From positions 1-49,994 of the forward strand of contig JAJPJL010000008.1 of assembly GCA_021324255.1 (NCBI GenBank): a stretch of 49,994 bases of DNA, read 5' to 3'. The position numbers and the translations under genes are program-made. Of this stretch, positions 1-49,994 are shown piece after piece. The notes below the pieces were generated by a model. That model was given only the letters and a program-made list of their open reading frames with translations, made no database searches and was not told the DNA's origin. Each line of letters begins with the position of its first letter. Positions within the stretch are counted from its first letter, which is position 1. Origin of the DNA: Bacillota bacterium (GTDB lineage Bacteria > Sysuimicrobiota > Sysuimicrobiia > Sysuimicrobiales > Segetimicrobiaceae).

Positions 1-608
1 GCGAGCGCCATGTCGGCGAGCAATCCGACCAGCCGCTCCTCGAATCCGAAGCCCTGCCGTTTCGCCTCCGACAGCACGGTCGTGAACCCGAAGGCACGCG
101 AGATTGCAACGCTTTCACGTGCGGCTCCCGACTCGTTCCAGCGAACGAAGTTGAAGAGGATCGAGTCGCGAGCGTTGCAATGCAGATCGAGAACGTAGTC
201 GGAGTTCTCGACCGCGTACCGTGATATCGCCGCAACGAGCCGGTTGGTCAACGTCTCGGTCGGATCGCCCGGGAAGATCCTGTTGCCGTTCAGCCCATCC
301 TCGATGCTGTGGTACGTACTCGTGCGGAAGGCTAAGGGATTCTGGATCGGGATGGCGATGAGCCGTCCGGCAAGGGCCGACGCGTCCACTCGCTCGCGCA
401 TGATCTGGCGGATGACCTCCGCGCCGGATGGCTCGCCGCCGTGAATGAGCGCCCCCATGTAGACGGTCGGACCTTGACGCGCACCGTTCATGACGAGCAC
501 CGGCAACGCGAGTTCCGTCCCATCCTGCTGGTACCCAACTACGATTCGACCCCGGGCCGATTGGCCGGGCGGACAAGAAATATGGGCGACGCGAAGGTCG
601 TCGGTCAT
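1..608 (-). CDS. Succinylglutamate desuccinylase/aspartoacylase-like (M14) protein, partial
   Basis: The gene runs off the left edge of the window, so only the first 202 residues are seen. It reads from an ATG at 608 on the minus strand. A zinc-binding HGGEPSG (His56, Glu59) and a later DLHCN (His143) are the hallmarks of the AstE/AspA branch of M14 metallocarboxypeptidases, which hydrolyse N-acyl amino acids or small amides. NGNRIFPGD around residue 107 matches the substrate-side loop of this family. The substrate cannot be told. A second family member lies at 29610-30566 and shares the HGGE and N-R-x-FPG motifs. A G-rich stretch sits about 8-12 bases ahead of the ATG. The family call is firm; the exact enzyme is open. 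Confidence 0.85.
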   Translation of the reverse strand, partial: MTDDLRVAHISCPPGQSARGRIVVGYQQDGTELALPVLVMNGARQGPTVYMGALIHGGEPSGAEVIRQIMRERVDASALAGRLIAIPIQNPLAFRTSTYHSIEDGLNGNRIFPGDPTETLTNRLVAAISRYAVENSDYVLDLHCNARDSILFNFVRWNESGAARESVAISRAFGFTTVLSEAKRQGFGFEERLVGLLADMAL

Positions 609-1025
609 TTCACACGACCCCATTGGAAATGGGCACAGCGGTGCTCGCCGCCTGCGACGGCGCAGGAGGGTTCACGCGGGCGCCCTTGTGGAGCACGGGC
701 GCGACTCGATCGATGGCCATCCGGTTCTCCAGTGGGAAGAGGTCAACGCAGTTGGATCGGTTCGGGCATCGTGTTTGCACGCTCAATATACATGGGGATT
801 TCCTTTGTGACGCCTGTACTCCTCTCATCAAAGATGCCCACCCGGCTTCTCCCATCCGGGGTGCTTTCGCCGGCCGCCGAGAGCCTGTCTGTCCCTCCTG
901 GGACCTTCAAGAAAGAAACCGCCTCGATCTCCCTCCGCTTCGCCTGGATGGCGTCGGCCGGCACGATTGTGAAAGCCTGCGCCGCGCACGCGAGCGGCAA
1001 GATTCATTCACCGCCGGATGCATGA
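609..1025. other. 417-base stretch without a convincing gene
   Basis: This lies between two minus-strand genes. The longest minus-strand open frame (743-1000, 85 codons) and a second overlapping one (610-855) show no recognisable motif and no good ribosome site. The sequence is less GC-rich in places than its neighbours. It could be decayed coding sequence, but I see nothing that identifies a parent gene. Confidence 0.4.
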
Positions 1026-2132
1026 CTAGCCCAACAACCGTTCATCATATGCCGCGCTCGTGAGCAGTCGGGATCCCGTGTCGGTGATAAGCAAAGAATC
1101 TTCGATTTCGACGCCTCCGACCGATAAGTCATCGAAGGTATAAAGCGATGGTTCGAGATTGATGACCATCCCGGGCCGAAGAGGAAGATCCACGCCGGCG
1201 GCGATGAGCGGTTCGCCGTGCAGGCCGAATCCGAGCTGATGTCCCGTGGCCCACCCCTGACCGTACTTCGCGAAACCGGCCTCCTCGATCGCCCGCCGTA
1301 TGGCGGCATCGACCGCCGAGCACGGCACGCCCGGTTTGGCGGCTTCGATCCCCGCTCGAAGGCTTTGATAGGCTGTGCGGTAGAGGCGCCGCTGCGCGGG
1401 CGTGGGATCGCCAACGATAACCGTCCGTGCGAAGTCACCCGTGTATCCGCGATATACGCACCCGAAATCAAGAATCACCATCTCGCCCGATTCGATCCGT
1501 CGGGTGGTCGCCACGCGCTCCCACACCGCCGCGTTGGGCCCGGACGCGACGACCGGAATGAACGGGTTCATCTCGGAGCCCAAACAGCGCATGCAATACT
1601 CGGCGGCGGCCGATACTTCAATTTCGCTCTTGCCCGGCACCGCCGCTTCAACCGCCGCGGTGACACCGCGCTGGGCGATCGCCAGGGCCTCCTCGATGAG
1701 AGCGACTTCGAGCGGGTGTTTCACCGCGGTCAAATCGACCCAGACGTCGTTCGCATCAACCAGTTCCAGGCGCGGCAATCGGTCGCGGAGGCCCTGGTAC
1801 AGGGAGTAGGGCATCAGGTCGTATCCGATCCGGCCGGAGCTCAACCCATAGTCGGCGATAATCTCCGCCAACGCCTTGGGCCAATCGCGGAATCCGGGGA
1901 GGCGCCGTGCGTCTTGCACGCGACTTCGAATCGCGACGCGGCGGTCCTCGCCGGAGAGCGTGAAGCCAAGCACGGGATTCTTCCCGGCGGGGACGATCGC
2001 CGCGTAATCTATGTCGAGAAACGGGCGGTAGCCTTTGGCGTAGAACTCGGTAACGTAGCGGACCGCATCATGTTTGATCAGGAGCAGCGCATCCAAACGG
2101 CGCTGGTCAAGTGCCCGCTGTATCTTGTCCAT
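1026..2132 (-). CDS. M24 family aminopeptidase (Xaa-Pro dipeptidase/creatinase-like)
   Basis: This is a 368-residue cytoplasmic metallopeptidase with an N-terminal creatinase-type domain (about residues 1-130) and a C-terminal pita-bread M24 domain. The five expected metal ligands are visible: two Asp in ILDFGCVYRGYTGDFART, His in GHQLGFGLHGEP, Glu in INLEPSLY and Glu in GVEIEDSLL. It would cleave X-Pro or related small peptides. The ATG at 2132 is chosen because the family N-terminus (DKIQRALDQRRLDALLL) begins there; the open frame extends far upstream without homology. The ribosome site is weak. It follows the M14-like gene's family context (both act on small amides), but nothing ties them to one substrate. 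Confidence 0.9.
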   Translation of the reverse strand: MDKIQRALDQRRLDALLLIKHDAVRYVTEFYAKGYRPFLDIDYAAIVPAGKNPVLGFTLSGEDRRVAIRSRVQDARRLPGFRDWPKALAEIIADYGLSSGRIGYDLMPYSLYQGLRDRLPRLELVDANDVWVDLTAVKHPLEVALIEEALAIAQRGVTAAVEAAVPGKSEIEVSAAAEYCMRCLGSEMNPFIPVVASGPNAAVWERVATTRRIESGEMVILDFGCVYRGYTGDFARTVIVGDPTPAQRRLYRTAYQSLRAGIEAAKPGVPCSAVDAAIRRAIEEAGFAKYGQGWATGHQLGFGLHGEPLIAAGVDLPLRPGMVINLEPSLYTFDDLSVGGVEIEDSLLITDTGSRLLTSAAYDERLLG

Positions 2133-2188
2133 CTTCGCAGCGTGGACATCGTCACCGCAGAAGAACAACGGCTGCGTCTCGAGCGCCG

Positions 2189-2386
2189 TCAACGCCGTGC
2201 CTCCACCGCCGCGTTCAGCGGAGCGTCCCGGCCGACCTCGCCCACCATCAGAACCATGGAGTACTTCCACGCCCCGGCACGGGCCGCCGGAATCGTGCGG
2301 TAGCTGAGGACCAAGCCGTCGGCCGGCGAAGTTACCCAGTCCATCGACCTGTTGGTTTCGCCCGATGATGTAGCGTAGTCGTTCAC
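2189..2386 (-). CDS. Possible small ORF of 65 codons, unknown
   Basis: A GTG start overlaps the stop of the gene at 2383-2772 in a GTGA arrangement, which is how many real neighbours in this window are joined. The product (contains VLMVGEVGRDAPLNAAVEAR) has no motif I recognise and no membrane segment. It ends 56 bases before the M24 start. It may be a genuine small protein, a remnant of a larger gene, or chance. Confidence 0.3.
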   Translation of the reverse strand: MNDYATSSGETNRSMDWVTSPADGLVLSYRTIPAARAGAWKYSMVLMVGEVGRDAPLNAAVEARR

Positions 2387-2772
2387 TCAAGCAGCAGGCG
2401 TCGCGCGCGCTCCAAGCGGAGCACGTCTTCCGCTCCTTCCACTGCGTTGTCCTCGACCGCCCCGGCCGCACGGAACTCCTCGAACTGGTCATCCGTCATG
2501 ACGTGGCCGAGCGGTCCGATTCGACGTACGTTCTGGAAGTAGTGCCGGATCTCTTCCGGGGTAAAGAGCTGCTTGATCTCGGCGACAAACCTGGGAACCT
2601 GCGCACGCCATTCCGGTCTTGTCTGGGCCTCCCGCAGATACTCTACGAACTTCTCTCCGATAAGGTACCCAAGGGCCTTGTGGGGGCCCCACCGCGTCCG
2701 GATTTCTTGGGCTGCCTCACACTGCTTCATCCATACCAGGTGGAATTTGGTAGTCACGGTTACGCCTTCCAT
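2383..2772 (-). CDS. Conserved hypothetical protein, 129 aa
   Basis: This is a soluble, mostly helical protein rich in charged residues (KFHLVWMKQCEAAQEI near the start, RHYFQNVRRIGPLGHVMTDDQF later). It has no signal peptide, no membrane span and no metal motif I can name. The ATG at 2772 is preferred because an AAGG lies about 10 bases upstream and the protein-like composition begins there; upstream codons in the same frame look like non-coding sequence. Function is unknown. It lies upstream of, and on the same strand as, the M24 peptidase gene. Confidence 0.6.
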   Translation of the reverse strand: MEGVTVTTKFHLVWMKQCEAAQEIRTRWGPHKALGYLIGEKFVEYLREAQTRPEWRAQVPRFVAEIKQLFTPEEIRHYFQNVRRIGPLGHVMTDDQFEEFRAAGAVEDNAVEGAEDVLRLERARRLLLE

Positions 2773-3048
2773 CTCGGTACCTTTTTGGAGCAATTCTTCG
2801 AGGAGATGGCGACACCTCGCATCGTCAGCCAGCGTGCCATGAGCCGGAAGCGGATCGGGGACATCCGCATCGAGGGGTGGATCTTGGCGGCTATGCCTGG
2901 ATGGCGTGTGTCTGGAGGCTGCAAGTTTTGGAGTGCGATCTTCACTTTTCGGGAACACCCGCTAAGTGTATGGGTGTCGATCAACGCGTTGAATTCGTCG
3001 GCGATTTGGTTGCATGAAGAGCGCGCTCGAGTCGGCTGCGACCGGGTG

Positions 3049-3057
3049 TGATACACT
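3049..3057 (+). promoter_or_regulatory. Extended -10 promoter element of hicB
   Basis: TGA-TACACT is an extended -10 hexamer. Seven bases separate it from the in-frame GTG at 3065, so the predicted transcript would start at or beside the start codon. No good -35 is seen. Confidence 0.5.
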
Positions 3058-3064
3058 AGGCTGG

Positions 3065-3304
3065 GTGATAGCTGTGGACGGAGCCAGACGCTACAAGGTC
3101 GTCCATGAGCGCAACGAACGCGGCGGCTTTACGGTCACCGTGCCGGCCCTCCCGGCCATCGTGACGGAGGGCGACACCCGGGATGATGCCTTGGCCAACG
3201 CGACCGACGCCATCAAACTCTACCTGGAGTCGCTGCGCGCTCGAAGGCTGCCCGTCCCGGATGATGCGGAGGTGAGAATCGAGGAGGTTCACGTGCCGGC
3301 GTGA
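3065..3304 (+). CDS. hicB: HicB-type antitoxin
   Basis: This 79-residue protein carries the HicB/UPF0150 pattern: YKVVHERNERGGFTVTVPALP, then VTEGDTRDDALANATDAI and LYLESL. HicB proteins neutralise the HicA mRNA-cleaving toxin and often repress their own operon. I chose the GTG at 3065 because the family normally begins a few residues before YKVV and an extended -10 lies just 7 bases before it; an in-frame ATG at 3014 would put the start upstream of that promoter. Its stop codon overlaps the start of the broken hicA that follows (GTGA). No separate DNA-binding domain is present. It may now be an orphan antitoxin. Confidence 0.85.
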   Translation: MIAVDGARRYKVVHERNERGGFTVTVPALPAIVTEGDTRDDALANATDAIKLYLESLRARRLPVPDDAEVRIEEVHVPA

Positions 3305-3577
3305 CGGGCAGGCTTCCAAGAGACCTGGACGGCCCTACACTCGTCCGGGCTCTTCAGCGACGGGCTACGTCGTTGATCGTTAATCGGGCAGTCATTGCGT
3401 ACTGGTCTTGCCGAGTGATCCAAAGCGAGATGTAGTGGTGCCGATTCATCCCGGGCGACCGCTTGCGGCGGGACACTTGCGAAGATCCTTCGCCGCGCGG
3501 ACATAACGCCAGAGCAACTCGCCAACCTTCTTCGAGGGCGTCGCGCAGGGATAACCTCACAGGCTTCGGACGTCTGA
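3301..3577 (+). pseudogene. hicA: HicA toxin gene, broken by two frameshifts and a stop
   Basis: Pieces of a HicA mRNA interferase are spread over three reading segments. Codons from the GTG at 3301 give TGRLPRDLDGPTLVRALQR. After a missing base near 3361-3363 the frame gives GYVVDR, a TAA at 3381-3383 where the family has Gln or another residue, then SGSHCVLVLP and VVVPIHPGRPLAAG. After a second missing base near 3470-3472 it gives GTLAKILRRADITPEQLANLL. The catalytic His region (G-S-H) is still readable. Both missing bases look like a run of four G reduced to three. The start overlaps the hicB stop by four bases. The stop codon argues for real decay; the G-run losses alone could be assembly errors. 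Confidence 0.85.
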
Positions 3578-3656
3578 GCATAATCGTCCCAGTTCATTAT
3601 CGCGGCCGCCTCGTCAGCCATTGCGTTGAGGTCGCCGTGCAACTCCCTGCCCGAAA

Positions 3657-3691
3657 CCAACAGGTCCCCGGTGCACTCGGGGACCTGTTGG
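3657..3691 (-). terminator. Stem-loop downstream of the initiator tRNA
   Basis: A perfect 14-base inverted repeat (CCAACAGGTCCCCG with its complement) encloses a 7-base loop. On the minus strand it lies 23 bases after the tRNA and is followed by TTTC, only a short U-tract. It is best read as the tRNA terminator. Confidence 0.65.
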
Positions 3692-3714
3692 CGGTCCTGT
3701 AAAATCCAATTTTC

Positions 3715-3791
<77 letters not shown>

Positions 3792-3826
3792 TCGCCATCG
3801 TACGCGATCGTTAGCGTGCAACCCCA

Positions 3827-3854
3827 ATTATACCAGCCGAACGAGTCGTGTCAA
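3827..3854 (-). promoter_or_regulatory. Sigma-70 consensus promoter of tRNA-fMet
   Basis: On the minus strand TTGACA (3854-3849), a 16-base spacer and TATAAT (3832-3827) both match consensus exactly, and TGG before the -10 adds an extended element. Transcription would start near 3820, about 30 bases before the tRNA. Confidence 0.9.
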
Positions 3855-3877
3855 AGATTTTGCTCACCGCGCGGCCG

Positions 3878-4894
3878 CTACGCTTCCATGAGCACGCCCC
3901 AGAGCAGGTCGGCCTCGCTGACGATGATTGCCCGGCCGCCAAGACCCTCGAGCACAGTCTCCAGCACGAGCGCGCCCGCGATGATCACATCGGCGCGCTC
4001 GGGTTGAAGGCCTGGAAGCGTCCGGCGGGCTCCGAGCGGATGACTTCGCAGTACCTGGAGCGTCGACGCGACCTGCGGGAGCGTTAGGCGATACCCATGC
4101 ACCCGATCAGGATCGTAGGGCGTGAGTCCCTGCGCCAGCGCCGCCATCGTCGTGATCGTCCCACCCACCCCGATGACGGCGTCCACCGCGCCGCGCGCCG
4201 GATCCAAGAGCGGCCCGAGCGTCCGCGCAGCGAGCCCGCGGAGCGCGGCCACCTCGTGGTCATCGGGCGGATCGTGTGCCAGAAACCGCTGGGTCAAGAC
4301 GACGCACCCCAACGGCACGCTGTGGCTCGCCTGAATGCCGCCCGGTCCACCCCGCGTGACCTCGACGCTGCCGCCACCGATGTCGACGACGAGCACTTCG
4401 GCGTCGCGGACAGGATCGGGCAAGCCGGCGACCGCGCCGCGGAACCCGAGGCGCGCCTCTTCGGCGCCGCTCAGAAGGCGCACGGGGCGCCCCACCCGCT
4501 CAATAAACGTCCCGGGGTTGCGCGCGACGCGCAAGGCGTGCGTGGCCACAACCATGGGGGGGCGAGCGCCCGCATCCTCCGCCGCCAGCACAAACTCCCG
4601 CACGGCGGCCGCGGTCCGCTCGGCAGCGGTCTCGCGTATCAACCGGTCGCGGTTCATACCTTCGCCGAGGCGGGTGATCGCAAGGCGCCGCAATACCGGG
4701 CGGAGCGGCACGGCGCCTGGATCCCGGCGTGCGGGCGCAGCGGACGCGATAGGGTCGGGGCGGTCGGCAACGAGCAGGCGCACCGAGTTCGTGCCGACGT
4801 CGATCGCTGCGAGCCGGCGCGCGAAACTCAGAACATTCTCAGGAGTCGATGGAGGCGATCGCGCAGCGCCGCCGGCGCCTGCTCGCACCCGCAC
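3878..4894 (-). CDS. Exopolyphosphatase/pppGpp phosphohydrolase (Ppx/GppA family)
   Basis: Motifs in order: the phosphate-1 loop AAIDVGTNSVRLLVADR, ATHALRVARN, the phosphate-2 loop VVDIGGGSVEVTRGG, and the adenosine-type GVGGTITTMAAL. These are the ASKHA-fold residues of Ppx/GppA enzymes, which remove phosphate from polyphosphate or pppGpp. At about 310-338 residues it is the short, two-domain form without the C-terminal helical part. The start is uncertain: the ATG at 4894 overlaps the anti-sigma-like gene by 67 bases, and no ATG or GTG lies closer to the first motif, so a rare codon nearer 4825 is possible. It is the last gene of the minus-strand run that begins with the cysteine genes. Confidence 0.88.
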   Translation of the reverse strand: MRVRAGAGGAARSPPSTPENVLSFARRLAAIDVGTNSVRLLVADRPDPIASAAPARRDPGAVPLRPVLRRLAITRLGEGMNRDRLIRETAAERTAAAVREFVLAAEDAGARPPMVVATHALRVARNPGTFIERVGRPVRLLSGAEEARLGFRGAVAGLPDPVRDAEVLVVDIGGGSVEVTRGGPGGIQASHSVPLGCVVLTQRFLAHDPPDDHEVAALRGLAARTLGPLLDPARGAVDAVIGVGGTITTMAALAQGLTPYDPDRVHGYRLTLPQVASTLQVLRSHPLGARRTLPGLQPERADVIIAGALVLETVLEGLGGRAIIVSEADLLWGVLMEA

Positions 4895-5052
4895 GACCGG
4901 CGCAGCAGCGCGCGGAGGCGCTGCTCAAATTCGGCCCGGGAGAAGCACTCGCGGCACTCCTGCAGGTGCCGTTCGACCTCCACGACGGCCTCGCCGTCGA
5001 GCTCCCGATCGAGGTACTGCCACAGCTTCTCCACGGCTTCGTTGCAGTTCAT
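4828..5052 (-). CDS. Small zinc-binding anti-sigma-like protein (zf-HC2)
   Basis: This 74-residue soluble protein has the zinc-binding anti-sigma signature H-x3-C-x2-C (HLQECRECF, around residues 29-37), with Cys3 and a later CGC near residue 54. It resembles RsrA and the mycothiol-system anti-sigma proteins, which release a sigma factor when oxidised. No sigma gene is adjacent; the only ECF gene in the window is 16 kb away. Its ATG overlaps the TGA of a short open frame (ending at 5049) that fills the 180 bases after rrf2; that frame has no recognisable motif. Placed between an Fe-S-type Rrf2 regulator and Ppx, it may respond to thiol or redox state, but that is inference. Confidence 0.7.
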   Translation of the reverse strand: MNCNEAVEKLWQYLDRELDGEAVVEVERHLQECRECFSRAEFEQRLRALLRRSCGCEQAPAALRDRLHRLLRMF

Positions 5053-5232
5053 GCCTGTGCTCCCGCACCGAAGGGCCGGATCACCACGCGCCCTCGGACC
5101 GACGCCGGCCTGGCGCGCATCCGATTGTCAAGAACGCCGATCGCGGCGGCCAAATTCCGGCGCAGGACCCCCAACGCCTCTACGAACCGGCCGGCGGCCC
5201 GTAGCCTCCAGCGCCCGGACCGGTGCGCCCGG

Positions 5233-5661
5233 TCATGCCTGGACAGCGGGCACGAGAGCGGGACGGACAATGTCGGCGAGCGTCGTGCGGTTGAGGACTT
5301 CCTCGGTTGCGGCTTTGACCGCCTGCCAGACCGGGCGCAGGCCGCAACCCGGGGCGTAGATGCAGTGCGCGTCCTGCTCCTCCACGCAGAGCCACGGAGC
5401 AACGCTACCTTCGAGGACGAGAAACGCTTCTCCGACCGTGATGCGTTCCGGGGGGCGCGCGAGGACGTGGCCGCCGCTGGGGCCGCGCTTGCTCTGGACG
5501 AGCCCGGCGCGTCGAAGCGTGGTCATGAGCTGGTTCAAGTACGGTTCGGGCAACCCTTGCCGGCGTGCGATCTCGTGGCTCTGTACGGGCCCCTCACCGT
5601 AGTGCTGCGCCAGATCGATCAGGGCCCGGATGCCGTACTCCGCCCGCGAGCTGACCTTCAT
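5233..5661 (-). CDS. Rrf2 family transcriptional regulator (IscR/CymR-like)
   Basis: The 142-residue protein begins MKVSSRAEYGIRALIDLA, the standard Rrf2 winged helix, with the recognition region around SHEIARRQGLPEPYLNQLM and the wing LVQSKRGPSGGHVLARP. Three cysteines in LCVEEQDAHCIYAPGC (about residues 92-107) match the spacing of the Fe-S ligands of IscR/NsrR-type members. CymR, in the same family, lacks a cluster and controls cysteine metabolism. The start overlaps the stop of the JAMM peptidase gene (ATGA), so it is co-translated with the cysteine genes and is a good candidate for their regulator. Confidence 0.92.
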   Translation of the reverse strand: MKVSSRAEYGIRALIDLAQHYGEGPVQSHEIARRQGLPEPYLNQLMTTLRRAGLVQSKRGPSGGHVLARPPERITVGEAFLVLEGSVAPWLCVEEQDAHCIYAPGCGLRPVWQAVKAATEEVLNRTTLADIVRPALVPAVQA

Positions 5662-6131
5662 GTCACCACCACATCCTCTTCCGTGACGTCGCGGATGGGC
5701 TGCCGGTGCTCGTCCACGGCGACGGTCCCATTGCCGTCCATGCGGTCGGTGATCCGAAACGCACGGACGTCCGCGTGCGTGGGGTCGGCCAGCGAAATAA
5801 TCACATAGCGGGGGGTTTGCCAGAGCGCGAGCGCGCGGTCTGTAGCGCTAGGCAGCGCCGGTGTTGCGGGATGCGAGTGGTAAATGCCCACAATCTCCCA
5901 CCCCCGCTCGCGCTCCAACCGCAGCGCAGTCAACTGCGCCTCGTCGTCGACATGATAGTGGCGCCGGGGATCGCGGGGCTGAGGCAGCTCGCCGGCCTTG
6001 TTCCGGGCCCGCAACACCTCAATGACAATATCGCCGGTCCCCAGCAGCAGACCGCAGCACTCGTTTGGAGCTTCTTCCCGCGCCTGCGCGATCATCTGAT
6101 CGAGCTGTGTCCGCGTTAGGTGCAGCGCCAC
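5658..6131 (-). CDS. mec: JAMM/MPN metallopeptidase (M67), Mec-like CysO-cysteine hydrolase
   Basis: The full JAMM zinc motif is present: Glu24 in NECCGLLLG, then H85-S-H87 and S95, D98 in HSHPATPALPSATD. In Mycobacterium the homologue Mec releases cysteine from the CysO-Cys adduct. With cysO-, serK- and cysM-like genes directly upstream the same role is likely here. I chose the GTG at 6131 because a GGAAGGGATGGGG ribosome site precedes it, the MPN fold begins at once, and a -10 TACAAT at 6157-6162 lies just upstream; the ATG at 6158 would overlap that promoter. The gene also could mature the tailed CysO-like protein. Confidence 0.88.
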   Translation of the reverse strand: MALHLTRTQLDQMIAQAREEAPNECCGLLLGTGDIVIEVLRARNKAGELPQPRDPRRHYHVDDEAQLTALRLERERGWEIVGIYHSHPATPALPSATDRALALWQTPRYVIISLADPTHADVRAFRITDRMDGNGTVAVDEHRQPIRDVTEEDVVVT

Positions 6132-6156
6132 GCGTCCCCATCCCTTCCGTAGCGTC

Positions 6157-6162
6157 ATTGTA
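6157..6162 (-). promoter_or_regulatory. Internal -10 element before the JAMM peptidase gene
   Basis: TACAAT on the minus strand lies 25 bases before the GTG at 6131; a weak TTTCCC sits 17 bases further up as a possible -35. It would give mec, rrf2, the anti-sigma-like gene and ppx a promoter of their own. Confidence 0.4.
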
Positions 6163-6260
6163 CCTGAATCGGCCGCGGCGGGAAAGCCCGGCCGCGTGCC
6201 CCGTGCGCGGCGGCGCACGCCCGCGGGGACGGGGAACGGGGGGATGGAGCCCGCGCCGCG

Positions 6261-7214
6261 CTACGCGGTCATGTCGCGCCACAAGGGCGTGCTCAGGTAC
6301 CGGTCGCCGCCGTCCGGCGCGATCACGACGATGACGCCCCGGGCCAAGGCGCGCGCCACACGGAGCGCCCCCACCACCGCCGCGCCGGCCGATTCGCCGA
6401 CGAACAGCCCTTCGTCTCGCGCCAGCCGGCGCGCCAAGGCGTATCCGTCTTCGGTCGACACGGAGATCTTGCGGTCTTGGACTCCGGGATCGTAGATGCC
6501 CGGCACGATGGAGCTGGCGATGTGCTTGAGGCCCTCGAGACCGTGCAACGGCGCATCGGGTTCGACGGCGACGACCCGGATACTGGGATCCGCCTCGTGG
6601 AGCCGCCGCCCCGCGCCGACGAGGGTTCCGGTCGTCCCCAGGCCGGCCACGAAATGCGTGACACGGCCCCCCGTCTGCTCGAGGATCTCGGGGCCGGTGG
6701 TATCGTAGTGCGCCCGCCAATTCGAGGGGTTGTTGTATTGATCGGGCTTGAAATACCGGCCGGGGTCGGCGGCGTAAATCTCTCGCGCCAAGAGGATGGC
6801 GCCGTCGCTGCCTTCCAGCGGATCAGACAACGTGATCTTGGCACCGTACGCGGCGATGATCCGGCGGCGTTCCTGGCTCGCGCTCGCCGGCATCACGAGC
6901 TCGACCGGATAGCCTCTCAGCGCGCCGATCATCGCGTAGGCGATGCCGGCGTTTCCCGACGTCGAGTCGAGGATCGTTGTCCCGGGCCGCAGGCGTCCGT
7001 CTCGCTCCGCGTCCGTGAGCATGCGCAGCACCGGCCGATCCTTGACCGAGCCGCCCGGATTGAGCCACTCCGCCTTGAGGTAGACCTCCACCGCAGAAGG
7101 GAGCTCGCGCGTCACCCGCTGCAGGCGCACGAGCGGCGTGCCCCCGATCCGAGCCAGGAGCGACTCGTCGGCGCCGCGGGTCGGGGGCGACGCCGGGCGG
7201 TCGCCGCTACTCAT
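6261..7214 (-). CDS. cysM: Cysteine synthase, CysM type (probably O-phosphoserine/CysO dependent)
   Basis: This is a fold-type II PLP enzyme of 317 residues. Lys58 in LNPGGSVKDR binds PLP; TSGNAG contacts the substrate carboxylate; HFVAGLGTTGTLVG binds the PLP phosphate. The region YDPGVQDRKISVS aligns with the part of mycobacterial CysM that carries the phosphate-recognising Arg (my alignment puts Lys there, with Arg next to it). Mycobacterial CysM joins O-phosphoserine with the thiocarboxylate of CysO. The neighbouring serK-, cysO- and mec-like genes make that reaction more likely than O-acetylserine plus sulfide. It overlaps the serK-like stop by 8 bases. The exact substrate needs assay. 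Confidence 0.92.
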   Translation of the reverse strand: MSSGDRPASPPTRGADESLLARIGGTPLVRLQRVTRELPSAVEVYLKAEWLNPGGSVKDRPVLRMLTDAERDGRLRPGTTILDSTSGNAGIAYAMIGALRGYPVELVMPASASQERRRIIAAYGAKITLSDPLEGSDGAILLAREIYAADPGRYFKPDQYNNPSNWRAHYDTTGPEILEQTGGRVTHFVAGLGTTGTLVGAGRRLHEADPSIRVVAVEPDAPLHGLEGLKHIASSIVPGIYDPGVQDRKISVSTEDGYALARRLARDEGLFVGESAGAAVVGALRVARALARGVIVVIAPDGGDRYLSTPLWRDMTA

Positions 7215-8052
7215 CGAACAGAAACGTCGATTCCTCGTAGTAGCGGACGCCGTGGGACAGCCGGCGCCGCTGGATCATCGCATCGAGCTCCGCCTGCGTG
7301 CGGGCCGGGTCCGATGCCGCACCGAGCCAGTCCAGCGGGACATTGATCCGCAGCGCTCGCCCGGGCACGAGATGGCGCGTGATCCCGGCCGGGAGACGGC
7401 CGGCGCCGAGCGCCAAGCGGACAATGTCCTCCTTCGCGAAGCGGGGAAAGGCGACGAGCGTGCCGCGCCCGTATTCGGCGTCGAGCGCATCCGGCGTGCC
7501 CCCCTCCACGCGATGCACGCCGTCAGCGCCGCGATAGCGCGCGACGAGCTCCGAGACCGGCCCCGCGGCATCCGCCCCGCCCCGCTCGCCGATCAGCGTC
7601 ACGCCCTCCGCGTCCGCGAGGAACGCGGCTGCGCGGCTGGCGGCGAGCACCGCTTCGGCGTCGGCGATCGCAGAGCGGGCCAGCGCCCTGGCCCCGTGCA
7701 GCCGTGCCGCGTGCCGCCGCAGCCCGCCGCCATCGTGCACGTGGTGGCGCCACGTGGATAGCCGGATGTCCGGGCGCGCATAGTCCACCACCTGGACCAC
7801 GGCATACCGGATCCCCAGTTGAGCCAGGGCGGTCACGCGGTTCGCCCCGTCCAGCACCACCGCCCGCCCGTCCGGCGCCGGGGTCACGATGGGCGGGTTG
7901 CGCAGCACGCCGTCGCGCGTCAAGGCGTCGCACAGACGGCCGACGCGCCCCGGCTCGGGATCCTCGTGCAATAGCAGGTTGCCGGTTGGCATGATCCGCA
8001 GGACCGGGGCGGTATGGAGCGCGCGAGGCGGCTCGCGGAGCGATACATCCAT
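7207..8052 (-). CDS. ParB/Srx-fold protein, probable free-serine kinase (SerK/SbnI-like)
   Basis: The first 110 residues carry the ParB/sulfiredoxin fold in the form used by SerK: LLLHEDPEPGRV (Glu30 with this start, the place of the catalytic Glu described in archaeal SerK), DGVLRNPPIV, and the nucleotide/phosphate loop VVLDGANRVTALAQLG, followed by VQVVDYARPDI. SerK of Thermococcus and SbnI of Staphylococcus phosphorylate free L-serine to O-phosphoserine. There is no DNA-binding HTH as in true ParB. The C-terminal 170 residues are less familiar. It sits between the cysO-like and cysM genes and overlaps cysM. Start: the ATG at 8052 is preferred; an ATG at 8097 would overlap cysO by 38 bases. 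The kinase role is inferred. Confidence 0.75.
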   Translation of the reverse strand: MDVSLREPPRALHTAPVLRIMPTGNLLLHEDPEPGRVGRLCDALTRDGVLRNPPIVTPAPDGRAVVLDGANRVTALAQLGIRYAVVQVVDYARPDIRLSTWRHHVHDGGGLRRHAARLHGARALARSAIADAEAVLAASRAAAFLADAEGVTLIGERGGADAAGPVSELVARYRGADGVHRVEGGTPDALDAEYGRGTLVAFPRFAKEDIVRLALGAGRLPAGITRHLVPGRALRINVPLDWLGAASDPARTQAELDAMIQRRRLSHGVRYYEESTFLFDE

Positions 8053-8059
8053 GAGCGGG

Positions 8060-8389
8060 TCAGCCGAGCGCGCGCCGGATCGACGGGACGGACCCATGCG
8101 CCGCGGCGCGCGCCTCCCCGCCTCCGGCCATCGCCGGGACGATGGAGATTTCGTCGTCCTCGCGAAGCGGCGTGGACGGCCCTTGCAGCGCTCGAATCTC
8201 GGTCCCGTTCACGAAGATATTAATGAAGCTTCGCATCTCTCCCGACGCCTCACGAAGCTGCTCGCGCAGGCCCGGGTACTCCCGCTCCATCGCGGCGAGC
8301 GCCTCGTCCACGGTCCGTCCCTCGGCCGCCACCCGGGTCCGGCCATGTGCCAGCCGGCGAAGCGGCGTCGGCAGATAGACTTGCGCCAT
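8060..8389 (-). CDS. ThiS/MoaD/CysO-family sulfur carrier with a C-terminal tail
   Basis: A ubiquitin-like sulfur carrier of 109 residues: VYLPTPLRRLAHGRTRV, TVDEALAAMEREYPGL, INIFVNGTEIRALQG, and EISIVPAMAGG. Family members end at the Gly-Gly, whose last carboxylate becomes the thiocarboxylate. Here Gly89-Gly90 is followed by 19 more residues (GEARAAAHGSVPSIRRALG). The tail must be cut off before use, or arose by loss of a stop; the JAMM peptidase in the same operon is the obvious candidate for cutting. ATG 8389 is chosen with GGGGAGG about 11 bases upstream; the GTG at 8401 is too close to it. First structural gene of the cysteine operon. Confidence 0.88.
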   Translation of the reverse strand: MAQVYLPTPLRRLAHGRTRVAAEGRTVDEALAAMEREYPGLREQLREASGEMRSFINIFVNGTEIRALQGPSTPLREDDEISIVPAMAGGGEARAAAHGSVPSIRRALG

Positions 8390-8413
8390 GCGTGTCGTCA
8401 CCTCCCCGAAGTG

Positions 8414-8446
8414 CAGCAGCCGCGGGTACGGGCGCCGCGGCTGCTG
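8414..8446 (-). promoter_or_regulatory. Leader hairpin just before the cysO-like gene
   Basis: A perfect 12-base inverted repeat (CAGCAGCCGCGG and its complement) with a 9-base loop ends six bases before the ribosome site of cysO. No U-tract follows. It lies between the Cys-containing leader ORF and the first gene, where an attenuation or translation-control structure would be expected. Confidence 0.55.
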
Positions 8447-8484
8447 TGATCATGCGTGAATGCACGGGCACGACGCCCATCACA

Positions 8485-8553
8485 CTATTCCCGGCGACAC
8501 ACCCCCGCCGGGCTGTGGGCGCTCGTACAGATGCAGACGACTACCGTGTTCAT
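8485..8553 (-). CDS. Putative 22-residue leader peptide with three Cys codons
   Basis: On the minus strand an ATG at 8553 opens a 22-codon frame ending at TAG (8485-8487). Cysteines fall at positions 7, 9 and 19 (VVVCICTSAH is residues 4-13). It begins 9 bases after a TATAAT -10, so the message would start at or next to the ATG with no ribosome site. Leaderless cysteine-rich upstream ORFs act as cysteine attenuators in mycobacteria. The position ahead of a cysteine operon and of a hairpin supports the same idea here. The Cys codons are not consecutive, which weakens the case. Confidence 0.5.
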   Translation of the reverse strand: MNTVVVCICTSAHSPAGVCRRE

Positions 8554-8562
8554 GGCCATTTC

Positions 8563-8593
8563 ATTATAGCAAACGGAGCGCCGTGACTCGCAA
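8563..8593 (-). promoter_or_regulatory. Promoter of the cysteine operon
   Basis: On the minus strand TTGCGA (8593-8588), a long 19-base spacer and TATAAT (8568-8563). TGC directly before the -10 makes an extended element, which would compensate for the weak -35 spacing. Confidence 0.7.
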
Positions 8594-8640
8594 TTCCGCG
8601 GTGGACTCGGTGGACTCTGGCGCGCGGGAATTCGATGCGG

Positions 8641-9819
8641 CTACTGACCGAGCGGGTTGACCGGCTGCCCGTCCTCCCGCACCTCGAAGAAGAGGTGCGG
8701 TCCTGTGCTCCACCCGGTACTGCCGATCCGGGCGATGACGTCGCCCCGCTCGACGCGTTCCCCGACGTGGACGGCGTACGACGAGAGATGCGAGTAGGTC
8801 GTCGAGAGGCCGTTGCCGTGGTCGAGGATCACGAGCATCCCGTACCCGCGCATCCATCCCGTGAAGATCACCGTGCCGGCCGCCGCGGCGCGGATCGGGG
8901 TCCCCCAGGGCACCGCGATGTCGATCCCGGTGTGGAACTCGCGAGTGCGGAAGATTGGGTGGATCCGCCAGCCGTAGCCCGAGCTGATCCGTCCCTCCAC
9001 GGGCCACAGGAGCGCTCCGCCGCGAAGCGTCGGAACCGGACCGGCGTGCACGCCTCTCGTGGCCTGCCTGATGATCTCCGTGATGCGCAGCGATTCCGCC
9101 TCGAGCTCGCGGATCGCTTCTTCCTGGGCCATCCGCTGGGTGCGGATGCGGACAAGGAGATCGCGGCGCTCGGCGGCCAGCCGGGCAGTCTCCGCGCGGC
9201 TGACGACCCACCGCGCCTGCTCGGCCGCGAGATGGCGCTGGCGTTCGGCCAGCGCCGCCGCGACCTCGCTCCGCTGCGCCCGTTCCGAGCTGACCTGCTG
9301 GTAGAGCTGGAGGTCGTGGTTGATGATCACCCCGATGAGGTACGAGCGCGTGACAAAATCTCGGAAGTCGGTCGCGCCGAGCAGCACGTCCAGGTATCCG
9401 AGCGGGCCACTCTCATAGAAGGCGCGAAGTCGCGCCCCCATGAGCGCTTCGTGAGTCTCGAGCTGTTTCGTCACGGTCGCAAGCGACCGCGTGGCCTGCG
9501 CCACGGCGACGCGCGTGCCGTCGAGGGCCCGTGCCGTGTGGGAGAGGTTGACCTGCGCCCGTTCGAATTGCTCCTGCGCCCACGAGAGCTGGACGAGCGC
9601 GCGGTGCTCGGCGACACGGGCCTCCGCGAGGCGCTGCCGCCGAACCGCGAGCTGCTGCTGGATCGACGCGAGGGCCGACTGTGCAGAGGCGACCGCAACC
9701 GATGCTGTGCGAGGCCGGACGGGCGAAGACCCCGCGGCGACTCCCGGCTCCAGGGAGACCGCCGCAATCAGCGGCCCACATAGCAGGGCGGCCACGCGCA
9801 CCCTAAATCGGCCTCGCAT
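8641..9819 (-). CDS. Secreted murein hydrolase activator/peptidase, M23 with coiled coil (EnvC-like)
   Basis: The 392-residue protein starts with a signal peptide (RVRVAALLCGPLIAAVSL). Residues about 40-260 form long coiled coils (SALASIQQQLAVRRQRLAEA, later RAQRSEVAAALAERQRHLAA), and the C-terminus is an M23/LytM domain. Zinc ligands are His and Asp in FHTGIDIAVPWG and His in the last motif HLFFEVRED; STTYSHLSS carries the catalytic His. All ligands are kept, so it is probably an active endopeptidase rather than a degenerate activator. It would act on peptidoglycan during division or growth. The ATG at 9819 is chosen because the signal peptide starts there. Confidence 0.9.
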   Translation of the reverse strand: MRGRFRVRVAALLCGPLIAAVSLEPGVAAGSSPVRPRTASVAVASAQSALASIQQQLAVRRQRLAEARVAEHRALVQLSWAQEQFERAQVNLSHTARALDGTRVAVAQATRSLATVTKQLETHEALMGARLRAFYESGPLGYLDVLLGATDFRDFVTRSYLIGVIINHDLQLYQQVSSERAQRSEVAAALAERQRHLAAEQARWVVSRAETARLAAERRDLLVRIRTQRMAQEEAIRELEAESLRITEIIRQATRGVHAGPVPTLRGGALLWPVEGRISSGYGWRIHPIFRTREFHTGIDIAVPWGTPIRAAAAGTVIFTGWMRGYGMLVILDHGNGLSTTYSHLSSYAVHVGERVERGDVIARIGSTGWSTGPHLFFEVREDGQPVNPLGQ

Positions 9820-10034
9820 CGCTGGTTCGATCCCGGCTGCGACGTAACGCGGCGATGTACACCGTCCGTGCGACGCGGGGCGGCGACCGAGACTCCCCCC
9901 GAGCACGGAACCGCATATTCGTCGGGCGGACGCGAACTCCTGCCGCTGAGCCCGTATTGCAAAGGAAACCGTTGCGGTTCGTCGAACAACCGCCGCAGAT
10001 CGGCGTGAACCGGCGTTCCGGAGGAAAACTAGAG

Positions 10035-10070
10035 TAAAGCGATCGAGAGGGAAATTGGATTAAAGCGATC
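10035..10070 (+). repeat. Direct repeat TAAAGCGATC, two copies 26 bases apart
   Basis: The 10-base word occurs at 10035-10044 and 10061-10070, in the only AT-richer stretch ahead of the basic-protein gene. It could be a regulator site or a duplicated promoter part. Confidence 0.45.
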
Positions 10071-10086
10071 CTAGAGGAGGCCGAGG

Positions 10087-10491
10087 ATGGCGAGGCGAGC
10101 GGTGCGGCGAAGGACTCAGGCCAAGTCGAAACCCCGCAAGCGGACAACAGCCCGGACCCGCACGAGGAAGCCGTCCGGCCGCGGCGCGGCAAAGCGGTCC
10201 GCCTCGCGAAGCCGGCGGACAGCCGGCGCGGTAAAGGGCCGGGCCGCCGCGAAGCGTCGTACGACCGGACGACGGACGAGCGCGGCGCCTAGAGCACGGG
10301 CTCGAAAGGCCGAGGCGCCTTCGGCCATCGCGGCCGGTCCCGAACGCGGTCCAGCGGCGGAGCCCGATCTCGCGGGGATGCCGGCCGCGGAGCCTGCCGC
10401 ACGCGCTCCGCAGGACTCGCTGTGGGGGACGCAGTCCCTCGACGTGGAGGCGGAGGAAGACCTCGAAGACGAAGAAGACGAGCCGACGTAG
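10087..10491 (+). CDS. Histone H1-like basic protein with an acidic tail
   Basis: This 134-residue protein is strongly charge-segregated. Residues 1-75 are mostly Arg, Lys, Ala, Thr and Ser (RRRTQAKSKPRKRTTARTRT), like eukaryotic H1 tails and bacterial AlgP/Hc1-like proteins that coat DNA. A Pro/Ala linker follows, and the end is acidic (VEAEEDLEDEEDEPT). A strong ribosome site (AGAGGAGG) lies 7 bases before the ATG, which argues that it is truly expressed. A role in compacting DNA is likely from composition only. The acidic tail could self-mask or bind other basic proteins. Low-complexity sequence makes homology calls unreliable. Confidence 0.72.
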   Translation: MARRAVRRRTQAKSKPRKRTTARTRTRKPSGRGAAKRSASRSRRTAGAVKGRAAAKRRTTGRRTSAAPRARARKAEAPSAIAAGPERGPAAEPDLAGMPAAEPAARAPQDSLWGTQSLDVEAEEDLEDEEDEPT

Positions 10492-10599
10492 CCACAGGAC
10501 GACCGCGACGGGCCGGCGCCGCATGGCGGCACCGGCCCATGTTCTTGCCACGACGCTCCGCCGGCCTTCCCGGTCGCGCATTGAGGGCGCTCGGGAACC

Positions 10600-11343
10600 A
10601 TGACGCCGGCGGCGGGACGCTCGACCGCATGGAGCGGCGTCGCGATCGTGGCGCTGTACCTGGTCGCGGTTGCGCTGGCCCCGCCGCAGCCGGGCGCGCG
10701 ATTGCTCTACGACGGTCCGGTCCCGCTCGCGCCGTACCGATGGGTCTCACCGCCGCCGGATCTCGCCGCCGCGAACCAGCCCCCATCATCGGGGACCGCC
10801 GCGATCACGCTGGGGGCGATCGAGTCGATGCCCGGGGACGCGTCGACGGAGGACGAGCAGGCCGCGATCACGGTCCCCGACGGCGCGATCCCGTTACGTC
10901 CCGGCGAGCGGGCCGCAACCGTGCGGCTCGTCCCCCTCGACCCGCGGGCCATCGCGCCCGCGCCGAGGGGCCTCAAGTTCGACGGCAACGCCTACGACAT
11001 CACGGCCTCGTACGCACGATCCGGGCGCCCGGTACGGCTGACCAAGTCCGCGACGGTCGTCTTGCGGTACCCGGTCCATGCGACCGCGCTGCTGCGGGCT
11101 CGGGCCGGCGGGTGGATCCGCCTGCGGGCGACGCGCTTTCCCATGACGCAGCAGCTCGCGGGCGCGACGGACCGACTCGGCGTGTTCGTCGCGGCGGCGC
11201 CCGCCGGCTTCGCGGCGGCGGGACTTTGGGTGTGGGGAGCCTCGCTGCTCGCGATCGCGGCGGTGCTTTCGGCGGCCGCGGCCCTGCGCGCCCGCCGCAG
11301 GCGCGGCACACGCCGTGAGGACGTCCCTCGTCCGCGTGCGTGA
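10600..11343 (+). CDS. Membrane-anchored protein of unknown function
   Basis: The 247-residue product has an N-terminal hydrophobic segment (residues about 12-28, AWSGVAIVALYLVAVALAPP), a roughly 160-residue extracytoplasmic part and a C-terminal span (about 203-227, AAGLWVWGASLLAIAAVLSAAA) followed by Arg-rich cytoplasmic residues. No catalytic or metal motif is seen; the middle repeats a beta-rich pattern (VTVPDG, RLVPLDPRA, VVLRYPV). It overlaps the cytochrome c gene by 29 bases and so is probably made with it. Its role may be to partner that cytochrome, but this is inference. Confidence 0.6.
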   Translation: MTPAAGRSTAWSGVAIVALYLVAVALAPPQPGARLLYDGPVPLAPYRWVSPPPDLAAANQPPSSGTAAITLGAIESMPGDASTEDEQAAITVPDGAIPLRPGERAATVRLVPLDPRAIAPAPRGLKFDGNAYDITASYARSGRPVRLTKSATVVLRYPVHATALLRARAGGWIRLRATRFPMTQQLAGATDRLGVFVAAAPAGFAAAGLWVWGASLLAIAAVLSAAAALRARRRRGTRREDVPRPRA

Positions 11344-11788
11344 TCGTTTGGCGCGCCGCCTCCTGGACTCCAAAACGCCGGTCGCGGCCGCGGCGCTCGT
11401 GGTCGTCGTGGTCGCGGCGGTCATCGCCACGCGAGGCCTGCTCTTCGGACCGGCGCAGCCCGAAGATATCGACGCGCGCCGCAACCCGTTTCCTCCGACC
11501 GCCGACTCCCTCGCGATTGGCGAGCGCGTCTACCACGCCGATTGCCAGACCTGTCACGGCGCCGACGGGCGAGGCGACGGACCCCAGGCGGCGGGCATGT
11601 TCCCCCGCCCTGTCGACTTCTGGGCCCACTTTGGCTCGGGACACACCCACCCGGATGGCCGCCTGTTCTTCTGGATTACCGAGGGCATGCCCGGCACGGG
11701 CATGCCGGGGTTCAGGGACGAGCTCACAGATGCCGAGCGTTGGCACGTGGTGAATTACATTAAGACCTTTGCGCCGGTGGACCGCTGA
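11315..11788 (+). CDS. Membrane-anchored c-type cytochrome
   Basis: A hydrophobic anchor (residues about 22-44, TPVAAAALVVVVVAAVIATRG) is followed by one cytochrome c domain. Haem is bound by C-Q-T-C-H (ADCQTCHGADGRGDG), and Met in GTGMPGF is the likely sixth ligand. The family fold of class I cytochromes (cytochrome_CBB3/C) fits the length of about 100 residues. It would carry electrons at the outer face of the membrane. It lies next to the copper cluster, consistent with respiratory or copper-oxidase assembly, although no oxidase gene is in the window. GTG start overlapping the preceding gene. Confidence 0.9.
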   Translation: MRTSLVRVRDRLARRLLDSKTPVAAAALVVVVVAAVIATRGLLFGPAQPEDIDARRNPFPPTADSLAIGERVYHADCQTCHGADGRGDGPQAAGMFPRPVDFWAHFGSGHTHPDGRLFFWITEGMPGTGMPGFRDELTDAERWHVVNYIKTFAPVDR

Positions 11789-11807
11789 GCCGGTGTGCCG
11801 CCGGCTC
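11787..11807. terminator. Hairpin between convergent cytochrome c and response-regulator genes
   Basis: GAGCCGG and CCGGCTC form a 7-base stem with a 7-base loop that spans the 17 bases between two convergent stop codons. There is no T-run. Possibly a shared terminator. Confidence 0.45.
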
Positions 11808-12465
11808 AATCGTCCGGTGGCGGCTCCCGCCGGAGCTCCCGGGTGACGGCGAATGTTGCCAGCTCCACGCGATTGCGCAGGTGCAGCTTGGCGAGGATAT
11901 TTTCCAGGTGCCGCTTGACCGTGCCCTCCGTGATCTCCAGGCACGCGGAGATCTCCTTGTTCTGCAATCCGCGGGCAACCAGCGCCAGGATCTCCTGCTC
12001 CCGCGCAGTCAAGGTAGGCAGCGTGTCGCCGGGGACCGGCGCGCGGCGCATGAACTCCTGCAGAATGCGCTCCGCGATGCCCCGAGAGATCCGCGCGTCG
12101 CCCCGCATCAACGCCGTCAGATACTCGAGCCACAGGCCGGGGTGGACGTTTTTGATCAGGTAGCCCTGCGCGCCCGCCCGCATCGCCTCGAAAAGGTCCT
12201 GAGGATCGTCGGACACGCTCAACACGACCACGGTGGCGGCCGGGTACTCCTCTTTGATCATCCGGATCGCGTCGAGACCGCCCAGGCGCGGCATCCGCAG
12301 GTCCATGAGCACGAGATCCGGCGCCAGCGCGCGGACCGCGGCGAGCCCCTCGATCCCATCGCCGGCCACGCCCACGATGTCGAAGTCCGCGGAGCCTCCG
12401 AGCAAGCTTTGAATCCCGCGGCGCGCCAGGTCGCTGTCGTCGATAATCAGCGTGCGCGCGCTCAT
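11806..12465 (-). CDS. NarL/FixJ-type response regulator
   Basis: The receiver domain spans residues 1-120 with acidic Asp9/Asp10, phospho-acceptor Asp55 (VLMDLRMP), Ser/Thr near 82 and Lys in YLIKN. The LuxR-type HTH follows (about 150-215, LTAREQEILALVARGLQNKEIS, with GTVKRHLENILAKL as recognition helix). The ATG at 12465 overlaps the kinase stop (ATGA), so the two are one unit. Paired with the kinase it probably controls the neighbouring copper or cytochrome genes; the conserved promoter box found ahead of both copC genes is a possible target. That link is untested. Confidence 0.93.
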   Translation of the reverse strand: MSARTLIIDDSDLARRGIQSLLGGSADFDIVGVAGDGIEGLAAVRALAPDLVLMDLRMPRLGGLDAIRMIKEEYPAATVVVLSVSDDPQDLFEAMRAGAQGYLIKNVHPGLWLEYLTALMRGDARISRGIAERILQEFMRRAPVPGDTLPTLTAREQEILALVARGLQNKEISACLEITEGTVKRHLENILAKLHLRNRVELATFAVTRELRREPPPDD

Positions 12466-13454
12466 GCGCCGGCGCCGCCGCGGTAGGGCACACACAGGAC
12501 CAGCTCGGTGCCGCCCCCGCGGCGGGCCGACACCGTGAGCGTTCCGCCGTTCGCCTGCGCGTATTCCCGGAGCGTCGCCAACCCGTACCGGCCCCGGTCC
12601 GGACCCGGCACGGGCGCCGGGAGCCCCCGCCCGTCGTCCGCCACCACCACCGTCAAGCTGTCCCGTCCCCAGGCCAATCGCACGGCAAAAGATTGCGCCT
12701 CGGCATGTTTCGCCACATTATGCAGGCCCTCGCGGATCATCGCCATCACCCGCAACGCGCGGGGCAGCGGCAGCGCCACGTCCGGGCCGGTCTCGGCCAC
12801 CTCCCCGCGGAGGTCGTGGACCTCCGCGAACTTCCGCGCATACGTGCGAGTCCATGCCCCGATGGATTCGCCCGGCTCGGGCGCGGTCCGCACGTCAAAG
12901 ATCGCGTCCCGAACGCGGGACGACGTGTCGTTGAGCGCCTGCGTGATCTCGGCCGCGGCCTGCCCCGCCGCCTCCAACGCTCCGGCGCCGAGAAACCGCC
13001 GGAGCGCGTCCGCCTTGACCCCGAGAAAGAACAACGCCTGCGCGACGCCGTCGTGCAGTTCTCGCCCAAGACGCTCGCGTTCTTCGGAGACCGCGTGCTC
13101 GATCTCGCGTGCGTGCAGCTGCTCGTCCGCCGCCTCGAGCCGGCGGTAGATCGGGATCAGGATCAGCGCGGAACTGCCGAACGCGATCGCGCCGGTCATG
13201 AGGTTGCCCCACAGTTCCGGGACGAGATCGTGGAAGACCTCATGGCGGAGATATTCCACGCCGAACACCACGATCGCGGGGAGCAACACCGTCGCGAGAC
13301 GAAACAGCCCGTGCCAGTCGCGCCCCGCCCGAAAATGCGCCCGCGGACGCTCCTGCGCCGTCCGCCCGCTCCCGGCGTCCGCTGTCCAGCGGCCTTCGGG
13401 GCCGTCACGGAGGTCCTCAGCCCGGCCTAGTACGGGAGACGTCGCAGGTCTCAC
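12462..13454 (-). CDS. NarX-type sensor histidine kinase
   Basis: Two membrane segments (about residues 50-68 and 84-104) enclose a short outer loop containing several His and acidic residues (RHEVFHDLVPELW). The dimerisation domain is HisKA_3, with phospho-His134 in ERLGRELHDGVAQALFFLG, followed by a HATPase with N-box REGLHNVAKHA and G-box VVADDGRGLP and RYGLATLREYA. The loop's His/Glu content would suit metal sensing, which fits the copper genes next door, but this is a guess. Start uncertain; the first 45 residues are poorly structured. Confidence 0.92.
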   Translation of the reverse strand: MRPATSPVLGRAEDLRDGPEGRWTADAGSGRTAQERPRAHFRAGRDWHGLFRLATVLLPAIVVFGVEYLRHEVFHDLVPELWGNLMTGAIAFGSSALILIPIYRRLEAADEQLHAREIEHAVSEERERLGRELHDGVAQALFFLGVKADALRRFLGAGALEAAGQAAAEITQALNDTSSRVRDAIFDVRTAPEPGESIGAWTRTYARKFAEVHDLRGEVAETGPDVALPLPRALRVMAMIREGLHNVAKHAEAQSFAVRLAWGRDSLTVVVADDGRGLPAPVPGPDRGRYGLATLREYAQANGGTLTVSARRGGGTELVLCVPYRGGAGA

Positions 13455-13504
13455 ATCGCGTGCGAGGTTCGGTGCGGCCGCCGTTGACCCCTTGGGCCGC
13501 GGCG

Positions 13505-14302
13505 CTAGAACACGTCCACGGCTGCCTGTTGCGAGCCTCCGACAACGGCGTGGGTGTGGTTGTCCGCCCAGAACACCTCGATCGTGTGACGCCCCGGCTT
13601 CAAGGGAGCGAGCTCGTACGCATAGCGGTGGGCACCGGCAGGCGTCAACTGATCCGAGGCCGGCATGTTGACGACGCCGTCCACGACGATGTGGAGGTGC
13701 ACGCCGGGCCCGGACATCATCTTCGGCCCCATCGTCACCAGCGAGATGTCGCTCGGGGTCTCGATGACGACGGAGACCGGATTGTGCAGCCGAGCATGGT
13801 TGGCAGGCGCCACGAGCCGCAGCTGGGGCAGCGAGCCCGATCGGGCCGCGGACGATGAGGGCGGCATGTTGTGCATGGAGCCCATCGGCCCGGCGGTGTG
13901 CTGCGCCGGCGGCATCTGCATCGCCGTTCCAATCGAAAACCGGAAATAGCCCTGGGTCATCGCCTGGTCATCCGACGAGACCGAGTGCCACGCCACCATG
14001 TACGACCCGGGACCCAGGCGCGGCGGGGTCAGGCTCAGTACTTCGTGGGAGGAAAAGGCCGGGTCGAGCCCGCCCTGCGCCAGGAGCCGTTGATGCGCAT
14101 CGTAGAGACGGAGCACGCTGCCGCGCGCGGCCAACGCCTCGCTGAACCACGCCCGGATCACCCGTGGGCTCTGGGCGAGCATCGCGTGATCCGCCGGGGA
14201 CGACTTAACCATGTGAGCGTGCGCGGACGCTCGCGGCGCGGCGACAACGGAGAGCGCCAGGCTCGCCATGACCGCGGCGACCAACCCCACGGGCCTACTC
14301 AC
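13505..14302 (-). CDS. CopC-domain copper-binding protein with Met/His-rich linker
   Basis: A signal peptide of about 27 residues ends in ASA before HAHMVKSSPADHAMLAQSP, the CopC N-terminus, whose first His is the usual Cu(II) ligand. The CopC beta-sandwich runs to about residue 120. It is followed by a Met- and His-rich linker (MQMPPAQHTAGPMGSMHNMP), likely a Cu(I) site, and a second beta domain with HLHIVVDG and FWADNHTHAV. It would bind copper outside the membrane. GTG start at 14302 is set by GGAGG 7 bases upstream. The promoter box at 14361-14406 matches that of the other copC gene. Confidence 0.88.
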   Translation of the reverse strand: MSRPVGLVAAVMASLALSVVAAPRASAHAHMVKSSPADHAMLAQSPRVIRAWFSEALAARGSVLRLYDAHQRLLAQGGLDPAFSSHEVLSLTPPRLGPGSYMVAWHSVSSDDQAMTQGYFRFSIGTAMQMPPAQHTAGPMGSMHNMPPSSSAARSGSLPQLRLVAPANHARLHNPVSVVIETPSDISLVTMGPKMMSGPGVHLHIVVDGVVNMPASDQLTPAGAHRYAYELAPLKPGRHTIEVFWADNHTHAVVGGSQQAAVDVF

Positions 14303-14620
14303 TTCCCAACCTCCGCTGCACCATGACGTGTGCCCGACGATGAGACCGCAATCCACCCGCACCCTACCACCCCCTACCCCTCGGGTAAATGTGCCGAAAG
14401 TAGTAGAGACAGTGCCGCGCCCGTCCATCTATCCTAGGCTCGTTCTTCCGTGCGCGCGAGGATGCCGGTCGCGACGGGCCCGCTCGCACTGAGTATGCTC
14501 TGCTATGCTCATCTCGGGCGGACCCGGCCGCGGGCCGCGCACGGCAGGGCGCTCGCCCATCGAGCCGTGCGCACGACAGTACGCGGCCGCGCACCGGATC
14601 CGCGCGGACGGAGGCCAGGC
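14303..14620. other. 318-base divergent intergenic region
   Basis: It holds the minus-strand copC promoter above and, for the plus strand, an extended -10 (TGC-TATGCT, 14501-14509) about 110 bases before the YtkA-like gene. A plus-strand open frame covers part of it but shows no protein-like features. Confidence 0.5.
14361..14406 (-). promoter_or_regulatory. Promoter and upstream box of the first copC gene
   Basis: On the minus strand the box CTACTACTTTCGGCACAT leads into -35 TTTACC (14389-14384), a 17-base spacer and -10 TAGGGT (14366-14361). Sequence and geometry match 17286-17331, so a common regulator or sigma factor is likely. Confidence 0.7.
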
Positions 14621-15253
14621 ATGAGACGGCTTCGGGTGAACAAGCTCGTTGCGGCGCTCGCGGCGGCGCTCGTATCCGCGTCGTGGGCCGGCCCGGCGCT
14701 CGCCCACGAGCACCGTACGGTGGGGTCCGTACGGATGACCGTCGGGTGGGTGGATGAACCCACGTACGCCGGGCTCAAGAATGCCGTGCAGTTGCTCCTC
14801 GCCGACGCGTCGAAGAAGCCGATTACCGGAGCCTCCGACACCCTCAAGGTGCAGGTGATCTTCGGCGGCCAACGGACGGCGCCGCTCGAGCTCGAAGAAT
14901 CAGCCCGGCGGCCCGGGGAGTACGAAGCGGCGATCATTCCGACCCGTCCGGGAACGTACACGTTTCGCTTCGTCGGCACGATCAACGGTCAACCCATCGA
15001 CCAGGCGTTCACGTCGTCCGAGACGACCTTCGATCCCGTGGTCGCCCCTTCGACCATCGAGTTCCCGGTCAAGGATCCCTCCGTCGCCGAGGTGGCCGAG
15101 CTCGCCGCCCGGGTCGCGGCCCGGACGCAGGCCGCCAATGCGGCAGCGGCGGCGGGTGTGACGCGGGCGACCGCGGTCGGGATCGCCGGCGTCGTCGTCG
15201 GACTCATCGGCATCATCGTCGGGGTGACCGCCCGCAGGCGAGCTGCCGCGTAG
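14621..15253 (+). CDS. Secreted YtkA-like copper-cluster protein with C-terminal anchor
   Basis: A signal peptide (KLVAALAAALVSASWAGPALA) precedes HEHRTVGSVRMTVGW. The middle is a beta-rich domain (LKVQVIFGGQRTAPLELEE, YEAAIIPTRPGTYTFRFVG) like the YtkA/FixH-type domains found with copper chaperones. A coiled-coil-like Ala-rich stretch and a C-terminal membrane span (about 182-204, VGIAGVVVGLIGIIVGV) anchor it with the domain outside. GGAGG lies 6 bases ahead of the ATG. It ends two bases before the CopC-CopD fusion starts, so both are one operon. Confidence 0.75.
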   Translation: MRRLRVNKLVAALAAALVSASWAGPALAHEHRTVGSVRMTVGWVDEPTYAGLKNAVQLLLADASKKPITGASDTLKVQVIFGGQRTAPLELEESARRPGEYEAAIIPTRPGTYTFRFVGTINGQPIDQAFTSSETTFDPVVAPSTIEFPVKDPSVAEVAELAARVAARTQAANAAAAAGVTRATAVGIAGVVVGLIGIIVGVTARRRAAA

Positions 15254-15255
15254 GA

Positions 15256-17205
15256 ATGCGCCGGCCGGCCCTCGCTCTCGCGCTGGCGGGGATCCTTGGA
15301 ATCGCCGTCAGCGCGTCGGCGCACGCCTTGCTCCGGCAATCGAATCCCGCGAACGGCGCCGAGGTGACCCGTGCGCCCGACGCGGTCACCATGTCGTTTA
15401 CGGAACGTCCGGACGTCTCATTCTCGATTGTCCACGTCCTCGACGCCGGCGGACGATCGGTCGAGCGCGGCCGCGTGCGGGAGGTACCGGGCCATCCCGA
15501 CACGTTAATGGTCCCGCTCGGGCCGTTGCCGACCGGCGTGTACACGGTCTCCTGGCGCACGGTTTCCGCGGTGGACGGCCACGTCACCGGGGGAGCATTC
15601 TCGTTCGGGGTGGGACAAACGCCGACGCAGGGACCCGCCGCGCAGGCGACGTCGCCGCCGCCGTCCGCGGGATACATCGTGGGACGCTGGCTCTTCTACC
15701 TCGGCCTCGCGGGGCTCGTTGGTGGCGCCTGGGTCTGGACCTGGGCGTTTCGCCAGGTGCCCGGGCGACCGTGGTTCCCCGGGGTCGCCTGGCTGGCGAG
15801 CGCCCTCGGGCTTGTGATTCTCGCCGCGGCCCAGGCCGCCGACGACGGCATCGGTATCGGTCAATTGCTGTCGAGCGGGCTTGGCCAGAGCCTCTGGTGG
15901 CGGGCCGTGCCGGTCATCCTCGCAGGGTGCGCCGTCGTGGCGGCGGCTCGAGGGGGCTGCGGCGTGCGACGCCGCGCGATCCGCCTGGGGGGCGTCGCGG
16001 CCGCCGCCGCGATGCTCGCGCACGTGCTTGGCGGCCACGCCGCGGCGAGTACGGCGCCCTGGTGGTGGCCCAGCGTGGCCGCGCAGTGGCTGCATCTGCT
16101 CTCGGTCGGCGCGTGGATCGGCGGTCTCGCCGCCCTGCTCGTGGCGCTCCCCGGCGTGAGCGGCGGCGATGCGCTGCGCGCGGCCCGGCGATTTTCGAGC
16201 GGCGCCGCGGCGGCGCTGGCGCTCGTGACGGCGACCGGTGTCGTTCGCGCCGTCTACGAGGTCAACTCGTGGAACGGGTTTGTGACGACCGCGTTCGGCC
16301 GGGTCGTGGATATCAAGGTCGCGATGCTGCTGCTGCTCGCCGCGCTGGGAGCCGTGAACCGCTACCGAAACCTGGCGGCGCTCCAGCGAGCGCCGCAGGG
16401 TCTCGTCCGGGTCGGTGCGACCGAGGTCGCCATCGGTGTGATCGTCCTCGGGATCGCGGCGTATCTCACCGGGCTCGCACCGCCGCGTTACACCCCCGCA
16501 AGCGCGGCCGTGCCCACGCCGGTCGTCGCGACGGGGCACGACTTCGGCACGTCGGTTCGCCTGCGCCTCGAGGTGACCCCCGGGACGCCGGGACCGAACC
16601 ACTTCACCGCCCGCGTCACGGATTACGACACCGGGCGGCCGGTCGACGCGGCCCGGATCGATCTCACGTTCACGAAGCCGGACCGGTCCGACATCGGCCC
16701 GTCCACGTTGACCCTGCGGCGCCGTCCGGACGGTACGTATCAGGCCGACGGCGCGAACCTGTCGCTCGAGGGGGCGTGGGCCGTCTCCGCGTTGATCGCG
16801 CAGGGTGTCCGCTCGACCACCGTGCCCCTCAGCCTGACCACCCGGATCCCGCCGGAAACGATCCACACCATCACCGCACCGGGGCAGCCGACGCTCTACA
16901 ACATCGACCTGCCCGGCGGCGGGACGCTCGGCACGTACCTCGACCCTGGCAAGCCGGGGTTGAACGAGATCCACGCGACGTACACGAACGCGCAGGGGAA
17001 CGAGATCAGCATCCCGCGGCTCATCACGGTGACCGTGGCGCCCCCCGGCGGCGTGCCGCGCACGTTACCGGTCCGCCGGTTCAGCGCCGGGCACTTCATC
17101 GCGGACGCCACGCTCGGGGCCGGCACCTGGAATCTCGAGTTTACCGCGGCGCCGGCGGGCGGAGGGACCATCGACACGCACCTCCAGGTCCGGCTCGTCC
17201 GTTGA
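15256..17205 (+). CDS. CopC-CopD fusion protein with C-terminal YtkA-like domain
   Basis: Three parts in one 649-residue chain. After the signal peptide comes a CopC domain (HALLRQSNPANGAEVTRAP to about residue 120). Residues about 135-410 form eight membrane helices of the CopD family, with conserved His in LAHVLGGHAAA and QWLHLLSVGAWIGGLAAL. The last 220 residues form an outer beta domain (FTARVTDYDTGRPVDAARI, DGTYQADGANLSLEGAW). CopC-CopD pairs bring copper across the membrane or supply it to cuproenzymes; the fusion is as in YcnJ of Bacillus. The gene follows the YtkA-like gene with a two-base gap. Confidence 0.92.
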   Translation: MRRPALALALAGILGIAVSASAHALLRQSNPANGAEVTRAPDAVTMSFTERPDVSFSIVHVLDAGGRSVERGRVREVPGHPDTLMVPLGPLPTGVYTVSWRTVSAVDGHVTGGAFSFGVGQTPTQGPAAQATSPPPSAGYIVGRWLFYLGLAGLVGGAWVWTWAFRQVPGRPWFPGVAWLASALGLVILAAAQAADDGIGIGQLLSSGLGQSLWWRAVPVILAGCAVVAAARGGCGVRRRAIRLGGVAAAAAMLAHVLGGHAAASTAPWWWPSVAAQWLHLLSVGAWIGGLAALLVALPGVSGGDALRAARRFSSGAAAALALVTATGVVRAVYEVNSWNGFVTTAFGRVVDIKVAMLLLLAALGAVNRYRNLAALQRAPQGLVRVGATEVAIGVIVLGIAAYLTGLAPPRYTPASAAVPTPVVATGHDFGTSVRLRLEVTPGTPGPNHFTARVTDYDTGRPVDAARIDLTFTKPDRSDIGPSTLTLRRRPDGTYQADGANLSLEGAWAVSALIAQGVRSTTVPLSLTTRIPPETIHTITAPGQPTLYNIDLPGGGTLGTYLDPGKPGLNEIHATYTNAQGNEISIPRLITVTVAPPGGVPRTLPVRRFSAGHFIADATLGAGTWNLEFTAAPAGGGTIDTHLQVRLVR

Positions 17206-17285
17206 TGCCAGGGCGCCCACGCGCGCCACAACCGATCGTGGTGCCCGACCGTCGCGTGCCGATCCGCCAGCGTGCGGTGCGGCTG

Positions 17286-17331
17286 CTACGACTTTCGGCA
17301 CATTGACCCGTTTGGCCGCTCGTGATAGCGT
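17286..17331 (+). promoter_or_regulatory. Promoter and upstream box of the second copC gene
   Basis: The box CTACGACTTTCGGCACAT runs into -35 TTGACC (17303-17308), a 17-base spacer and -10 TAGCGT (17326-17331). It matches the box at 14361-14406 in 23 of 25 positions and lies the same distance (about 80 bases) from its gene. Confidence 0.72.
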
Positions 17332-17393
17332 GCACCGCGACGCGGCAATCGCGGTCCCCTCAGTACAGCGTCTAGACGAGGCGTGTACGGGCG

Positions 17394-17858
17394 ATGGTGA
17401 GAGGTCGAAGCGTTATATGCGTTACGTTGCTCGCCCTCACGTTGTGTGGGTCGCCGCGGCCCGCCCTGGCTCACGCCTTTCTCAACGCCTCGGTACCAGC
17501 CGCAGACAGCACCGTCAGCATGGCACCGAAGGAGGTCAGATTATCGTACTCCGAGCCGGTCGAGATTCGATTCAGCATCTTCAAAGTGTACAAGATAAGC
17601 GCCGCGCCCGGCGCTGACATGCGGACACTCCGTAGCGCGGCGGACTCGCTGGTGTCGTCCGACCTGTTGAAACGCGGGGACGAGGCCCAGCGAAGCGATG
17701 CGGGCGTGGCCAACACCGGCCAGACCAGCACCGATATCGCGGTGCGGCTCAAAGACCTGGAGCCCGGCGCCTATGTGCTCATGTGGCGTGTCCTCTCCGT
17801 TGACACGCACACGACCCAGGGGTCGTTTATCTTCGTCTACGCGCCCAGCAGTTCATGA
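17394..17858 (+). CDS. CopC-like periplasmic copper-binding protein
   Basis: A signal peptide (VICVTLLALTLCGSPRPALA) is followed by HAFLNASVPAADSTV, the CopC start with its N-terminal His. The rest (KEVRLSYSEPVEIRFSIFKV ... LEPGAYVLMWRVLSVDTHTTQG) keeps the CopC beta-sandwich and the DTHTTQGSF element that carries the second His ligand. An insertion of about 40 residues separates two strands. At 154 residues it is slightly longer than classic CopC. Its stop overlaps the ATG of the barrel gene (ATGA), coupling the two. Confidence 0.88.
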   Translation: MVRGRSVICVTLLALTLCGSPRPALAHAFLNASVPAADSTVSMAPKEVRLSYSEPVEIRFSIFKVYKISAAPGADMRTLRSAADSLVSSDLLKRGDEAQRSDAGVANTGQTSTDIAVRLKDLEPGAYVLMWRVLSVDTHTTQGSFIFVYAPSSS

Positions 17859-19489
17859 GCGGGCGACGGCGCGGCCGACCCGCGACGTGCGCCCTCCTCG
17901 CCGCGGCCGTGCTCCTCGCACTCGGGGTAGCCACTCCAGCGGCGTTCCGGCCCGCCGCGCGGCCGGGCATTGGTGCGTCCCTGCCGGCACCGCCCGTCGG
18001 TGTGGAGGCGACCAACGCGCTCGACCTCGGCTGGAGCACCTCGGTCGGCCCGGCATTGCCGGCGCTGTGGCCCACTCTTCCGGCTGACAACGGGAGTGTG
18101 CGCGTCGATTCCCCGCAGGGCACGAGCGTACCCGGCAACGACCGGGGCGACGAGCAACCGGGTCTGTGGCTACCGCTCGAGGAGACGGCGCCATTCGCGG
18201 CGTGGAGCGGCGAGAGCCCCGGGCGGCCACTGACCCCAGGTAGCGGAGCGGTGTTGTCCCTGAGCGCCGCCAGGCCGAGCCCGGCGATCGATCCGGCGCA
18301 ATCACGCGGTCCCGTGACCGCGCAAGGTATCGGCCCCCAGGATCCTCCGCAAGCGTCGGCGATCCAGATCGCGGGAGTCCTGCAGTACCGGTTCTTGACC
18401 AGTCCCGTTCCGCCGGCGCCGAACGGAAACAACAACGACCTGGCACCGACAACCGACTTCCCCACAATCCACGACGGACTGCTCGAGACGGCGATCACGT
18501 GGACGTTGAGTCCCTCGTTCACCCTGTTCGCGGACCTCAGCCTGGAAAACACCACGGGCCAAGACTTCAACACCTCGGACATCGAAGAGGCCTATGTCGA
18601 CGCACACGACCTCTTTGGCGTGTCGGGCTCTGGGGTCCGCTTTGGGCGCGATCGCATCAAGCTCGGCTTCGACGGACTGCTCCTCGACGAGACGATCTTC
18701 GACGGCGGCCGGCGCGACGGCGTCGAGATGCGCTTCTCGCAACTCGGGCCGGTTACGCTCCTCGGCTTCATGCAGTACGCGCTGGACGACGGGCTGCAGC
18801 TCGGCAACTGGTCGTCGTCGCGCCGCGTGTGGGGCGCCCAAGCCGACGTGGCGCTCGGCGCCGGGTGGGCGCTTACGGTGAGCTATCGTGCAGACACGGC
18901 CGCAGATGTGAACGGCGGAGCGTGCCCTGGAATTGGGTGCAATACCGGCAGCGGCTTCTCCGCGGGGATTCAGGGGGCCCTCGTGCCCGGCATAGACCTC
19001 GTCGTCGAAGCGGCCTCGTACACGCAATCGGGAGACATCGCGCGCTGGTACTACGAGCCGAGCCTCACGCTGGACCTGCAGCAGTTGCTGCGACTCCCAG
19101 CCCAGCCGGTGTTCAGGATCTGGTACAAGAATTTCGACCCGTATACGGCGCCGCTCGACGCCCCCCTGGGCCATCTCCTCACGCCCGATGAGTTCGGAGT
19201 CTTTAACATCAACGACAATCTTACCGGCCTGGGCGGACGTCTGGACGTTGCCGTAACACCGTCCCTCGGGCTGTTTGGGCTGGCCGAGTGGGGAACCTAC
19301 AAGGATGGCGGGCCCAACTACACCGTGTACTCGGTGGGCATCAAGTATAGCCTGACGACCGACATCCTGATCAAGCTGAGCTACAACAGCTATCAGGTCG
19401 ATGGCGGGACTGTCACCACGAGCCCGATTTCCGGCCTCCAGCTTGCGAACGCACAAATGTACGAACTCGAACTGACGAAAAGTTTCTAG
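17855..19489 (+). CDS. Probable outer-membrane beta-barrel protein in the copper cluster
   Basis: The 544-residue product has a signal-like N-terminus (TCALLAAAVLLALGVATPAA), a Pro/Gly-rich, poorly structured part to about residue 165, and then alternating amphipathic strands (ETAITWTLSPSFTLFADLSL, GWALTVSYRADT, YTVYSVGIKYSLTTDILIKL). It ends in ...LELTKSF; a C-terminal Phe is the recognition signal of Omp85-assembled barrels. If so, the organism has an outer membrane. Co-translation with copC suggests a porin or channel for copper or a related solute. No named family is recognised. Confidence 0.68.
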   Translation: MSGRRRGRPATCALLAAAVLLALGVATPAAFRPAARPGIGASLPAPPVGVEATNALDLGWSTSVGPALPALWPTLPADNGSVRVDSPQGTSVPGNDRGDEQPGLWLPLEETAPFAAWSGESPGRPLTPGSGAVLSLSAARPSPAIDPAQSRGPVTAQGIGPQDPPQASAIQIAGVLQYRFLTSPVPPAPNGNNNDLAPTTDFPTIHDGLLETAITWTLSPSFTLFADLSLENTTGQDFNTSDIEEAYVDAHDLFGVSGSGVRFGRDRIKLGFDGLLLDETIFDGGRRDGVEMRFSQLGPVTLLGFMQYALDDGLQLGNWSSSRRVWGAQADVALGAGWALTVSYRADTAADVNGGACPGIGCNTGSGFSAGIQGALVPGIDLVVEAASYTQSGDIARWYYEPSLTLDLQQLLRLPAQPVFRIWYKNFDPYTAPLDAPLGHLLTPDEFGVFNINDNLTGLGGRLDVAVTPSLGLFGLAEWGTYKDGGPNYTVYSVGIKYSLTTDILIKLSYNSYQVDGGTVTTSPISGLQLANAQMYELELTKSF

Positions 19490-19533
19490 CATTACGATCC
19501 ACGCAAGGCGAGCGCGGCCCGGCGTACCCAGGC

Positions 19534-20904
19534 ATGCAGGTAGGCGCGAAGGTTGCAGAGTTCGTCGGGCTCATCCTATTCCTCGGGGCGGGTGTGTTTG
19601 CCCGTTGGATCCTGCACCCTCCGGTTAGCGCTCCGCTGCGCCGAAGGATCCGCCTGGGCGCCTACGCGGGCGCTGTGCTCTTGCTCGGTGGAAGCGCGGC
19701 CGACGTGGCCGACACCATCGCTCGCGCAGCCGGCTCATTTGACCCATCCCTCGTCATGCCCTACCTGACCGACACGAGGCAGGGTCACGCGATCCTGGCA
19801 CGGGGCATCCTCGCCGTGTCGCTCATTTGGATGGCGCCGGTGTGCCAGCGAGGGACGGGCGTGAAGCACGGAGCGTTTCTGGTGCTGAGTCTCGCGCTGC
19901 TCGCCACCGTCAGCCTGGTTGGCCATGCGGGCGCGCTTCCCGGGGTGCTGCCGTTTTCGGCTGACCTCCTGCACCTGACCGGGGTCGCCGCCTGGGGCGG
20001 CGCGCTCGTCTACGGGGCTTGGCTGCTCCCCTGGCGTGCGCCGCTCGCGCGCGATGCGGCGGTCGCCGACGCTGCGCGTCGACTCTCAAGCCTGGGATTA
20101 GGCAGCGCGCTCCTTATTACCGCCACCGGCGTGTACGCGTCACTCACCCACCTGTGGGGTCCGCAAGCGCTGACAGCGACACTATATGGACGCGTCTTAC
20201 TCGTAAAGCTCGCCGTGGTGTGCGGCATCGCGGCGGTCGCGGCAACAAACCGGTGGGTGCTGCTCCCGTCGCTTGCGGACGGCGATACCGCGTACCGGCT
20301 GGGCCGACTCGTGAAAATTGAGTCGTTGCTGGCGCTGATCGTGCTCGGCATAACGGCCGTGCTGGTGACCCAGTCACCCGCCGACACGGCCCCGACGCTG
20401 TCCAGGCCGGTGTCCTTTCGCCAAGTCGCTGGAGATTGGACGTTTCGCGGAACGATCGAACGAGAGGATCCGGGACGCTTCACGATCGCCGTCGAAGTCC
20501 GAAACCTCGGCGGGGCGCCTCCACCACGGGCGGCCTCCAGCCTCACGCTCACGATGCTGGACATGGCGATGCCGCCGGTGCACGCCCTGTTGAACGAAGT
20601 CCGTCCCGGTGAATACCGAGGCGCGTTCGCTCTTCCGATGACCGGCCGATGGCAAATGGCGATCAGCGCGGGGCCGGCGAGCGCGCAGTTTCCAATTCAG
20701 ACGGAGGATGCGGTCTTCATTCAGCGGATGGGCCCCTGGAGAGTCCTCCTGCCCAGCACCACGATCGCGCTGGCGGGGCTGGGCCTGATCGTTGCCGGCC
20801 TGCGACGGCTGGGGATCGGCGCCCACGGGGCCTGGCCGATGATGGCCGCGGGCGCCGTCCTGGCCGTCCTCGGCGTAGCGGCGGCGGTGCGGGCCGCGGG
20901 TTAA
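19534..20904 (+). CDS. CopD family copper membrane protein with outer FixH/YtkA-like domain
   Basis: Residues 1-300 carry eight or nine membrane helices typical of CopD, with His in VSLVGHAGALPG and DLLHLTGVAAWGGALVYGAW. An outer beta domain follows (about 310-400), including LTMLDMAMPPVHALLNEV and GRWQMAISAG, the YtkA/FixH-like pattern with Met and His that could bind copper. Two further helices close the protein. Compared with the fusion at 15256-17205 it lacks the CopC part, which is supplied by the separate copC at 17394. It starts 45 bases after the barrel gene and is probably the last gene of that operon. Confidence 0.88.
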   Translation: MQVGAKVAEFVGLILFLGAGVFARWILHPPVSAPLRRRIRLGAYAGAVLLLGGSAADVADTIARAAGSFDPSLVMPYLTDTRQGHAILARGILAVSLIWMAPVCQRGTGVKHGAFLVLSLALLATVSLVGHAGALPGVLPFSADLLHLTGVAAWGGALVYGAWLLPWRAPLARDAAVADAARRLSSLGLGSALLITATGVYASLTHLWGPQALTATLYGRVLLVKLAVVCGIAAVAATNRWVLLPSLADGDTAYRLGRLVKIESLLALIVLGITAVLVTQSPADTAPTLSRPVSFRQVAGDWTFRGTIEREDPGRFTIAVEVRNLGGAPPPRAASSLTLTMLDMAMPPVHALLNEVRPGEYRGAFALPMTGRWQMAISAGPASAQFPIQTEDAVFIQRMGPWRVLLPSTTIALAGLGLIVAGLRRLGIGAHGAWPMMAAGAVLAVLGVAAAVRAAG

Positions 20905-20923
20905 GGACGGCGGAAAACCGTCC
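20905..20923. terminator. Short hairpin between convergent copD and ECF genes
   Basis: GGACGG and CCGTCC form a 6-base stem with a loop of CGGAAAA in the 30 bases between convergent stop codons. There is no T-run, so it is weak support only. Confidence 0.35.
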
Positions 20924-20934
20924 CGGCCGGCCCA

Positions 20935-21819
20935 TCAATCGCCGAAGACGGCGACATCGAGGGCGCGGAGCCGCGCCGGATCGGTGACGACGTCGACCTG
21001 CACAATCTTGTCTCCGGCGATCTCAAAGCAGAGCGCCCGCAGGAGCCGCAGGCCCCGCACCAGGATGAGACCGGGCCGTCCGTCCACGAGCGCCGGATGC
21101 ACGAAGCGGGCGGCCTGGGTGAACGCGAGTGCCCCCTTGGCCCAGGTCTGCGCGCCGCGAACCTCTCTCGGCGCCCCTGGTCGCCCCCCACCGCCGTCCA
21201 CGCGCGCGACCACATCCGGATCGAGCACCGCCAGCAGGCCATCGAAGTCGCCGGCGCGGAGCGCCGCGAGAAACCGGTCCACGACCTGCCGCTGTTGCGG
21301 CCGGGCGGTGGCGGAGATCGCGGAGGCGCCCTGCACCCGGCGTCTCGCGCGGCTGGCGAGTTGCCTCGCCGCCGTCACGGAGCGACCGACGATGGCCGCG
21401 ATCTCGTCGAACGACACGTCGAACATGTCGTGCAGGACGAACGCGATCCGCTCCGCGGGCGTCAGCCGGTCGAGGACGACGAGCAGCGCGACGCTCACCG
21501 AGTCGGCCAAAAGGGCTTCATGCTCGGGGTCGCCACGCGTATCGCTCCCGGCCGCGGGTTCCGGCAAGCTCGGGTCCAACGGCTCCTCGCGCCGCGCGGT
21601 CCGTGAACGCAGCATGTCGAGGCAGACGCGTGCGGCGACCGTTGTGAGCCACCCCTCGAGGTTTTCGATGCCCTGCGCGCCGCTCCGGCTGAGCCGGAGC
21701 CAGGTTTCTTGTACGGCGTCGTCCGCCTCATTGATCGAACCGAGCATCCGGTAGGCCAGCATCCGCAGGCGCGGCCTGTTCTCTTCAAATCGGCTTGCCA
21801 GCCAGTCCTGGTCGATCAT
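20935..21819 (-). CDS. ECF41-type sigma factor with C-terminal SnoaL-like domain
   Basis: Region 2 (YRMLGSINEADDAVQETWLR, about residues 22-42) and region 4 (LTPAERIAFVLHDMFDVSFDEIA, then VTAARQLASRARRRV) are clear. A further 130-residue NTF2/SnoaL-like domain follows, with VARVDGGGG, the DGGG motif typical of ECF41, and DPARLRAL near the end in place of the NPDKL motif. In ECF41 the extra domain controls activity in place of an anti-sigma factor. The promoter upstream fits the known ECF41 consensus, so it probably drives its own gene. The usual oxidoreductase/epimerase partner is not directly next to it. Confidence 0.9.
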   Translation of the reverse strand: MIDQDWLASRFEENRPRLRMLAYRMLGSINEADDAVQETWLRLSRSGAQGIENLEGWLTTVAARVCLDMLRSRTARREEPLDPSLPEPAAGSDTRGDPEHEALLADSVSVALLVVLDRLTPAERIAFVLHDMFDVSFDEIAAIVGRSVTAARQLASRARRRVQGASAISATARPQQRQVVDRFLAALRAGDFDGLLAVLDPDVVARVDGGGGRPGAPREVRGAQTWAKGALAFTQAARFVHPALVDGRPGLILVRGLRLLRALCFEIAGDKIVQVDVVTDPARLRALDVAVFGD

Positions 21820-21855
21820 CCGTCAGGTTCCTCCACCACGGTCCGTCATAGGGAT

Positions 21856-21882
21856 GACGGCCAAGGCCCGGCCGATGTGACA
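21856..21882 (-). promoter_or_regulatory. ECF41-type promoter of the sigma gene
   Basis: On the minus strand TGTCACA (21882-21876), a 16-base spacer and CGTC (21859-21856) match the established ECF41 target promoter exactly. The -10 is inside a palindrome CCGTCAT-AGGG-ATGACGG (21843-21860), which might add a second control. Confidence 0.85.
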
Positions 21883-22016
21883 CAGAAGGACGCCCGTGAA
21901 CTCATGGGCCGGCGTGATACGACTCGCGGCGGGCTCAAGCGCACCCGCGCGTAGCGGGCGCACGCGGCCGCGACGAATGCCGGCTCAACCGTCGCGGCGC
22001 TGGGGCGATCCCTGGA

Positions 22017-23666
22017 TCACCAAAGGCCGAAGGCGCGAACGAGATGGCCGGCGGCCACGTACACACGGCCACCGGCGACCGCCGGTGTCACGGGCGGCTG
22101 CGCCGCGCCTCCGCCCGCCGGGATGCGCGACTCGTACAACGGCGCGCCCGTACCCGCGTCGAGCGCGCGGAGGACGGGCGTTTCGTCCTGGTCCGTCACC
22201 CACACGACCCCGGCCGGGCCAACGCCCGAGACGGAGGGCGCCCCGGGATCGTGCATCGACGCGCTGCACCACGCGACGTCCAATCGCGGCATGGACGATT
22301 CGCCGCCCGCCCTGAGCCGCAGCGCCACCACGCCCCCCGTTCCCGAGCACGGCGGCGGCTGCGGACCGCGGCCCGGGACAAAGACCATCGGTCCGGCCCT
22401 GGCGCCGCCATCCCAGTAGGCCGCGTCTGCCGGGATACCGCCGGGGCCGCCCCCGCATGGGCCGAACACACACCGGCTCGACACGCTGGATCCGGCCGCG
22501 CCACGCCCGCCGGTCAGCCCGGCGATCCGGTCACGGTCGACGAGATAAACCATCCCTTGCGCGCCGGTGACGAAGAGGAGGCGCCGCATCGCCGATGTGT
22601 GCTGGTCCGGCAGCAGGAGGAGCGCCGACCCACCGGGACCGGCCGGAGCGGGTTGCAACGCGATCGCGCCGCTCGGCGCGAGACCGTCGCCCGGCGCCCC
22701 GACGGGCCCGCGTGGTGGGACGGCGCGGAACCGGACCACGCTGCTCCCGAGATCCCCCGGACGGATCGAGTCCCCGCCGCCCGTCGCTGCGTAGAGGTTG
22801 CCGGCGGCGTCGGCCGCGATCCCGCCCGCTGACTCGATGCCGCCCGCCCCCGGCACCGGGGTTGCAAAAGATCGCTGCTGCGATGGAGCGGACGTCGGGA
22901 CGGCGACGATCCATCCACGGGCGTCGCGGCATCCTTCCCCGCGTCCGCCGAACGGGACGTAGACAACCCGGCGCGTCAGCGTGAGCGCACCCCGCTGTCG
23001 CTGGATGGCGGGGTCAAAGGCCGAACCGGGAGCCGCCGGCGCCAGCGCGACCGGCCACCCCGGCCGCTCCATCCCGCTCTTCAGGTCCAGCGCTCCGATT
23101 CGGTACGTCGTCGTTCGTCCGCCATCCGGCGAGACGAGGCCCACGACGTAGAGGGTGCCGGACCCGCGATCGAGCACCGGCGTGCCCGTGATCCCGGCCG
23201 GGTCGACATCCGCGCACGGGATCGCGGCGCGCGGCACGGGGTCTCCCAGCGAGACGGGTCCCCACAGGCGGCTCCCGCCGGCGGCATCGAGCGCGTAGAC
23301 GGTGTCGCGCTCCGTCACCACGTACAGGACGGTACGGACCCGGCCCAACATCGCCACGCCGGGGACGACCAGCGGTTCGGCACGGATCTCGCCGTCCAGC
23401 GCCGCCGTCCACACCTCTCCGAACTTCCCGCCACGCACAGCGGCCGGCGTCAGCGCGCGCTCGTCTTGCGTCCAGCCGGTGCGCGCCAGGTCGCCGTGGT
23501 ACGTGACGATGGCGGGGCCTTCATCCGGCGTGGAGGGCATCGCGGAGCCGGGCGTGACCGCCGGGGCGTGAGCGGCGAGCAGGATCCCCGCCGCCACGCT
23601 CAGCGCGCGCGACAGAGTCCGCAGCGCTGCCCGCGTCCGCGGTGACCTGAGGGCGGCGCGGAGCAC
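22017..23666 (-). CDS. Secreted PQQ-repeat beta-propeller protein
   Basis: Repeated blade motifs are visible: TVYALDAAGGSRLWGPV, GNLYAATGGGDSI, GMVYLVDRDRIAGL, PVLRALDAGTGAPLYESRI and RVYVAAGHLVRAF. These are PQQ-like/outer-membrane BamB-type propeller repeats. No haem or quinone-dehydrogenase residues are seen. A signal-like segment (LSRALSVAAGILLAAHAPA) suggests export. Several cysteines (SSRCVFGPCGGGP, WCSASM) may form disulfides. The start is uncertain; the GTG at 23666 gives a plausible signal peptide, while further GTG codons exist up to the SDR stop at 23816. Function is unknown; scaffold or binding is the usual role of such proteins. Confidence 0.7.
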   Translation of the reverse strand: MLRAALRSPRTRAALRTLSRALSVAAGILLAAHAPAVTPGSAMPSTPDEGPAIVTYHGDLARTGWTQDERALTPAAVRGGKFGEVWTAALDGEIRAEPLVVPGVAMLGRVRTVLYVVTERDTVYALDAAGGSRLWGPVSLGDPVPRAAIPCADVDPAGITGTPVLDRGSGTLYVVGLVSPDGGRTTTYRIGALDLKSGMERPGWPVALAPAAPGSAFDPAIQRQRGALTLTRRVVYVPFGGRGEGCRDARGWIVAVPTSAPSQQRSFATPVPGAGGIESAGGIAADAAGNLYAATGGGDSIRPGDLGSSVVRFRAVPPRGPVGAPGDGLAPSGAIALQPAPAGPGGSALLLLPDQHTSAMRRLLFVTGAQGMVYLVDRDRIAGLTGGRGAAGSSVSSRCVFGPCGGGPGGIPADAAYWDGGARAGPMVFVPGRGPQPPPCSGTGGVVALRLRAGGESSMPRLDVAWCSASMHDPGAPSVSGVGPAGVVWVTDQDETPVLRALDAGTGAPLYESRIPAGGGAAQPPVTPAVAGGRVYVAAGHLVRAFGLW

Positions 23667-23815
23667 GAGGGCGGCGGGAGTGGCCGCGCCCCCGCTCGAG
23701 AAGGTGACTCGGGTGGATTCACGTGAACTCGCGACGTGGTCCGCCAACGCGATCACCGCATTCGTACGCGTCCCGGCGGCGGCCTCCGGGCTTCGGATCA
23801 CGCGGCCGCGGGTGC

Positions 23816-24568
23816 TTACCGGCCGAAGACCCAGCCGCCGTTGACGTGCAGCACCTCCCCGGTGACGAACGAGGCCTCGGGCGACGCCAAGTAGTGCACG
23901 GCGGCCGCGATGTCCGCGGGGACTCCGGCGCGCCCGGTCGGTGTCTGCGCGATCGTGCGCTGCCGGCGCTCGTCGGTCATGCGATCCCCGAAGAACTCGG
24001 TCTCCAGGACCAGCCCGGGCGCGACGGCATTCACCGTGATGCCCTCGGGCGCGAGTTCCTGCGCAAACGCGTAGGTCAACCCGACGATCCCGGCCTTGGC
24101 GGCCGAGTACATGTCGCCGCCGCCGCGGTACGCGGCGATCGAGCTCATGTTGATGATGCGACCGCCCGGGCGCCGCAACCAGCCGCGTAGCGCATGGATC
24201 ATCAGGTAGGCACCCGTCAGGTTCGCGTCGAGCGTGCGGCGGGCGTAGGCCGCCACCTCTTCCAAGCTCGCATCGGCGCCGAGGGCCAGCGCGCCGCCGG
24301 CGTTGTTGACGAGCACGTCGCCGGTCTGCGCGACGTCGGCCCGAAGCCACGCCACCGTATCGTCGATCTGCCGGGGAACGGTGATGTCGCAGACGCGCCA
24401 CAGGACCCTCATGGACGACCGCGCGGAGAGGTCCGCCGCGGTCGCGGCCAGCACGTGCTCGCGCCGCCCGAGGATCACGACCCGGTCGCCTCCCCGCGCA
24501 AATGCGGCCGCCGCGGCGCGTCCGATGCCGGTGCCGCCGCCGGTGATCACGACCACACGTGGATCCAT
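23816..24568 (-). CDS. Short-chain dehydrogenase/reductase (FabG-like)
   Basis: A classical SDR of 250 residues: TGGGTGIGRAAAAA binds the cofactor, an Arg after the second strand (LGRRE) suggests NADP, NNAGG follows, Ser in INMSSIAAYRG and Y-x3-K in MYSAAKAG form the catalytic site. FFGDRMTDERRQRTIA is the flexible lid. Substrate unknown. The ATG at 24568 is set by GAGGAGG 6 bases upstream. It is divergent from the marR gene and shares its operator region, so it is probably the target that MarR represses. Confidence 0.92.
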   Translation of the reverse strand: MDPRVVVITGGGTGIGRAAAAAFARGGDRVVILGRREHVLAATAADLSARSSMRVLWRVCDITVPRQIDDTVAWLRADVAQTGDVLVNNAGGALALGADASLEEVAAYARRTLDANLTGAYLMIHALRGWLRRPGGRIINMSSIAAYRGGGDMYSAAKAGIVGLTYAFAQELAPEGITVNAVAPGLVLETEFFGDRMTDERRQRTIAQTPTGRAGVPADIAAAVHYLASPEASFVTGEVLHVNGGWVFGR

Positions 24569-24698
24569 CGACGCCTCCTCGGCGGCTCCCGGGGGCTCGT
24601 CCGCCCGACGCTGCCACCCCGGCCGGCGCCGCGCTCGTGGGAGCCGCATCCCGGCCGCCCCGGCACGCGGGCGGGGCCGGGCCTGCGGGGAAATTAGT

Positions 24699-24736
24699 TT
24701 GATGCTCAAGTTAATTATACCTTGAAGGTCAAGGTA
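24699..24736. promoter_or_regulatory. Double palindromic operator between the SDR and marR genes
   Basis: Two TTGA-N3-TCAA palindromes lie 23 bases apart centre to centre (24699-24709 and 24722-24732). The second is extended to TACCTTGA-AGG-TCAAGGTA (24718-24736). It covers the -35 of marR and abuts the -10 of the SDR gene, the layout of MarR autoregulation. Confidence 0.85.
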
Positions 24737-24749
24737 ATTCTGGTATGCT
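24714..24749. promoter_or_regulatory. Divergent promoters of the SDR and marR genes
   Basis: Plus strand: TTGAAG (24722-24727), 16-base spacer, TATGCT (24744-24749) with TGG before it; marR starts 11 bases later. Minus strand: TATAAT (24719-24714) for the SDR gene, with no clear -35. Confidence 0.65.
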
Positions 24750-24760
24750 GACCGGTAACG

Positions 24761-25402
24761 ATGGCGCGACGACACGCCGAGGCCGCCGCGGCGGTCCGGG
24801 ACACGGTGGACCGCGAGCTCGCGGCCTGGCTCGCCGAGTTGCCCGGTGTCGACGGCCAGATCGAGGCCGTCCGCATGCGCCTGCTCCGCTTAGGCCGCCA
24901 ACTGGAGCGGAGCCTCGCCGCAACCGCGCGGGCCCACGGGATCACGCTGGGAGACTGGGAGACGCTCTCGGCCCTGCGCCGGGCGGGGCCGCCGTACGTC
25001 GTCAGTCCGGGACGCCTTGCCCGCAACCTCGGCGTGACATCGGGGACGATGAGCGTCCGGCTGGCCCGCCTCCTGCACGCCGGCCTCATCGAGCCGGTCA
25101 CGCGCGGGACCGACGGCCGCGAGAAGCCGGTCCGGTTGACGCCGGCGGGATACCGGACGTGGCGAACGGCGACGGACGCACGCACCCGCCGGGAAGCGGC
25201 GGTGATCGGGGGCGCGCTCTCCGGCACGGCGCTCCGCGCGCTCAACGACCTTCTGCGCCGCCTCATGCGGCGATTCGAGTCGCGGTTCGGAGCGGCGCCT
25301 CCGCGCGGCGCGCTACGGCGAGCCACGGCGGATCGAATCGCCGGCGCACGTCGCCGCATCCCGTTGAAAGACCGCCGGGCACACGCGCGGCAACGGCGCT
25401 GA
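24761..25402 (+). CDS. MarR family transcriptional regulator
   Basis: The 213-residue protein has a winged helix in the middle: LGDWETLSALRRAGPPYVVSPGRLARNLGVTSGTMSVRLARL is helix-turn-helix, and LIEPVTRGTDGREKPVRLTPAGY is the wing. Helical parts before and after give the dimer. MarR proteins usually release DNA on binding a small aromatic or lipophilic ligand. The divergent SDR is the likely target. No ribosome site precedes the ATG and the -10 is only 11 bases away, so the transcript may be nearly leaderless. The Arg-rich C-terminal 45 residues are longer than usual. Confidence 0.88.
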   Translation: MARRHAEAAAAVRDTVDRELAAWLAELPGVDGQIEAVRMRLLRLGRQLERSLAATARAHGITLGDWETLSALRRAGPPYVVSPGRLARNLGVTSGTMSVRLARLLHAGLIEPVTRGTDGREKPVRLTPAGYRTWRTATDARTRREAAVIGGALSGTALRALNDLLRRLMRRFESRFGAAPPRGALRRATADRIAGARRRIPLKDRRAHARQRR

Positions 25403-25836
25403 CGGGCAGCACGTCGTCGGGCGCCCAGATCTGCCGCGCATTTCGCAGGGGACGCGCACGAGCGTCCATAAGTATCCGCAGGTTGCGTGGCTGTGGCATC
25501 CGCGTCGCTGTACAGCGGCGCCGTGCCCCCATGCTCGCGTGCTCGCAGACGCCGGTTCGCGAACCACGGGGACACGGCAACAAGGCGTGGCGCCGGCACG
25601 CCGGCGCCACGCCGCGGGTGCGGATGGCCACGATCACGTGCCGGCCGGCACCACGCGGCCGTCCGGCCGCGCTCGTGCGGGTGGCAACGACCGCACGCCG
25701 GGCCGACACCGCTATTATTCCATCACGCCTGCGCGAGGTGCCGGTGACGACGCTACCGGGAACCAGCTCTCGATTCAATCGTCCCGTCCGAACGCTCGAC
25801 GGCCGAGCCGCGTCCGCGACCGCGCCGGAGGCGGTA
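25403..25836. other. 434-base intergenic region with strong inverted repeats
   Basis: It contains a 12-base palindrome GGTTCGCGAACC (25554-25565), a 13-base stem with loop CACG at 25584-25613, and a TATTAT near 25715 that may serve as a -10 for the glycosyltransferase gene. Open frames crossing it show no domain; they look like non-coding frames. Confidence 0.45.
25584..25613. terminator. Strong GC hairpin after marR
   Basis: GGCGTGGCGCCGG pairs perfectly with its complement around a 4-base loop. It lies 180 bases after marR and has no T-run, so factor-independent termination is doubtful. Confidence 0.35.
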
Positions 25837-27270
25837 GTGAACGAGCCGTCGCCGACGGCTGTGAGGCGTCTCGTCTGGATCATCGCCATCGGCACGGCGG
25901 CGCGGGCGGCCGTGGCGGCGCGTTTTCCGATCCACCCCGACGAAGCCTACTACTGGTTGTGGGCGCACCACCCCGCGTTGGGGTATCTCGATCAACCCCC
26001 GATGGTCGCCTACCTCATTCTCCTCGCGACCCGTCTCGGCGATGCCGTCATCTGGATCCGGCTGCCGTCTCTCTTGTTGGGCGCGGCCACGAGCTACGCG
26101 CTCTTTCTCCTCGGCCGGGACTTGTTCGACGACCGCGCGGGCCTCGTCGCCGCGGGGCTCTTCCAGATCGTCCCGATCCTCATGTTCGGCGGCATCATGG
26201 CGGTCCCCGATGCCCCTATGTATCTCGCCTGGGTGCTCGCCCTGCGGTTTGTTTGGCAGGCGCTCCACGGGCGCCCCCAACGCTGGCGCGCCGCCGGGCT
26301 CGCGATGGGCCTCGGGCTGCTCAGCAAGTTCTACATGGCGTGGCTCGCCCTCGGCATGCTCCTCTACATCGTCCTGGATGCCAGATCATGGCTGCGCCGC
26401 GTCCAGCCGTACCAGGGCGCGATTATCGCGCTGGCGTTGGTGCTCCCGGTCGCGTACTGGAATCTGCATCACCACTGGGCGAACATCCGGTTCCTCCTCG
26501 ACGACCGACCGCGACCGCGGCAGGGTCTCGCCGGCTTCGAGACCTTTTGGCTGACGTTGCCCTACGTCGCCTTTCTCACGCCCGCGTTTGTGTGGGCGTT
26601 TTGGACAACGCTGCGGCGCGCGCAGGACGAGCGATTCCGCTATCTCTGCTGGACCAGCCTCCCGGCCGTGGCCTTTCCCATCGTGGTCGCCGCGGCCGGC
26701 GTGGCCCGGGGCCATTGGTGGGGACCGGTCTACCTCCAACTTGCGGTCGTCGTCGGGGTGCTGTGGAACCGGGCGGTCGCCGCGATGGCGGCCGGCAACG
26801 CCCTGGTCGTCGGCTGTGCGATGGCGCTCGCCGTGGCCGGTCTCTCCTCGGTGCCTCCTCTCTCGTTCCTGTCGTACCTGTACGGCTGGAACACCGTGGC
26901 CCAGCGGGTCGAACAGCAAATGAGGCAGCTCGATGCGGCCACGATTGTGGTGACGGATCGCTACAGCATCGCGGCGGCGCTCAGTTACTACGGCAACCTG
27001 CGGTACCCGGTGCTGCTCGCCGGCGCCACCGATCCCGCGTCTGTCTGGCCGCGGTTCAAGGACTATCGAAACGCGAACGGCGTGGGCGTCACGTATTCCG
27101 CATTTCCGTGGGCGCGATGCTTTCGCCGGAGCGAGAATGCCGGCCCGGTACCGGCGCAGCCGTACCGGCGGCTGCGCGTGGTCAAGTTGTACGGCCTTTT
27201 CGCCGACTGCCCGCGCGGACCCCGGCCACACTCAACCACTGACACGGGCGCCGGCGGACCGGGAAGATGA
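25837..27270 (+). CDS. GT39/ArnT-like integral membrane glycosyltransferase
   Basis: This 477-residue protein has about eleven membrane spans. The first outer loop holds HPDEAYYWLWAHHPALGYLDQ, the D-E motif that defines dolichyl/undecaprenyl-phosphate-sugar dependent transferases (GT39, GT83). The second loop has GGIMAVPDAPMYLAW. Such enzymes move a sugar from a lipid carrier to protein or lipid outside the cytoplasm. The C-terminal 110 residues (ATIVVTDRYSIAAALSYYGN) form an outer domain seen in bacterial relatives. GTG at 25837 follows GGAGG by 6 bases. Acceptor unknown. Confidence 0.86.
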   Translation: MNEPSPTAVRRLVWIIAIGTAARAAVAARFPIHPDEAYYWLWAHHPALGYLDQPPMVAYLILLATRLGDAVIWIRLPSLLLGAATSYALFLLGRDLFDDRAGLVAAGLFQIVPILMFGGIMAVPDAPMYLAWVLALRFVWQALHGRPQRWRAAGLAMGLGLLSKFYMAWLALGMLLYIVLDARSWLRRVQPYQGAIIALALVLPVAYWNLHHHWANIRFLLDDRPRPRQGLAGFETFWLTLPYVAFLTPAFVWAFWTTLRRAQDERFRYLCWTSLPAVAFPIVVAAAGVARGHWWGPVYLQLAVVVGVLWNRAVAAMAAGNALVVGCAMALAVAGLSSVPPLSFLSYLYGWNTVAQRVEQQMRQLDAATIVVTDRYSIAAALSYYGNLRYPVLLAGATDPASVWPRFKDYRNANGVGVTYSAFPWARCFRRSENAGPVPAQPYRRLRVVKLYGLFADCPRGPRPHSTTDTGAGGPGR

Positions 27271-27313
27271 CCCGGCGTCCGCCTTGCGCAACGCCACGCG
27301 ATAGAGTGAGCGT

Positions 27314-27832
27314 ATGCCAGCCTCGAACGTAGACTTCGCGTACTTCTTCGACTATCTCGTCCGCGCCCGGGGGACACTTCTCGGGTGGATCCGCGGGCAG
27401 CCGGCGGTGTTCGCGCAGCGATTCCCGATCGGCCTCGGGACCATCCAGGCTACGCTCGTCCATATCGCGTCCTCGGAGTATGGCTACGTGCACCGTCTCC
27501 GCGGCCGGGGCCACCTCCCGGAGGACAACCCGTTCGACTACGAGCGGTTGCCGGACCTGGAACCGTTTCTCGCCGCGTGGGACCGGCAACGGCCCGCGAC
27601 GCGCGAAGCGCTGGCGGCCATTGGAGATCCCAACCGGCCCGTCGAATACATCACGAAGTTCTTCACGCCGCCGATGCGCGTTCGCACGGTGGCCGGCGGC
27701 ATCGCCGGACAGCTCCTGTTCCACGAAATCCATCACCGGGCGCAAGTCATGGCGATGCTGCGCCACGCCGGGGTTCGAGCGGAAAATCTGGACTACGCAC
27801 TCCTCATGGTGGAACGCGTGCCACTCGGCTGA
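27314..27832 (+). CDS. DinB/YfiT-like four-helix metal protein
   Basis: The 172-residue protein has the DinB helical pattern. Three His positions expected to bind a metal are seen: TLVHIASSEYGYVHRL and LLFHEIHHRAQVMAML. Members range from bacillithiol/mycothiol-type S-transferases to damage-inducible proteins of unknown function. Nothing here separates these. It begins 43 bases after the glycosyltransferase; TAGAGT five bases before the ATG could be a -10 of a leaderless message, but it is weak. Confidence 0.87.
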   Translation: MPASNVDFAYFFDYLVRARGTLLGWIRGQPAVFAQRFPIGLGTIQATLVHIASSEYGYVHRLRGRGHLPEDNPFDYERLPDLEPFLAAWDRQRPATREALAAIGDPNRPVEYITKFFTPPMRVRTVAGGIAGQLLFHEIHHRAQVMAMLRHAGVRAENLDYALLMVERVPLG

Positions 27833-27936
27833 GCGGACCGCCGCGGCCGCGTCGTCCTGGAGGTGATGAAGATGGGGGAAGCCGCTGCCCGCGGCGCCGC
27901 CCCGCATCGGGAAGCCCCCGGCGCGGTAACGCCCCA

Positions 27937-29565
27937 TCACGTCCCGCCCGCGGCGCGCTCCGGCACGGCCGTGGCATGCCGGCACTTGCGCCACAGGGGG
28001 TCCGCCGACACGGCGCGGCGGCGCTCCGGGGCGCGTGGCGCCTGGATCCCCGCGCCGTTGATGGCCGCGCCGAGCACCAGGAGCGCGGCGCTGATGAGCA
28101 TGGCCAGGTGATACGCGCCGGTCGACGCGGCGCGCGCCGCGGTCCGGACAGCGTCCGGCGCGTCCGGCGGCACGGGGTTGAGCGGCGCAATCCGCTGGCG
28201 CATCCCCGCGGACGCCATGTCGAGGCCCGGAGCGTGGGCGCCGAGCAGCCCATAGAAGGCGGTCGTGACGGCGATGAAGATGAGGGCGACGGCGAGCTGC
28301 GGTCCCACGTCGGAGATGGCCGTGTTGATCGCCGATGCGATGCCCGCGTGCTCGGTCGGCACCGAACCCATGACCGTGGCCGTAAGCGGCGCCACCATGA
28401 TCATGGCGCCGAGGCCGAACAAGACAAACCCGGGGAGCAGGTGCGTCGCGTAGGCTCGCGGTGGGACCAGCGTGGCGATCTCCCCGGGCCGCATCGCCCA
28501 GGCCGCGCTCTCTGGCGGAACCTGGGCCAGCCACAGCGCGCCGAGCGCCATGAGGGCCGGGCCCGCCGTCATGAACCACCGCGCCCCGTGACGCCCGGCG
28601 AGCGCGCCGAACCGCGCCGAAAACAGCGCCATGAAGATCGCGCCCGGAACCGTGGCGATGCCGGCGGCGGCGGCCGTATATCCGAGCGTTCCCTGCATGA
28701 ACAGCCCGGAATAGTAGAAGATCACCGCCAGCGCGGCGTAGATCACCAGCGTCGAGAGGTTGGCGACCGTGAAGTTGCGAGACCGAAACAGCGCAGGCGA
28801 GACGAGCGGATGGGGCGCGCGCAGCATGCGCACGGGGAGCAGCGCGGCGGCCGCGCACCCGACGCCGAGCGCCAGGAACGTGTCCGGGCCGTGCCACGCG
28901 TGTTGCTGCCCTGAGATCGTCCCGAAGACGAGCCCGCCCACCGCGAGCGCCGAGAGGACCGTGCCGATGATGTCGAAGCTTGCCGGGGCGGTCTCGTCAC
29001 GGCTCTCCCGCACACATCGCTGCGCCAACCACCACGTCAGGGCGACCAGCGGCACGTTGATCAAAAACACCGCCCGCCACGACACCGCGTCGACCAGCAA
29101 CCCGCCGACGAACGGCCCGAGGATGGCCAGCCCGGCGGAAGCGCCGGACCAGATGCCGAACGCGCGGCCCTGCTCTTCGCCCTCGAACGTCTGGGTGATG
29201 AGCGCGAGCGAGCCGGGCACGATGAAGGCGCCGGCGATCCCCTGCAGCACCCGGAACGCGACCAACCATTCCAGCGTGGGCGACAGGCCGCTCAGGATGG
29301 ATGCGACGCCGAATCCCAGCACGCCGGCCGAAAACATCCGGCGCCGCCCATAGAAGTCCGTGAGTCCCCCGGCGAGGATCAGCAGCGCGCTCTCGGCCAG
29401 GAGGTACCCATTGTAGACGTAGGACTGGCCTTCCAGGACGCCAAACACATGCGCCGGAAGGTCGCGCCCGATCCGCGGCAATGCCACGGTCACCACGGTG
29501 GAGTCCAAAAACACCACGGAGGAGCCGAGAATTGCCGCGATGAGCGTGCCGGTCCGAGCGCTCAC
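27937..29565 (-). CDS. MFS drug/metabolite exporter, DHA2 (EmrB/QacA) type
   Basis: Fourteen predicted membrane spans over 542 residues. The N-terminal segment SSVVFLDSTVVTVALPRIGRDL holds the D-S-T motif of DHA2 exporters; motif A is GGLTDFYGRRRMFSAGVLGF, and motif C is around GPFVGGLLVDAVSWRAVFLINVP. These proteins expel drugs or metabolites in exchange for protons. The substrate cannot be read from sequence. The gene follows the second M14-like deacylase by 44 bases on the same strand, so it might export a product of it, which is speculation. GTG start. Confidence 0.92.
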   Translation of the reverse strand: MSARTGTLIAAILGSSVVFLDSTVVTVALPRIGRDLPAHVFGVLEGQSYVYNGYLLAESALLILAGGLTDFYGRRRMFSAGVLGFGVASILSGLSPTLEWLVAFRVLQGIAGAFIVPGSLALITQTFEGEEQGRAFGIWSGASAGLAILGPFVGGLLVDAVSWRAVFLINVPLVALTWWLAQRCVRESRDETAPASFDIIGTVLSALAVGGLVFGTISGQQHAWHGPDTFLALGVGCAAAALLPVRMLRAPHPLVSPALFRSRNFTVANLSTLVIYAALAVIFYYSGLFMQGTLGYTAAAAGIATVPGAIFMALFSARFGALAGRHGARWFMTAGPALMALGALWLAQVPPESAAWAMRPGEIATLVPPRAYATHLLPGFVLFGLGAMIMVAPLTATVMGSVPTEHAGIASAINTAISDVGPQLAVALIFIAVTTAFYGLLGAHAPGLDMASAGMRQRIAPLNPVPPDAPDAVRTAARAASTGAYHLAMLISAALLVLGAAINGAGIQAPRAPERRRAVSADPLWRKCRHATAVPERAAGGT

Positions 29566-29609
29566 GGCCTGGGCGCGACGCCGCGCCGCCCGCCGCGCGG
29601 CGCGGGGCG

Positions 29610-30566
29610 TCAGGGAAGCGCGGCCACGGCGAACATCGGATCGCCCGGGTTCGTGGCCGGCACCGTCACCGTGAACAGCACCAGCCCCGCCGCCGGCGCC
29701 GTGATCTCGGCGAGGCGCGTCCCGAAGTAGTCCCGCGTCTCGCCGACACGCTGCCCCGCCGTCACCCGATCCCCGGGGCGGATCGATGGGTAGAACAACC
29801 CGGTGTGCGACGAGCTGACCCAGTGCAGTTCGGTCAACACCGTGATCGGCGCGACGCGCTCCGGCGTGCCCGGCGTCATCCCGAGATGCCGCAGGACGTT
29901 ACGCAGCCCGCGCATGTGGATCTCGAGCGCTTCGGGCTCCAGCAACCCCTGCCCGCCGGCCTCCGTCAAGATCGCGGGAATCTTGTGCTGAGCGGCCGCG
30001 GCATAGGTGCCGCCGCCGACCCGTCCCTGCACGACGTACTCGATGCCGTAGACGCGGGCGAGCTCGAGCGCGGCCGCGTCGACGTCGGGCGCCCCGGACT
30101 GGACGATGATCGTAAACGGCAGCAGGGCCTCGTTGATGTCGCCCCCATGGAGGTCCACGAAGTAGTCGCCGCGGGCGATCACCTCGCTAAACAGCGTGTG
30201 CGCCAGGCGCTCGCTCGCGGTCCCCGCCGGATTGCCCGGAAAGACGCGGTTCGGGTTCTTGCCGTCGAGCGGACAGATGTAGATGTTTCGCCCTTGGAAC
30301 GCCGGCACATCGACGATGTGGATCACGACCACCTGCCCCCGCAGCTCGCGCGAATCAAGCTGCGCCGCGGTGCGAATCGCAGCCTCGATCCCCGGGTACT
30401 CCCCGCCGTGCACGCCGGCGGTGATGCTGAGCCGCGGCCCCGGAGCCGCGCCGTTGACGACGGTCACGGGCATCCGGATGGGCGTCCCGGGGACGTCCAG
30501 GTATCCCGTCGCCTTGCCGCCGGGGCGCGCCGCCGCGGATCCTACCACGAGCGTGTCGCCGGCCAT
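29610..30566 (-). CDS. Succinylglutamate desuccinylase/aspartoacylase-like (M14) protein
   Basis: This complete 318-residue protein belongs to the same family as the partial gene at 1-608. Zinc ligands are His53 and Glu56 in GVHGGEYPGIEAA and His in YFVDLHGGDINEAL. PLDGKNPNRVFPGNPAGT is the substrate loop and ILTEAGGQGLLEPEA holds the likely catalytic Glu. The last 90 residues form a beta-barrel-like extension (THTGLFYPSIRPGDRVTAGQ) as in AstE-like proteins. The substrate is not known. The ATG at 30566 has GGAGG 7 bases upstream. Confidence 0.9.
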   Translation of the reverse strand: MAGDTLVVGSAAARPGGKATGYLDVPGTPIRMPVTVVNGAAPGPRLSITAGVHGGEYPGIEAAIRTAAQLDSRELRGQVVVIHIVDVPAFQGRNIYICPLDGKNPNRVFPGNPAGTASERLAHTLFSEVIARGDYFVDLHGGDINEALLPFTIIVQSGAPDVDAAALELARVYGIEYVVQGRVGGGTYAAAAQHKIPAILTEAGGQGLLEPEALEIHMRGLRNVLRHLGMTPGTPERVAPITVLTELHWVSSSHTGLFYPSIRPGDRVTAGQRVGETRDYFGTRLAEITAPAAGLVLFTVTVPATNPGDPMFAVAALP

Positions 30567-30673
30567 CGTATCCCTCCGCCGACCGGCGCGAGCGTGGCCG
30601 CGTCCGGTCGCTCGTATGGTGGCTCGGTCCCGGTCCTCCGGCCTTCGCCGGGAGCAACGACGCGGAGCCGGCT

Positions 30674-31381
30674 TCAGGCCGGCGCCGCGGCCGCGCCGAT
30701 CCTCGCCTCGAGATCGCCGAGGGAGACCGGCGTCAGCGCGATCCGCAGCGTCTCCGCCAGGGCGCGTTCGACTCCCGGCCGCACGTCGCCGACGGCGATC
30801 GCGCGCCCGAGCAGCCGGGCCATCGACGTCACCGGCTTGCCGAGACCGCACGGGTTGATCAGGGCGAAATGCTCGAGCGCCGGATCCACGTTGAGCGCAA
30901 ACCCGTGCATGGTGACGCGGCGCTTGACCGCGACCCCGATCGCGGCGATCTTCGCGCCCGCGACCCACGCCCCGGGGAACCCGCGTACCCGCTCGGCGAG
31001 GATCCCCCACGGCGCGAGCGCCGCGATCAAGGCCCCCTCGAGCAGCCGCACGTAGCGCACCACGTCCTCGTCGAGCGCGCGCAGATTGAGGATGGGGTAG
31101 CCGACAAGCTGGCCCGGCCCATGGTACGTCACATCGCCGCCGCGCTCCACGTGGTGGACGTCGATGCCGCGCGCGGCGAGCGTCTCCGCCGGCGCCAGCA
31201 CGTTGGACACGCGCCCGGCGCGGCCGACCGTGATCACCGGCGGATGCTCCACCATCAGGACGACGTCGGGAATCTGTTCCGCCTGGCGCGCGGCCACAAG
31301 CGCCCGCTGCAGCGCCCATGCGTCGCTGTAGGCCATCCGGCCACCGTTGACGAGCCACGCCGTCCGCATCTCCGGCACCAT
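30674..31381 (-). CDS. lipB: Lipoyl(octanoyl) transferase
   Basis: LipB moves the octanoyl group from acyl carrier protein to the lipoyl domains of 2-oxoacid dehydrogenases and the glycine cleavage system. The signature RGGDVTYHGPGQLVGYPI is intact, followed by KIAAIGVAVKRRVTMHG with the catalytic Lys, and INPCGLGKPVTSM with the catalytic Cys. Length of 235 residues is normal. ATG at 31381 or 31369 are both possible; neither has a strong ribosome site. No lipA is in the window. Confidence 0.95.
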   Translation of the reverse strand: MVPEMRTAWLVNGGRMAYSDAWALQRALVAARQAEQIPDVVLMVEHPPVITVGRAGRVSNVLAPAETLAARGIDVHHVERGGDVTYHGPGQLVGYPILNLRALDEDVVRYVRLLEGALIAALAPWGILAERVRGFPGAWVAGAKIAAIGVAVKRRVTMHGFALNVDPALEHFALINPCGLGKPVTSMARLLGRAIAVGDVRPGVERALAETLRIALTPVSLGDLEARIGAAAAPA

Positions 31382-31430
31382 CACCCGCCGCGCCGCCCCC
31401 GGCCCAGGGTGCCCGCCGCGTCCAGGGTGC

Positions 31431-31880
31431 CTAACGACGCCCCGGGCGCGCCCATGCCGCCAGCACGGCGATCCCGCCGACGAACAGCACGATCTCCAGC
31501 ACGGTGTACGCGGTGTGGAGCGGCCGGATCGCGGCGTAGCGGGGATCGTGCGAGCGATGGACAAAGTCGAGCCCGTGCGCCAAGCGAGTGATGGCGGGCG
31601 TGAGGTACGTCGCCTGCGCGACGACCACGACGAGCATGAGCACGAGCACCCAGATGGTCCAGCGGGCGCTCTGCGCCACCAACGCCGCGGCGAGGGCCAC
31701 CAGGGCGAGCGCGAGCTCGACGCGGTTGAACCGCTCGAACAGCGCCTGGCCCACACGCACCGCCTGGTTGCGGTCGAGGAGCGCGAACCGGGTGGGCGCA
31801 TCGATGAAGTCGAGCGCCGCCATGCCGCCGATCCAGAACGCCAGCGCCAGGGTCCGAACCACCCCGGCCAGGGCCACCAT
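31431..31880 (-). CDS. DUF4149-like integral membrane protein
   Basis: A 149-residue protein with four membrane spans. The start VVRTLALAFWIGGMAALDFIDAPTRFALL and the middle NRVELALALVALAAAL resemble the DUF4149 pattern, where a conserved F-x-x-x-x-P-x-x-F sits after the first helix. Function unknown. ATG at 31880 follows a G-rich site. It lies between lemA and lipB on the same strand with about 50-120 base gaps. Confidence 0.65.
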   Translation of the reverse strand: MVALAGVVRTLALAFWIGGMAALDFIDAPTRFALLDRNQAVRVGQALFERFNRVELALALVALAAALVAQSARWTIWVLVLMLVVVVAQATYLTPAITRLAHGLDFVHRSHDPRYAAIRPLHTAYTVLEIVLFVGGIAVLAAWARPGRR

Positions 31881-31997
31881 GCTCCACCCCCAAGGGGAAT
31901 CGCCGGGTCCGCCGGCATGCGCCGCGGCACCGTGCGCGCGGCGCGAACGGGTCCACCGCTCGGTTTCGCTGGGCACCGGCGCAAGGCCTGTCACGCC

Positions 31998-32597
31998 TCA
32001 TCTCGACGGCAAGACGACGCGGGGCGGCGCGGCGGCGCCGGGCCCGGCCTCGAAATACGGGCGGACGCGAAATCCGGCGGCCCGGGCGACGAGCGACGAC
32101 GGCACGCGGAGGACCAGCGTGTCGTACGCGAGCACGCGATCGTTGTAGCGGCGCCGCTCCACGGCGATCCGATTCTCCGTTCCCGCGAGCTCGTCCATCA
32201 GCCGGAGCACCGTGTCGTTGCTGCGCAGCTGCGGCGAGGCCTCGACCACGGCAACGAGGCGTCCGAGCGGGCGCTGGAGCGCGTCGGCCGCCCGCACCCG
32301 ATCGGCAGATCCGGGGGGCGCGGATAGATAGGCGTCGCGCGCCCGGGCCACATCCTCGAGGACGCTCCGCTCCTGCGTGAGGTAGCCGCGCAGCGCCGCC
32401 ACGAGCGATGGAACGAGGTCGACGCGCCGCTGGTACTGCACCTCCACCTGCGCCCACTGCGTGTCCGCCGCGAGCCGCGCCCGCACCAGGTGATTGTACG
32501 TCGCCGTGGCCCACGCGCCCACCCCGGCGACGACGGCGGCCGCCACGAGCGCGGCGACCGCGGCGCCGCGCCCGGCGGGCCCCCGAGGCGCGCTCAT
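31998..32597 (-). CDS. LemA family protein (second copy)
   Basis: One N-terminal membrane helix (VAALVAAAVVAGVGAWATATYNHLV) is followed by the LemA helical bundle: WAQVEVQYQRRVDLVPSLVAALRGYLTQE, LGRLVAVVEASPQLRSND and AVERRRYNDRVLAYDTLVLRVPSSLVA. LemA proteins are membrane-tethered with an outer helical part and unknown biochemistry; they often pair with TPM-domain proteins, as here. The ATG overlaps the stop of the TPM gene (ATGA). It is more diverged than the copy at 33921-34499. Confidence 0.9.
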   Translation of the reverse strand: MSAPRGPAGRGAAVAALVAAAVVAGVGAWATATYNHLVRARLAADTQWAQVEVQYQRRVDLVPSLVAALRGYLTQERSVLEDVARARDAYLSAPPGSADRVRAADALQRPLGRLVAVVEASPQLRSNDTVLRLMDELAGTENRIAVERRRYNDRVLAYDTLVLRVPSSLVARAAGFRVRPYFEAGPGAAAPPRVVLPSR

Positions 32598-33004
32598 CGC
32601 GGCAGCCGGTCTGGGGCGCCGCGCACGACGTGTCCCAGGGCCTCGACGGCGCGGAGCATCGCCTCGCCGTACCGCTCACGGCGCAACTGGGGAACCATCA
32701 CGCCGGCGATGATCCGCGCGGCCACCTCGCCGGTCACGACATGCTCAAGGCCCCGCCCCACCTCGATCCGCACGAGACGCCGGTCCGCCGCGATCGCGAT
32801 GAGGATTCCGTTGTCGTGCCCGCGCTTGCCGATCCCGACGTGGTTGAAGTATGCGGTGGCAAACGCCTCGATGTCGGGCACGTGCCGGACGATGACCGCG
32901 GCAATCTCCACGCCCGTCTCGCGTTCGATCTCCTCGACGAGATGCCGCAGCCGCGATTTCTCCGCGTGAGCGAGGGCGTGGCGAGGGTGCCGCTCCACCG
33001 TCAC
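32594..33004 (-). CDS. Short TPM-domain protein
   Basis: This 136-residue protein consists of little more than one TPM domain: HLVEEIERETGVEIAAVIVRHVPDI, then GKRGHDNGILIAIAADRRLVRIEVGRGLEHVV and AARIIAGVMVPQLRRERYGEAM. It has no signal peptide and no glycine tail, unlike its upstream neighbour, so it may act on the cytoplasmic side. The GTG at 33004 overlaps the stop of that neighbour (GTGA). The TPM fold is linked to weak phosphatase activity and to photosystem II repair in plants; in bacteria the role is unclear. Confidence 0.85.
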   Translation of the reverse strand: MTVERHPRHALAHAEKSRLRHLVEEIERETGVEIAAVIVRHVPDIEAFATAYFNHVGIGKRGHDNGILIAIAADRRLVRIEVGRGLEHVVTGEVAARIIAGVMVPQLRRERYGEAMLRAVEALGHVVRGAPDRLPR

Positions 33005-33849
33005 CACCCGCCCGTGGCGCCGCCGCCGCCGGACGCCCCGCCGCCGAACCCGCCAAACCCGCCGCCGCCTCCGAAGCCGCCGCTCCCCCATCCGCCGCCC
33101 GCACCGCCCATCCACGGCACGAACATGCCGGACCCCGGACCCCGCAGGAGGTGCTTTTCACGATACCCGCAGCGCGGGCACGTCCAGTACTGCAGCGCGC
33201 CGAGCGCGCCGGCTTGGGTGGCACCGGCCGCCATGAGCGCGGCGCCGCACCGCGGGCAGCGCCGTCCGCGCCCGCGGCCTGCCAGGAGCGAGAAGGCGAG
33301 AAACGCCCCAAACAGCGCAAGCGGCAGGAGGCCGATCCCGCCCGCCGCGCGGCTCCCCGACGAGACCGGAACCGAGGACTGCCCGCCGCTCGAGGCCGGG
33401 GCGCCGATCAGCCGCTGGAGCGCGTCCACGGCGGCGCCGAGCCCGTCCGCGTAGCGTCCCGCGCGAAAGGCCGGCGCGATATCGTCGCGGATGATCGCCC
33501 CCGCGTCGGCGTCCGTGATCCTGGGCTCGAGCCCGTAGCCGACCTCGATCCGTACCTGGCGCTCGTGCAGCGCCACGACCACGAGCACGCCGTTGTCCTT
33601 GCCGCGGCGGCCGACCTTCCACGCCTCTTCCAGTCGGGCCGTAAAGTCGTCGATCGGGGCACCGCCAAGGTCCTGGAAGATCGCGACGGCGATCTGGTTG
33701 CCCGTAGCCTGATCGTACGCCGCGAGCCGCCGGTCGAGCGCGGCCCGGGATGCGGGGTCCAGGACGTGCGCGAAGTCACTGACGTACCCCGTGGGGGCCG
33801 GAAGCGTCGGCCCTGCCGCCATCCCCCGGGCGGCGGAGAGCGCGAGCAC
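33001..33849 (-). CDS. Secreted TPM-domain protein with zinc ribbon and Gly-rich tail (YgcG-like)
   Basis: An N-terminal exported TPM domain (GYVSDFAHVLDPASRAALDRRL, GRRGKDNGVLVVVALHERQVRIEVGYGLE, about residues 20-150) is followed by one membrane span (LLPLALFGAFLAFSLLAG), a cytoplasmic zinc ribbon with CPRCG...CPRCG (about 203-231) and a Gly-rich tail (GSGGFGGGGGFGGFGGG). The listed GTG start leaves a short signal; in-frame sequence RRLLVAAVTGAVLALSAARG just upstream looks like a fuller signal peptide but has no ordinary start codon. It lies between the lemA copy upstream and the short TPM gene downstream. Confidence 0.85.
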   Translation of the reverse strand: MLALSAARGMAAGPTLPAPTGYVSDFAHVLDPASRAALDRRLAAYDQATGNQIAVAIFQDLGGAPIDDFTARLEEAWKVGRRGKDNGVLVVVALHERQVRIEVGYGLEPRITDADAGAIIRDDIAPAFRAGRYADGLGAAVDALQRLIGAPASSGGQSSVPVSSGSRAAGGIGLLPLALFGAFLAFSLLAGRGRGRRCPRCGAALMAAGATQAGALGALQYWTCPRCGYREKHLLRGPGSGMFVPWMGGAGGGWGSGGFGGGGGFGGFGGGASGGGGATGGW

Positions 33850-33920
33850 GGCGCCGGTGACGGCGGCGACCAGGAGGCGCCGCCACGCCGAGGCCGCGCG
33901 GCCCCGCCTTCGGACCGGGC

Positions 33921-34499
33921 TCAGCGCTGGGGCGTCAGGTTGACCCGTGGCGCCTGCTCCGCGCCGGGCTGGGCCTGGAAGTAGGGCCGCGGATGAAACC
34001 CGAGGCTGCCCGCGAACAAGGTCGTGGGAAAGGATTGGAGCATCGTATCGTAGGTCTGCACCGATGCGTTGTAGCCGCGCCGGGCGAATGCGACTTCGTT
34101 CTCGGTGGACGCCAGCTGGCGCATCAGCGCCTGCACGGTCTCGTTGCTGCGCAGCACGGGATAGTTCTCCACGATGACCAACAGCCGCGCGATGGCGCCT
34201 TCGTACTGGTTGGCCGCTTCGACACGCTCGGGCGTACCGGGCTGGGTGCCCGCGTACCGTGTCCGGGCCTGCGCAATCTCGCCGAACACCGCGCGCTCCT
34301 GCGCCAGCGAGGCGCGGGTCGCTTCGACGAGATTGGGCACCAGGTCAAACCGGCGCTGCAACTGGGTTTCGACCTCGGCCTGCGCCGCGCTGACTTGCTG
34401 GTTGGCCTGCACGAGACGGTTGTAGGTGCCGGCGACGGCGGAGTACGCGAGGCCGGCGATGAGCACGATCGCGAGAACGATGGCGGCCGCGGCGCGCAT
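33921..34499 (-). CDS. LemA family protein (first copy)
   Basis: N-terminal anchor AAAAIVLAIVLIAGLAYSAVAGTYNRLVQ, then the canonical LemA helices: QAEVETQLQRRFDLVPNLVEATRASLAQERAVF, LLVIVENYPVLRSNETVQALM, STENEVAFARRGYNASVQTYDTMLQSFPTTLFAG and the end motif FHPRPYFQAQPGAEQAP. Length 192 is normal. It leads the lemA-TPM-TPM-lemA set, probably one transcript. Confidence 0.93.
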   Translation of the reverse strand: MRAAAAIVLAIVLIAGLAYSAVAGTYNRLVQANQQVSAAQAEVETQLQRRFDLVPNLVEATRASLAQERAVFGEIAQARTRYAGTQPGTPERVEAANQYEGAIARLLVIVENYPVLRSNETVQALMRQLASTENEVAFARRGYNASVQTYDTMLQSFPTTLFAGSLGFHPRPYFQAQPGAEQAPRVNLTPQR

Positions 34500-34600
34500 G
34501 CGCCCCTCCTCTCGAGCTTCACGGGACCGCAGCCAAGGCGCGGTCTAGGTCCCATCGGTACCGCTCTGCGAAACGGCGTGCGGTGAAGCGGCTGGAAGCG

Positions 34601-35971
34601 CTAGGCGGCCAGGTCGCGCCCGGTGGACGCCGGCGCTCCCAGCGCACCCTTCGGCATCGCGTTCAACTTGTCGCGCAGCCGTTCAAGCGCGGCGTCGAGC
34701 TGGTTGTCGCGCCCCAGCTTCATGGCGTCGGTGGTCAGGCTGATCTGATTGTCCGGCACCACGCCGTTCCCCTCCAGCCGGGCGCCGCCGCCGCTCCAGA
34801 CGCGGGCGACGGTGATCGCCATCCCGGCTCCCTCGGGAAGATCGACCGTAATGCCGATCTCCACCGCCCCCGCCGTCCGCACCCCGACGAGCTCCGCGCG
34901 GGACTGCTCCTTGAGGGCCGCGGCGAGAAGCTCGGCCGCGGAGCCGGTCCCCTCGTCGACGAGCACCACGAGTGGCATGGTCACGGGCAGGATGGGCGGA
35001 TCCGGCGTGACGAGCATCATGTTGCGACCGCTTCTCGTGCGCAACCGGATGAACGGCGACTGTTGCGGCAGCAGCGCGGCGGACACGTCCCGCAACTCGT
35101 CCACGAGCCCGCCGGGATTGCCCCGCAGGTCCAGGACCATGGCGCGCATCCCGTCCCGCCGGAGCCCGAAGATCGCGCTGCGAAACGCCGCGCCGGTGCC
35201 GTCCACGAACTCGTAGATCTTGACGTAGCCGATGCTCCCGTCGAGCATCCGGCTGGTCACACGGGGGACATGAATAGGCGCGCGGGTCACGCGCACGTCC
35301 ATGGGGTGCGCTTGGCCCGGACGGTCGATGGTCAGGACCACGGCCGAGCCGGGGGTCCCCCGTACCATCGTGCTCACCGTATCGTCGCTGAGACCCGCCA
35401 CAGGATGCCCGTCCACGGCGACCACCCGGTCGAACGGCTGCACGCCGGCGTCGCCGGCCGGGCTTCCCGGATACACCTCGCTCACGTAGAACTGCCCGTC
35501 CCGCGACAGCATCTCGATCCCGATCCCCGTAAAGGCCGCGGCCCCGCTCTCGCGCCGCTGCTCCTCGCCGTAGACGTCCGGCGGGATGAAGGCGGTGTGC
35601 GAATCGTGGAGGCTGTCGAGCATACCCGCCACCGCGGCGTAGGCAATGGCCGTGCCTTCCTCCGCGCCGTCCGCCTGGCTCAGGATCTCGTCGAACCGCT
35701 GGGTGAAGATCTGGGAGGCTTCCACCGCATCCGCGTTCTGCGGAATCGGGCCGCCGAACGGCGCGAGGTGAAACTGTTCCCGCGCGCTGTCGAGCGCGGC
35801 GTTGAGGAGTGCCGGCGGGGAGAGCGGGTCGACATAATGCTTCTCCAGAACCTGCAGCGCCCGCAAGACGAACTGCGCGTCCGCCGCCTCCGCCCGCGGC
35901 ATCCCCGGCGCCGCCAGCATCACGGCGACCGCGCCGATCAGGACGGCGGACACAATACGAACATGCCTCAT
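34601..35971 (-). CDS. C-terminal processing peptidase (S41) with PDZ domain
   Basis: A signal peptide (VRIVSAVLIGAVAVMLAAPG) is followed by a helical lead, a PDZ domain (about residues 145-230, FTGIGIEMLSRDGQFYVSEV ... GDAGVQPFDRVVAVDGHPV) and the S41 protease core. GYVKIYEF and LDLRGNPGGLVDELR are conserved; the serine is in DEGTGSAAELLAAALKEQSRA with the general-base Lys five residues on. It would cut proteins at their C-termini outside the cytoplasm. The ribosome site GGGGGAGC precedes the ATG by 6 bases. S41 enzymes are also candidates for trimming secreted precursors. Confidence 0.93.
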   Translation of the reverse strand: MRHVRIVSAVLIGAVAVMLAAPGMPRAEAADAQFVLRALQVLEKHYVDPLSPPALLNAALDSAREQFHLAPFGGPIPQNADAVEASQIFTQRFDEILSQADGAEEGTAIAYAAVAGMLDSLHDSHTAFIPPDVYGEEQRRESGAAAFTGIGIEMLSRDGQFYVSEVYPGSPAGDAGVQPFDRVVAVDGHPVAGLSDDTVSTMVRGTPGSAVVLTIDRPGQAHPMDVRVTRAPIHVPRVTSRMLDGSIGYVKIYEFVDGTGAAFRSAIFGLRRDGMRAMVLDLRGNPGGLVDELRDVSAALLPQQSPFIRLRTRSGRNMMLVTPDPPILPVTMPLVVLVDEGTGSAAELLAAALKEQSRAELVGVRTAGAVEIGITVDLPEGAGMAITVARVWSGGGARLEGNGVVPDNQISLTTDAMKLGRDNQLDAALERLRDKLNAMPKGALGAPASTGRDLAA

Positions 35972-36060
35972 GCGGTGCTCCCCCCTCGTCGCGGGCGTCC
36001 CGGTCCCGCCGCAAGCCTCACCGTTACATACTCCTCGGCATGCCGGCGGGTTTCTCCGGT

Positions 36061-36083
36061 CCGTGATGTGCCGGACATCACGG
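36061..36083. repeat. Inverted repeat between the S41 and SAM-hydrolase genes
   Basis: CCGTGATGT and ACATCACGG are perfect 9-base arms around GCCGG. It lies 90 bases before the S41 start and 125 after the SAM-hydrolase stop. With no T-run it could be an operator or a weak terminator. Confidence 0.45.
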
Positions 36084-36207
36084 CATCCTAGTCTTCGCGT
36101 CCGGTTGTCACGCTCCTATCCACGCGCCCCGCGGCCGGGCACCCGGGCGACACCCGTCAACCCAGCCGCGTCTCCATCACATCATCGCGATCATCGCTGC
36201 GGCCGCG

Positions 36208-36993
36208 TCACCTCAGATGGAGGCGCACGGCGCCGCCCGCGGCCGCTCCCAGCGCATCGGCCGCGCTCCCGCGGTTGACCGCCACCTCGACCAGGCCATC
36301 GCTTCCGACATATACGAGCGCCCGCCCCGGCGCGACCTCCGCGAACGTGCGCGCCACGCCGGCGTCGAGCGCCCCGCCGCCCGCCTCGACCGTCACCGGG
36401 CCGCCGGCGCGCGCGCCGGACAGCAGCGCGCCGGGAATCGTCGTGATCAAGTTTCCAAACGCATCCACCCAGATGATCATGCCCACCAACGATCGCCCGC
36501 GGCGCCGGCCGGCTGGGAACGCGAGGTCGACGAAGCGCCGGACCGGGCGCGCGAGCGACGCGACCCCGGCGCCGACGGCGAGGCGCGCCGCGGCGGGCGC
36601 AAAGACGTCACGGCCGTGGAACGTGTTCGAGATACGTGCCCGGCCGGCCGGGGGGCTGGCAAGGCGATACACGCGCACCCGGCCGAGCCGGCGTGCCGCG
36701 GGGAGCAGGATCCCGTTATCCGGTCCCACGAGAAACTGCCCGCCCGCGGTGACCACGAGGGCGCCCCGCGTCGTGCCGACGCCGGGGTCGACCACGGCGC
36801 AGTGAACCGTTCCGCGCGGGAACGCCGGCGCCGCCGACCATAAGAGGTAGGCGCCCGCCCGCACGTCGTGGCGCGGGACGTCGTGCGGGATATCGACGAA
36901 CGTCAGCGCGCCGGCAGCGGCCGCCGCGCCCTTCATGGCCGCGGCGTATGGTGACCGCGACCCGAAGTCGGATAGAAACGTCACGATGCGCAT
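36208..36993 (-). CDS. SAM hydroxide adenosyltransferase (DUF62, SAM hydrolase)
   Basis: Family members split S-adenosylmethionine into adenosine and methionine using a water activated by an Asp-Arg-His set; fluorinase and chlorinase are relatives. Seen here: VTFLSDFGSRSPYAAAMKG (first Asp), FVDIPHDVPRHDVRAGAYLL, HCAVVDPGVGTTRGALVV, VGPDNGILLPA, FHGRDVFAPAAARLA (His-Gly-Arg-Asp) and WVDAFGNLITTI. The usual Asp/Arg/His triad residues are all present, favouring the hydrolase. The ATG at 36993 overlaps the truncated fpg by 13 bases. Confidence 0.93.
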   Translation of the reverse strand: MRIVTFLSDFGSRSPYAAAMKGAAAAAGALTFVDIPHDVPRHDVRAGAYLLWSAAPAFPRGTVHCAVVDPGVGTTRGALVVTAGGQFLVGPDNGILLPAARRLGRVRVYRLASPPAGRARISNTFHGRDVFAPAAARLAVGAGVASLARPVRRFVDLAFPAGRRRGRSLVGMIIWVDAFGNLITTIPGALLSGARAGGPVTVEAGGGALDAGVARTFAEVAPGRALVYVGSDGLVEVAVNRGSAADALGAAAGGAVRLHLR

Positions 36994-37313
36994 GAACGGC
37001 GGCGGCGCGCCCCAGGCGGCCGGCGGCGGGTGCCGTGGAGGCTCAGTGCTGGCACGAGGGGCAGAAAAATGTCGGCCGTCCCCGCAGCCTTGTAGTGAAA
37101 CACGAGCGCCCGACGCCCGAGCATGAACCACAGGACCTTGCCGTGGCGCGCAACGTCCGAGACCGTCGCACCCGTGACCGCGCGGGAGAGCCGTTGCGGA
37201 GTGTGCGACCGTACCGCGACGGGACGGAGCACGACGCACCGCGCGATCGTCTTGCCCGCGACGGCGCGCACCATGCTCCGCCGCGCCGCCTCGACCTCCG
37301 GGAGCTCAGGCAC
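36981..37313 (-). pseudogene. Truncated formamidopyrimidine-DNA glycosylase (Fpg/Nei N-terminal domain only)
   Basis: Only 110 codons remain of a gene that normally has about 270. The catalytic start P-E-L-P-E-V-E is intact (GTG start, then Pro as residue 1 of the mature enzyme), and KTIARCVVLRPVAVRSHTPQRL and VARHGKVLWFMLGRRALVFHYK follow the family. After ADIFLPL homology stops and the tail is Arg-rich. The H2TH domain and the four-Cys zinc finger needed to grip DNA are missing. It overlaps alaX by 8 bases and the SAM hydrolase by 13, so the deletion is neat. It is most likely a relic, though the frame is still open. Confidence 0.75.
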
Positions 37314-38514
37314 GGCGCACCTCCTCCTCCGCGGCCGCGAGGGCCCTGGCCACCGCATCGCCCGGAGGAACGGCCCCCTGGGCAAACTCCGCGCTGCCGC
37401 CGGCGCGGCCGCCGGCCGCCCGGCACGCGCGGGCGAGCACGGCCGCGAGATCGGGGCCCGCTCCGGGCGCGCGGCCCGACCACACGCGGCCGGTCTCCGT
37501 CACGCCGGCCATCACGACCGCCGGCGTCAGCGCGGTCATCTCGCGGAGCAAGGCACGCACCTCATCCCCGTCGCGGCTCGGGAAGACGAGGCGCGCGACA
37601 CGTCCCTCCGGGCCGGCCGGGATCGCCGCGACCCGTTCCGCCGCCTCGTACCGCAGCAGGCGTTTTCGCGCGTCCTGCAGGGCCCGCTCGCGGGCGCGCG
37701 TCTCTTGCACCATGCGCTCCAGCGTGTCCCCGAGCTCCCGGTCGCGCACCGTGAGCCGTGCGCTCCACTCCCCGACCAGCGCGTGTTTCCAGCGATAGTC
37801 CCGCACGGCGCGCCACCCCGCGAGGAACTCGGCCCGCGTCCGCCCGCGGCTCCGCTCCCACCGGCGTATGAGGACCGGACCGAGCTCGCCGGTGTTGCGC
37901 ACGTGGGTGCCGCCGCAGGCGGAGCGGTCGCATCCCGCGATCTCGACGACGCGGAGCGTGCCGGTGCGCCCGGCCGGCCGGCGGAGCCCCAGCGCCTCGG
38001 CCTCGGAGGCCTCGACGAACCGGACGCTCACCGGGCGGGTCTCAAAGACGATCGCATGTGCGGCGTCCTCGACCCGGCGGACCAGGTCCGGCTCGAGCGA
38101 CGCGGCATCGAGATCGAGCGTGCACGATTCGCCGAGATGCACGGAGACGGTTTGGGCGCCGGCCACCTCGAGGAAGAGCGCCGAGAGCAGATGCTGGGCG
38201 GTGTGCTGCTGCATGTGATCGAATCGGCGGGTCCACTCCACTTCACCGGCCACCGACGCGCCGGCCGCGAGGCCCCCGGACGGGTCCGGACCGTCGAGGA
38301 CATGCACGATGGACGCGCCCGCATCCACCACGTCCACGACCGGACGCTCGTCGAGCGTGCCGAGGTCGTGAGGTTGCCCGCCCGACGTCGGATAGAACGC
38401 CGTACGATCGAGGACCACGCCGCCGGCAGCACCGCCTCCCGGCGGCATGATCTCCGTGACGCGGGCGGTAAAGGCCCGCAGGTACGCATCCGTGTAGTAG
38501 AGGCGCTCCGTCAC
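37306..38514 (-). CDS. Alanyl-tRNA editing protein with DHHA1-like domain (AlaX-L)
   Basis: A free-standing editing factor that removes Ser or Gly wrongly attached to tRNA-Ala. The N-terminal part has AFYPTSGGQPHDLG; the zinc motif is H-x3-H in MQQHTAQHLLSALF and C-x3-H in CDRSACGGTHVRNTGEL. The last 170 residues hold a coiled coil and DHHA1-like domain (VVMAGVTETGRVWSGRAPGAGPDLAAVL), as in the long AlaX class. GTG at 38514 is the start closest to the family N-terminus. 402 residues, normal for AlaX-L. Confidence 0.92.
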   Translation of the reverse strand: MTERLYYTDAYLRAFTARVTEIMPPGGGAAGGVVLDRTAFYPTSGGQPHDLGTLDERPVVDVVDAGASIVHVLDGPDPSGGLAAGASVAGEVEWTRRFDHMQQHTAQHLLSALFLEVAGAQTVSVHLGESCTLDLDAASLEPDLVRRVEDAAHAIVFETRPVSVRFVEASEAEALGLRRPAGRTGTLRVVEIAGCDRSACGGTHVRNTGELGPVLIRRWERSRGRTRAEFLAGWRAVRDYRWKHALVGEWSARLTVRDRELGDTLERMVQETRARERALQDARKRLLRYEAAERVAAIPAGPEGRVARLVFPSRDGDEVRALLREMTALTPAVVMAGVTETGRVWSGRAPGAGPDLAAVLARACRAAGGRAGGSAEFAQGAVPPGDAVARALAAAEEEVRRA

Positions 38515-38558
38515 CGGCGGCGCCGTCCGCGGGCCGCGGCCCGCGCTGCGGGCGGCTG

Positions 38559-38567
38559 TGCTACAAT
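38559..38567 (+). promoter_or_regulatory. Extended -10 of yggT
   Basis: TGC-TACAAT lies seven bases before the ATG of yggT, leaving almost no leader. No -35 is recognisable. Confidence 0.6.
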
Positions 38568-38574
38568 AGCCGCA

Positions 38575-38847
38575 ATGCTTCTCATCACCCTCGTGTCCGA
38601 CGCGGTGCAACTGCTGACCCTGCTCATTGTCGTGCGCGCCATTCTCTCCTGGATTCCCACGACGGACTACGGGCACCCGATCATCCGCGTCGTCATGCGC
38701 ACCACCGATCCGGTGCTCGAACCCGTGCGGCGCATCCTCCCGCCGCTCGGAGGCTTGGACCTCTCCCCGATCGTCGCCATCCTGTTGCTCCAACTCGTCG
38801 GGCAGCTGGTAACCCGAATCCTGTTCTCCGTGCTCGCCGGCGCCTGA
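38575..38847 (+). CDS. YggT family membrane protein
   Basis: The 90-residue protein has two membrane spans and the duplicated YggT pattern: LLTLLIVVRAILSWIPTTDYGHPI and TTDPVLEPVRRILPPLGGLDLSPIVAILLLQL. YggT proteins are linked to division-site and osmotic functions, but the biochemical role is not settled. The gene has no ribosome site and its -10 is 7 bases upstream, suggesting a leaderless mRNA. It is alone on the plus strand between minus-strand genes. Confidence 0.92.
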   Translation: MLLITLVSDAVQLLTLLIVVRAILSWIPTTDYGHPIIRVVMRTTDPVLEPVRRILPPLGGLDLSPIVAILLLQLVGQLVTRILFSVLAGA

Positions 38848-38856
38848 GGTCGCCGG

Positions 38857-39333
38857 CTACGTCGATCCGGACCGCCGGCGCCTGCGGGTGGCCGCCCGGC
38901 GGCGGCGGCGCGGCTTGTGATCCAGCACGTTGTCCGGTAGATTCTCCTCCCACGTGATCATGCTGTGAAAGTAGATCTTGTCGCCTTCGTCGAGGCCCCG
39001 GGTCACCTCGGTGATGTGCATGTTTTGGGCGCCGAACGCTTTCAGCGCGTGCTGTACGGCGGCCTCGGGCTTCGCGCGGTCACCGCACGTAAAGATGTCG
39101 AGCGCCACGTACCCCACCTCCGGCCACGTGTGCACCGACAGATGCGATTCGGAGATGACGACGACGCCGCTTACGCCGGTGGGGCGAAACCGGTGGAAGG
39201 AAATCGCCCAGACCTGCACGTCGGCAACCTCGGCCGCGCGCACCATGATCTGCTCCACCTGTTCCACCCGGCTGATGACGTCCGCGTTGCACCCCGAGCC
39301 CTCGACGATGTAATGGTGCCCGACCGTTTCCAC
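38857..39333 (-). CDS. speH: S-adenosylmethionine decarboxylase proenzyme, prokaryotic type
   Basis: SpeH makes decarboxylated SAM for spermidine synthesis. The proenzyme cleaves itself before the Ser in VVVISESHLSVHTWPE to create the pyruvoyl group; this site and the following HTWPE are intact, as is the Cys in DIFTCGD. GTG at 39333 lies 7 bases after GGGAGG. The last 20 residues are unusually Arg-rich (KPRRRRRAATRRRRRSGS), beyond the normal family end, and might bind nucleic acid or polyanions. No speE is nearby. Confidence 0.95.
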   Translation of the reverse strand: METVGHHYIVEGSGCNADVISRVEQVEQIMVRAAEVADVQVWAISFHRFRPTGVSGVVVISESHLSVHTWPEVGYVALDIFTCGDRAKPEAAVQHALKAFGAQNMHITEVTRGLDEGDKIYFHSMITWEENLPDNVLDHKPRRRRRAATRRRRRSGST

Positions 39334-39408
39334 CGCACCACCTCCCTTCCGGCCGCGCGGTTTCGCGTGGCGCTCGTCGCACCGCCCCGAAGGCGCCGTG
39401 GCCCTCCC

Positions 39409-39867
39409 TCACACAAACCTCCGGATCAGCGCGATGACGCCGGTGCTGATCACCGTGACGAGAATCGCGCTGACGAGCGTGCCGAGCGCCAGCGCGAGCA
39501 TCGCCTGACGCCTCGGCAGGCCGAACAGCCAGGCCAGGATCGTCCCGGAATAGATGCCCGGTCCCGGCAGCGGCAGGCTGACGTAGATGCCGACACCCAA
39601 GACCCCCCACCGCTCCACGTAGGCGCGGCCGCGATTGCGGACTTCCTCGATGCCCCACCGGACGAGCGGCAATCCGGAGAGGAAGCGGTGATAGAACAAG
39701 TCCAGGATCAGGAACATCGGCACGATCATCGCCCAACTGGCGAGCACCGCCGCGAGCAGCGCCACGAGCGGCGACAGCCCCTTCGTGATCCCAAACGGGA
39801 TCGCGAGGCGTAGCTCGACCCACGGGACGACCGAGAACAACATTACTTGGACCACCCTAAGGGGCAT
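39409..39867 (-). CDS. COG2426-like small membrane protein
   Basis: Four membrane spans in 152 residues, with the family pattern PWVELRLAIPFGITKGLSPL in the first part and GVGIYVSLPLPGPGIYSGTILAWLFGLPRR later. It is sometimes labelled as a putative small multidrug exporter, but transport has not been shown. The ATG at 39867 overlaps the thioesterase stop by 11 bases, so the two are co-translated. Confidence 0.85.
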   Translation of the reverse strand: MPLRVVQVMLFSVVPWVELRLAIPFGITKGLSPLVALLAAVLASWAMIVPMFLILDLFYHRFLSGLPLVRWGIEEVRNRGRAYVERWGVLGVGIYVSLPLPGPGIYSGTILAWLFGLPRRQAMLALALGTLVSAILVTVISTGVIALIRRFV

Positions 39868-40831
39868 TCGAGCCTGTCGCGAGCCGGAGCTGCGCGACGC
39901 GCGCGCGGCGGCGAGCCACGCGGGCCGCCGCCTCCTCCCACAACCGGCGTTCGACGGCCCCCTCGGGAACAAACGGCGGTACCGGGGCGGGGCGGCCCTC
40001 CTCGTCAAGATGCACCATCGTGAAGAACGCGGTGCACGTGTAGCGGCGTTCGCCGGACCGCGGGTCCTCGGCATCCACGCGAACGCCGATCTCCATGGAC
40101 GATCGTCCCACGTGCGTGAGCACCGTGCGAAAGTCCACGACCTGGCCGACCCGCAGCGGCGCGTGGAAGGCGACAGAATCCAGCGAAGCCGTCACCGTCG
40201 CGCCGCGGCAATACCGGACCGCGGTGATGGACGCGACTTCGTCCAGCATCTCCAGCAACTTGCCGGCGAACATGAGGGTGCCGCTCAACGCGTCCTCTGG
40301 ACGGACGAGCCGCGACAGGACGACCGCGTGCCGGGCGGCGGCGGGGATCGGCTCGTCGCCGCCGGGGGCGCGCCGGAGCCGCAGGAGCCGCGCCGTCTTG
40401 CGGGCTTCGGCCTCCGCCGACACTGCCGCTTCGGCGGCGGACGCCGGCGTGATCTTCGTCTCCACCGGACGCGGCCGGCCGTGCTCGTCCAGCGACACAA
40501 ACGCGAGATGCGAAGACGTCGCTCGCCGCGACGCGCCCCGCTGCGGCAGCTCCGCGTCTACGGTGACGCCGACTTCGAGGGAGGACCGGCCGATGAACTC
40601 GACCTGGGCCTCCATCGTCACGATCTCACCCTGGTGAATGGGCGTGAGAAAGTCAAAATCGTCCATCGCCCCGAGCACCACCGGTCCGCGCGCCACGCGC
40701 GCTGCGGCGAGGGTGCCGGCCGTCGCGATCCACGACATCAGCCTGCCGCCGTAGAGGGTGCCGCGCTGGTTGGTGTGCTCGGGGAAAACGAACTGAACCA
40801 TCTGGAAGCGTGCGTCCGCGATGGCCGGCAC
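39857..40831 (-). CDS. Double-hotdog acyl-CoA thioesterase
   Basis: Two hotdog domains lie in tandem (about residues 10-125 and 160-285). The first has EHTNQRGTLYGGRLMSWIATAGTLAA with the catalytic Asn/Asp region and VEFIGRSSLEVGVTV; the second repeats this as EDALSGTLMFAGKLLEMLDEVASI and LTHVGRSSMEIGVRVDAEDP. This is the acyl-CoA hydrolase (ACOT/YciA) arrangement and would free CoA from fatty acyl-CoA. 324 residues. A 12-base palindrome lies in its upstream region. Confidence 0.9.
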   Translation of the reverse strand: MPAIADARFQMVQFVFPEHTNQRGTLYGGRLMSWIATAGTLAAARVARGPVVLGAMDDFDFLTPIHQGEIVTMEAQVEFIGRSSLEVGVTVDAELPQRGASRRATSSHLAFVSLDEHGRPRPVETKITPASAAEAAVSAEAEARKTARLLRLRRAPGGDEPIPAAARHAVVLSRLVRPEDALSGTLMFAGKLLEMLDEVASITAVRYCRGATVTASLDSVAFHAPLRVGQVVDFRTVLTHVGRSSMEIGVRVDAEDPRSGERRYTCTAFFTMVHLDEEGRPAPVPPFVPEGAVERRLWEEAAARVARRRARVAQLRLATGSNAP

Positions 40832-40857
40832 CCGATCCTCCTCACCGCATCATCGTG

Positions 40858-40869
40858 TATGGTACCATA
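40858..40869. promoter_or_regulatory. Palindrome TATGGTACCATA between divergent genes
   Basis: A perfect 12-base palindrome lies 27 bases before the thioesterase gene and about 90 bases before the plus-strand gene. It may be a repressor site; on both strands it also offers TATATG/TATGGT-like -10 sequence. Confidence 0.4.
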
Positions 40870-40956
40870 TAGCGGCCGATCTGCAAGCAACGCGCGCGGT
40901 GCGCGGAAACGGGAGATCGCAATGCGGTGCCAGCGCAGTCTGTGGAGTGCCGGGCG

Positions 40957-41868
40957 GTGACGTGGCGGTACCGCGTGGCGCAACTCAGCCGGCGGGGCGT
41001 GCGGCGCACTGTGGGCCGGCTATGGTTTGCGGTCTGCTCCGCCGGGGCGATCGTCACGCTGGGGCTGGCGGGCGGCCGCCACCTGTTCATCGTTATCGCC
41101 GTGTGGTTGGTGTGTGTCTTCGTTCCCGGCCGCATCGCCATCGAGGCGCTCCAGGCGTGGAGCCCGCGCGTGCGCGAGACGCTGCGCCGCGAGGTGGCGC
41201 GGCGCGGCGATCGGTACGACCTCCCCGGGGGCCTCGCGGTGATGGCGGAGTTGCTGTACGAGCGCGAAGTGCGGCCTCCGCGGCTCGCGCCGCCGGATCT
41301 CGCCGCGAGGGTGACCGACGCTTCCGTCGCCCTCTGCCGGCACGCGGGCGCACCCGGCGCCCGCTCGAATGCCGTTCATCGCGCCGCCATGGTTTGCGGT
41401 TCGCTCCTCGATCGCTGGCTTAGCGCGATCGCCGCGAGCGAGCAGGACTCACGGCCACCTGCCGGGACCACCGGCGGGCACCGCGCCGCGGGCACGCCAA
41501 ACGGCGCCAGGCCCCCGGTGCTCTGGGACGCGGATGCCAGCATCCAGGACCAATGGGTTGTGCTGCGGGCGGTCGCAGGACTGGGCGCGCTCACCGCGGT
41601 GTTGATCTTGCTCTACGAGGATACGAGCGGACGGCAGATGGACGGCGGCGGTTCTCTGCGCGCCGTCGCCGACGCGGCGATGGACTATGTAGATCAGGTC
41701 GGGCTTGGCATGGACGGACCTCCGTGGGAATCCGCAACGGGCATCCCGCTCGCCCCGCTCTCCCAGGATCTCGCCGCCCGCCTCGCCGAGACCTGGGTGG
41801 CGTTTTGCCAGACACCACTGCCGGCGCCACGCCGGCTCGGTGCCTTTATCGACAGCCTCCCGCAGTAA
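40957..41868 (+). CDS. Membrane-anchored protein of unknown function
   Basis: Two N-terminal spans (about residues 22-40 and 43-62: LWFAVCSAGAIVTLGLAGG, LFIVIAVWLVCVFVPG) are followed by a largely helical cytoplasmic part of 240 residues with another hydrophobic stretch near 204 (VVLRAVAGLGALTAVLILL). No known domain is recognised. The GTG at 40957 is preferred because GGAG lies 9 bases upstream; a GTG at 40927 is also open. Confidence 0.6.
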   Translation: MTWRYRVAQLSRRGVRRTVGRLWFAVCSAGAIVTLGLAGGRHLFIVIAVWLVCVFVPGRIAIEALQAWSPRVRETLRREVARRGDRYDLPGGLAVMAELLYEREVRPPRLAPPDLAARVTDASVALCRHAGAPGARSNAVHRAAMVCGSLLDRWLSAIAASEQDSRPPAGTTGGHRAAGTPNGARPPVLWDADASIQDQWVVLRAVAGLGALTAVLILLYEDTSGRQMDGGGSLRAVADAAMDYVDQVGLGMDGPPWESATGIPLAPLSQDLAARLAETWVAFCQTPLPAPRRLGAFIDSLPQ

Positions 41869-41955
41869 GCCTCCCGGCTTCTCCCAACGCGCGATGCGGC
41901 GCGCCGCCGCCGGGTATGCGCGCCCGTCTCCAGGTAAAGGGGTGCAGTCACCGAT

Positions 41956-41973
41956 CAAGTAAAGTGTTACTTG
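41956..41973. promoter_or_regulatory. Palindromic operator candidate before the repeat-peptide gene
   Basis: CAAGTAA-AGTG-TTACTTG, perfect 7-base arms, ends 36 bases before the GTG of the repeat protein. It is AT-rich against its surroundings and sits where a promoter -35 would be. The XRE-TPR regulator downstream is the likely binder. Confidence 0.6.
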
Positions 41974-42009
41974 CCGTTCGGCGGTCTAAACCAGTCATTG
42001 GAGGTGGTT

Positions 42010-42423
42010 GTGATCGTGAGCACAATACGATCGAAGCTCGTCGTCACAGGCTGCGTGCTCGCCCTCGGCTTGTCGCTGACGAACGCCGCCCTCGCCTCCC
42101 TCTCCACCGGCAACCCCACGTTCATAATGCACGGGGATGACAACGGCCCCGGCGCCGTCTACGGCCTGCCGCCGCTCGTTCCCCAGGGCGATGACAACGG
42201 CTCCGGCGCCGTCTACGGCCTGCCGCCGCTCGTGCCCCAGGGCGACGACAACGGCCCCGGCGCCGTCTACGGCCTGCCGCCGCTCGTCCCCCAGGGCGAT
42301 GACAACGGCCCCGGCGCCGTCTACGGCTTGCCGCCGCTCGTGCCCCAGGGCGACGACAATGGGCCCGGCGCCGTCTACGGCCTGCCACCGCTCGTGCCGC
42401 AGAGTCAGGAACACGGCACGTAA
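42010..42423 (+). CDS. Secreted protein of five tandem 18-residue repeats; candidate peptide-signal precursor
   Basis: The 137-residue product has a clear signal peptide (MIVSTIRSKLVVTGCVLALG to about LASLS), a short spacer and five head-to-tail copies of GDDNGPGAVYGLPPLVPQ, then SQEHGT and stop. Each unit has an acidic turn (GDDNG) and a hydrophobic, Pro-containing part (AVYGLPPLVP). GGAGG ends 5 bases before the GTG at 42010. The next gene encodes an XRE-TPR regulator, the receptor type of peptide pheromones in Bacillota. A multi-copy pheromone or RiPP-like precursor is one reading; a repeat-based calcium-binding or surface protein is the other. No homologue is known to me. Confidence 0.8.
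   Translation: MIVSTIRSKLVVTGCVLALGLSLTNAALASLSTGNPTFIMHGDDNGPGAVYGLPPLVPQGDDNGSGAVYGLPPLVPQGDDNGPGAVYGLPPLVPQGDDNGPGAVYGLPPLVPQGDDNGPGAVYGLPPLVPQSQEHGT
42133..42402 (+). repeat. Five in-frame 54-base tandem repeats
   Basis: Units are 42133-42186, 42187-42240, 42241-42294, 42295-42348 and 42349-42402. Nine codon positions vary among copies; eight of them only by synonymous changes and one by Pro to Ser (unit 2). The amino-acid unit is therefore held constant while the DNA drifts. Confidence 0.97.
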
Positions 42424-42504
42424 GCGGTTGGCAAGGCCGGTCCCGCGACGGATCCGACTGGCAGCGCCCGGGAACGATAGATCCCCGCGCGCACAAGGGT
42501 GTTG

Positions 42505-42533
42505 AAGAGCGCCGGCCGCCGAACGGTGCTCTT
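42505..42533 (+). terminator. Hairpin after the repeat-protein gene
   Basis: AAGAGCGCCG and CGGTGCTCTT pair over ten positions (one G-T) with a 9-base loop, followed by TACC. It lies 80 bases after the stop. The U-tract is short, so termination is possible but not sure. Confidence 0.4.
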
Positions 42534-42679
42534 TACCTGGAAGCCCGCCGGGGCGATTCTTCGATCATCGCGGAACCGCGCAGCAGGATTTCGTCGACGC
42601 GGTAGTAGAAAGCTAAAGCCCTGTTAAGCGACACTAACTCTCTGAAAGTTACACCATATCGGCGCGACGGAGCCGTATC

Positions 42680-43975
42680 GTGTCGACGTTGGGGGAACGA
42701 ATCCGCGCGAGGCGCAAGGAGTTGGGACTCACGCAAACCCAGCTCGGCGGCGGCAACCTAACCAAGGGATTCATCAGCCTCGTGGAAAAAGGCCGGGCCA
42801 AGCCGTCGCTCGAGACGCTCTTGTTGCTGGCCGAACGCCTCCAGAAGCCGGTCGGCTATTTTCTCGAGCCGGGCAGCCTCCTCAGCGGCAAGGCCGTCCG
42901 CGTGGCCGTTGCCTCGGCGTGGATTGCAATCAAGCAGGGTGACTACACGCTCGCGGCGGAGCGCTTCGGAGAGGCGCTCCGGCTGAGCGAGGAGAACCAG
43001 AGCCACGACACGCGCGCGGAGTGCTACCTCGGCCTCGCGACCGCGCTCGCGCATCTCAGGCAATTCGATGTCGCGCTCCAGAATCTGAACGCCGGGCGGG
43101 CGCTCGTCGAAGCCGGCGGCGACCCGCGGCAACTCGTTCGCGTCAGCCATGTACTCGGCCTCGTTGCCTACCTCGATCGGCGGCTCGATGAAGCCCGGCG
43201 CCATTTCCTCGAAGGGTTCCGGCGCTTCCGGGAGACCGGGCACCCCGATCTCAGCTTGGGCGGCATTCTCCTCTATAACCTCGGCAACACGTACATGGAG
43301 CTCGGCGACCACGTAGAGGCATCCCGCTGGTACCGGGAGGCCCTGGCCCTGGTCGAGCCGACCGAGGATCTCCACCGGCTCGGCCTCGTGCACGTGCAGC
43401 TCGGGGTGGCCCAGCGCGAGCGCGGCGACTACGACGCGGCGATCGCCCACTTGACGAAGGCCGAGCACCTCTTCGAGGTGCTTCAGGATACCCGGTTGCT
43501 GGGGTGGGCGCACAACAGCATGGGCATCACGCTTCTGGCTCGGGGTAACATCGACGAAGCCCTCGATCACATCCGCGCCAGCCTGCGCATCAAGGAACGC
43601 ATTGGGGACGATCCGGGACGGGCACGCTCGCTCACGGAGTTGGGACGGGCGCTCACCGTGAAGGGCGCCCTCCGCGAAGCCGAAGCGGCGCTGATCGAAG
43701 CCGATCGCCTCACGGCCAAGTTTCACGACGACACGGAGGCGGCGCGAATTCAGATGGCGTGGGCGCGCCTCCGCGCGGCCGGCGGCGCGGTGGAAGACGC
43801 CGTCGGCCACTACCAGCGGGCGATTACGGCCTTTGAATCGCTCGGCATGCACACGGACCTCGCAAATGCCTGCAGCGAACTGGGAGAACTGCTCCTGGAG
43901 CACAAGCGCCCTTCGGAAGCCGCCCCGTACCTGGCCCGAACGCTACGGGTGCTGCGGGCCGAAAAGCACCACTAA
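42680..43975 (+). CDS. XRE-family regulator with TPR domain (RRNPP-like architecture)
   Basis: Residues 1-65 form an XRE helix-turn-helix (ERIRARRKELGLTQTQLGGG, FISLVEKGRAKPSLETLLLL). From about residue 75 to the end there are around nine TPR units, for example ECYLGLATALAHLRQFDVAL, ILLYNLGNTYMELGDHVEAS and VHVQLGVAQRERGDYDAAIA. HTH plus TPR is the layout of PlcR, Rgg, NprR and PrgX, which bind imported signal peptides in the TPR groove and then switch transcription. The secreted repeat protein directly upstream is the obvious candidate for a ligand source. A plain stress or developmental regulator is also possible. GTG start with CGGAG 8 bases before. Confidence 0.9.
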   Translation: MSTLGERIRARRKELGLTQTQLGGGNLTKGFISLVEKGRAKPSLETLLLLAERLQKPVGYFLEPGSLLSGKAVRVAVASAWIAIKQGDYTLAAERFGEALRLSEENQSHDTRAECYLGLATALAHLRQFDVALQNLNAGRALVEAGGDPRQLVRVSHVLGLVAYLDRRLDEARRHFLEGFRRFRETGHPDLSLGGILLYNLGNTYMELGDHVEASRWYREALALVEPTEDLHRLGLVHVQLGVAQRERGDYDAAIAHLTKAEHLFEVLQDTRLLGWAHNSMGITLLARGNIDEALDHIRASLRIKERIGDDPGRARSLTELGRALTVKGALREAEAALIEADRLTAKFHDDTEAARIQMAWARLRAAGGAVEDAVGHYQRAITAFESLGMHTDLANACSELGELLLEHKRPSEAAPYLARTLRVLRAEKHH

Positions 43976-43993
43976 GTGACCGTGTAAGTTTTC

Positions 43994-44866
43994 GTGAACC
44001 GCCGACGCGTGCCGCACGCTGCGGAGTGCCTCCCGACGCCCGCCAGGTATCCACGCCGGATCCTCCTGGGCCTTGCGCTCGCGGCCGCGACGTCCTTCAA
44101 GTGGACGTCTCCGGCCGCCGCGGCCGGCCGGTGGTGGAGCAGTCTCGTCTTCGGGGTGCTGGAGAACCAACCGTTCCATCGCGTCGCCTCGCTGCCGTCG
44201 CACGAGCGGATGGCGCGGGAGGGGACCCTGCTCTCCCGCTACCATGCCGTGGGCCACCCGTCCGGGCCGAACTACCGGGCCATGATCTCAGGCGAAACGT
44301 GGGGACGCCGCGAGGTCGTGGACGCGTTTCATCCGTCCGTCGGAAGCGCCGCCGCGACGGCGCGTTCGGCAACGCCGACCTACATCTACCACCTCGCCGG
44401 CACCATCGCACGGCGGCACAATCCGTTTGTGGATCTGCACGCGCCCGTGGCGGCGGAGCGCCGCGGATTCGACGCGTTTGCCCGGGACCTGGACGGGCGA
44501 CTGCCGCGGCGCTGCCTCGTCTACGTCGGCTGGGACGATGCCAACGATCTGCACAACGGGGATTTTCAATCGGCGGATCGCAACCTGACGGCGCTGCTCG
44601 ACGTCCTGGACCGATCGCGCTGGTTCGCCACGCCGGACGGCGACGGCCGTTACCCGGCGCTCTTCATCTGTTACGACGAGGACGACGGCAGCGAGGACAA
44701 TCGGGTGTTTGCCGCCTGGTGGGGACGCGGCGTGCAGCGCGGACGCGTGTCCGCGGCGCTCCACACGCACTACGGGTTTTGCCGGACGATCACCGACAAC
44801 TTGGGCCTCCCTGCGCTCGGGCGCGCGGCCGACGAGGCCCCGATCGACGAGGTCTGGCTGGGGTAG
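43994..44866 (+). CDS. Secreted phosphoesterase (acid phosphatase/phospholipase C-like)
   Basis: The N-terminus has a twin-Arg-like signal (YPRRILLGLALAAATSF). The core follows the phosphoesterase family of the alkaline phosphatase superfamily: FGVLENQPFHRVASL (metal-binding Glu-Asn), YHAVGHPSGPNYRAMISG (nucleophile Ser region), LVYVGWDDAND and ICYDEDDGSEDNRVFAAWWG (Asp ligands), and THYGFCRTITDNLGLP (His). It would hydrolyse phosphate esters outside the cytoplasm. It starts 18 bases after the XRE-TPR gene, so it may be in the same operon and under the same control. GTG start without a clear ribosome site. Confidence 0.82.
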   Translation: MNRRRVPHAAECLPTPARYPRRILLGLALAAATSFKWTSPAAAAGRWWSSLVFGVLENQPFHRVASLPSHERMAREGTLLSRYHAVGHPSGPNYRAMISGETWGRREVVDAFHPSVGSAAATARSATPTYIYHLAGTIARRHNPFVDLHAPVAAERRGFDAFARDLDGRLPRRCLVYVGWDDANDLHNGDFQSADRNLTALLDVLDRSRWFATPDGDGRYPALFICYDEDDGSEDNRVFAAWWGRGVQRGRVSAALHTHYGFCRTITDNLGLPALGRAADEAPIDEVWLG

Positions 44867-45008
44867 CCGGGCGGCCACCGCCAGGCAGGAGTTCCTGCCC
44901 CCGCGGGCGTACTAGCGGCCCGAGGCGTCCGCGCCGCGGGGCGTCGCGCCCGACAACGCCGTACGCATCGCCGCTTCATCGCAGCAGCATTGGGAGGAAC
45001 CGTCGCCG

Positions 45009-46724
45009 GTGCATTCGCGGCTCCGAGCTCGCGGGGCGGTTTGCCGAATCCTGGTCGTCGCGCTCGCCGCGGCGGCCGGGCTGGCGTTCCCCCTCACACC
45101 TGCACGCGGCCAGGCCGTGATGGTGCGCGTCGTCGCCGACGGCCAGGACGTCCCGCTTCGCGGCAACGCGATCATCCAAGACGGCGTCGTCATGGCCCCG
45201 TACCAGGGGCTGTTCGAGCCGCTCGGCATCCGCGCCGTCTGGGATCCCCGGACGGAAACCCTGACGCTGACGACGCCGGCGGGCGACGAGATGCGCCTCC
45301 ATCCGAACGACCCGTACGCGTCGGTCAACGGCGAGCGCCGTCCAATCCCGATCCCGCTTGTCGCCGTGTTCGGCCGTGTGTTGATCCCCGTGCAGTGGGT
45401 GTTCGATACGCTCGGCGACGTCACGGCGTACGATGCCGGGAACCGCACGGTGACGATCGACGCGCAGATTACGAACATCGCCTGGCGGGCCGCCGGCGAC
45501 GGTCTCGAGGTCCAAATCGACGGGACGGCGCCGCTGCACGCGCGAGCCGCCCGGTTGCGAGCCCCCGACCGCGTCGTGGTCGACATCGACGGCGCCGCCG
45601 CCAGGCTCCCGCAGGCCACGCTGGAGGTCCACGAGGGTCCGCTCGCGACCATCAGCGCCGTCGCCGTGCGATCGGGCACGCAGATTGTGCTGACCCTCGA
45701 GGGCCCGGCGGGATTCCGTCTCGCCGCGGACGGGGCGGCCCGCCGGGCCCTCCTCACGCTGACTCCGGGCAGCCAACCGCCGGCGGCCGCAGCGGGCGTC
45801 CCGGGCAGCCCCGGCGAGCCGCGCATCACCGGCGTCGACTACCAGCGGCTCGACGGGGGCGGGCAGCTTGTCATCACGAGCACTCGGCCGCTCGTCCTGA
45901 CGCAACACGTGCTCAGGGCCCCGGATCGAATCGTGCTCGACGCCCAGGGCGCGGTATTTGTCCCCGTCAAGCAGGCGATCGATGTGAACGACGGGCTGGT
46001 CGTCCAGGTGCGCGCCGCGCAGTTCCACAAAGCGCCGGACATCGTGCGGGTCGTCGTCGAGCTTGCGCGTCCCGCCCCGTTCGCCGTCCGGGCCGGTCCG
46101 GAACCGACGCAGACGTTCGTGGCGGTTGGTGACGCCGCCCGCGGGCCCGCCTCCGCGGCCGGCCCGCGCGGTCCCGTGGTCGTGGCGATCGATCCGGGGC
46201 ACGGCGGCAGTGATCCGGGCGCCATCGGACCGGACGGCGTCCGTGAAAAAGACGTGGTCCTCGCGATCGCCCGAGATCTCCGCTCGCTGCTGGCCGAGCG
46301 CCACATCGACACGGTCATGGTGCGCGACGACGACGAGTTCGTCCCGCTGGATGACCGCGCGTCCATCGCCCAACGGGGCGGCGCCACGTTGTTTGTCAGC
46401 ATCCACGCCAACGCATCCGTCGACGCCGCGGCCAACGGGGTCCAGACATTTTACTACAGCGTCCAGAGCCTGCCGCTCGCCCAGGCGGTCCTGGAGGAGC
46501 TGAGCCGCGCGTCGGGGCTGACCCCGCGGGGCACGGCGCAGGCGCGGTTCCAGGTCCTCCTCGACAACCGGCAGATCCCCGCGATCCTCGTGGAAACCGC
46601 GTTCGTCACAAACCCCCGTGAGGAGCAGATGCTCCGGAATCCCGAGACGCAGCAGCTCTTCGCGCGCGGCATCTTCGAAGGCATCCGGCGGTATCTGGGG
46701 GCGCAGCAGTCGAACGCCCCGTAG
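45009..46724 (+). CDS. N-acetylmuramoyl-L-alanine amidase with Cu-amine-oxidase-N-like and AMIN domains
   Basis: A signal peptide precedes a copper-amine-oxidase N-terminal-like domain (about residues 38-155, NAIIQDGVVMAPYQGLFEPLG), which in bacteria is a wall-associated module. Two AMIN-type beta domains follow (about 155-255 and 265-370, VVVDIDGAAARLPQ; DRIVLDAQGAVFVP), then Amidase_3 (about 390-565). Zinc ligands: His in IDPGHGGSDPGA, Glu in GVREKDVV and His in VSIHANAS; catalytic Glu in LVETAFVTN. It cleaves the amide between MurNAc and L-Ala. GTG start with GGGAGG 11 bases before. Confidence 0.93.
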   Translation: MHSRLRARGAVCRILVVALAAAAGLAFPLTPARGQAVMVRVVADGQDVPLRGNAIIQDGVVMAPYQGLFEPLGIRAVWDPRTETLTLTTPAGDEMRLHPNDPYASVNGERRPIPIPLVAVFGRVLIPVQWVFDTLGDVTAYDAGNRTVTIDAQITNIAWRAAGDGLEVQIDGTAPLHARAARLRAPDRVVVDIDGAAARLPQATLEVHEGPLATISAVAVRSGTQIVLTLEGPAGFRLAADGAARRALLTLTPGSQPPAAAAGVPGSPGEPRITGVDYQRLDGGGQLVITSTRPLVLTQHVLRAPDRIVLDAQGAVFVPVKQAIDVNDGLVVQVRAAQFHKAPDIVRVVVELARPAPFAVRAGPEPTQTFVAVGDAARGPASAAGPRGPVVVAIDPGHGGSDPGAIGPDGVREKDVVLAIARDLRSLLAERHIDTVMVRDDDEFVPLDDRASIAQRGGATLFVSIHANASVDAAANGVQTFYYSVQSLPLAQAVLEELSRASGLTPRGTAQARFQVLLDNRQIPAILVETAFVTNPREEQMLRNPETQQLFARGIFEGIRRYLGAQQSNAP

Positions 46725-46735
46725 GGGGGACCTAG

Positions 46736-47713
46736 ATGGCCCGGCGTCGGTCCGCTCGACGCACGTCTCCGCATTGGTTCAGCTCGCTGCTCGTCGGCGT
46801 GGCCGCCGGTCTTGGGCTGGCGGCGGTAGGACTGTGGATGTCCCACAGCCGGATTGTCCCCGTGCCGCGCACCGCGGTCGCTCCCGCCGGGCCGCACCCC
46901 GCGGCGCCCCAACGGCGGACTCCGCCATTGGTCCCGCGAGCACCCGCGCCGCCACGGACGGCCCAGGCGCGGCCGGAGACGCAGTCCGTCCCCGCGCCGC
47001 AGCCCCCGGCGTCGGCGCCGCAGCCCGGCCCCGCGCCGGCGCCGGCGACGGGGAGGGTGCGCGTGGCCGTCATCTTCGACGATGCCGGGTATAGCCTCGC
47101 GGCGGCGAGGGAAGTCATGGCGCTCGGGCGGCCGGTGACGATCTCCGTCCTCCCGCACCTCCCGTTCTCCACCGCGATCGCGGAGGAAGCGGCGGCGCGC
47201 GGGGTACAGGTCATCCTGCACCTGCCGGTGCAGCCCCTGGACCCCACGATCCCGCTCGGTCCCGGGGTCGTCACGGTGGACATGAGCGACACCGCCATCG
47301 ATGACACGGTCCGCGCCGACCTGGCGACCGTGCCGACCGCGGTCGGCGCCAACAACCACGAGGGATCGCGCGGCACCGCGGACGCCCGGGTGATGCGGGA
47401 CGTCATCGGCGTCATCAAGGCCCGGCGGCTCTTCTTTGTCGACAGCTTGACCTCGCCGCGGTCTGTCGCGGCCCGAGTGGCGCGGGAGATGGGCGTCCCG
47501 ACCGGCACGCGCGCCGTGTTCCTGGACAACGAGAACACCGACGCCTACGTCCGCAAACAGTTCCACGAGTTGATGCGGATCGCCGCGCGGAACGGCGACG
47601 CCATCGCCATCGGCCACGTCGGCAAGGTGACGGCCGGGGTGCTGCGCTCGATGCTCCCCGAGTTCGACGAGGCCGGCATTCAACTGGTGACGGTGTCTCA
47701 GCTGGTGCGCTGA
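46736..47713 (+). CDS. Divergent polysaccharide deacetylase (YibQ/DUF610 family)
   Basis: An N-terminal span (FSSLLVGVAAGLGLAAVGLWM) and a 60-residue Pro/Ala-rich linker precede the catalytic-type domain: VAVIFDDAGYSLAAAREVM, VTISVLPHLPFS, VQVILHLPVQPLDP, VGANNHEGSRGTAD, LFFVDSLTSPRSVA, AVFLDNENTDAY and GDAIAIGHVGKVT. These match the DUF610 family, a distant form of polysaccharide deacetylase. It often lies beside amidases or S41 proteases, as here, 11 bases after the amidase gene, which suggests work on the cell wall. Activity is unproven. Confidence 0.9.
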   Translation: MARRRSARRTSPHWFSSLLVGVAAGLGLAAVGLWMSHSRIVPVPRTAVAPAGPHPAAPQRRTPPLVPRAPAPPRTAQARPETQSVPAPQPPASAPQPGPAPAPATGRVRVAVIFDDAGYSLAAAREVMALGRPVTISVLPHLPFSTAIAEEAAARGVQVILHLPVQPLDPTIPLGPGVVTVDMSDTAIDDTVRADLATVPTAVGANNHEGSRGTADARVMRDVIGVIKARRLFFVDSLTSPRSVAARVAREMGVPTGTRAVFLDNENTDAYVRKQFHELMRIAARNGDAIAIGHVGKVTAGVLRSMLPEFDEAGIQLVTVSQLVR

Positions 47714-47828
47714 ACCGGCCGGAGGGGTTTTCCGCGACCTCCCCCAATACTCTCCATACTTCTTCGGGCGCGTCGCCGACGCGTCATCTGCCGCCGGCAC
47801 CGCCGGCGTACCCTGGGAGGTCGTGGAG

Positions 47829-49327
47829 ATGCGCTTCGGACTCGAGGATGCGGCGCCGCCCCGCGTGCCGTGTGATTTGCTCGCGGTGCCCGTCGCCGAA
47901 CCCGGCACGCTCAGCGGCGCCGCGGCGGACATCGACGGCGCCACGGGAGGGCGTCTCGGCCAGCTGGCGCGCATCGAGGCCTTTACCGGCAAGCAAGACA
48001 CCACGATCACCCACTTCGCGCCCGAGGCGCCGTTCACGCGCGTGCTCGCGGTGGGCACCGGCACCGCGGACGATCCGGAGGCCCTGCGCCGCTACGCCGC
48101 CGTCGCGGTCCGGAAGGCCCGCGAGATGCGGGCGGCGCGCGTGGCGCTCTCCGCGGGCCCGAACGGCGCCGCCCTGGCGGAACGGGTGCGGGCGATCGTG
48201 GAGGGCGCCGGACTCGGCGCCTACCGCTTCGACCGGTACCGGAGCGGTCCCGAGGCTCCCGTTGAAAGCATCGCGGTCATCGTCCCGAGCGGCACGCGGG
48301 AAGCGCTCGGGGGCGCGCTCCGGCTCGGCGAGAGCGCGGTGCGCGCGACGTGTCTTGCCCGCGACCTCGTCAACGAGCCGGCGAACGTGATGACGCCCGC
48401 CGCGCTGGCCGACGTCGCACGGTCGGGCGCGGAGCGCGACGGTCTCGGCTGCCGGGTCATCGAGTTGGACGAGGCGCGACGGATGGGCATGGGGCTGTTC
48501 GCCGCCGTTGCGGCGGCCAGCGATCAGCCGGCGAAATTCATCGTGCTCGACTACGAGCCCAAAGCGCGGGCGGGCGCATCGCCGCGCGCCGGCGGCGCCG
48601 CGCGGGTCGTCGCCCTTGCCGGCAAGGGCATCACGTTCGATACGGGCGGATTGGACATCAAGGGCGCGAGCGGCATGGCGACCATGAAGGGCGACATGGG
48701 AGGCGCCGCGGCGGTGATCGGCGCGATGAGCGCGCTCAGGGATCACGACGTCCCGGTCCGCGTGCTCGGCATCGCCGCCGCCACCGAGAACATGATCAGC
48801 GGCCGCGCCATGCGGCCCGGCGACGTGATTCGCAGCCTCGCCGGCAAGACGTCGAGATTACGAACACGGACGCCGAGGGACGGCTCGTGCTGGGAGACGC
48901 GGTGGCCTTTGCGACGCGCGAAGGCGCGACGGAGATCATCGACCTGGCGACCCTGACGGGCTCCTGCGTGATCGCGCTCGGCGACTACACGGCCGGGCTG
49001 ATGACCAACAACCAGGCGCTCGCGGAGCGTGTGCTCCGCGCCGCCGCGCTGGCCGGCGAGCAGGTCTGGCAACTCCCGATGTACCCCGAGTTTTTGGATG
49101 CGATGCGGGGCGAGATCTCCGATCTCAAGAACTCGGCCGGCCGCCAGGCCGGCGCCGAGCGCGCCGCGGCGTTCATCGGCGAGTTCACTGGCGGCACGCC
49201 GTGGGTGCATCTCGACATCGCAGGCCCGTCGTACTGCGAGGAACGGGGCGCCCCGCCGTACATGGCGATGGGGGGCACGGGGTTCGGCGTGCGGCTGTTG
49301 CTGCGGTACCTTTCGTCGCCGGGATAG
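47829..49327 (+). pseudogene. pepA: Leucyl aminopeptidase (PepA, M17) interrupted by one frameshift
   Basis: The first frame gives the N-terminal domain and the start of the M17 core (LAGKGITFDTGGLDIKGASG, MKGDMGGAAAVIGAM, AATENMISGRAMRPGDV). After SLAGKT, at about 48850, the reading must move by one base to continue EITNTDAEGRLVLGDAVAFA, the family signature with metal-binding residues, and run on to the normal end at 49327. One G is missing (ACG-TCGAG in place of ACGGTCGAG). All metal ligands are present across the two frames. A recent mutation or an assembly error fits better than old decay, as nothing else is damaged. ATG at 47829 has GGGAGG 8 bases upstream. Confidence 0.88.
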
Positions 49328-49347
49328 GACCCGATCCGGTGCAGCCG

Positions 49348-49695
49348 ATGGAACCCGGCACACCGCCGCGCGGCGCCGCCGCCTTCGAAACCCTGGAGAT
49401 GCGGGTCGGCCGGATTGTCCGCGCAGAACGGCATCCGCGCGCGCGCAAGCCGTCGTACATGCTCTGGATCGACTTCGGCCCGTACGGGCAGCGCACGTCG
49501 AGCGCGCAGCTGACCGAGTTATACCGGCCGGAGGACCTCGTAGGGAAGCAGGTCGTCGCGGCGATGAACCTGGGCACCCGTACGATCGCGGGCTTCGACT
49601 CCGAGGTGCTGGTGCTCGGCGCCCCGGACGCGGAGCGGCGCGTGGTCCTGCTGGGGCTTGAGCGCGACGTCCCGGAGGGCTCTCGTATTTTCTGA
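49348..49695 (+). CDS. csaA: CsaA-like tRNA-binding-fold protein
   Basis: The 115-residue product is a single OB-fold tRNA_bind domain: FETLEMRVGRIVRAERHPRA, MLWIDFGPYGQRTSSAQLTELY, GKQVVAAMNLGTRTIAGFDSEVLVLGA and the end GLERDVPEGSRIF. This is the CsaA pattern. CsaA has chaperone-like and secretion-related activity in Bacillus and may bind tRNA. ATG at 49348 or GTG at 49339 are both possible. It follows pepA closely. Confidence 0.9.
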   Translation: MEPGTPPRGAAAFETLEMRVGRIVRAERHPRARKPSYMLWIDFGPYGQRTSSAQLTELYRPEDLVGKQVVAAMNLGTRTIAGFDSEVLVLGAPDAERRVVLLGLERDVPEGSRIF

Positions 49696-49754
49696 CGCGC
49701 GCCGCTGGCCCGTGCGCGCGACCCGCACGGCCGGTCCGGCCGGCGGCGGCACCG

Positions 49755-49994
49755 CTACGCCACCCCGATCGGCCGGTCCCGCAGGCGCGGCGCCCGGGTC
49801 GGCATCAACGTGCCGTCGCGAATCGACTCCACCACCGCCGCGTCGTTGAACCACGAGGCGGGCGCGGGCGCGCCCCAGTACGTGGCGCGCCGCGGGTCGT
49901 CCAGCGTCCACCGGATCGGCTGCCAATCGGGATCCACGATGAGATAGTCGCCGGTGTACAGTTCGATGCGGTTGCCGTCGGGGTCGCGCAGGTA
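49755..49994 (-). CDS. Extradiol ring-cleavage dioxygenase, C-terminal part (HpaD/catechol 2,3-dioxygenase-like)
   Basis: Only the last 79 residues are in the window. They begin YLRDPDGNRIELYTGDY, in which Glu is the third iron ligand and Tyr an active-site residue of type I extradiol dioxygenases. The following IRWTLDDPRRATYWGAPAP resembles the end of 3,4-dihydroxyphenylacetate 2,3-dioxygenase. It would open the ring of a catechol. The N-terminal half lies beyond the right edge. Confidence 0.85.
   Translation of the reverse strand, partial: YLRDPDGNRIELYTGDYLIVDPDWQPIRWTLDDPRRATYWGAPAPASWFNDAAVVESIRDGTLMPTRAPRLRDRPIGVA

Follow-up and report, generated by a model that had tools for sequence, protein, structure and literature searches.

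A probable cysteine biosynthesis operon with its own predicted serine kinase, CysM, a ubiquitin-like sulfur carrier, and a JAMM peptidase

Introduction

Can a single bacterial operon supply the O-phosphoserine (OPS) for its own carrier-dependent cysteine synthase? The question is raised by a stretch of 49,994 nucleotides (the window), for which it had been proposed, from four neighboring open reading frames, that OPS is made directly from free serine by a SerK-like kinase and passed on to CysM. We consider it likely, if far from settled, that the locus is a cysteine biosynthesis operon with its own serine kinase, CysM, ubiquitin-like carrier, and JAMM peptidase; all of the reactions, the phosphate donor, and the direction of control are inferred.

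Operon layout and conservation

All four open reading frames were recovered close to the positions first given for them, and all lie on the minus strand. Starting from the carrier, the order is a CysO/SAMP-like sulfur carrier of the ThiS/MoaD fold (8060 to 8389; ThiS, 6e-15) with an AMAGG motif and a C-terminal tail of ~19 residues, a SerK/SbnI-like predicted free serine kinase (7207 to 8052), a CysM-type PLP cysteine synthase predicted to be an O-phosphoserine sulfhydrylase (6261 to 7214; PALP, 1e-70), and a JAMM/Mec-type metallopeptidase (5658 to ~6158; Prok-JAB, 2.5e-25), whose start is uncertain, the frame being open from 6218. The SerK-like gene does lie between the carrier and CysM, as originally predicted, separated from the carrier by 7 nt and overlapping CysM by 8 nt. 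The operon is bigger than had been proposed, as it also takes in a leader region (about 8553 to 8410) and, on the same strand, a translationally coupled gene for an Rrf2/CymR-like regulator with three invariant cysteines (5661 to 5233), which overlaps the JAMM gene at ATGA.

Recurrence of the four-gene set, a check suggested in the original prediction, was evaluated in 43 genomes of the phylum (probably Sysuimicrobiota) and 40 loci. The SerK-like gene is present in 39 of the 43 genomes, and carrier, SerK, CysM, and JAMM are found together at 32 of the 40 loci, with Rrf2 adjoining JAMM in nearly all. As the same gene order is repeated through the phylum with proteins 40 to 84% identical, chance adjacency can be excluded. 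The whole set is absent as a unit from one 97% complete genome (G005) and from a second (G042), save for one partial carrier-like match in the latter, and one genus (g11) keeps SerK-JAMM-Rrf2 with CysM not adjoining. One scan of a genome collection returned the kinase from the sister genome only, and the viral contigs searched contained no relative.

A relative of SbnI and archaeal SerK

No Pfam family matches the SerK-like protein at E values up to 0.1. Its single-sequence matches to SbnI (5uje, 4e-16) and SerK (5x0b, 3e-5) are well above chance, and these two are the sole matches among solved structures for a 37-sequence profile (A2), both nearly full length and across both domains (5uje, 2.4e-29, 2-240 of 266; 5x0b, 2.8e-12, 5-228). 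Assignment as a chromosome-partitioning ParB was rejected, as the HTH and dimerization domains and a ParB family match are all absent (Pfam, E up to 0.1). Structure prediction from two sequences was unusable (pLDDT 34).

The SerK/SbnI motifs originally seen in this protein are only partly retained. E30, invariant in 39 of 39 sequences, aligns with SerK E30 and SbnI E20, the catalytic glutamate of these kinases; D68 (SerK D69, SbnI D58) and W101 are likewise invariant, as are many residues of the second domain. The DGxHR motif reads DGANR in all 39 sequences, with Asp and Arg (R72) kept but the His (SerK H72, SbnI H61) replaced by Asn (N71). NCBIfam equivalog cut-offs are missed by far (63 versus 350 bits for SbnI, 37 versus 380 for SerK). 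On these scores the protein counts as a relative, without being certified as either SbnI or archaeal SerK.

Both relatives offer a partial precedent. Staphylococcus SbnI, the closest solved relative (5uje, 6nr6) and a serine kinase for staphyloferrin B, also partners a PLP enzyme using OPS, but it serves diaminopropionate and siderophore synthesis rather than cysteine and retains its motif His. The ADP-dependent free serine kinase SerK of Thermococcus kodakarensis shares full-length homology, the E30 and D69 equivalents, and the serine-to-OPS-to-cysteine logic, with SerK producing OPS for cysteine in Thermococcus (PMC5120207). It differs in its DGHHR motif, which here is DGANR. The present gene is bacterial and sits with the genes for CysM and a sulfur-carrying protein, with the donor unknown. 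Clear-cut bacterial homologues were not found by Makino (2016).

An archaeal SerK-like protein has been reported to bind CTP and not ATP (PMC12704722), and such binding would suit a different role, in which the SerK-like protein is a regulator or sensor, or a nucleotide-binding ParB-fold switch, and OPS comes from SerA and an aminotransferase. The SbnI family name, which denotes a bifunctional regulator/OPS synthase, the change of the motif His to Asn, and the presence of a SerA/aminotransferase pair in the genome could all be accommodated in this way. However, the putative catalytic Glu, the Asp, and the second-domain residues are invariant across 39 sequences, no HTH or DNA-binding domain was found in the protein, and the operon already contains an Rrf2 regulator, so that this reading appears unlikely to us.

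Sources of O-phosphoserine

Serine acetyltransferase (CysE) scores above cut-off in just 1 of 43 phylum genomes, compared with 8 of 14 control genomes, and this near-absence fits a phosphoserine route in place of the acetylserine route. The genome encodes SerA with a neighboring class V aminotransferase, probably a second OPS source, and it follows that the kinase need not be the sole one; CysK is found above cut-off elsewhere in the genome. The proposal that OPS is made directly from serine is therefore supported by homology, synteny, the rarity of CysE, and the fusions and leader described below, but it is weakened by this possible second source, the separate CysK, the change of the motif His, the missed equivalog cut-offs, and the lack of an adjoining CysM in g11, and the activity remains an inference.

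With SerA probably already supplying OPS, it could also be speculated that the kinase works mainly in reverse, drawing down OPS, or acts on a different substrate such as another hydroxy amino acid, thereby tuning the OPS pool of CysM. Thermococcus SerK also channels serine into 3-phosphoglycerate (PMC5120207), and the His change would be compatible with an altered reaction. Against this, the SerK-like gene is placed between the carrier and CysM with the 8-nt overlap, and CysE is nearly absent; we regard such a role as improbable and retain serine phosphorylation toward OPS as the preferred assignment.

Carrier, CysM, and JAMM peptidase

The carrier is identified by the SAMP1 model (64 bits over cut-off) and by M. 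tuberculosis CysO (3dwg_C, 1e-12). Its AMAGG is conserved in nearly all loci, and what lies beyond the GG is either a tail of 0 to ~25 residues or a fused enzyme; only two carriers end exactly at GG (L049 and L053). In-frame fusions of the carrier to a CBS-type enzyme occur in L058, L061, L069, L071, and L075, and CysM-JAMM fusions in L061, L069, and L022, all of one genus. Both the variable tail or CBS-type fusion after GG and the CysM-JAMM fusions are new observations. As GG precedes these tails or the fused enzyme, JAMM cleavage probably matures the carrier, although the reaction is inferred. The zinc peptidase motif of JAMM (E, HxH, S-x-x-D; HSHP in the window) is invariant in 35-36 sequences.

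At the position of M. tuberculosis CysM R220, the basic residue serving the OPS phosphate and placed here through 3dwi numbering, the present CysM has Lys (in GLKHI), with Arg in L067 and a basic residue in 34 of 34 sequences. E. coli CysM, an O-acetylserine enzyme, likewise has Arg here, and the Lys/Arg residue is consequently neither unique to OPS enzymes nor decisive.

The CysO-CysM-Mec system of M. tuberculosis similarly encodes a ubiquitin-like carrier, a CysM-type OPS enzyme, and a JAMM peptidase together, with the E1 plus rhodanese (MoeZ-like) gene elsewhere, just as a MoeB/MoeZ-like E1 plus rhodanese gene is unlinked in the present genome. It differs in that the operon described here has additional serine kinase and Rrf2 genes, its carrier bears a tail or CBS-type fusion, and its CysM stops soon after LSTPLW, without the longer M. 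tuberculosis C terminus. Such systems had been described as known from actinobacteria, which is too narrow: carrier, JAB, and cysteine synthase operons were reported in Proteobacteria, Acidobacteria, Chloroflexus, and others by Iyer (2006; PMC1779556). Rows 4c and 4d of that study show a ThiS/MoaD carrier, JAB peptidase, and cysteine synthase neighborhood like the present one; unlike it, there is no mention of ParB, and E1 lies inside the operon (row 4c).

By analogy with SbnI and SbnA in staphyloferrin B synthesis, the product might conceivably be diaminopropionate or another beta-substituted alanine, as SbnI-like genes elsewhere belong to a siderophore cluster and also adjoin a cysteine-synthase-family gene in a plasmid cluster that is unassigned. 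The present enzyme, however, scores 376 bits for cysM versus 198 for SbnA, its partners are a carrier and a JAMM peptidase behind a Cys-codon leader, and the operon is phylum-wide with no siderophore genes seen among its neighbors. We therefore hold a product other than cysteine to be very improbable.

A putative cysteine-codon leader

Sequence comparison further predicts a conserved Cys-codon leader ORF with hairpins in the window's family, which is new. The leader ORF (MNTVVVCICTSAHSPAGVCRRE and stop; 8485 to 8553, minus strand) has its CIC codons at 8535-8527 and a second in-frame ATG at 8559. From CIC to stop, the frame is open in 11 of 11 loci of family f1, in which its length varies by exactly one codon and TGYATCTGTAC is invariant; within the window's family, the CICT leader occurs once per genome, only ahead of this operon.

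Three minus-strand RNA elements accompany it. Hairpin P1 (CCCGGCGG...TCGCCGGG; 8490 to 8512) overlaps the end of the ORF and has standard pairs in 88 of 88 cells, with both-side changes at two positions (G-C/A-U and G-U/G-C/A-U); since MAFFT misplaced the one-codon gap, the arms were anchored by hand and a script then counted the pairs. A GGGCG element (8473 to 8477) can pair with CGCCC (8433-8429) of the attenuator-like hairpin, and the two match in 11 of 11 loci; the single compensatory change, in L049, gives GAGCG and CGCUU. Before the carrier lies a GC-rich hairpin (AGCCGCGG CGCCCGTAC CCGCGGCT; 8417 to 8441) with an invariant stem core (11 of 11). T-rich tracts come after it in several relatives, whereas in the window no such tract is convincing.

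Folded as a single sequence, the leader does not stand out from what its composition alone would give (z -1.3), and an automatic promoter and terminator scan of the window's leader region found nothing, so that the case for an attenuator depends solely on comparison among relatives. Rfam gave no known riboswitch or T-box at the locus, and pairing of the leader codons with GGGCG, sought by eye, was not consistent across all relatives. Mycobacteria have cysteine-responsive polycysteine leader ORFs (Canestrari 2020, cited in PMC9094748); these too are short Cys-containing ORFs before an operon and tied to cysteine supply, whereas the present peptide begins C-I-C-T, its hairpins are different, the phylum is unrelated, and a response to cysteine is inferred.

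Proposed pathway and implications

When these elements are combined, free L-serine would be converted to OPS by the SerK/SbnI-like protein, with ATP or ADP as phosphate donor, and CysM would exchange the OPS phosphate for the sulfur of the carrier's C-terminal thiocarboxylate. Cysteine would then be freed from the resulting carrier-cysteine adduct by the JAMM peptidase, which may also trim the carrier to its GG end, given that the carrier is synthesized in tailed or fused form. Charging of the carrier would probably fall to the unlinked E1 with its rhodanese domain. Expression may be coupled to cysteine through the leader peptide and hairpins in the window's family only, and the Rrf2 protein is perhaps a further such link. 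Whether, across the phylum, a ParB-fold serine kinase and a ubiquitin-like-dependent cysteine synthase replace the acetylserine route, with a JAMM-cut carrier precursor and leader attenuation in one family, is a broader proposal that we judge to be evenly balanced.

If true, this would be the first free serine kinase to share an operon with a cysteine synthase using a protein-bound sulfur carrier, within the literature searched, and it would account for cysteine synthesis in a phylum almost without CysE. The carrier tails and carrier-enzyme fusions at a conserved GG would offer a simple prokaryotic parallel to the processing of ubiquitin precursors by a JAMM peptidase.

Results

On sequence grounds, five minus-strand genes read as a single operon, encoding a ThiS/MoaD-type sulfur carrier (8389-8060), a SerK/SbnI-like protein (8052-7207), CysM (7214-6261), a JAMM peptidase (about 6158-5658) and an Rrf2 regulator (5661-5233), because the SerK-like and CysM genes overlap by 8 nt and an ATGA-type overlap joins the JAMM and Rrf2 genes. 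The original prediction placed the first four in one operon, with the SerK-like gene between carrier and CysM and overlapping the latter, and this arrangement is borne out. Mycobacterium tuberculosis CysO (3dwg_C, 1e-12) is among the closest solved relatives of the carrier, and the best curated model for CysM is cysM (376 bits, slightly below its cut-off of 394). The JAMM protein matches Prok-JAB and the solved JAMM1; the catalytic residues E, H-S-H and S-x-x-D do not vary across its relatives. The Rrf2 protein is nearest to CymR among named curated models (106 bits, below cut-off), has three invariant cysteines (C-x7-C-x5-C) and is possibly an Fe-S sensor. Downstream, at 5052-3878, lie genes for a small zf-HC2 protein and a Ppx/GppA phosphatase, as in many relatives.

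The SerK-like protein has no match in Pfam. A PDB search with the single sequence returns SbnI (4e-16) and SerK (3e-5), and a profile of 37 relatives extends these matches to nearly full length (2.4e-29 and 2.8e-12, respectively) with nothing else of note. Invariant residues include H29, E30, D68, G69, N71, R72, W101, H103, R181 and K207, of which E30 aligns with SbnI E20 and SerK E30, and D68 with SbnI D58 and SerK D69. The SerK/SbnI motifs originally predicted are therefore present only in part: E30, D68 and R72 are kept, and the His of DGxHR is Asn in 39/39 sequences. Every member is hit by both NCBIfam models for serine kinases, with scores far under the equivalog cut-offs. Taken together, these features place the protein in what is, as judged by sequence, a new subgroup of the SbnI/SerK family, with kinase activity inferred.

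The SerK-like protein was found in 39 of the 43 genomes of the phylum, Sysuimicrobiota (formerly CSP1-3; PMC11604079). Layouts read from larger stretches around its gene are carrier-SerK-CysM-JAMM-Rrf2 (17 loci) and the same order with a CBS-type enzyme after the carrier (13 loci); two further loci have the first four genes and no Rrf2 match, so that the genome search originally proposed does recover the four-gene set. The remaining loci are mostly interrupted by contig ends; genus g11, with SerK-JAMM-Rrf2 only, is an exception not explained in this way. Protein distances of operon members correlate (0.58-0.76), as expected if they travel together. SerK, CysM and carrier are all missing together from one genome (G005, 97% complete); in another (G042, 89% complete), SerK and a close CysM are absent and the only carrier-like match is partial.

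Nearly all carriers retain AMAGG. The sequence stops at GG in two loci (L049 and L053), most carriers have an unconserved tail of between a few and about 25 residues, and in five (L058, L061, L069, L071 and L075) the frame continues at GG into a PLP enzyme, which has two CBS domains in the one member tested. CysM and JAMM form one protein in three loci of genus g16 (L061, L069 and L022). Variable tails behind a conserved GG, with the JAMM gene intact alongside, point to cleavage of the carrier by JAMM after GG, a step inferred from sequence that would come before thiocarboxylation is possible. Ubiquitin precursors and QbsE/QbsD offer parallels for such trimming. One genome encodes a second carrier-like protein, its gene lying shortly downstream of one resembling threonine synthase (G000:C88:199-1525; loci L043 and L137).

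The window's family alone has a conserved leader, with a Cys-codon ORF and hairpins (8553-8410, minus strand), ahead of the carrier gene. The short ORF, encoding MNTVVVCICTSAHSPAGVCRRE up to its stop in the window, precedes the operon in 11 of 12 genomes of the family, the twelfth having a contig break. Its CIC is invariant at the amino-acid level across the 11 loci, the frame is open through to the stop in all of them with length varying by exactly one codon, and a close ATG is evident in 10/11. A pattern search gave exactly one match per genome of the family, always before the operon; other families and the reversed control gave none. In hairpin P1, which overlaps the end of the ORF (8490-8512, minus strand), all pairs are kept (88/88 cells), and two positions have changed on both sides. 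The GC-rich hairpin immediately before the carrier is also kept in relatives, as is pairing of GGGCG with its CGCCC loop (one compensatory change). Several relatives have T-rich tracts after the hairpin, which are not clear in the window. No Rfam family matches the region. The leader looks like a cysteine-dependent attenuator, with mechanism and direction of control inferred.

Discussion

SerK and SbnI are already known as free serine kinases, and neighborhoods of carrier, JAB and cysteine synthase genes have long been known from multiple phyla (PMC1779556), so that the original description of the carrier-CysM-peptidase system as actinobacterial was too narrow. Elsewhere, SbnI-like genes are found near PLP enzyme or siderophore genes. 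In a Macrococcus plasmid (L145, 5995-10700), an SbnI-like gene clusters with a cysteine-synthase-family gene, a 4-hydroxyphenylacetate 3-hydroxylase-like gene and pyrimidine genes. A literature search that covered few subscription journals found no paper joining a serine kinase to the carrier system, and within that scope the earlier remark that no described operon with all four genes was known stands. We therefore count the operon as a variant built of known parts, with good inferential support and without biochemical proof.

Serine acetyltransferase (TIGR01172) is above cut-off in only one of the 43 phylum genomes (G004), compared with 8 of 14 control genomes; other matches in the phylum are partial, low-scoring and of the hexapeptide-repeat kind. 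CysK is encoded elsewhere in the window's genome, as is a MoeB-like E1 with a rhodanese domain, a candidate for charging the carrier. SerA is above cut-off in 26/43 genomes and in the window's genome adjoins a class V aminotransferase gene, so O-phosphoserine formation from 3-phosphoglycerate is also possible. By analogy with Thermococcus (PMC5120207), the source could be 3-phosphoglycerate, serine via the kinase, or both.

The Cys-codon leader gives an independent hint, suggesting that the product of the operon is cysteine. Cys-rich leader ORFs with the role proposed here occur in mycobacteria (Canestrari 2020, cited in PMC9094748) and are unrelated to this leader. A reductive glycine pathway has been published for Sysuimicrobiota (PMC11604079). 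It can be inferred that this pathway would yield serine from glycine, and a serine-to-O-phosphoserine step would therefore be useful.

Follow-up and report, generated by a model that had tools for sequence, protein, structure and literature searches.

The window, that is, the whole stretch of 49,994 nucleotides analysed here, comes from a 3.7-Mb MAG (G000) that is 95% complete. Its organism belongs to the phylum CSP1-3/Sysuimicrobiota, which places the lineage outside Bacillota, as had been proposed. Sysuimicrobiota, the name given to CSP1-3, is described as uncultivated and is abundant both in soils and in hot springs, with Segetimicrobiaceae as its family of highest abundance in soils; the paper on the phylum makes no mention of quorum sensing (PMC11604079). 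Two genes on the same strand form the core of the locus: a peptide precursor gene and, 256 nt beyond its stop codon, a gene for a putative receptor, a spacing that makes them adjacent in the sense of PMC10075063. The features of the locus are as follows.

41956 to 41984, forward strand: candidate regulatory element before the precursor, a palindrome CAAGTAA-AGTG-TTACTTG (41956 to 41973) followed by CCGTTCGGCGG (41974 to 41984)
42000 to 42004, forward strand: Shine-Dalgarno sequence GGAGG of the precursor, read from the sequence, 5 nt upstream of the GTG start
42010 to 42423, forward strand: peptide precursor gene, 137 aa, GTG start, composed of signal peptide, leader, five units and 6-aa tail
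42010 to 42096, forward strand: predicted Sec signal peptide MIVSTIRSKLVVTGCVLALGLSLTNAALA, from sequence features (hydropathy score 2.44)
42133 to 42402, forward strand: five tandem 54-bp units (TRF); in each, codons 1 to 7 encode GDDNGPG (GDDNGSG in copy 2), the proposed pheromone core, and codons 8 to 18 encode AVYGLPPLVPQ, a spacer
42680 to 43975, forward strand: receptor gene, XRE helix-turn-helix plus nine TPR repeats, 431 aa (Pfam HTH_3 and TPR_12; AlphaFold2)
42680 to 42868, forward strand: N-terminal DNA-binding domain of the receptor, residues about 1 to 63 (Pfam HTH_3 at residues 8 to 61; model helices at 4 to 61)
42884 to 43966, forward strand: TPR domain of the receptor, residues 69 to 429, 18 helices (AlphaFold2 model)
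43994 to 44866, forward strand: secreted phosphoesterase-like gene (PF04185, 34.4 bits against a cut-off of 23), starting 18 nt past the receptor stop

The original prediction of a small secreted protein consisting mostly of five copies of one unit is borne out by the first gene. Signal peptidase is predicted to cut between MIVSTIRSKLVVTGCVLALGLSLTNAALA and S, leaving a short leader before the array. The 18-residue unit is GDDNGPGAVYGLPPLVPQ, with a P-to-S change giving GDDNGSG in copy 2, and the tail after the last unit reads SQEHGT. TRF reports 4.9 copies with 93% matches, by a wide margin the top-scoring tandem repeat of the window, and none of 1000 shuffled precursors contained such repeats. 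Pairwise comparison of the units reveals 37 synonymous against 4 nonsynonymous changes (dN/dS 0.03), which identifies a selected coding repeat rather than a fresh minisatellite. The same type of unit occurs at the equivalent location in the two other genomes of the genus, G001 (three copies) and G002 (two copies, differing by 9 silent and 0 replacement changes). Between genomes, dN/dS is 0.01–0.02 for the core, 0.17–0.34 for the spacer and 1.1 for signal and leader (G000 versus G001). These three genomes, compared over whole 18-residue periods, constitute the unbiased test; repeated units outside the window show as many as 10 silent differences in 27 nucleotides, a count that is biased because exact amino-acid repeats had been selected. 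The window array is thus old, coding and under purifying selection.

The second gene had been described as an HTH-TPR protein with the architecture of RRNPP receptors, and the AlphaFold2 model (pLDDT 91.9) agrees, with an HTH followed by nine TPRs and Rap and NprR as the closest structures. Its 431 residues lie inside the RRNPP range of 250–500 aa, and its TPRs are of the peptide-binding kind as PMC10075063 uses the term, the best structural matches being Rap-peptide complexes and NprR. Pfam TPR_12 matches at 4e-35, and Foldseek neighbours of the model are LGN, Rap, NprR and PlcR. In VIA-align, RapJ bound to CSF ranks first (Z 34.1, 348 residues, 3.9 Å), Rap with PhrF (Z 32.8) and other Raps come next, and NprR (Z 30.4, 352 residues), LGN (29.8), NprR-NprX (27.5) and AimR (about 24) follow. 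TPR superhelices are common, generic folds and LGN also scores high, so these matches support, and do not prove, a peptide-binding groove in the receptor. No RRNPP-specific Pfam or NCBIfam model scored above cut-off, the matches being to general TPR and HTH Pfam families; because no subfamily model (Rap, Rgg, NprR, PlcR, PrgX, AimR, ComR) reached cut-off, the receptor is placed in no named RRNPPA subfamily.

A search for similar pairs, as the original prediction had proposed, found 43 of them in one order of Sysuimicrobiota. XRE-TPR genes were gathered with their flanks from 43 genomes of this order, all of them MAGs. A fixed rule for precursors (30–160 aa, a hydropathy score of at least 2.6, at most 300 nt upstream) detected a precursor-like ORF at 45 of 84 receptors versus 0 of 132 other genes used as controls. 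Four cupredoxin-like proteins, each about 150 aa long, were removed and the slightly sub-threshold window and G002 precursors added, which left 43 short signal-peptide ORFs, directly upstream of their receptors on the same strand at 22–277 nt. Their N-termini are hydrophobic, with K/R before and A-x-A after by our own hydropathy score, and count as secreted under PMC10075063. Most are 38–87 aa long; those of the window (137 aa) and G001 (about 105 aa) exceed the default propeptide range of RRNPP_detector (10–100 aa, PMC10075063).

Nineteen of the 43 precursors are multi-copy, with 2–5 copies. GDDNGPG-type units occur five, three and two times in the window genus, AGHGDGELL two to four times and AGHGDGG three times, while the two-copy units are AGDSLPGGS, AGDVGPGQNG, AGDTGPGQNG, AGDVGPGDS, AGDIGPGS, AGDTWPGGG, GDDPPDSD, APELPGEN and GQDGPGQ. 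The remaining precursors hold one unit, usually C-terminal (GDDNDGSH, GDDAGGSH, AGHGGGELL, ADGENGGGG and so on). One more pair, near a contig end in CSP1-3 XU14 (L151), has a precursor C-terminus SGGLPGENGG. In a scan of genome contigs, full-length receptor relatives came almost exclusively from CSP1-3/ANGP1-type MAGs, those with names being CSP1-3, ANGP1, Centralia_MAG_233 and the like; L151 excepted, nothing precursor-like lay upstream of the other XRE matches inspected. A search for such receptors in another phylum returned ordinary TPR proteins only. Neither phages nor plasmids yielded a homologue of the receptor, and viruses yielded no convincing one. A weak scan with faulty flanks gave no convincing precursors behind the receptors or encoded on the other strand.

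The precursors also suggest which part of the unit is the signal. Most precursors with two copies have copy 1 directly behind the A-x-A signal-peptidase site, and the end of copy 2 coincides with the stop codon or lies at most three residues before it, so that both ends of the likely peptide are visible. This arrangement would frame the mature peptide as the repeated 7–10-mer, for example GDSLPGGS, and names it almost exactly, which makes the hypothesis directly testable with synthetic 7–10-mers. Single-copy orthologues of the window precursor end in LVPPLEPAGDDNDGSH, VPIIPLGDDAGGSH, ILVPAGDDHGGSG and VLVPAGDDPGGH; their C-termini GDDNDGSH, GDDAGGSH, GDDPGGH and GDDHGGSG align with the window core and match LVPQ-GDDNGPG of the array, across a unit boundary. 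By this alignment, the window pheromone is probably GDDNGPG or GDDNGPGA. AVYGLPPLVPQ probably behaves as a spacer, and the AVYGLPPLVP-type peptide first envisaged probably gives way, as the signal, to the GDDNGPG part, given the orthologue C-termini and a dN/dS that is lower in the core than in the spacer. A Pro-Pro motif precedes the core by 4–6 residues in spacers of different receptor clades (L001, L043, L051, L059, L097, L210), as in PPVIYLA-GD, PPTIHVA-GD, PPLKPF-GQD and PPLVPQ-GDD; it may be part of a cleavage site recognized by a shared protease.

The relationship between units and receptors was followed on a maximum-likelihood phylogeny covering 79 receptors, in which every clade is associated with a unit type of its own. 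Mapping the 37 unit labels onto the tree takes 37 changes, where the minimum is 36, and a Mantel test gives rho 0.32 (0 of 5000 permutations). Ten genomes carry two or three pairs whose units differ, and when units were swapped among paralogues within fixed genomes, the observed arrangement was the best of 9216. Unit type follows receptor clade and not genome, with a distinct unit for each of the paralogues that a genome carries. Since adjacent genes co-diverge by linkage alone, the tree and swap results amount to co-inheritance, not to recognition or binding. Within receptor clades, the groove positions of the TPRs show higher conservation than other positions outside the TPR consensus (p 0.005–0.025). 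Over all pairs together this difference is not seen (p 0.2), which is the pattern to be predicted were the ligand to differ from clade to clade. In TPR7, E320 and R323 hardly vary among paired receptors (38 and 36 of 42) and are mostly lost in the clade that contains an unpaired paralogue from G000 itself. Position 280, at most a candidate for the conserved peptide-anchoring Asn of the RRNPPA groove (Asn227 of RapF, PMC3601957), is Asn or Ser in 40 of the 42 paired receptors.

The palindromic element at 41956–41984 is kept upstream of precursors in seven family members whose receptors are 55–94% identical, and can be aligned by eye. Its motif log-likelihood is 107.6 versus a shuffled maximum of 56.5, and we infer that it is an operator or promoter. 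The full palindrome with CCGTTCGGCGG occurs once in the G000 genome; a genome-wide operator search for a regulon returned only the precursor site itself, with two-mismatch matches at the control rate, and motif searches in the AGH and PGG receptor clades yielded only the ribosome-binding site or a weak signal. The phosphoesterase-like gene lies directly behind the receptor in all three genomes of the window genus and is a possible operon partner and output of the circuit. A patatin-like phospholipase gene directly follows the receptor in the AGHGDG clade (4318–5421 in L108, 4359–6263 in L111), so that phospholipase-like genes stand directly behind receptors of two different clades. The gene upstream of the precursor (40927–41868) is conserved in G001 and G002 and has no Pfam or NCBIfam match. 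Proteins of the PF00496 oligopeptide-binding family import many things; with 93 matches to it in 3.7 Mb, G000 has abundant peptide-binding importer components, a large repertoire for peptide or solute import. A RiPP reading of the precursor was rejected, a Sec signal being present and no modification enzyme being found among the neighbours scanned.

The pairing has exceptions. No precursor accompanies two receptor clades of 10 and 8 genes (18 in all, G000's own paralogue among them) or six same-family orthologues; the TPR domain can thus serve without a precursor. The unpaired orthologues L038, L099, L100, L101 and L103 were looked at again, with the same result. The RRNPPA literature, too, knows receptors without a signal of their own, under the name 'eavesdroppers' (PMC9765709). 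Conversely, a two-copy GQDGPGQ precursor in G003 (contig C113, 23701–23853; L210, L221) has no XRE-TPR gene in the surrounding 10 kb and is possibly an orphan signal; this unit does have a receptor in G006 (L043). In one receptor sub-clade (L041, L042, L045, L046) the upstream position is taken by a gene for a secreted cupredoxin-like protein (about 150 aa), and three of these loci have a Ku-like gene downstream, both named by eye. The linkage originally predicted accordingly holds for 43 pairs and is not universal. Homologues of the repeat protein far from any XRE-TPR gene, which would have spoken against the prediction, did not appear: at E<1e-3 the window protein is found only beside a receptor. 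The central proposal, a secreted precursor with several copies and an RRNPP-like receptor as its partner outside Bacillota, withstood the computational tests applied to it.

Comparison with known systems shows both shared and distinct elements. NprR-NprX of the Bacillus cereus group likewise combines an N-terminal HTH and nine TPRs with an adjoining small secreted precursor gene, and NprR propeptides in Bacilli often contain repeated peptides (PMC9765709). Unlike NprR, with which it is 14–16% identical, the window receptor belongs to another phylum and has its precursor upstream. We know of no resemblance to NprX among units such as GDxxPG, AGHGDG or GDDxGGSH. Rap-Phr provides the best structural match to the window TPR domain (RapJ-CSF), a Sec-exported peptide and tandem pheromone copies, duplicated in phage Rap3T/Rap105 (PMC11343458), but Rap carries a 3-helix bundle instead of an HTH and is found in Bacilli. 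PlcR-PapR shares an XRE-type HTH and TPR regulator with a small exported precursor, and phospholipases, which are under PlcR control, have their counterpart here in the phospholipase-like genes adjoining receptors (patatin in L108/L111, the window phosphoesterase). PlcR, however, has five TPRs (PMC3601957) to the nine of the window receptor, and there is no sequence family match. The AimR-AimP arbitrium system has an HTH and TPR receptor, an adjoining peptide gene and reported multi-copy peptides (PMC9765709), but AimR is phage borne, and phages and plasmids gave no homologue of the window receptor.

A multi-copy precursor, at first thought to be new, is already established in Bacilli, where propeptides with as many as six or eight copies occur in systems of the Rap, NprR, PlcR and AimR kinds (PMC9765709, PMC11343458). 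New here are the host phylum, the placement of the precursor ahead of the receptor, and the extent to which paralogues come in pairs with their own precursor. Every RRNPPA genus found in PMC9765709 except one belongs to the class Bacilli, and the published surveys consulted covered Firmicutes only (PMC9765709, PMC10075063). RRNPP_detector would miss the window system twice, because it was applied to genomes of Firmicutes and accepts no propeptide above 100 aa (PMC10075063). No RRNPP systems in MAGs, Chloroflexi or other phyla were found in the open-licence literature.

Taken together, the window pair quite probably works as an RRNPP-like circuit of secreted peptide and cytoplasmic receptor. 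The precursor made by the upstream gene would be exported by Sec and cut by an extracellular protease into several identical short peptides, freeing GDDNGPG or GDDNGPGA from the AVYGLPPLVPQ spacers. An oligopeptide ABC importer would take the peptide back up, and in the cytoplasm the peptide would bind the XRE-TPR protein in its concave groove. Binding would change the receptor's contact with a DNA site before the precursor and probably also its action at the downstream secreted phosphoesterase operon, making the response dependent on density.

The repeat protein could instead be a secreted effector, an antimicrobial, surface or metal-binding peptide, controlled by an XRE-TPR neighbour that senses something else. 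Its acidic, Gly-rich units would suit such a role, XRE-TPR genes without a precursor occur in the same genomes, and the cupredoxin-like neighbours indicate that a secreted neighbour need not be a ligand. Effectors, however, are not expected to change fully with each receptor clade while keeping exact 7–10-residue repeats, their ends and their upstream position, and no immunity, transporter or modification enzyme gene adjoins the window gene, which leaves this explanation unlikely. It is very improbable that the signalling is private, or reports the status of the envelope, with the re-imported peptide conveying export capacity, growth phase or proteolysis rather than density: by our own reasoning its architecture would be that of quorum-sensing RRNPP and the two roles would look the same in sequence, but the amplification of copies seen in five or more receptor clades suggests that a larger amount of signal outside the cell was selected for. 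A neutral minisatellite, or short ORFs that are not genes, would fit the exact 54-bp period in GC-rich DNA and can practically be dismissed in view of the within-array dN/dS of 0.03, the exclusively silent differences in G002, the ribosome-binding sites and conserved upstream elements, and the 43 cases versus 0 of 132 controls.

The peptide-receptor circuit may extend well beyond the window. We lean slightly towards a phylum-wide, vertically diversified pheromone and receptor repertoire in Sysuimicrobiota, with up to three recognised pairs per genome and a peptide code for each paralogue, in which five or more receptor clades multiplied their units independently, and signal-peptidase site and stop codon directly bound the mature peptide. 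If true, RRNPP-type communication would have a branch of its own beyond Bacillota, the group of which cytoplasmic peptide-pheromone receptors have so far been described as a speciality. Such a repertoire would shift the origin or spread of this signalling, offer dozens of natural receptor/peptide pairs from which the code of recognition might be learned, and yield candidate signals with a possible use in cultivating a phylum described as uncultivated.
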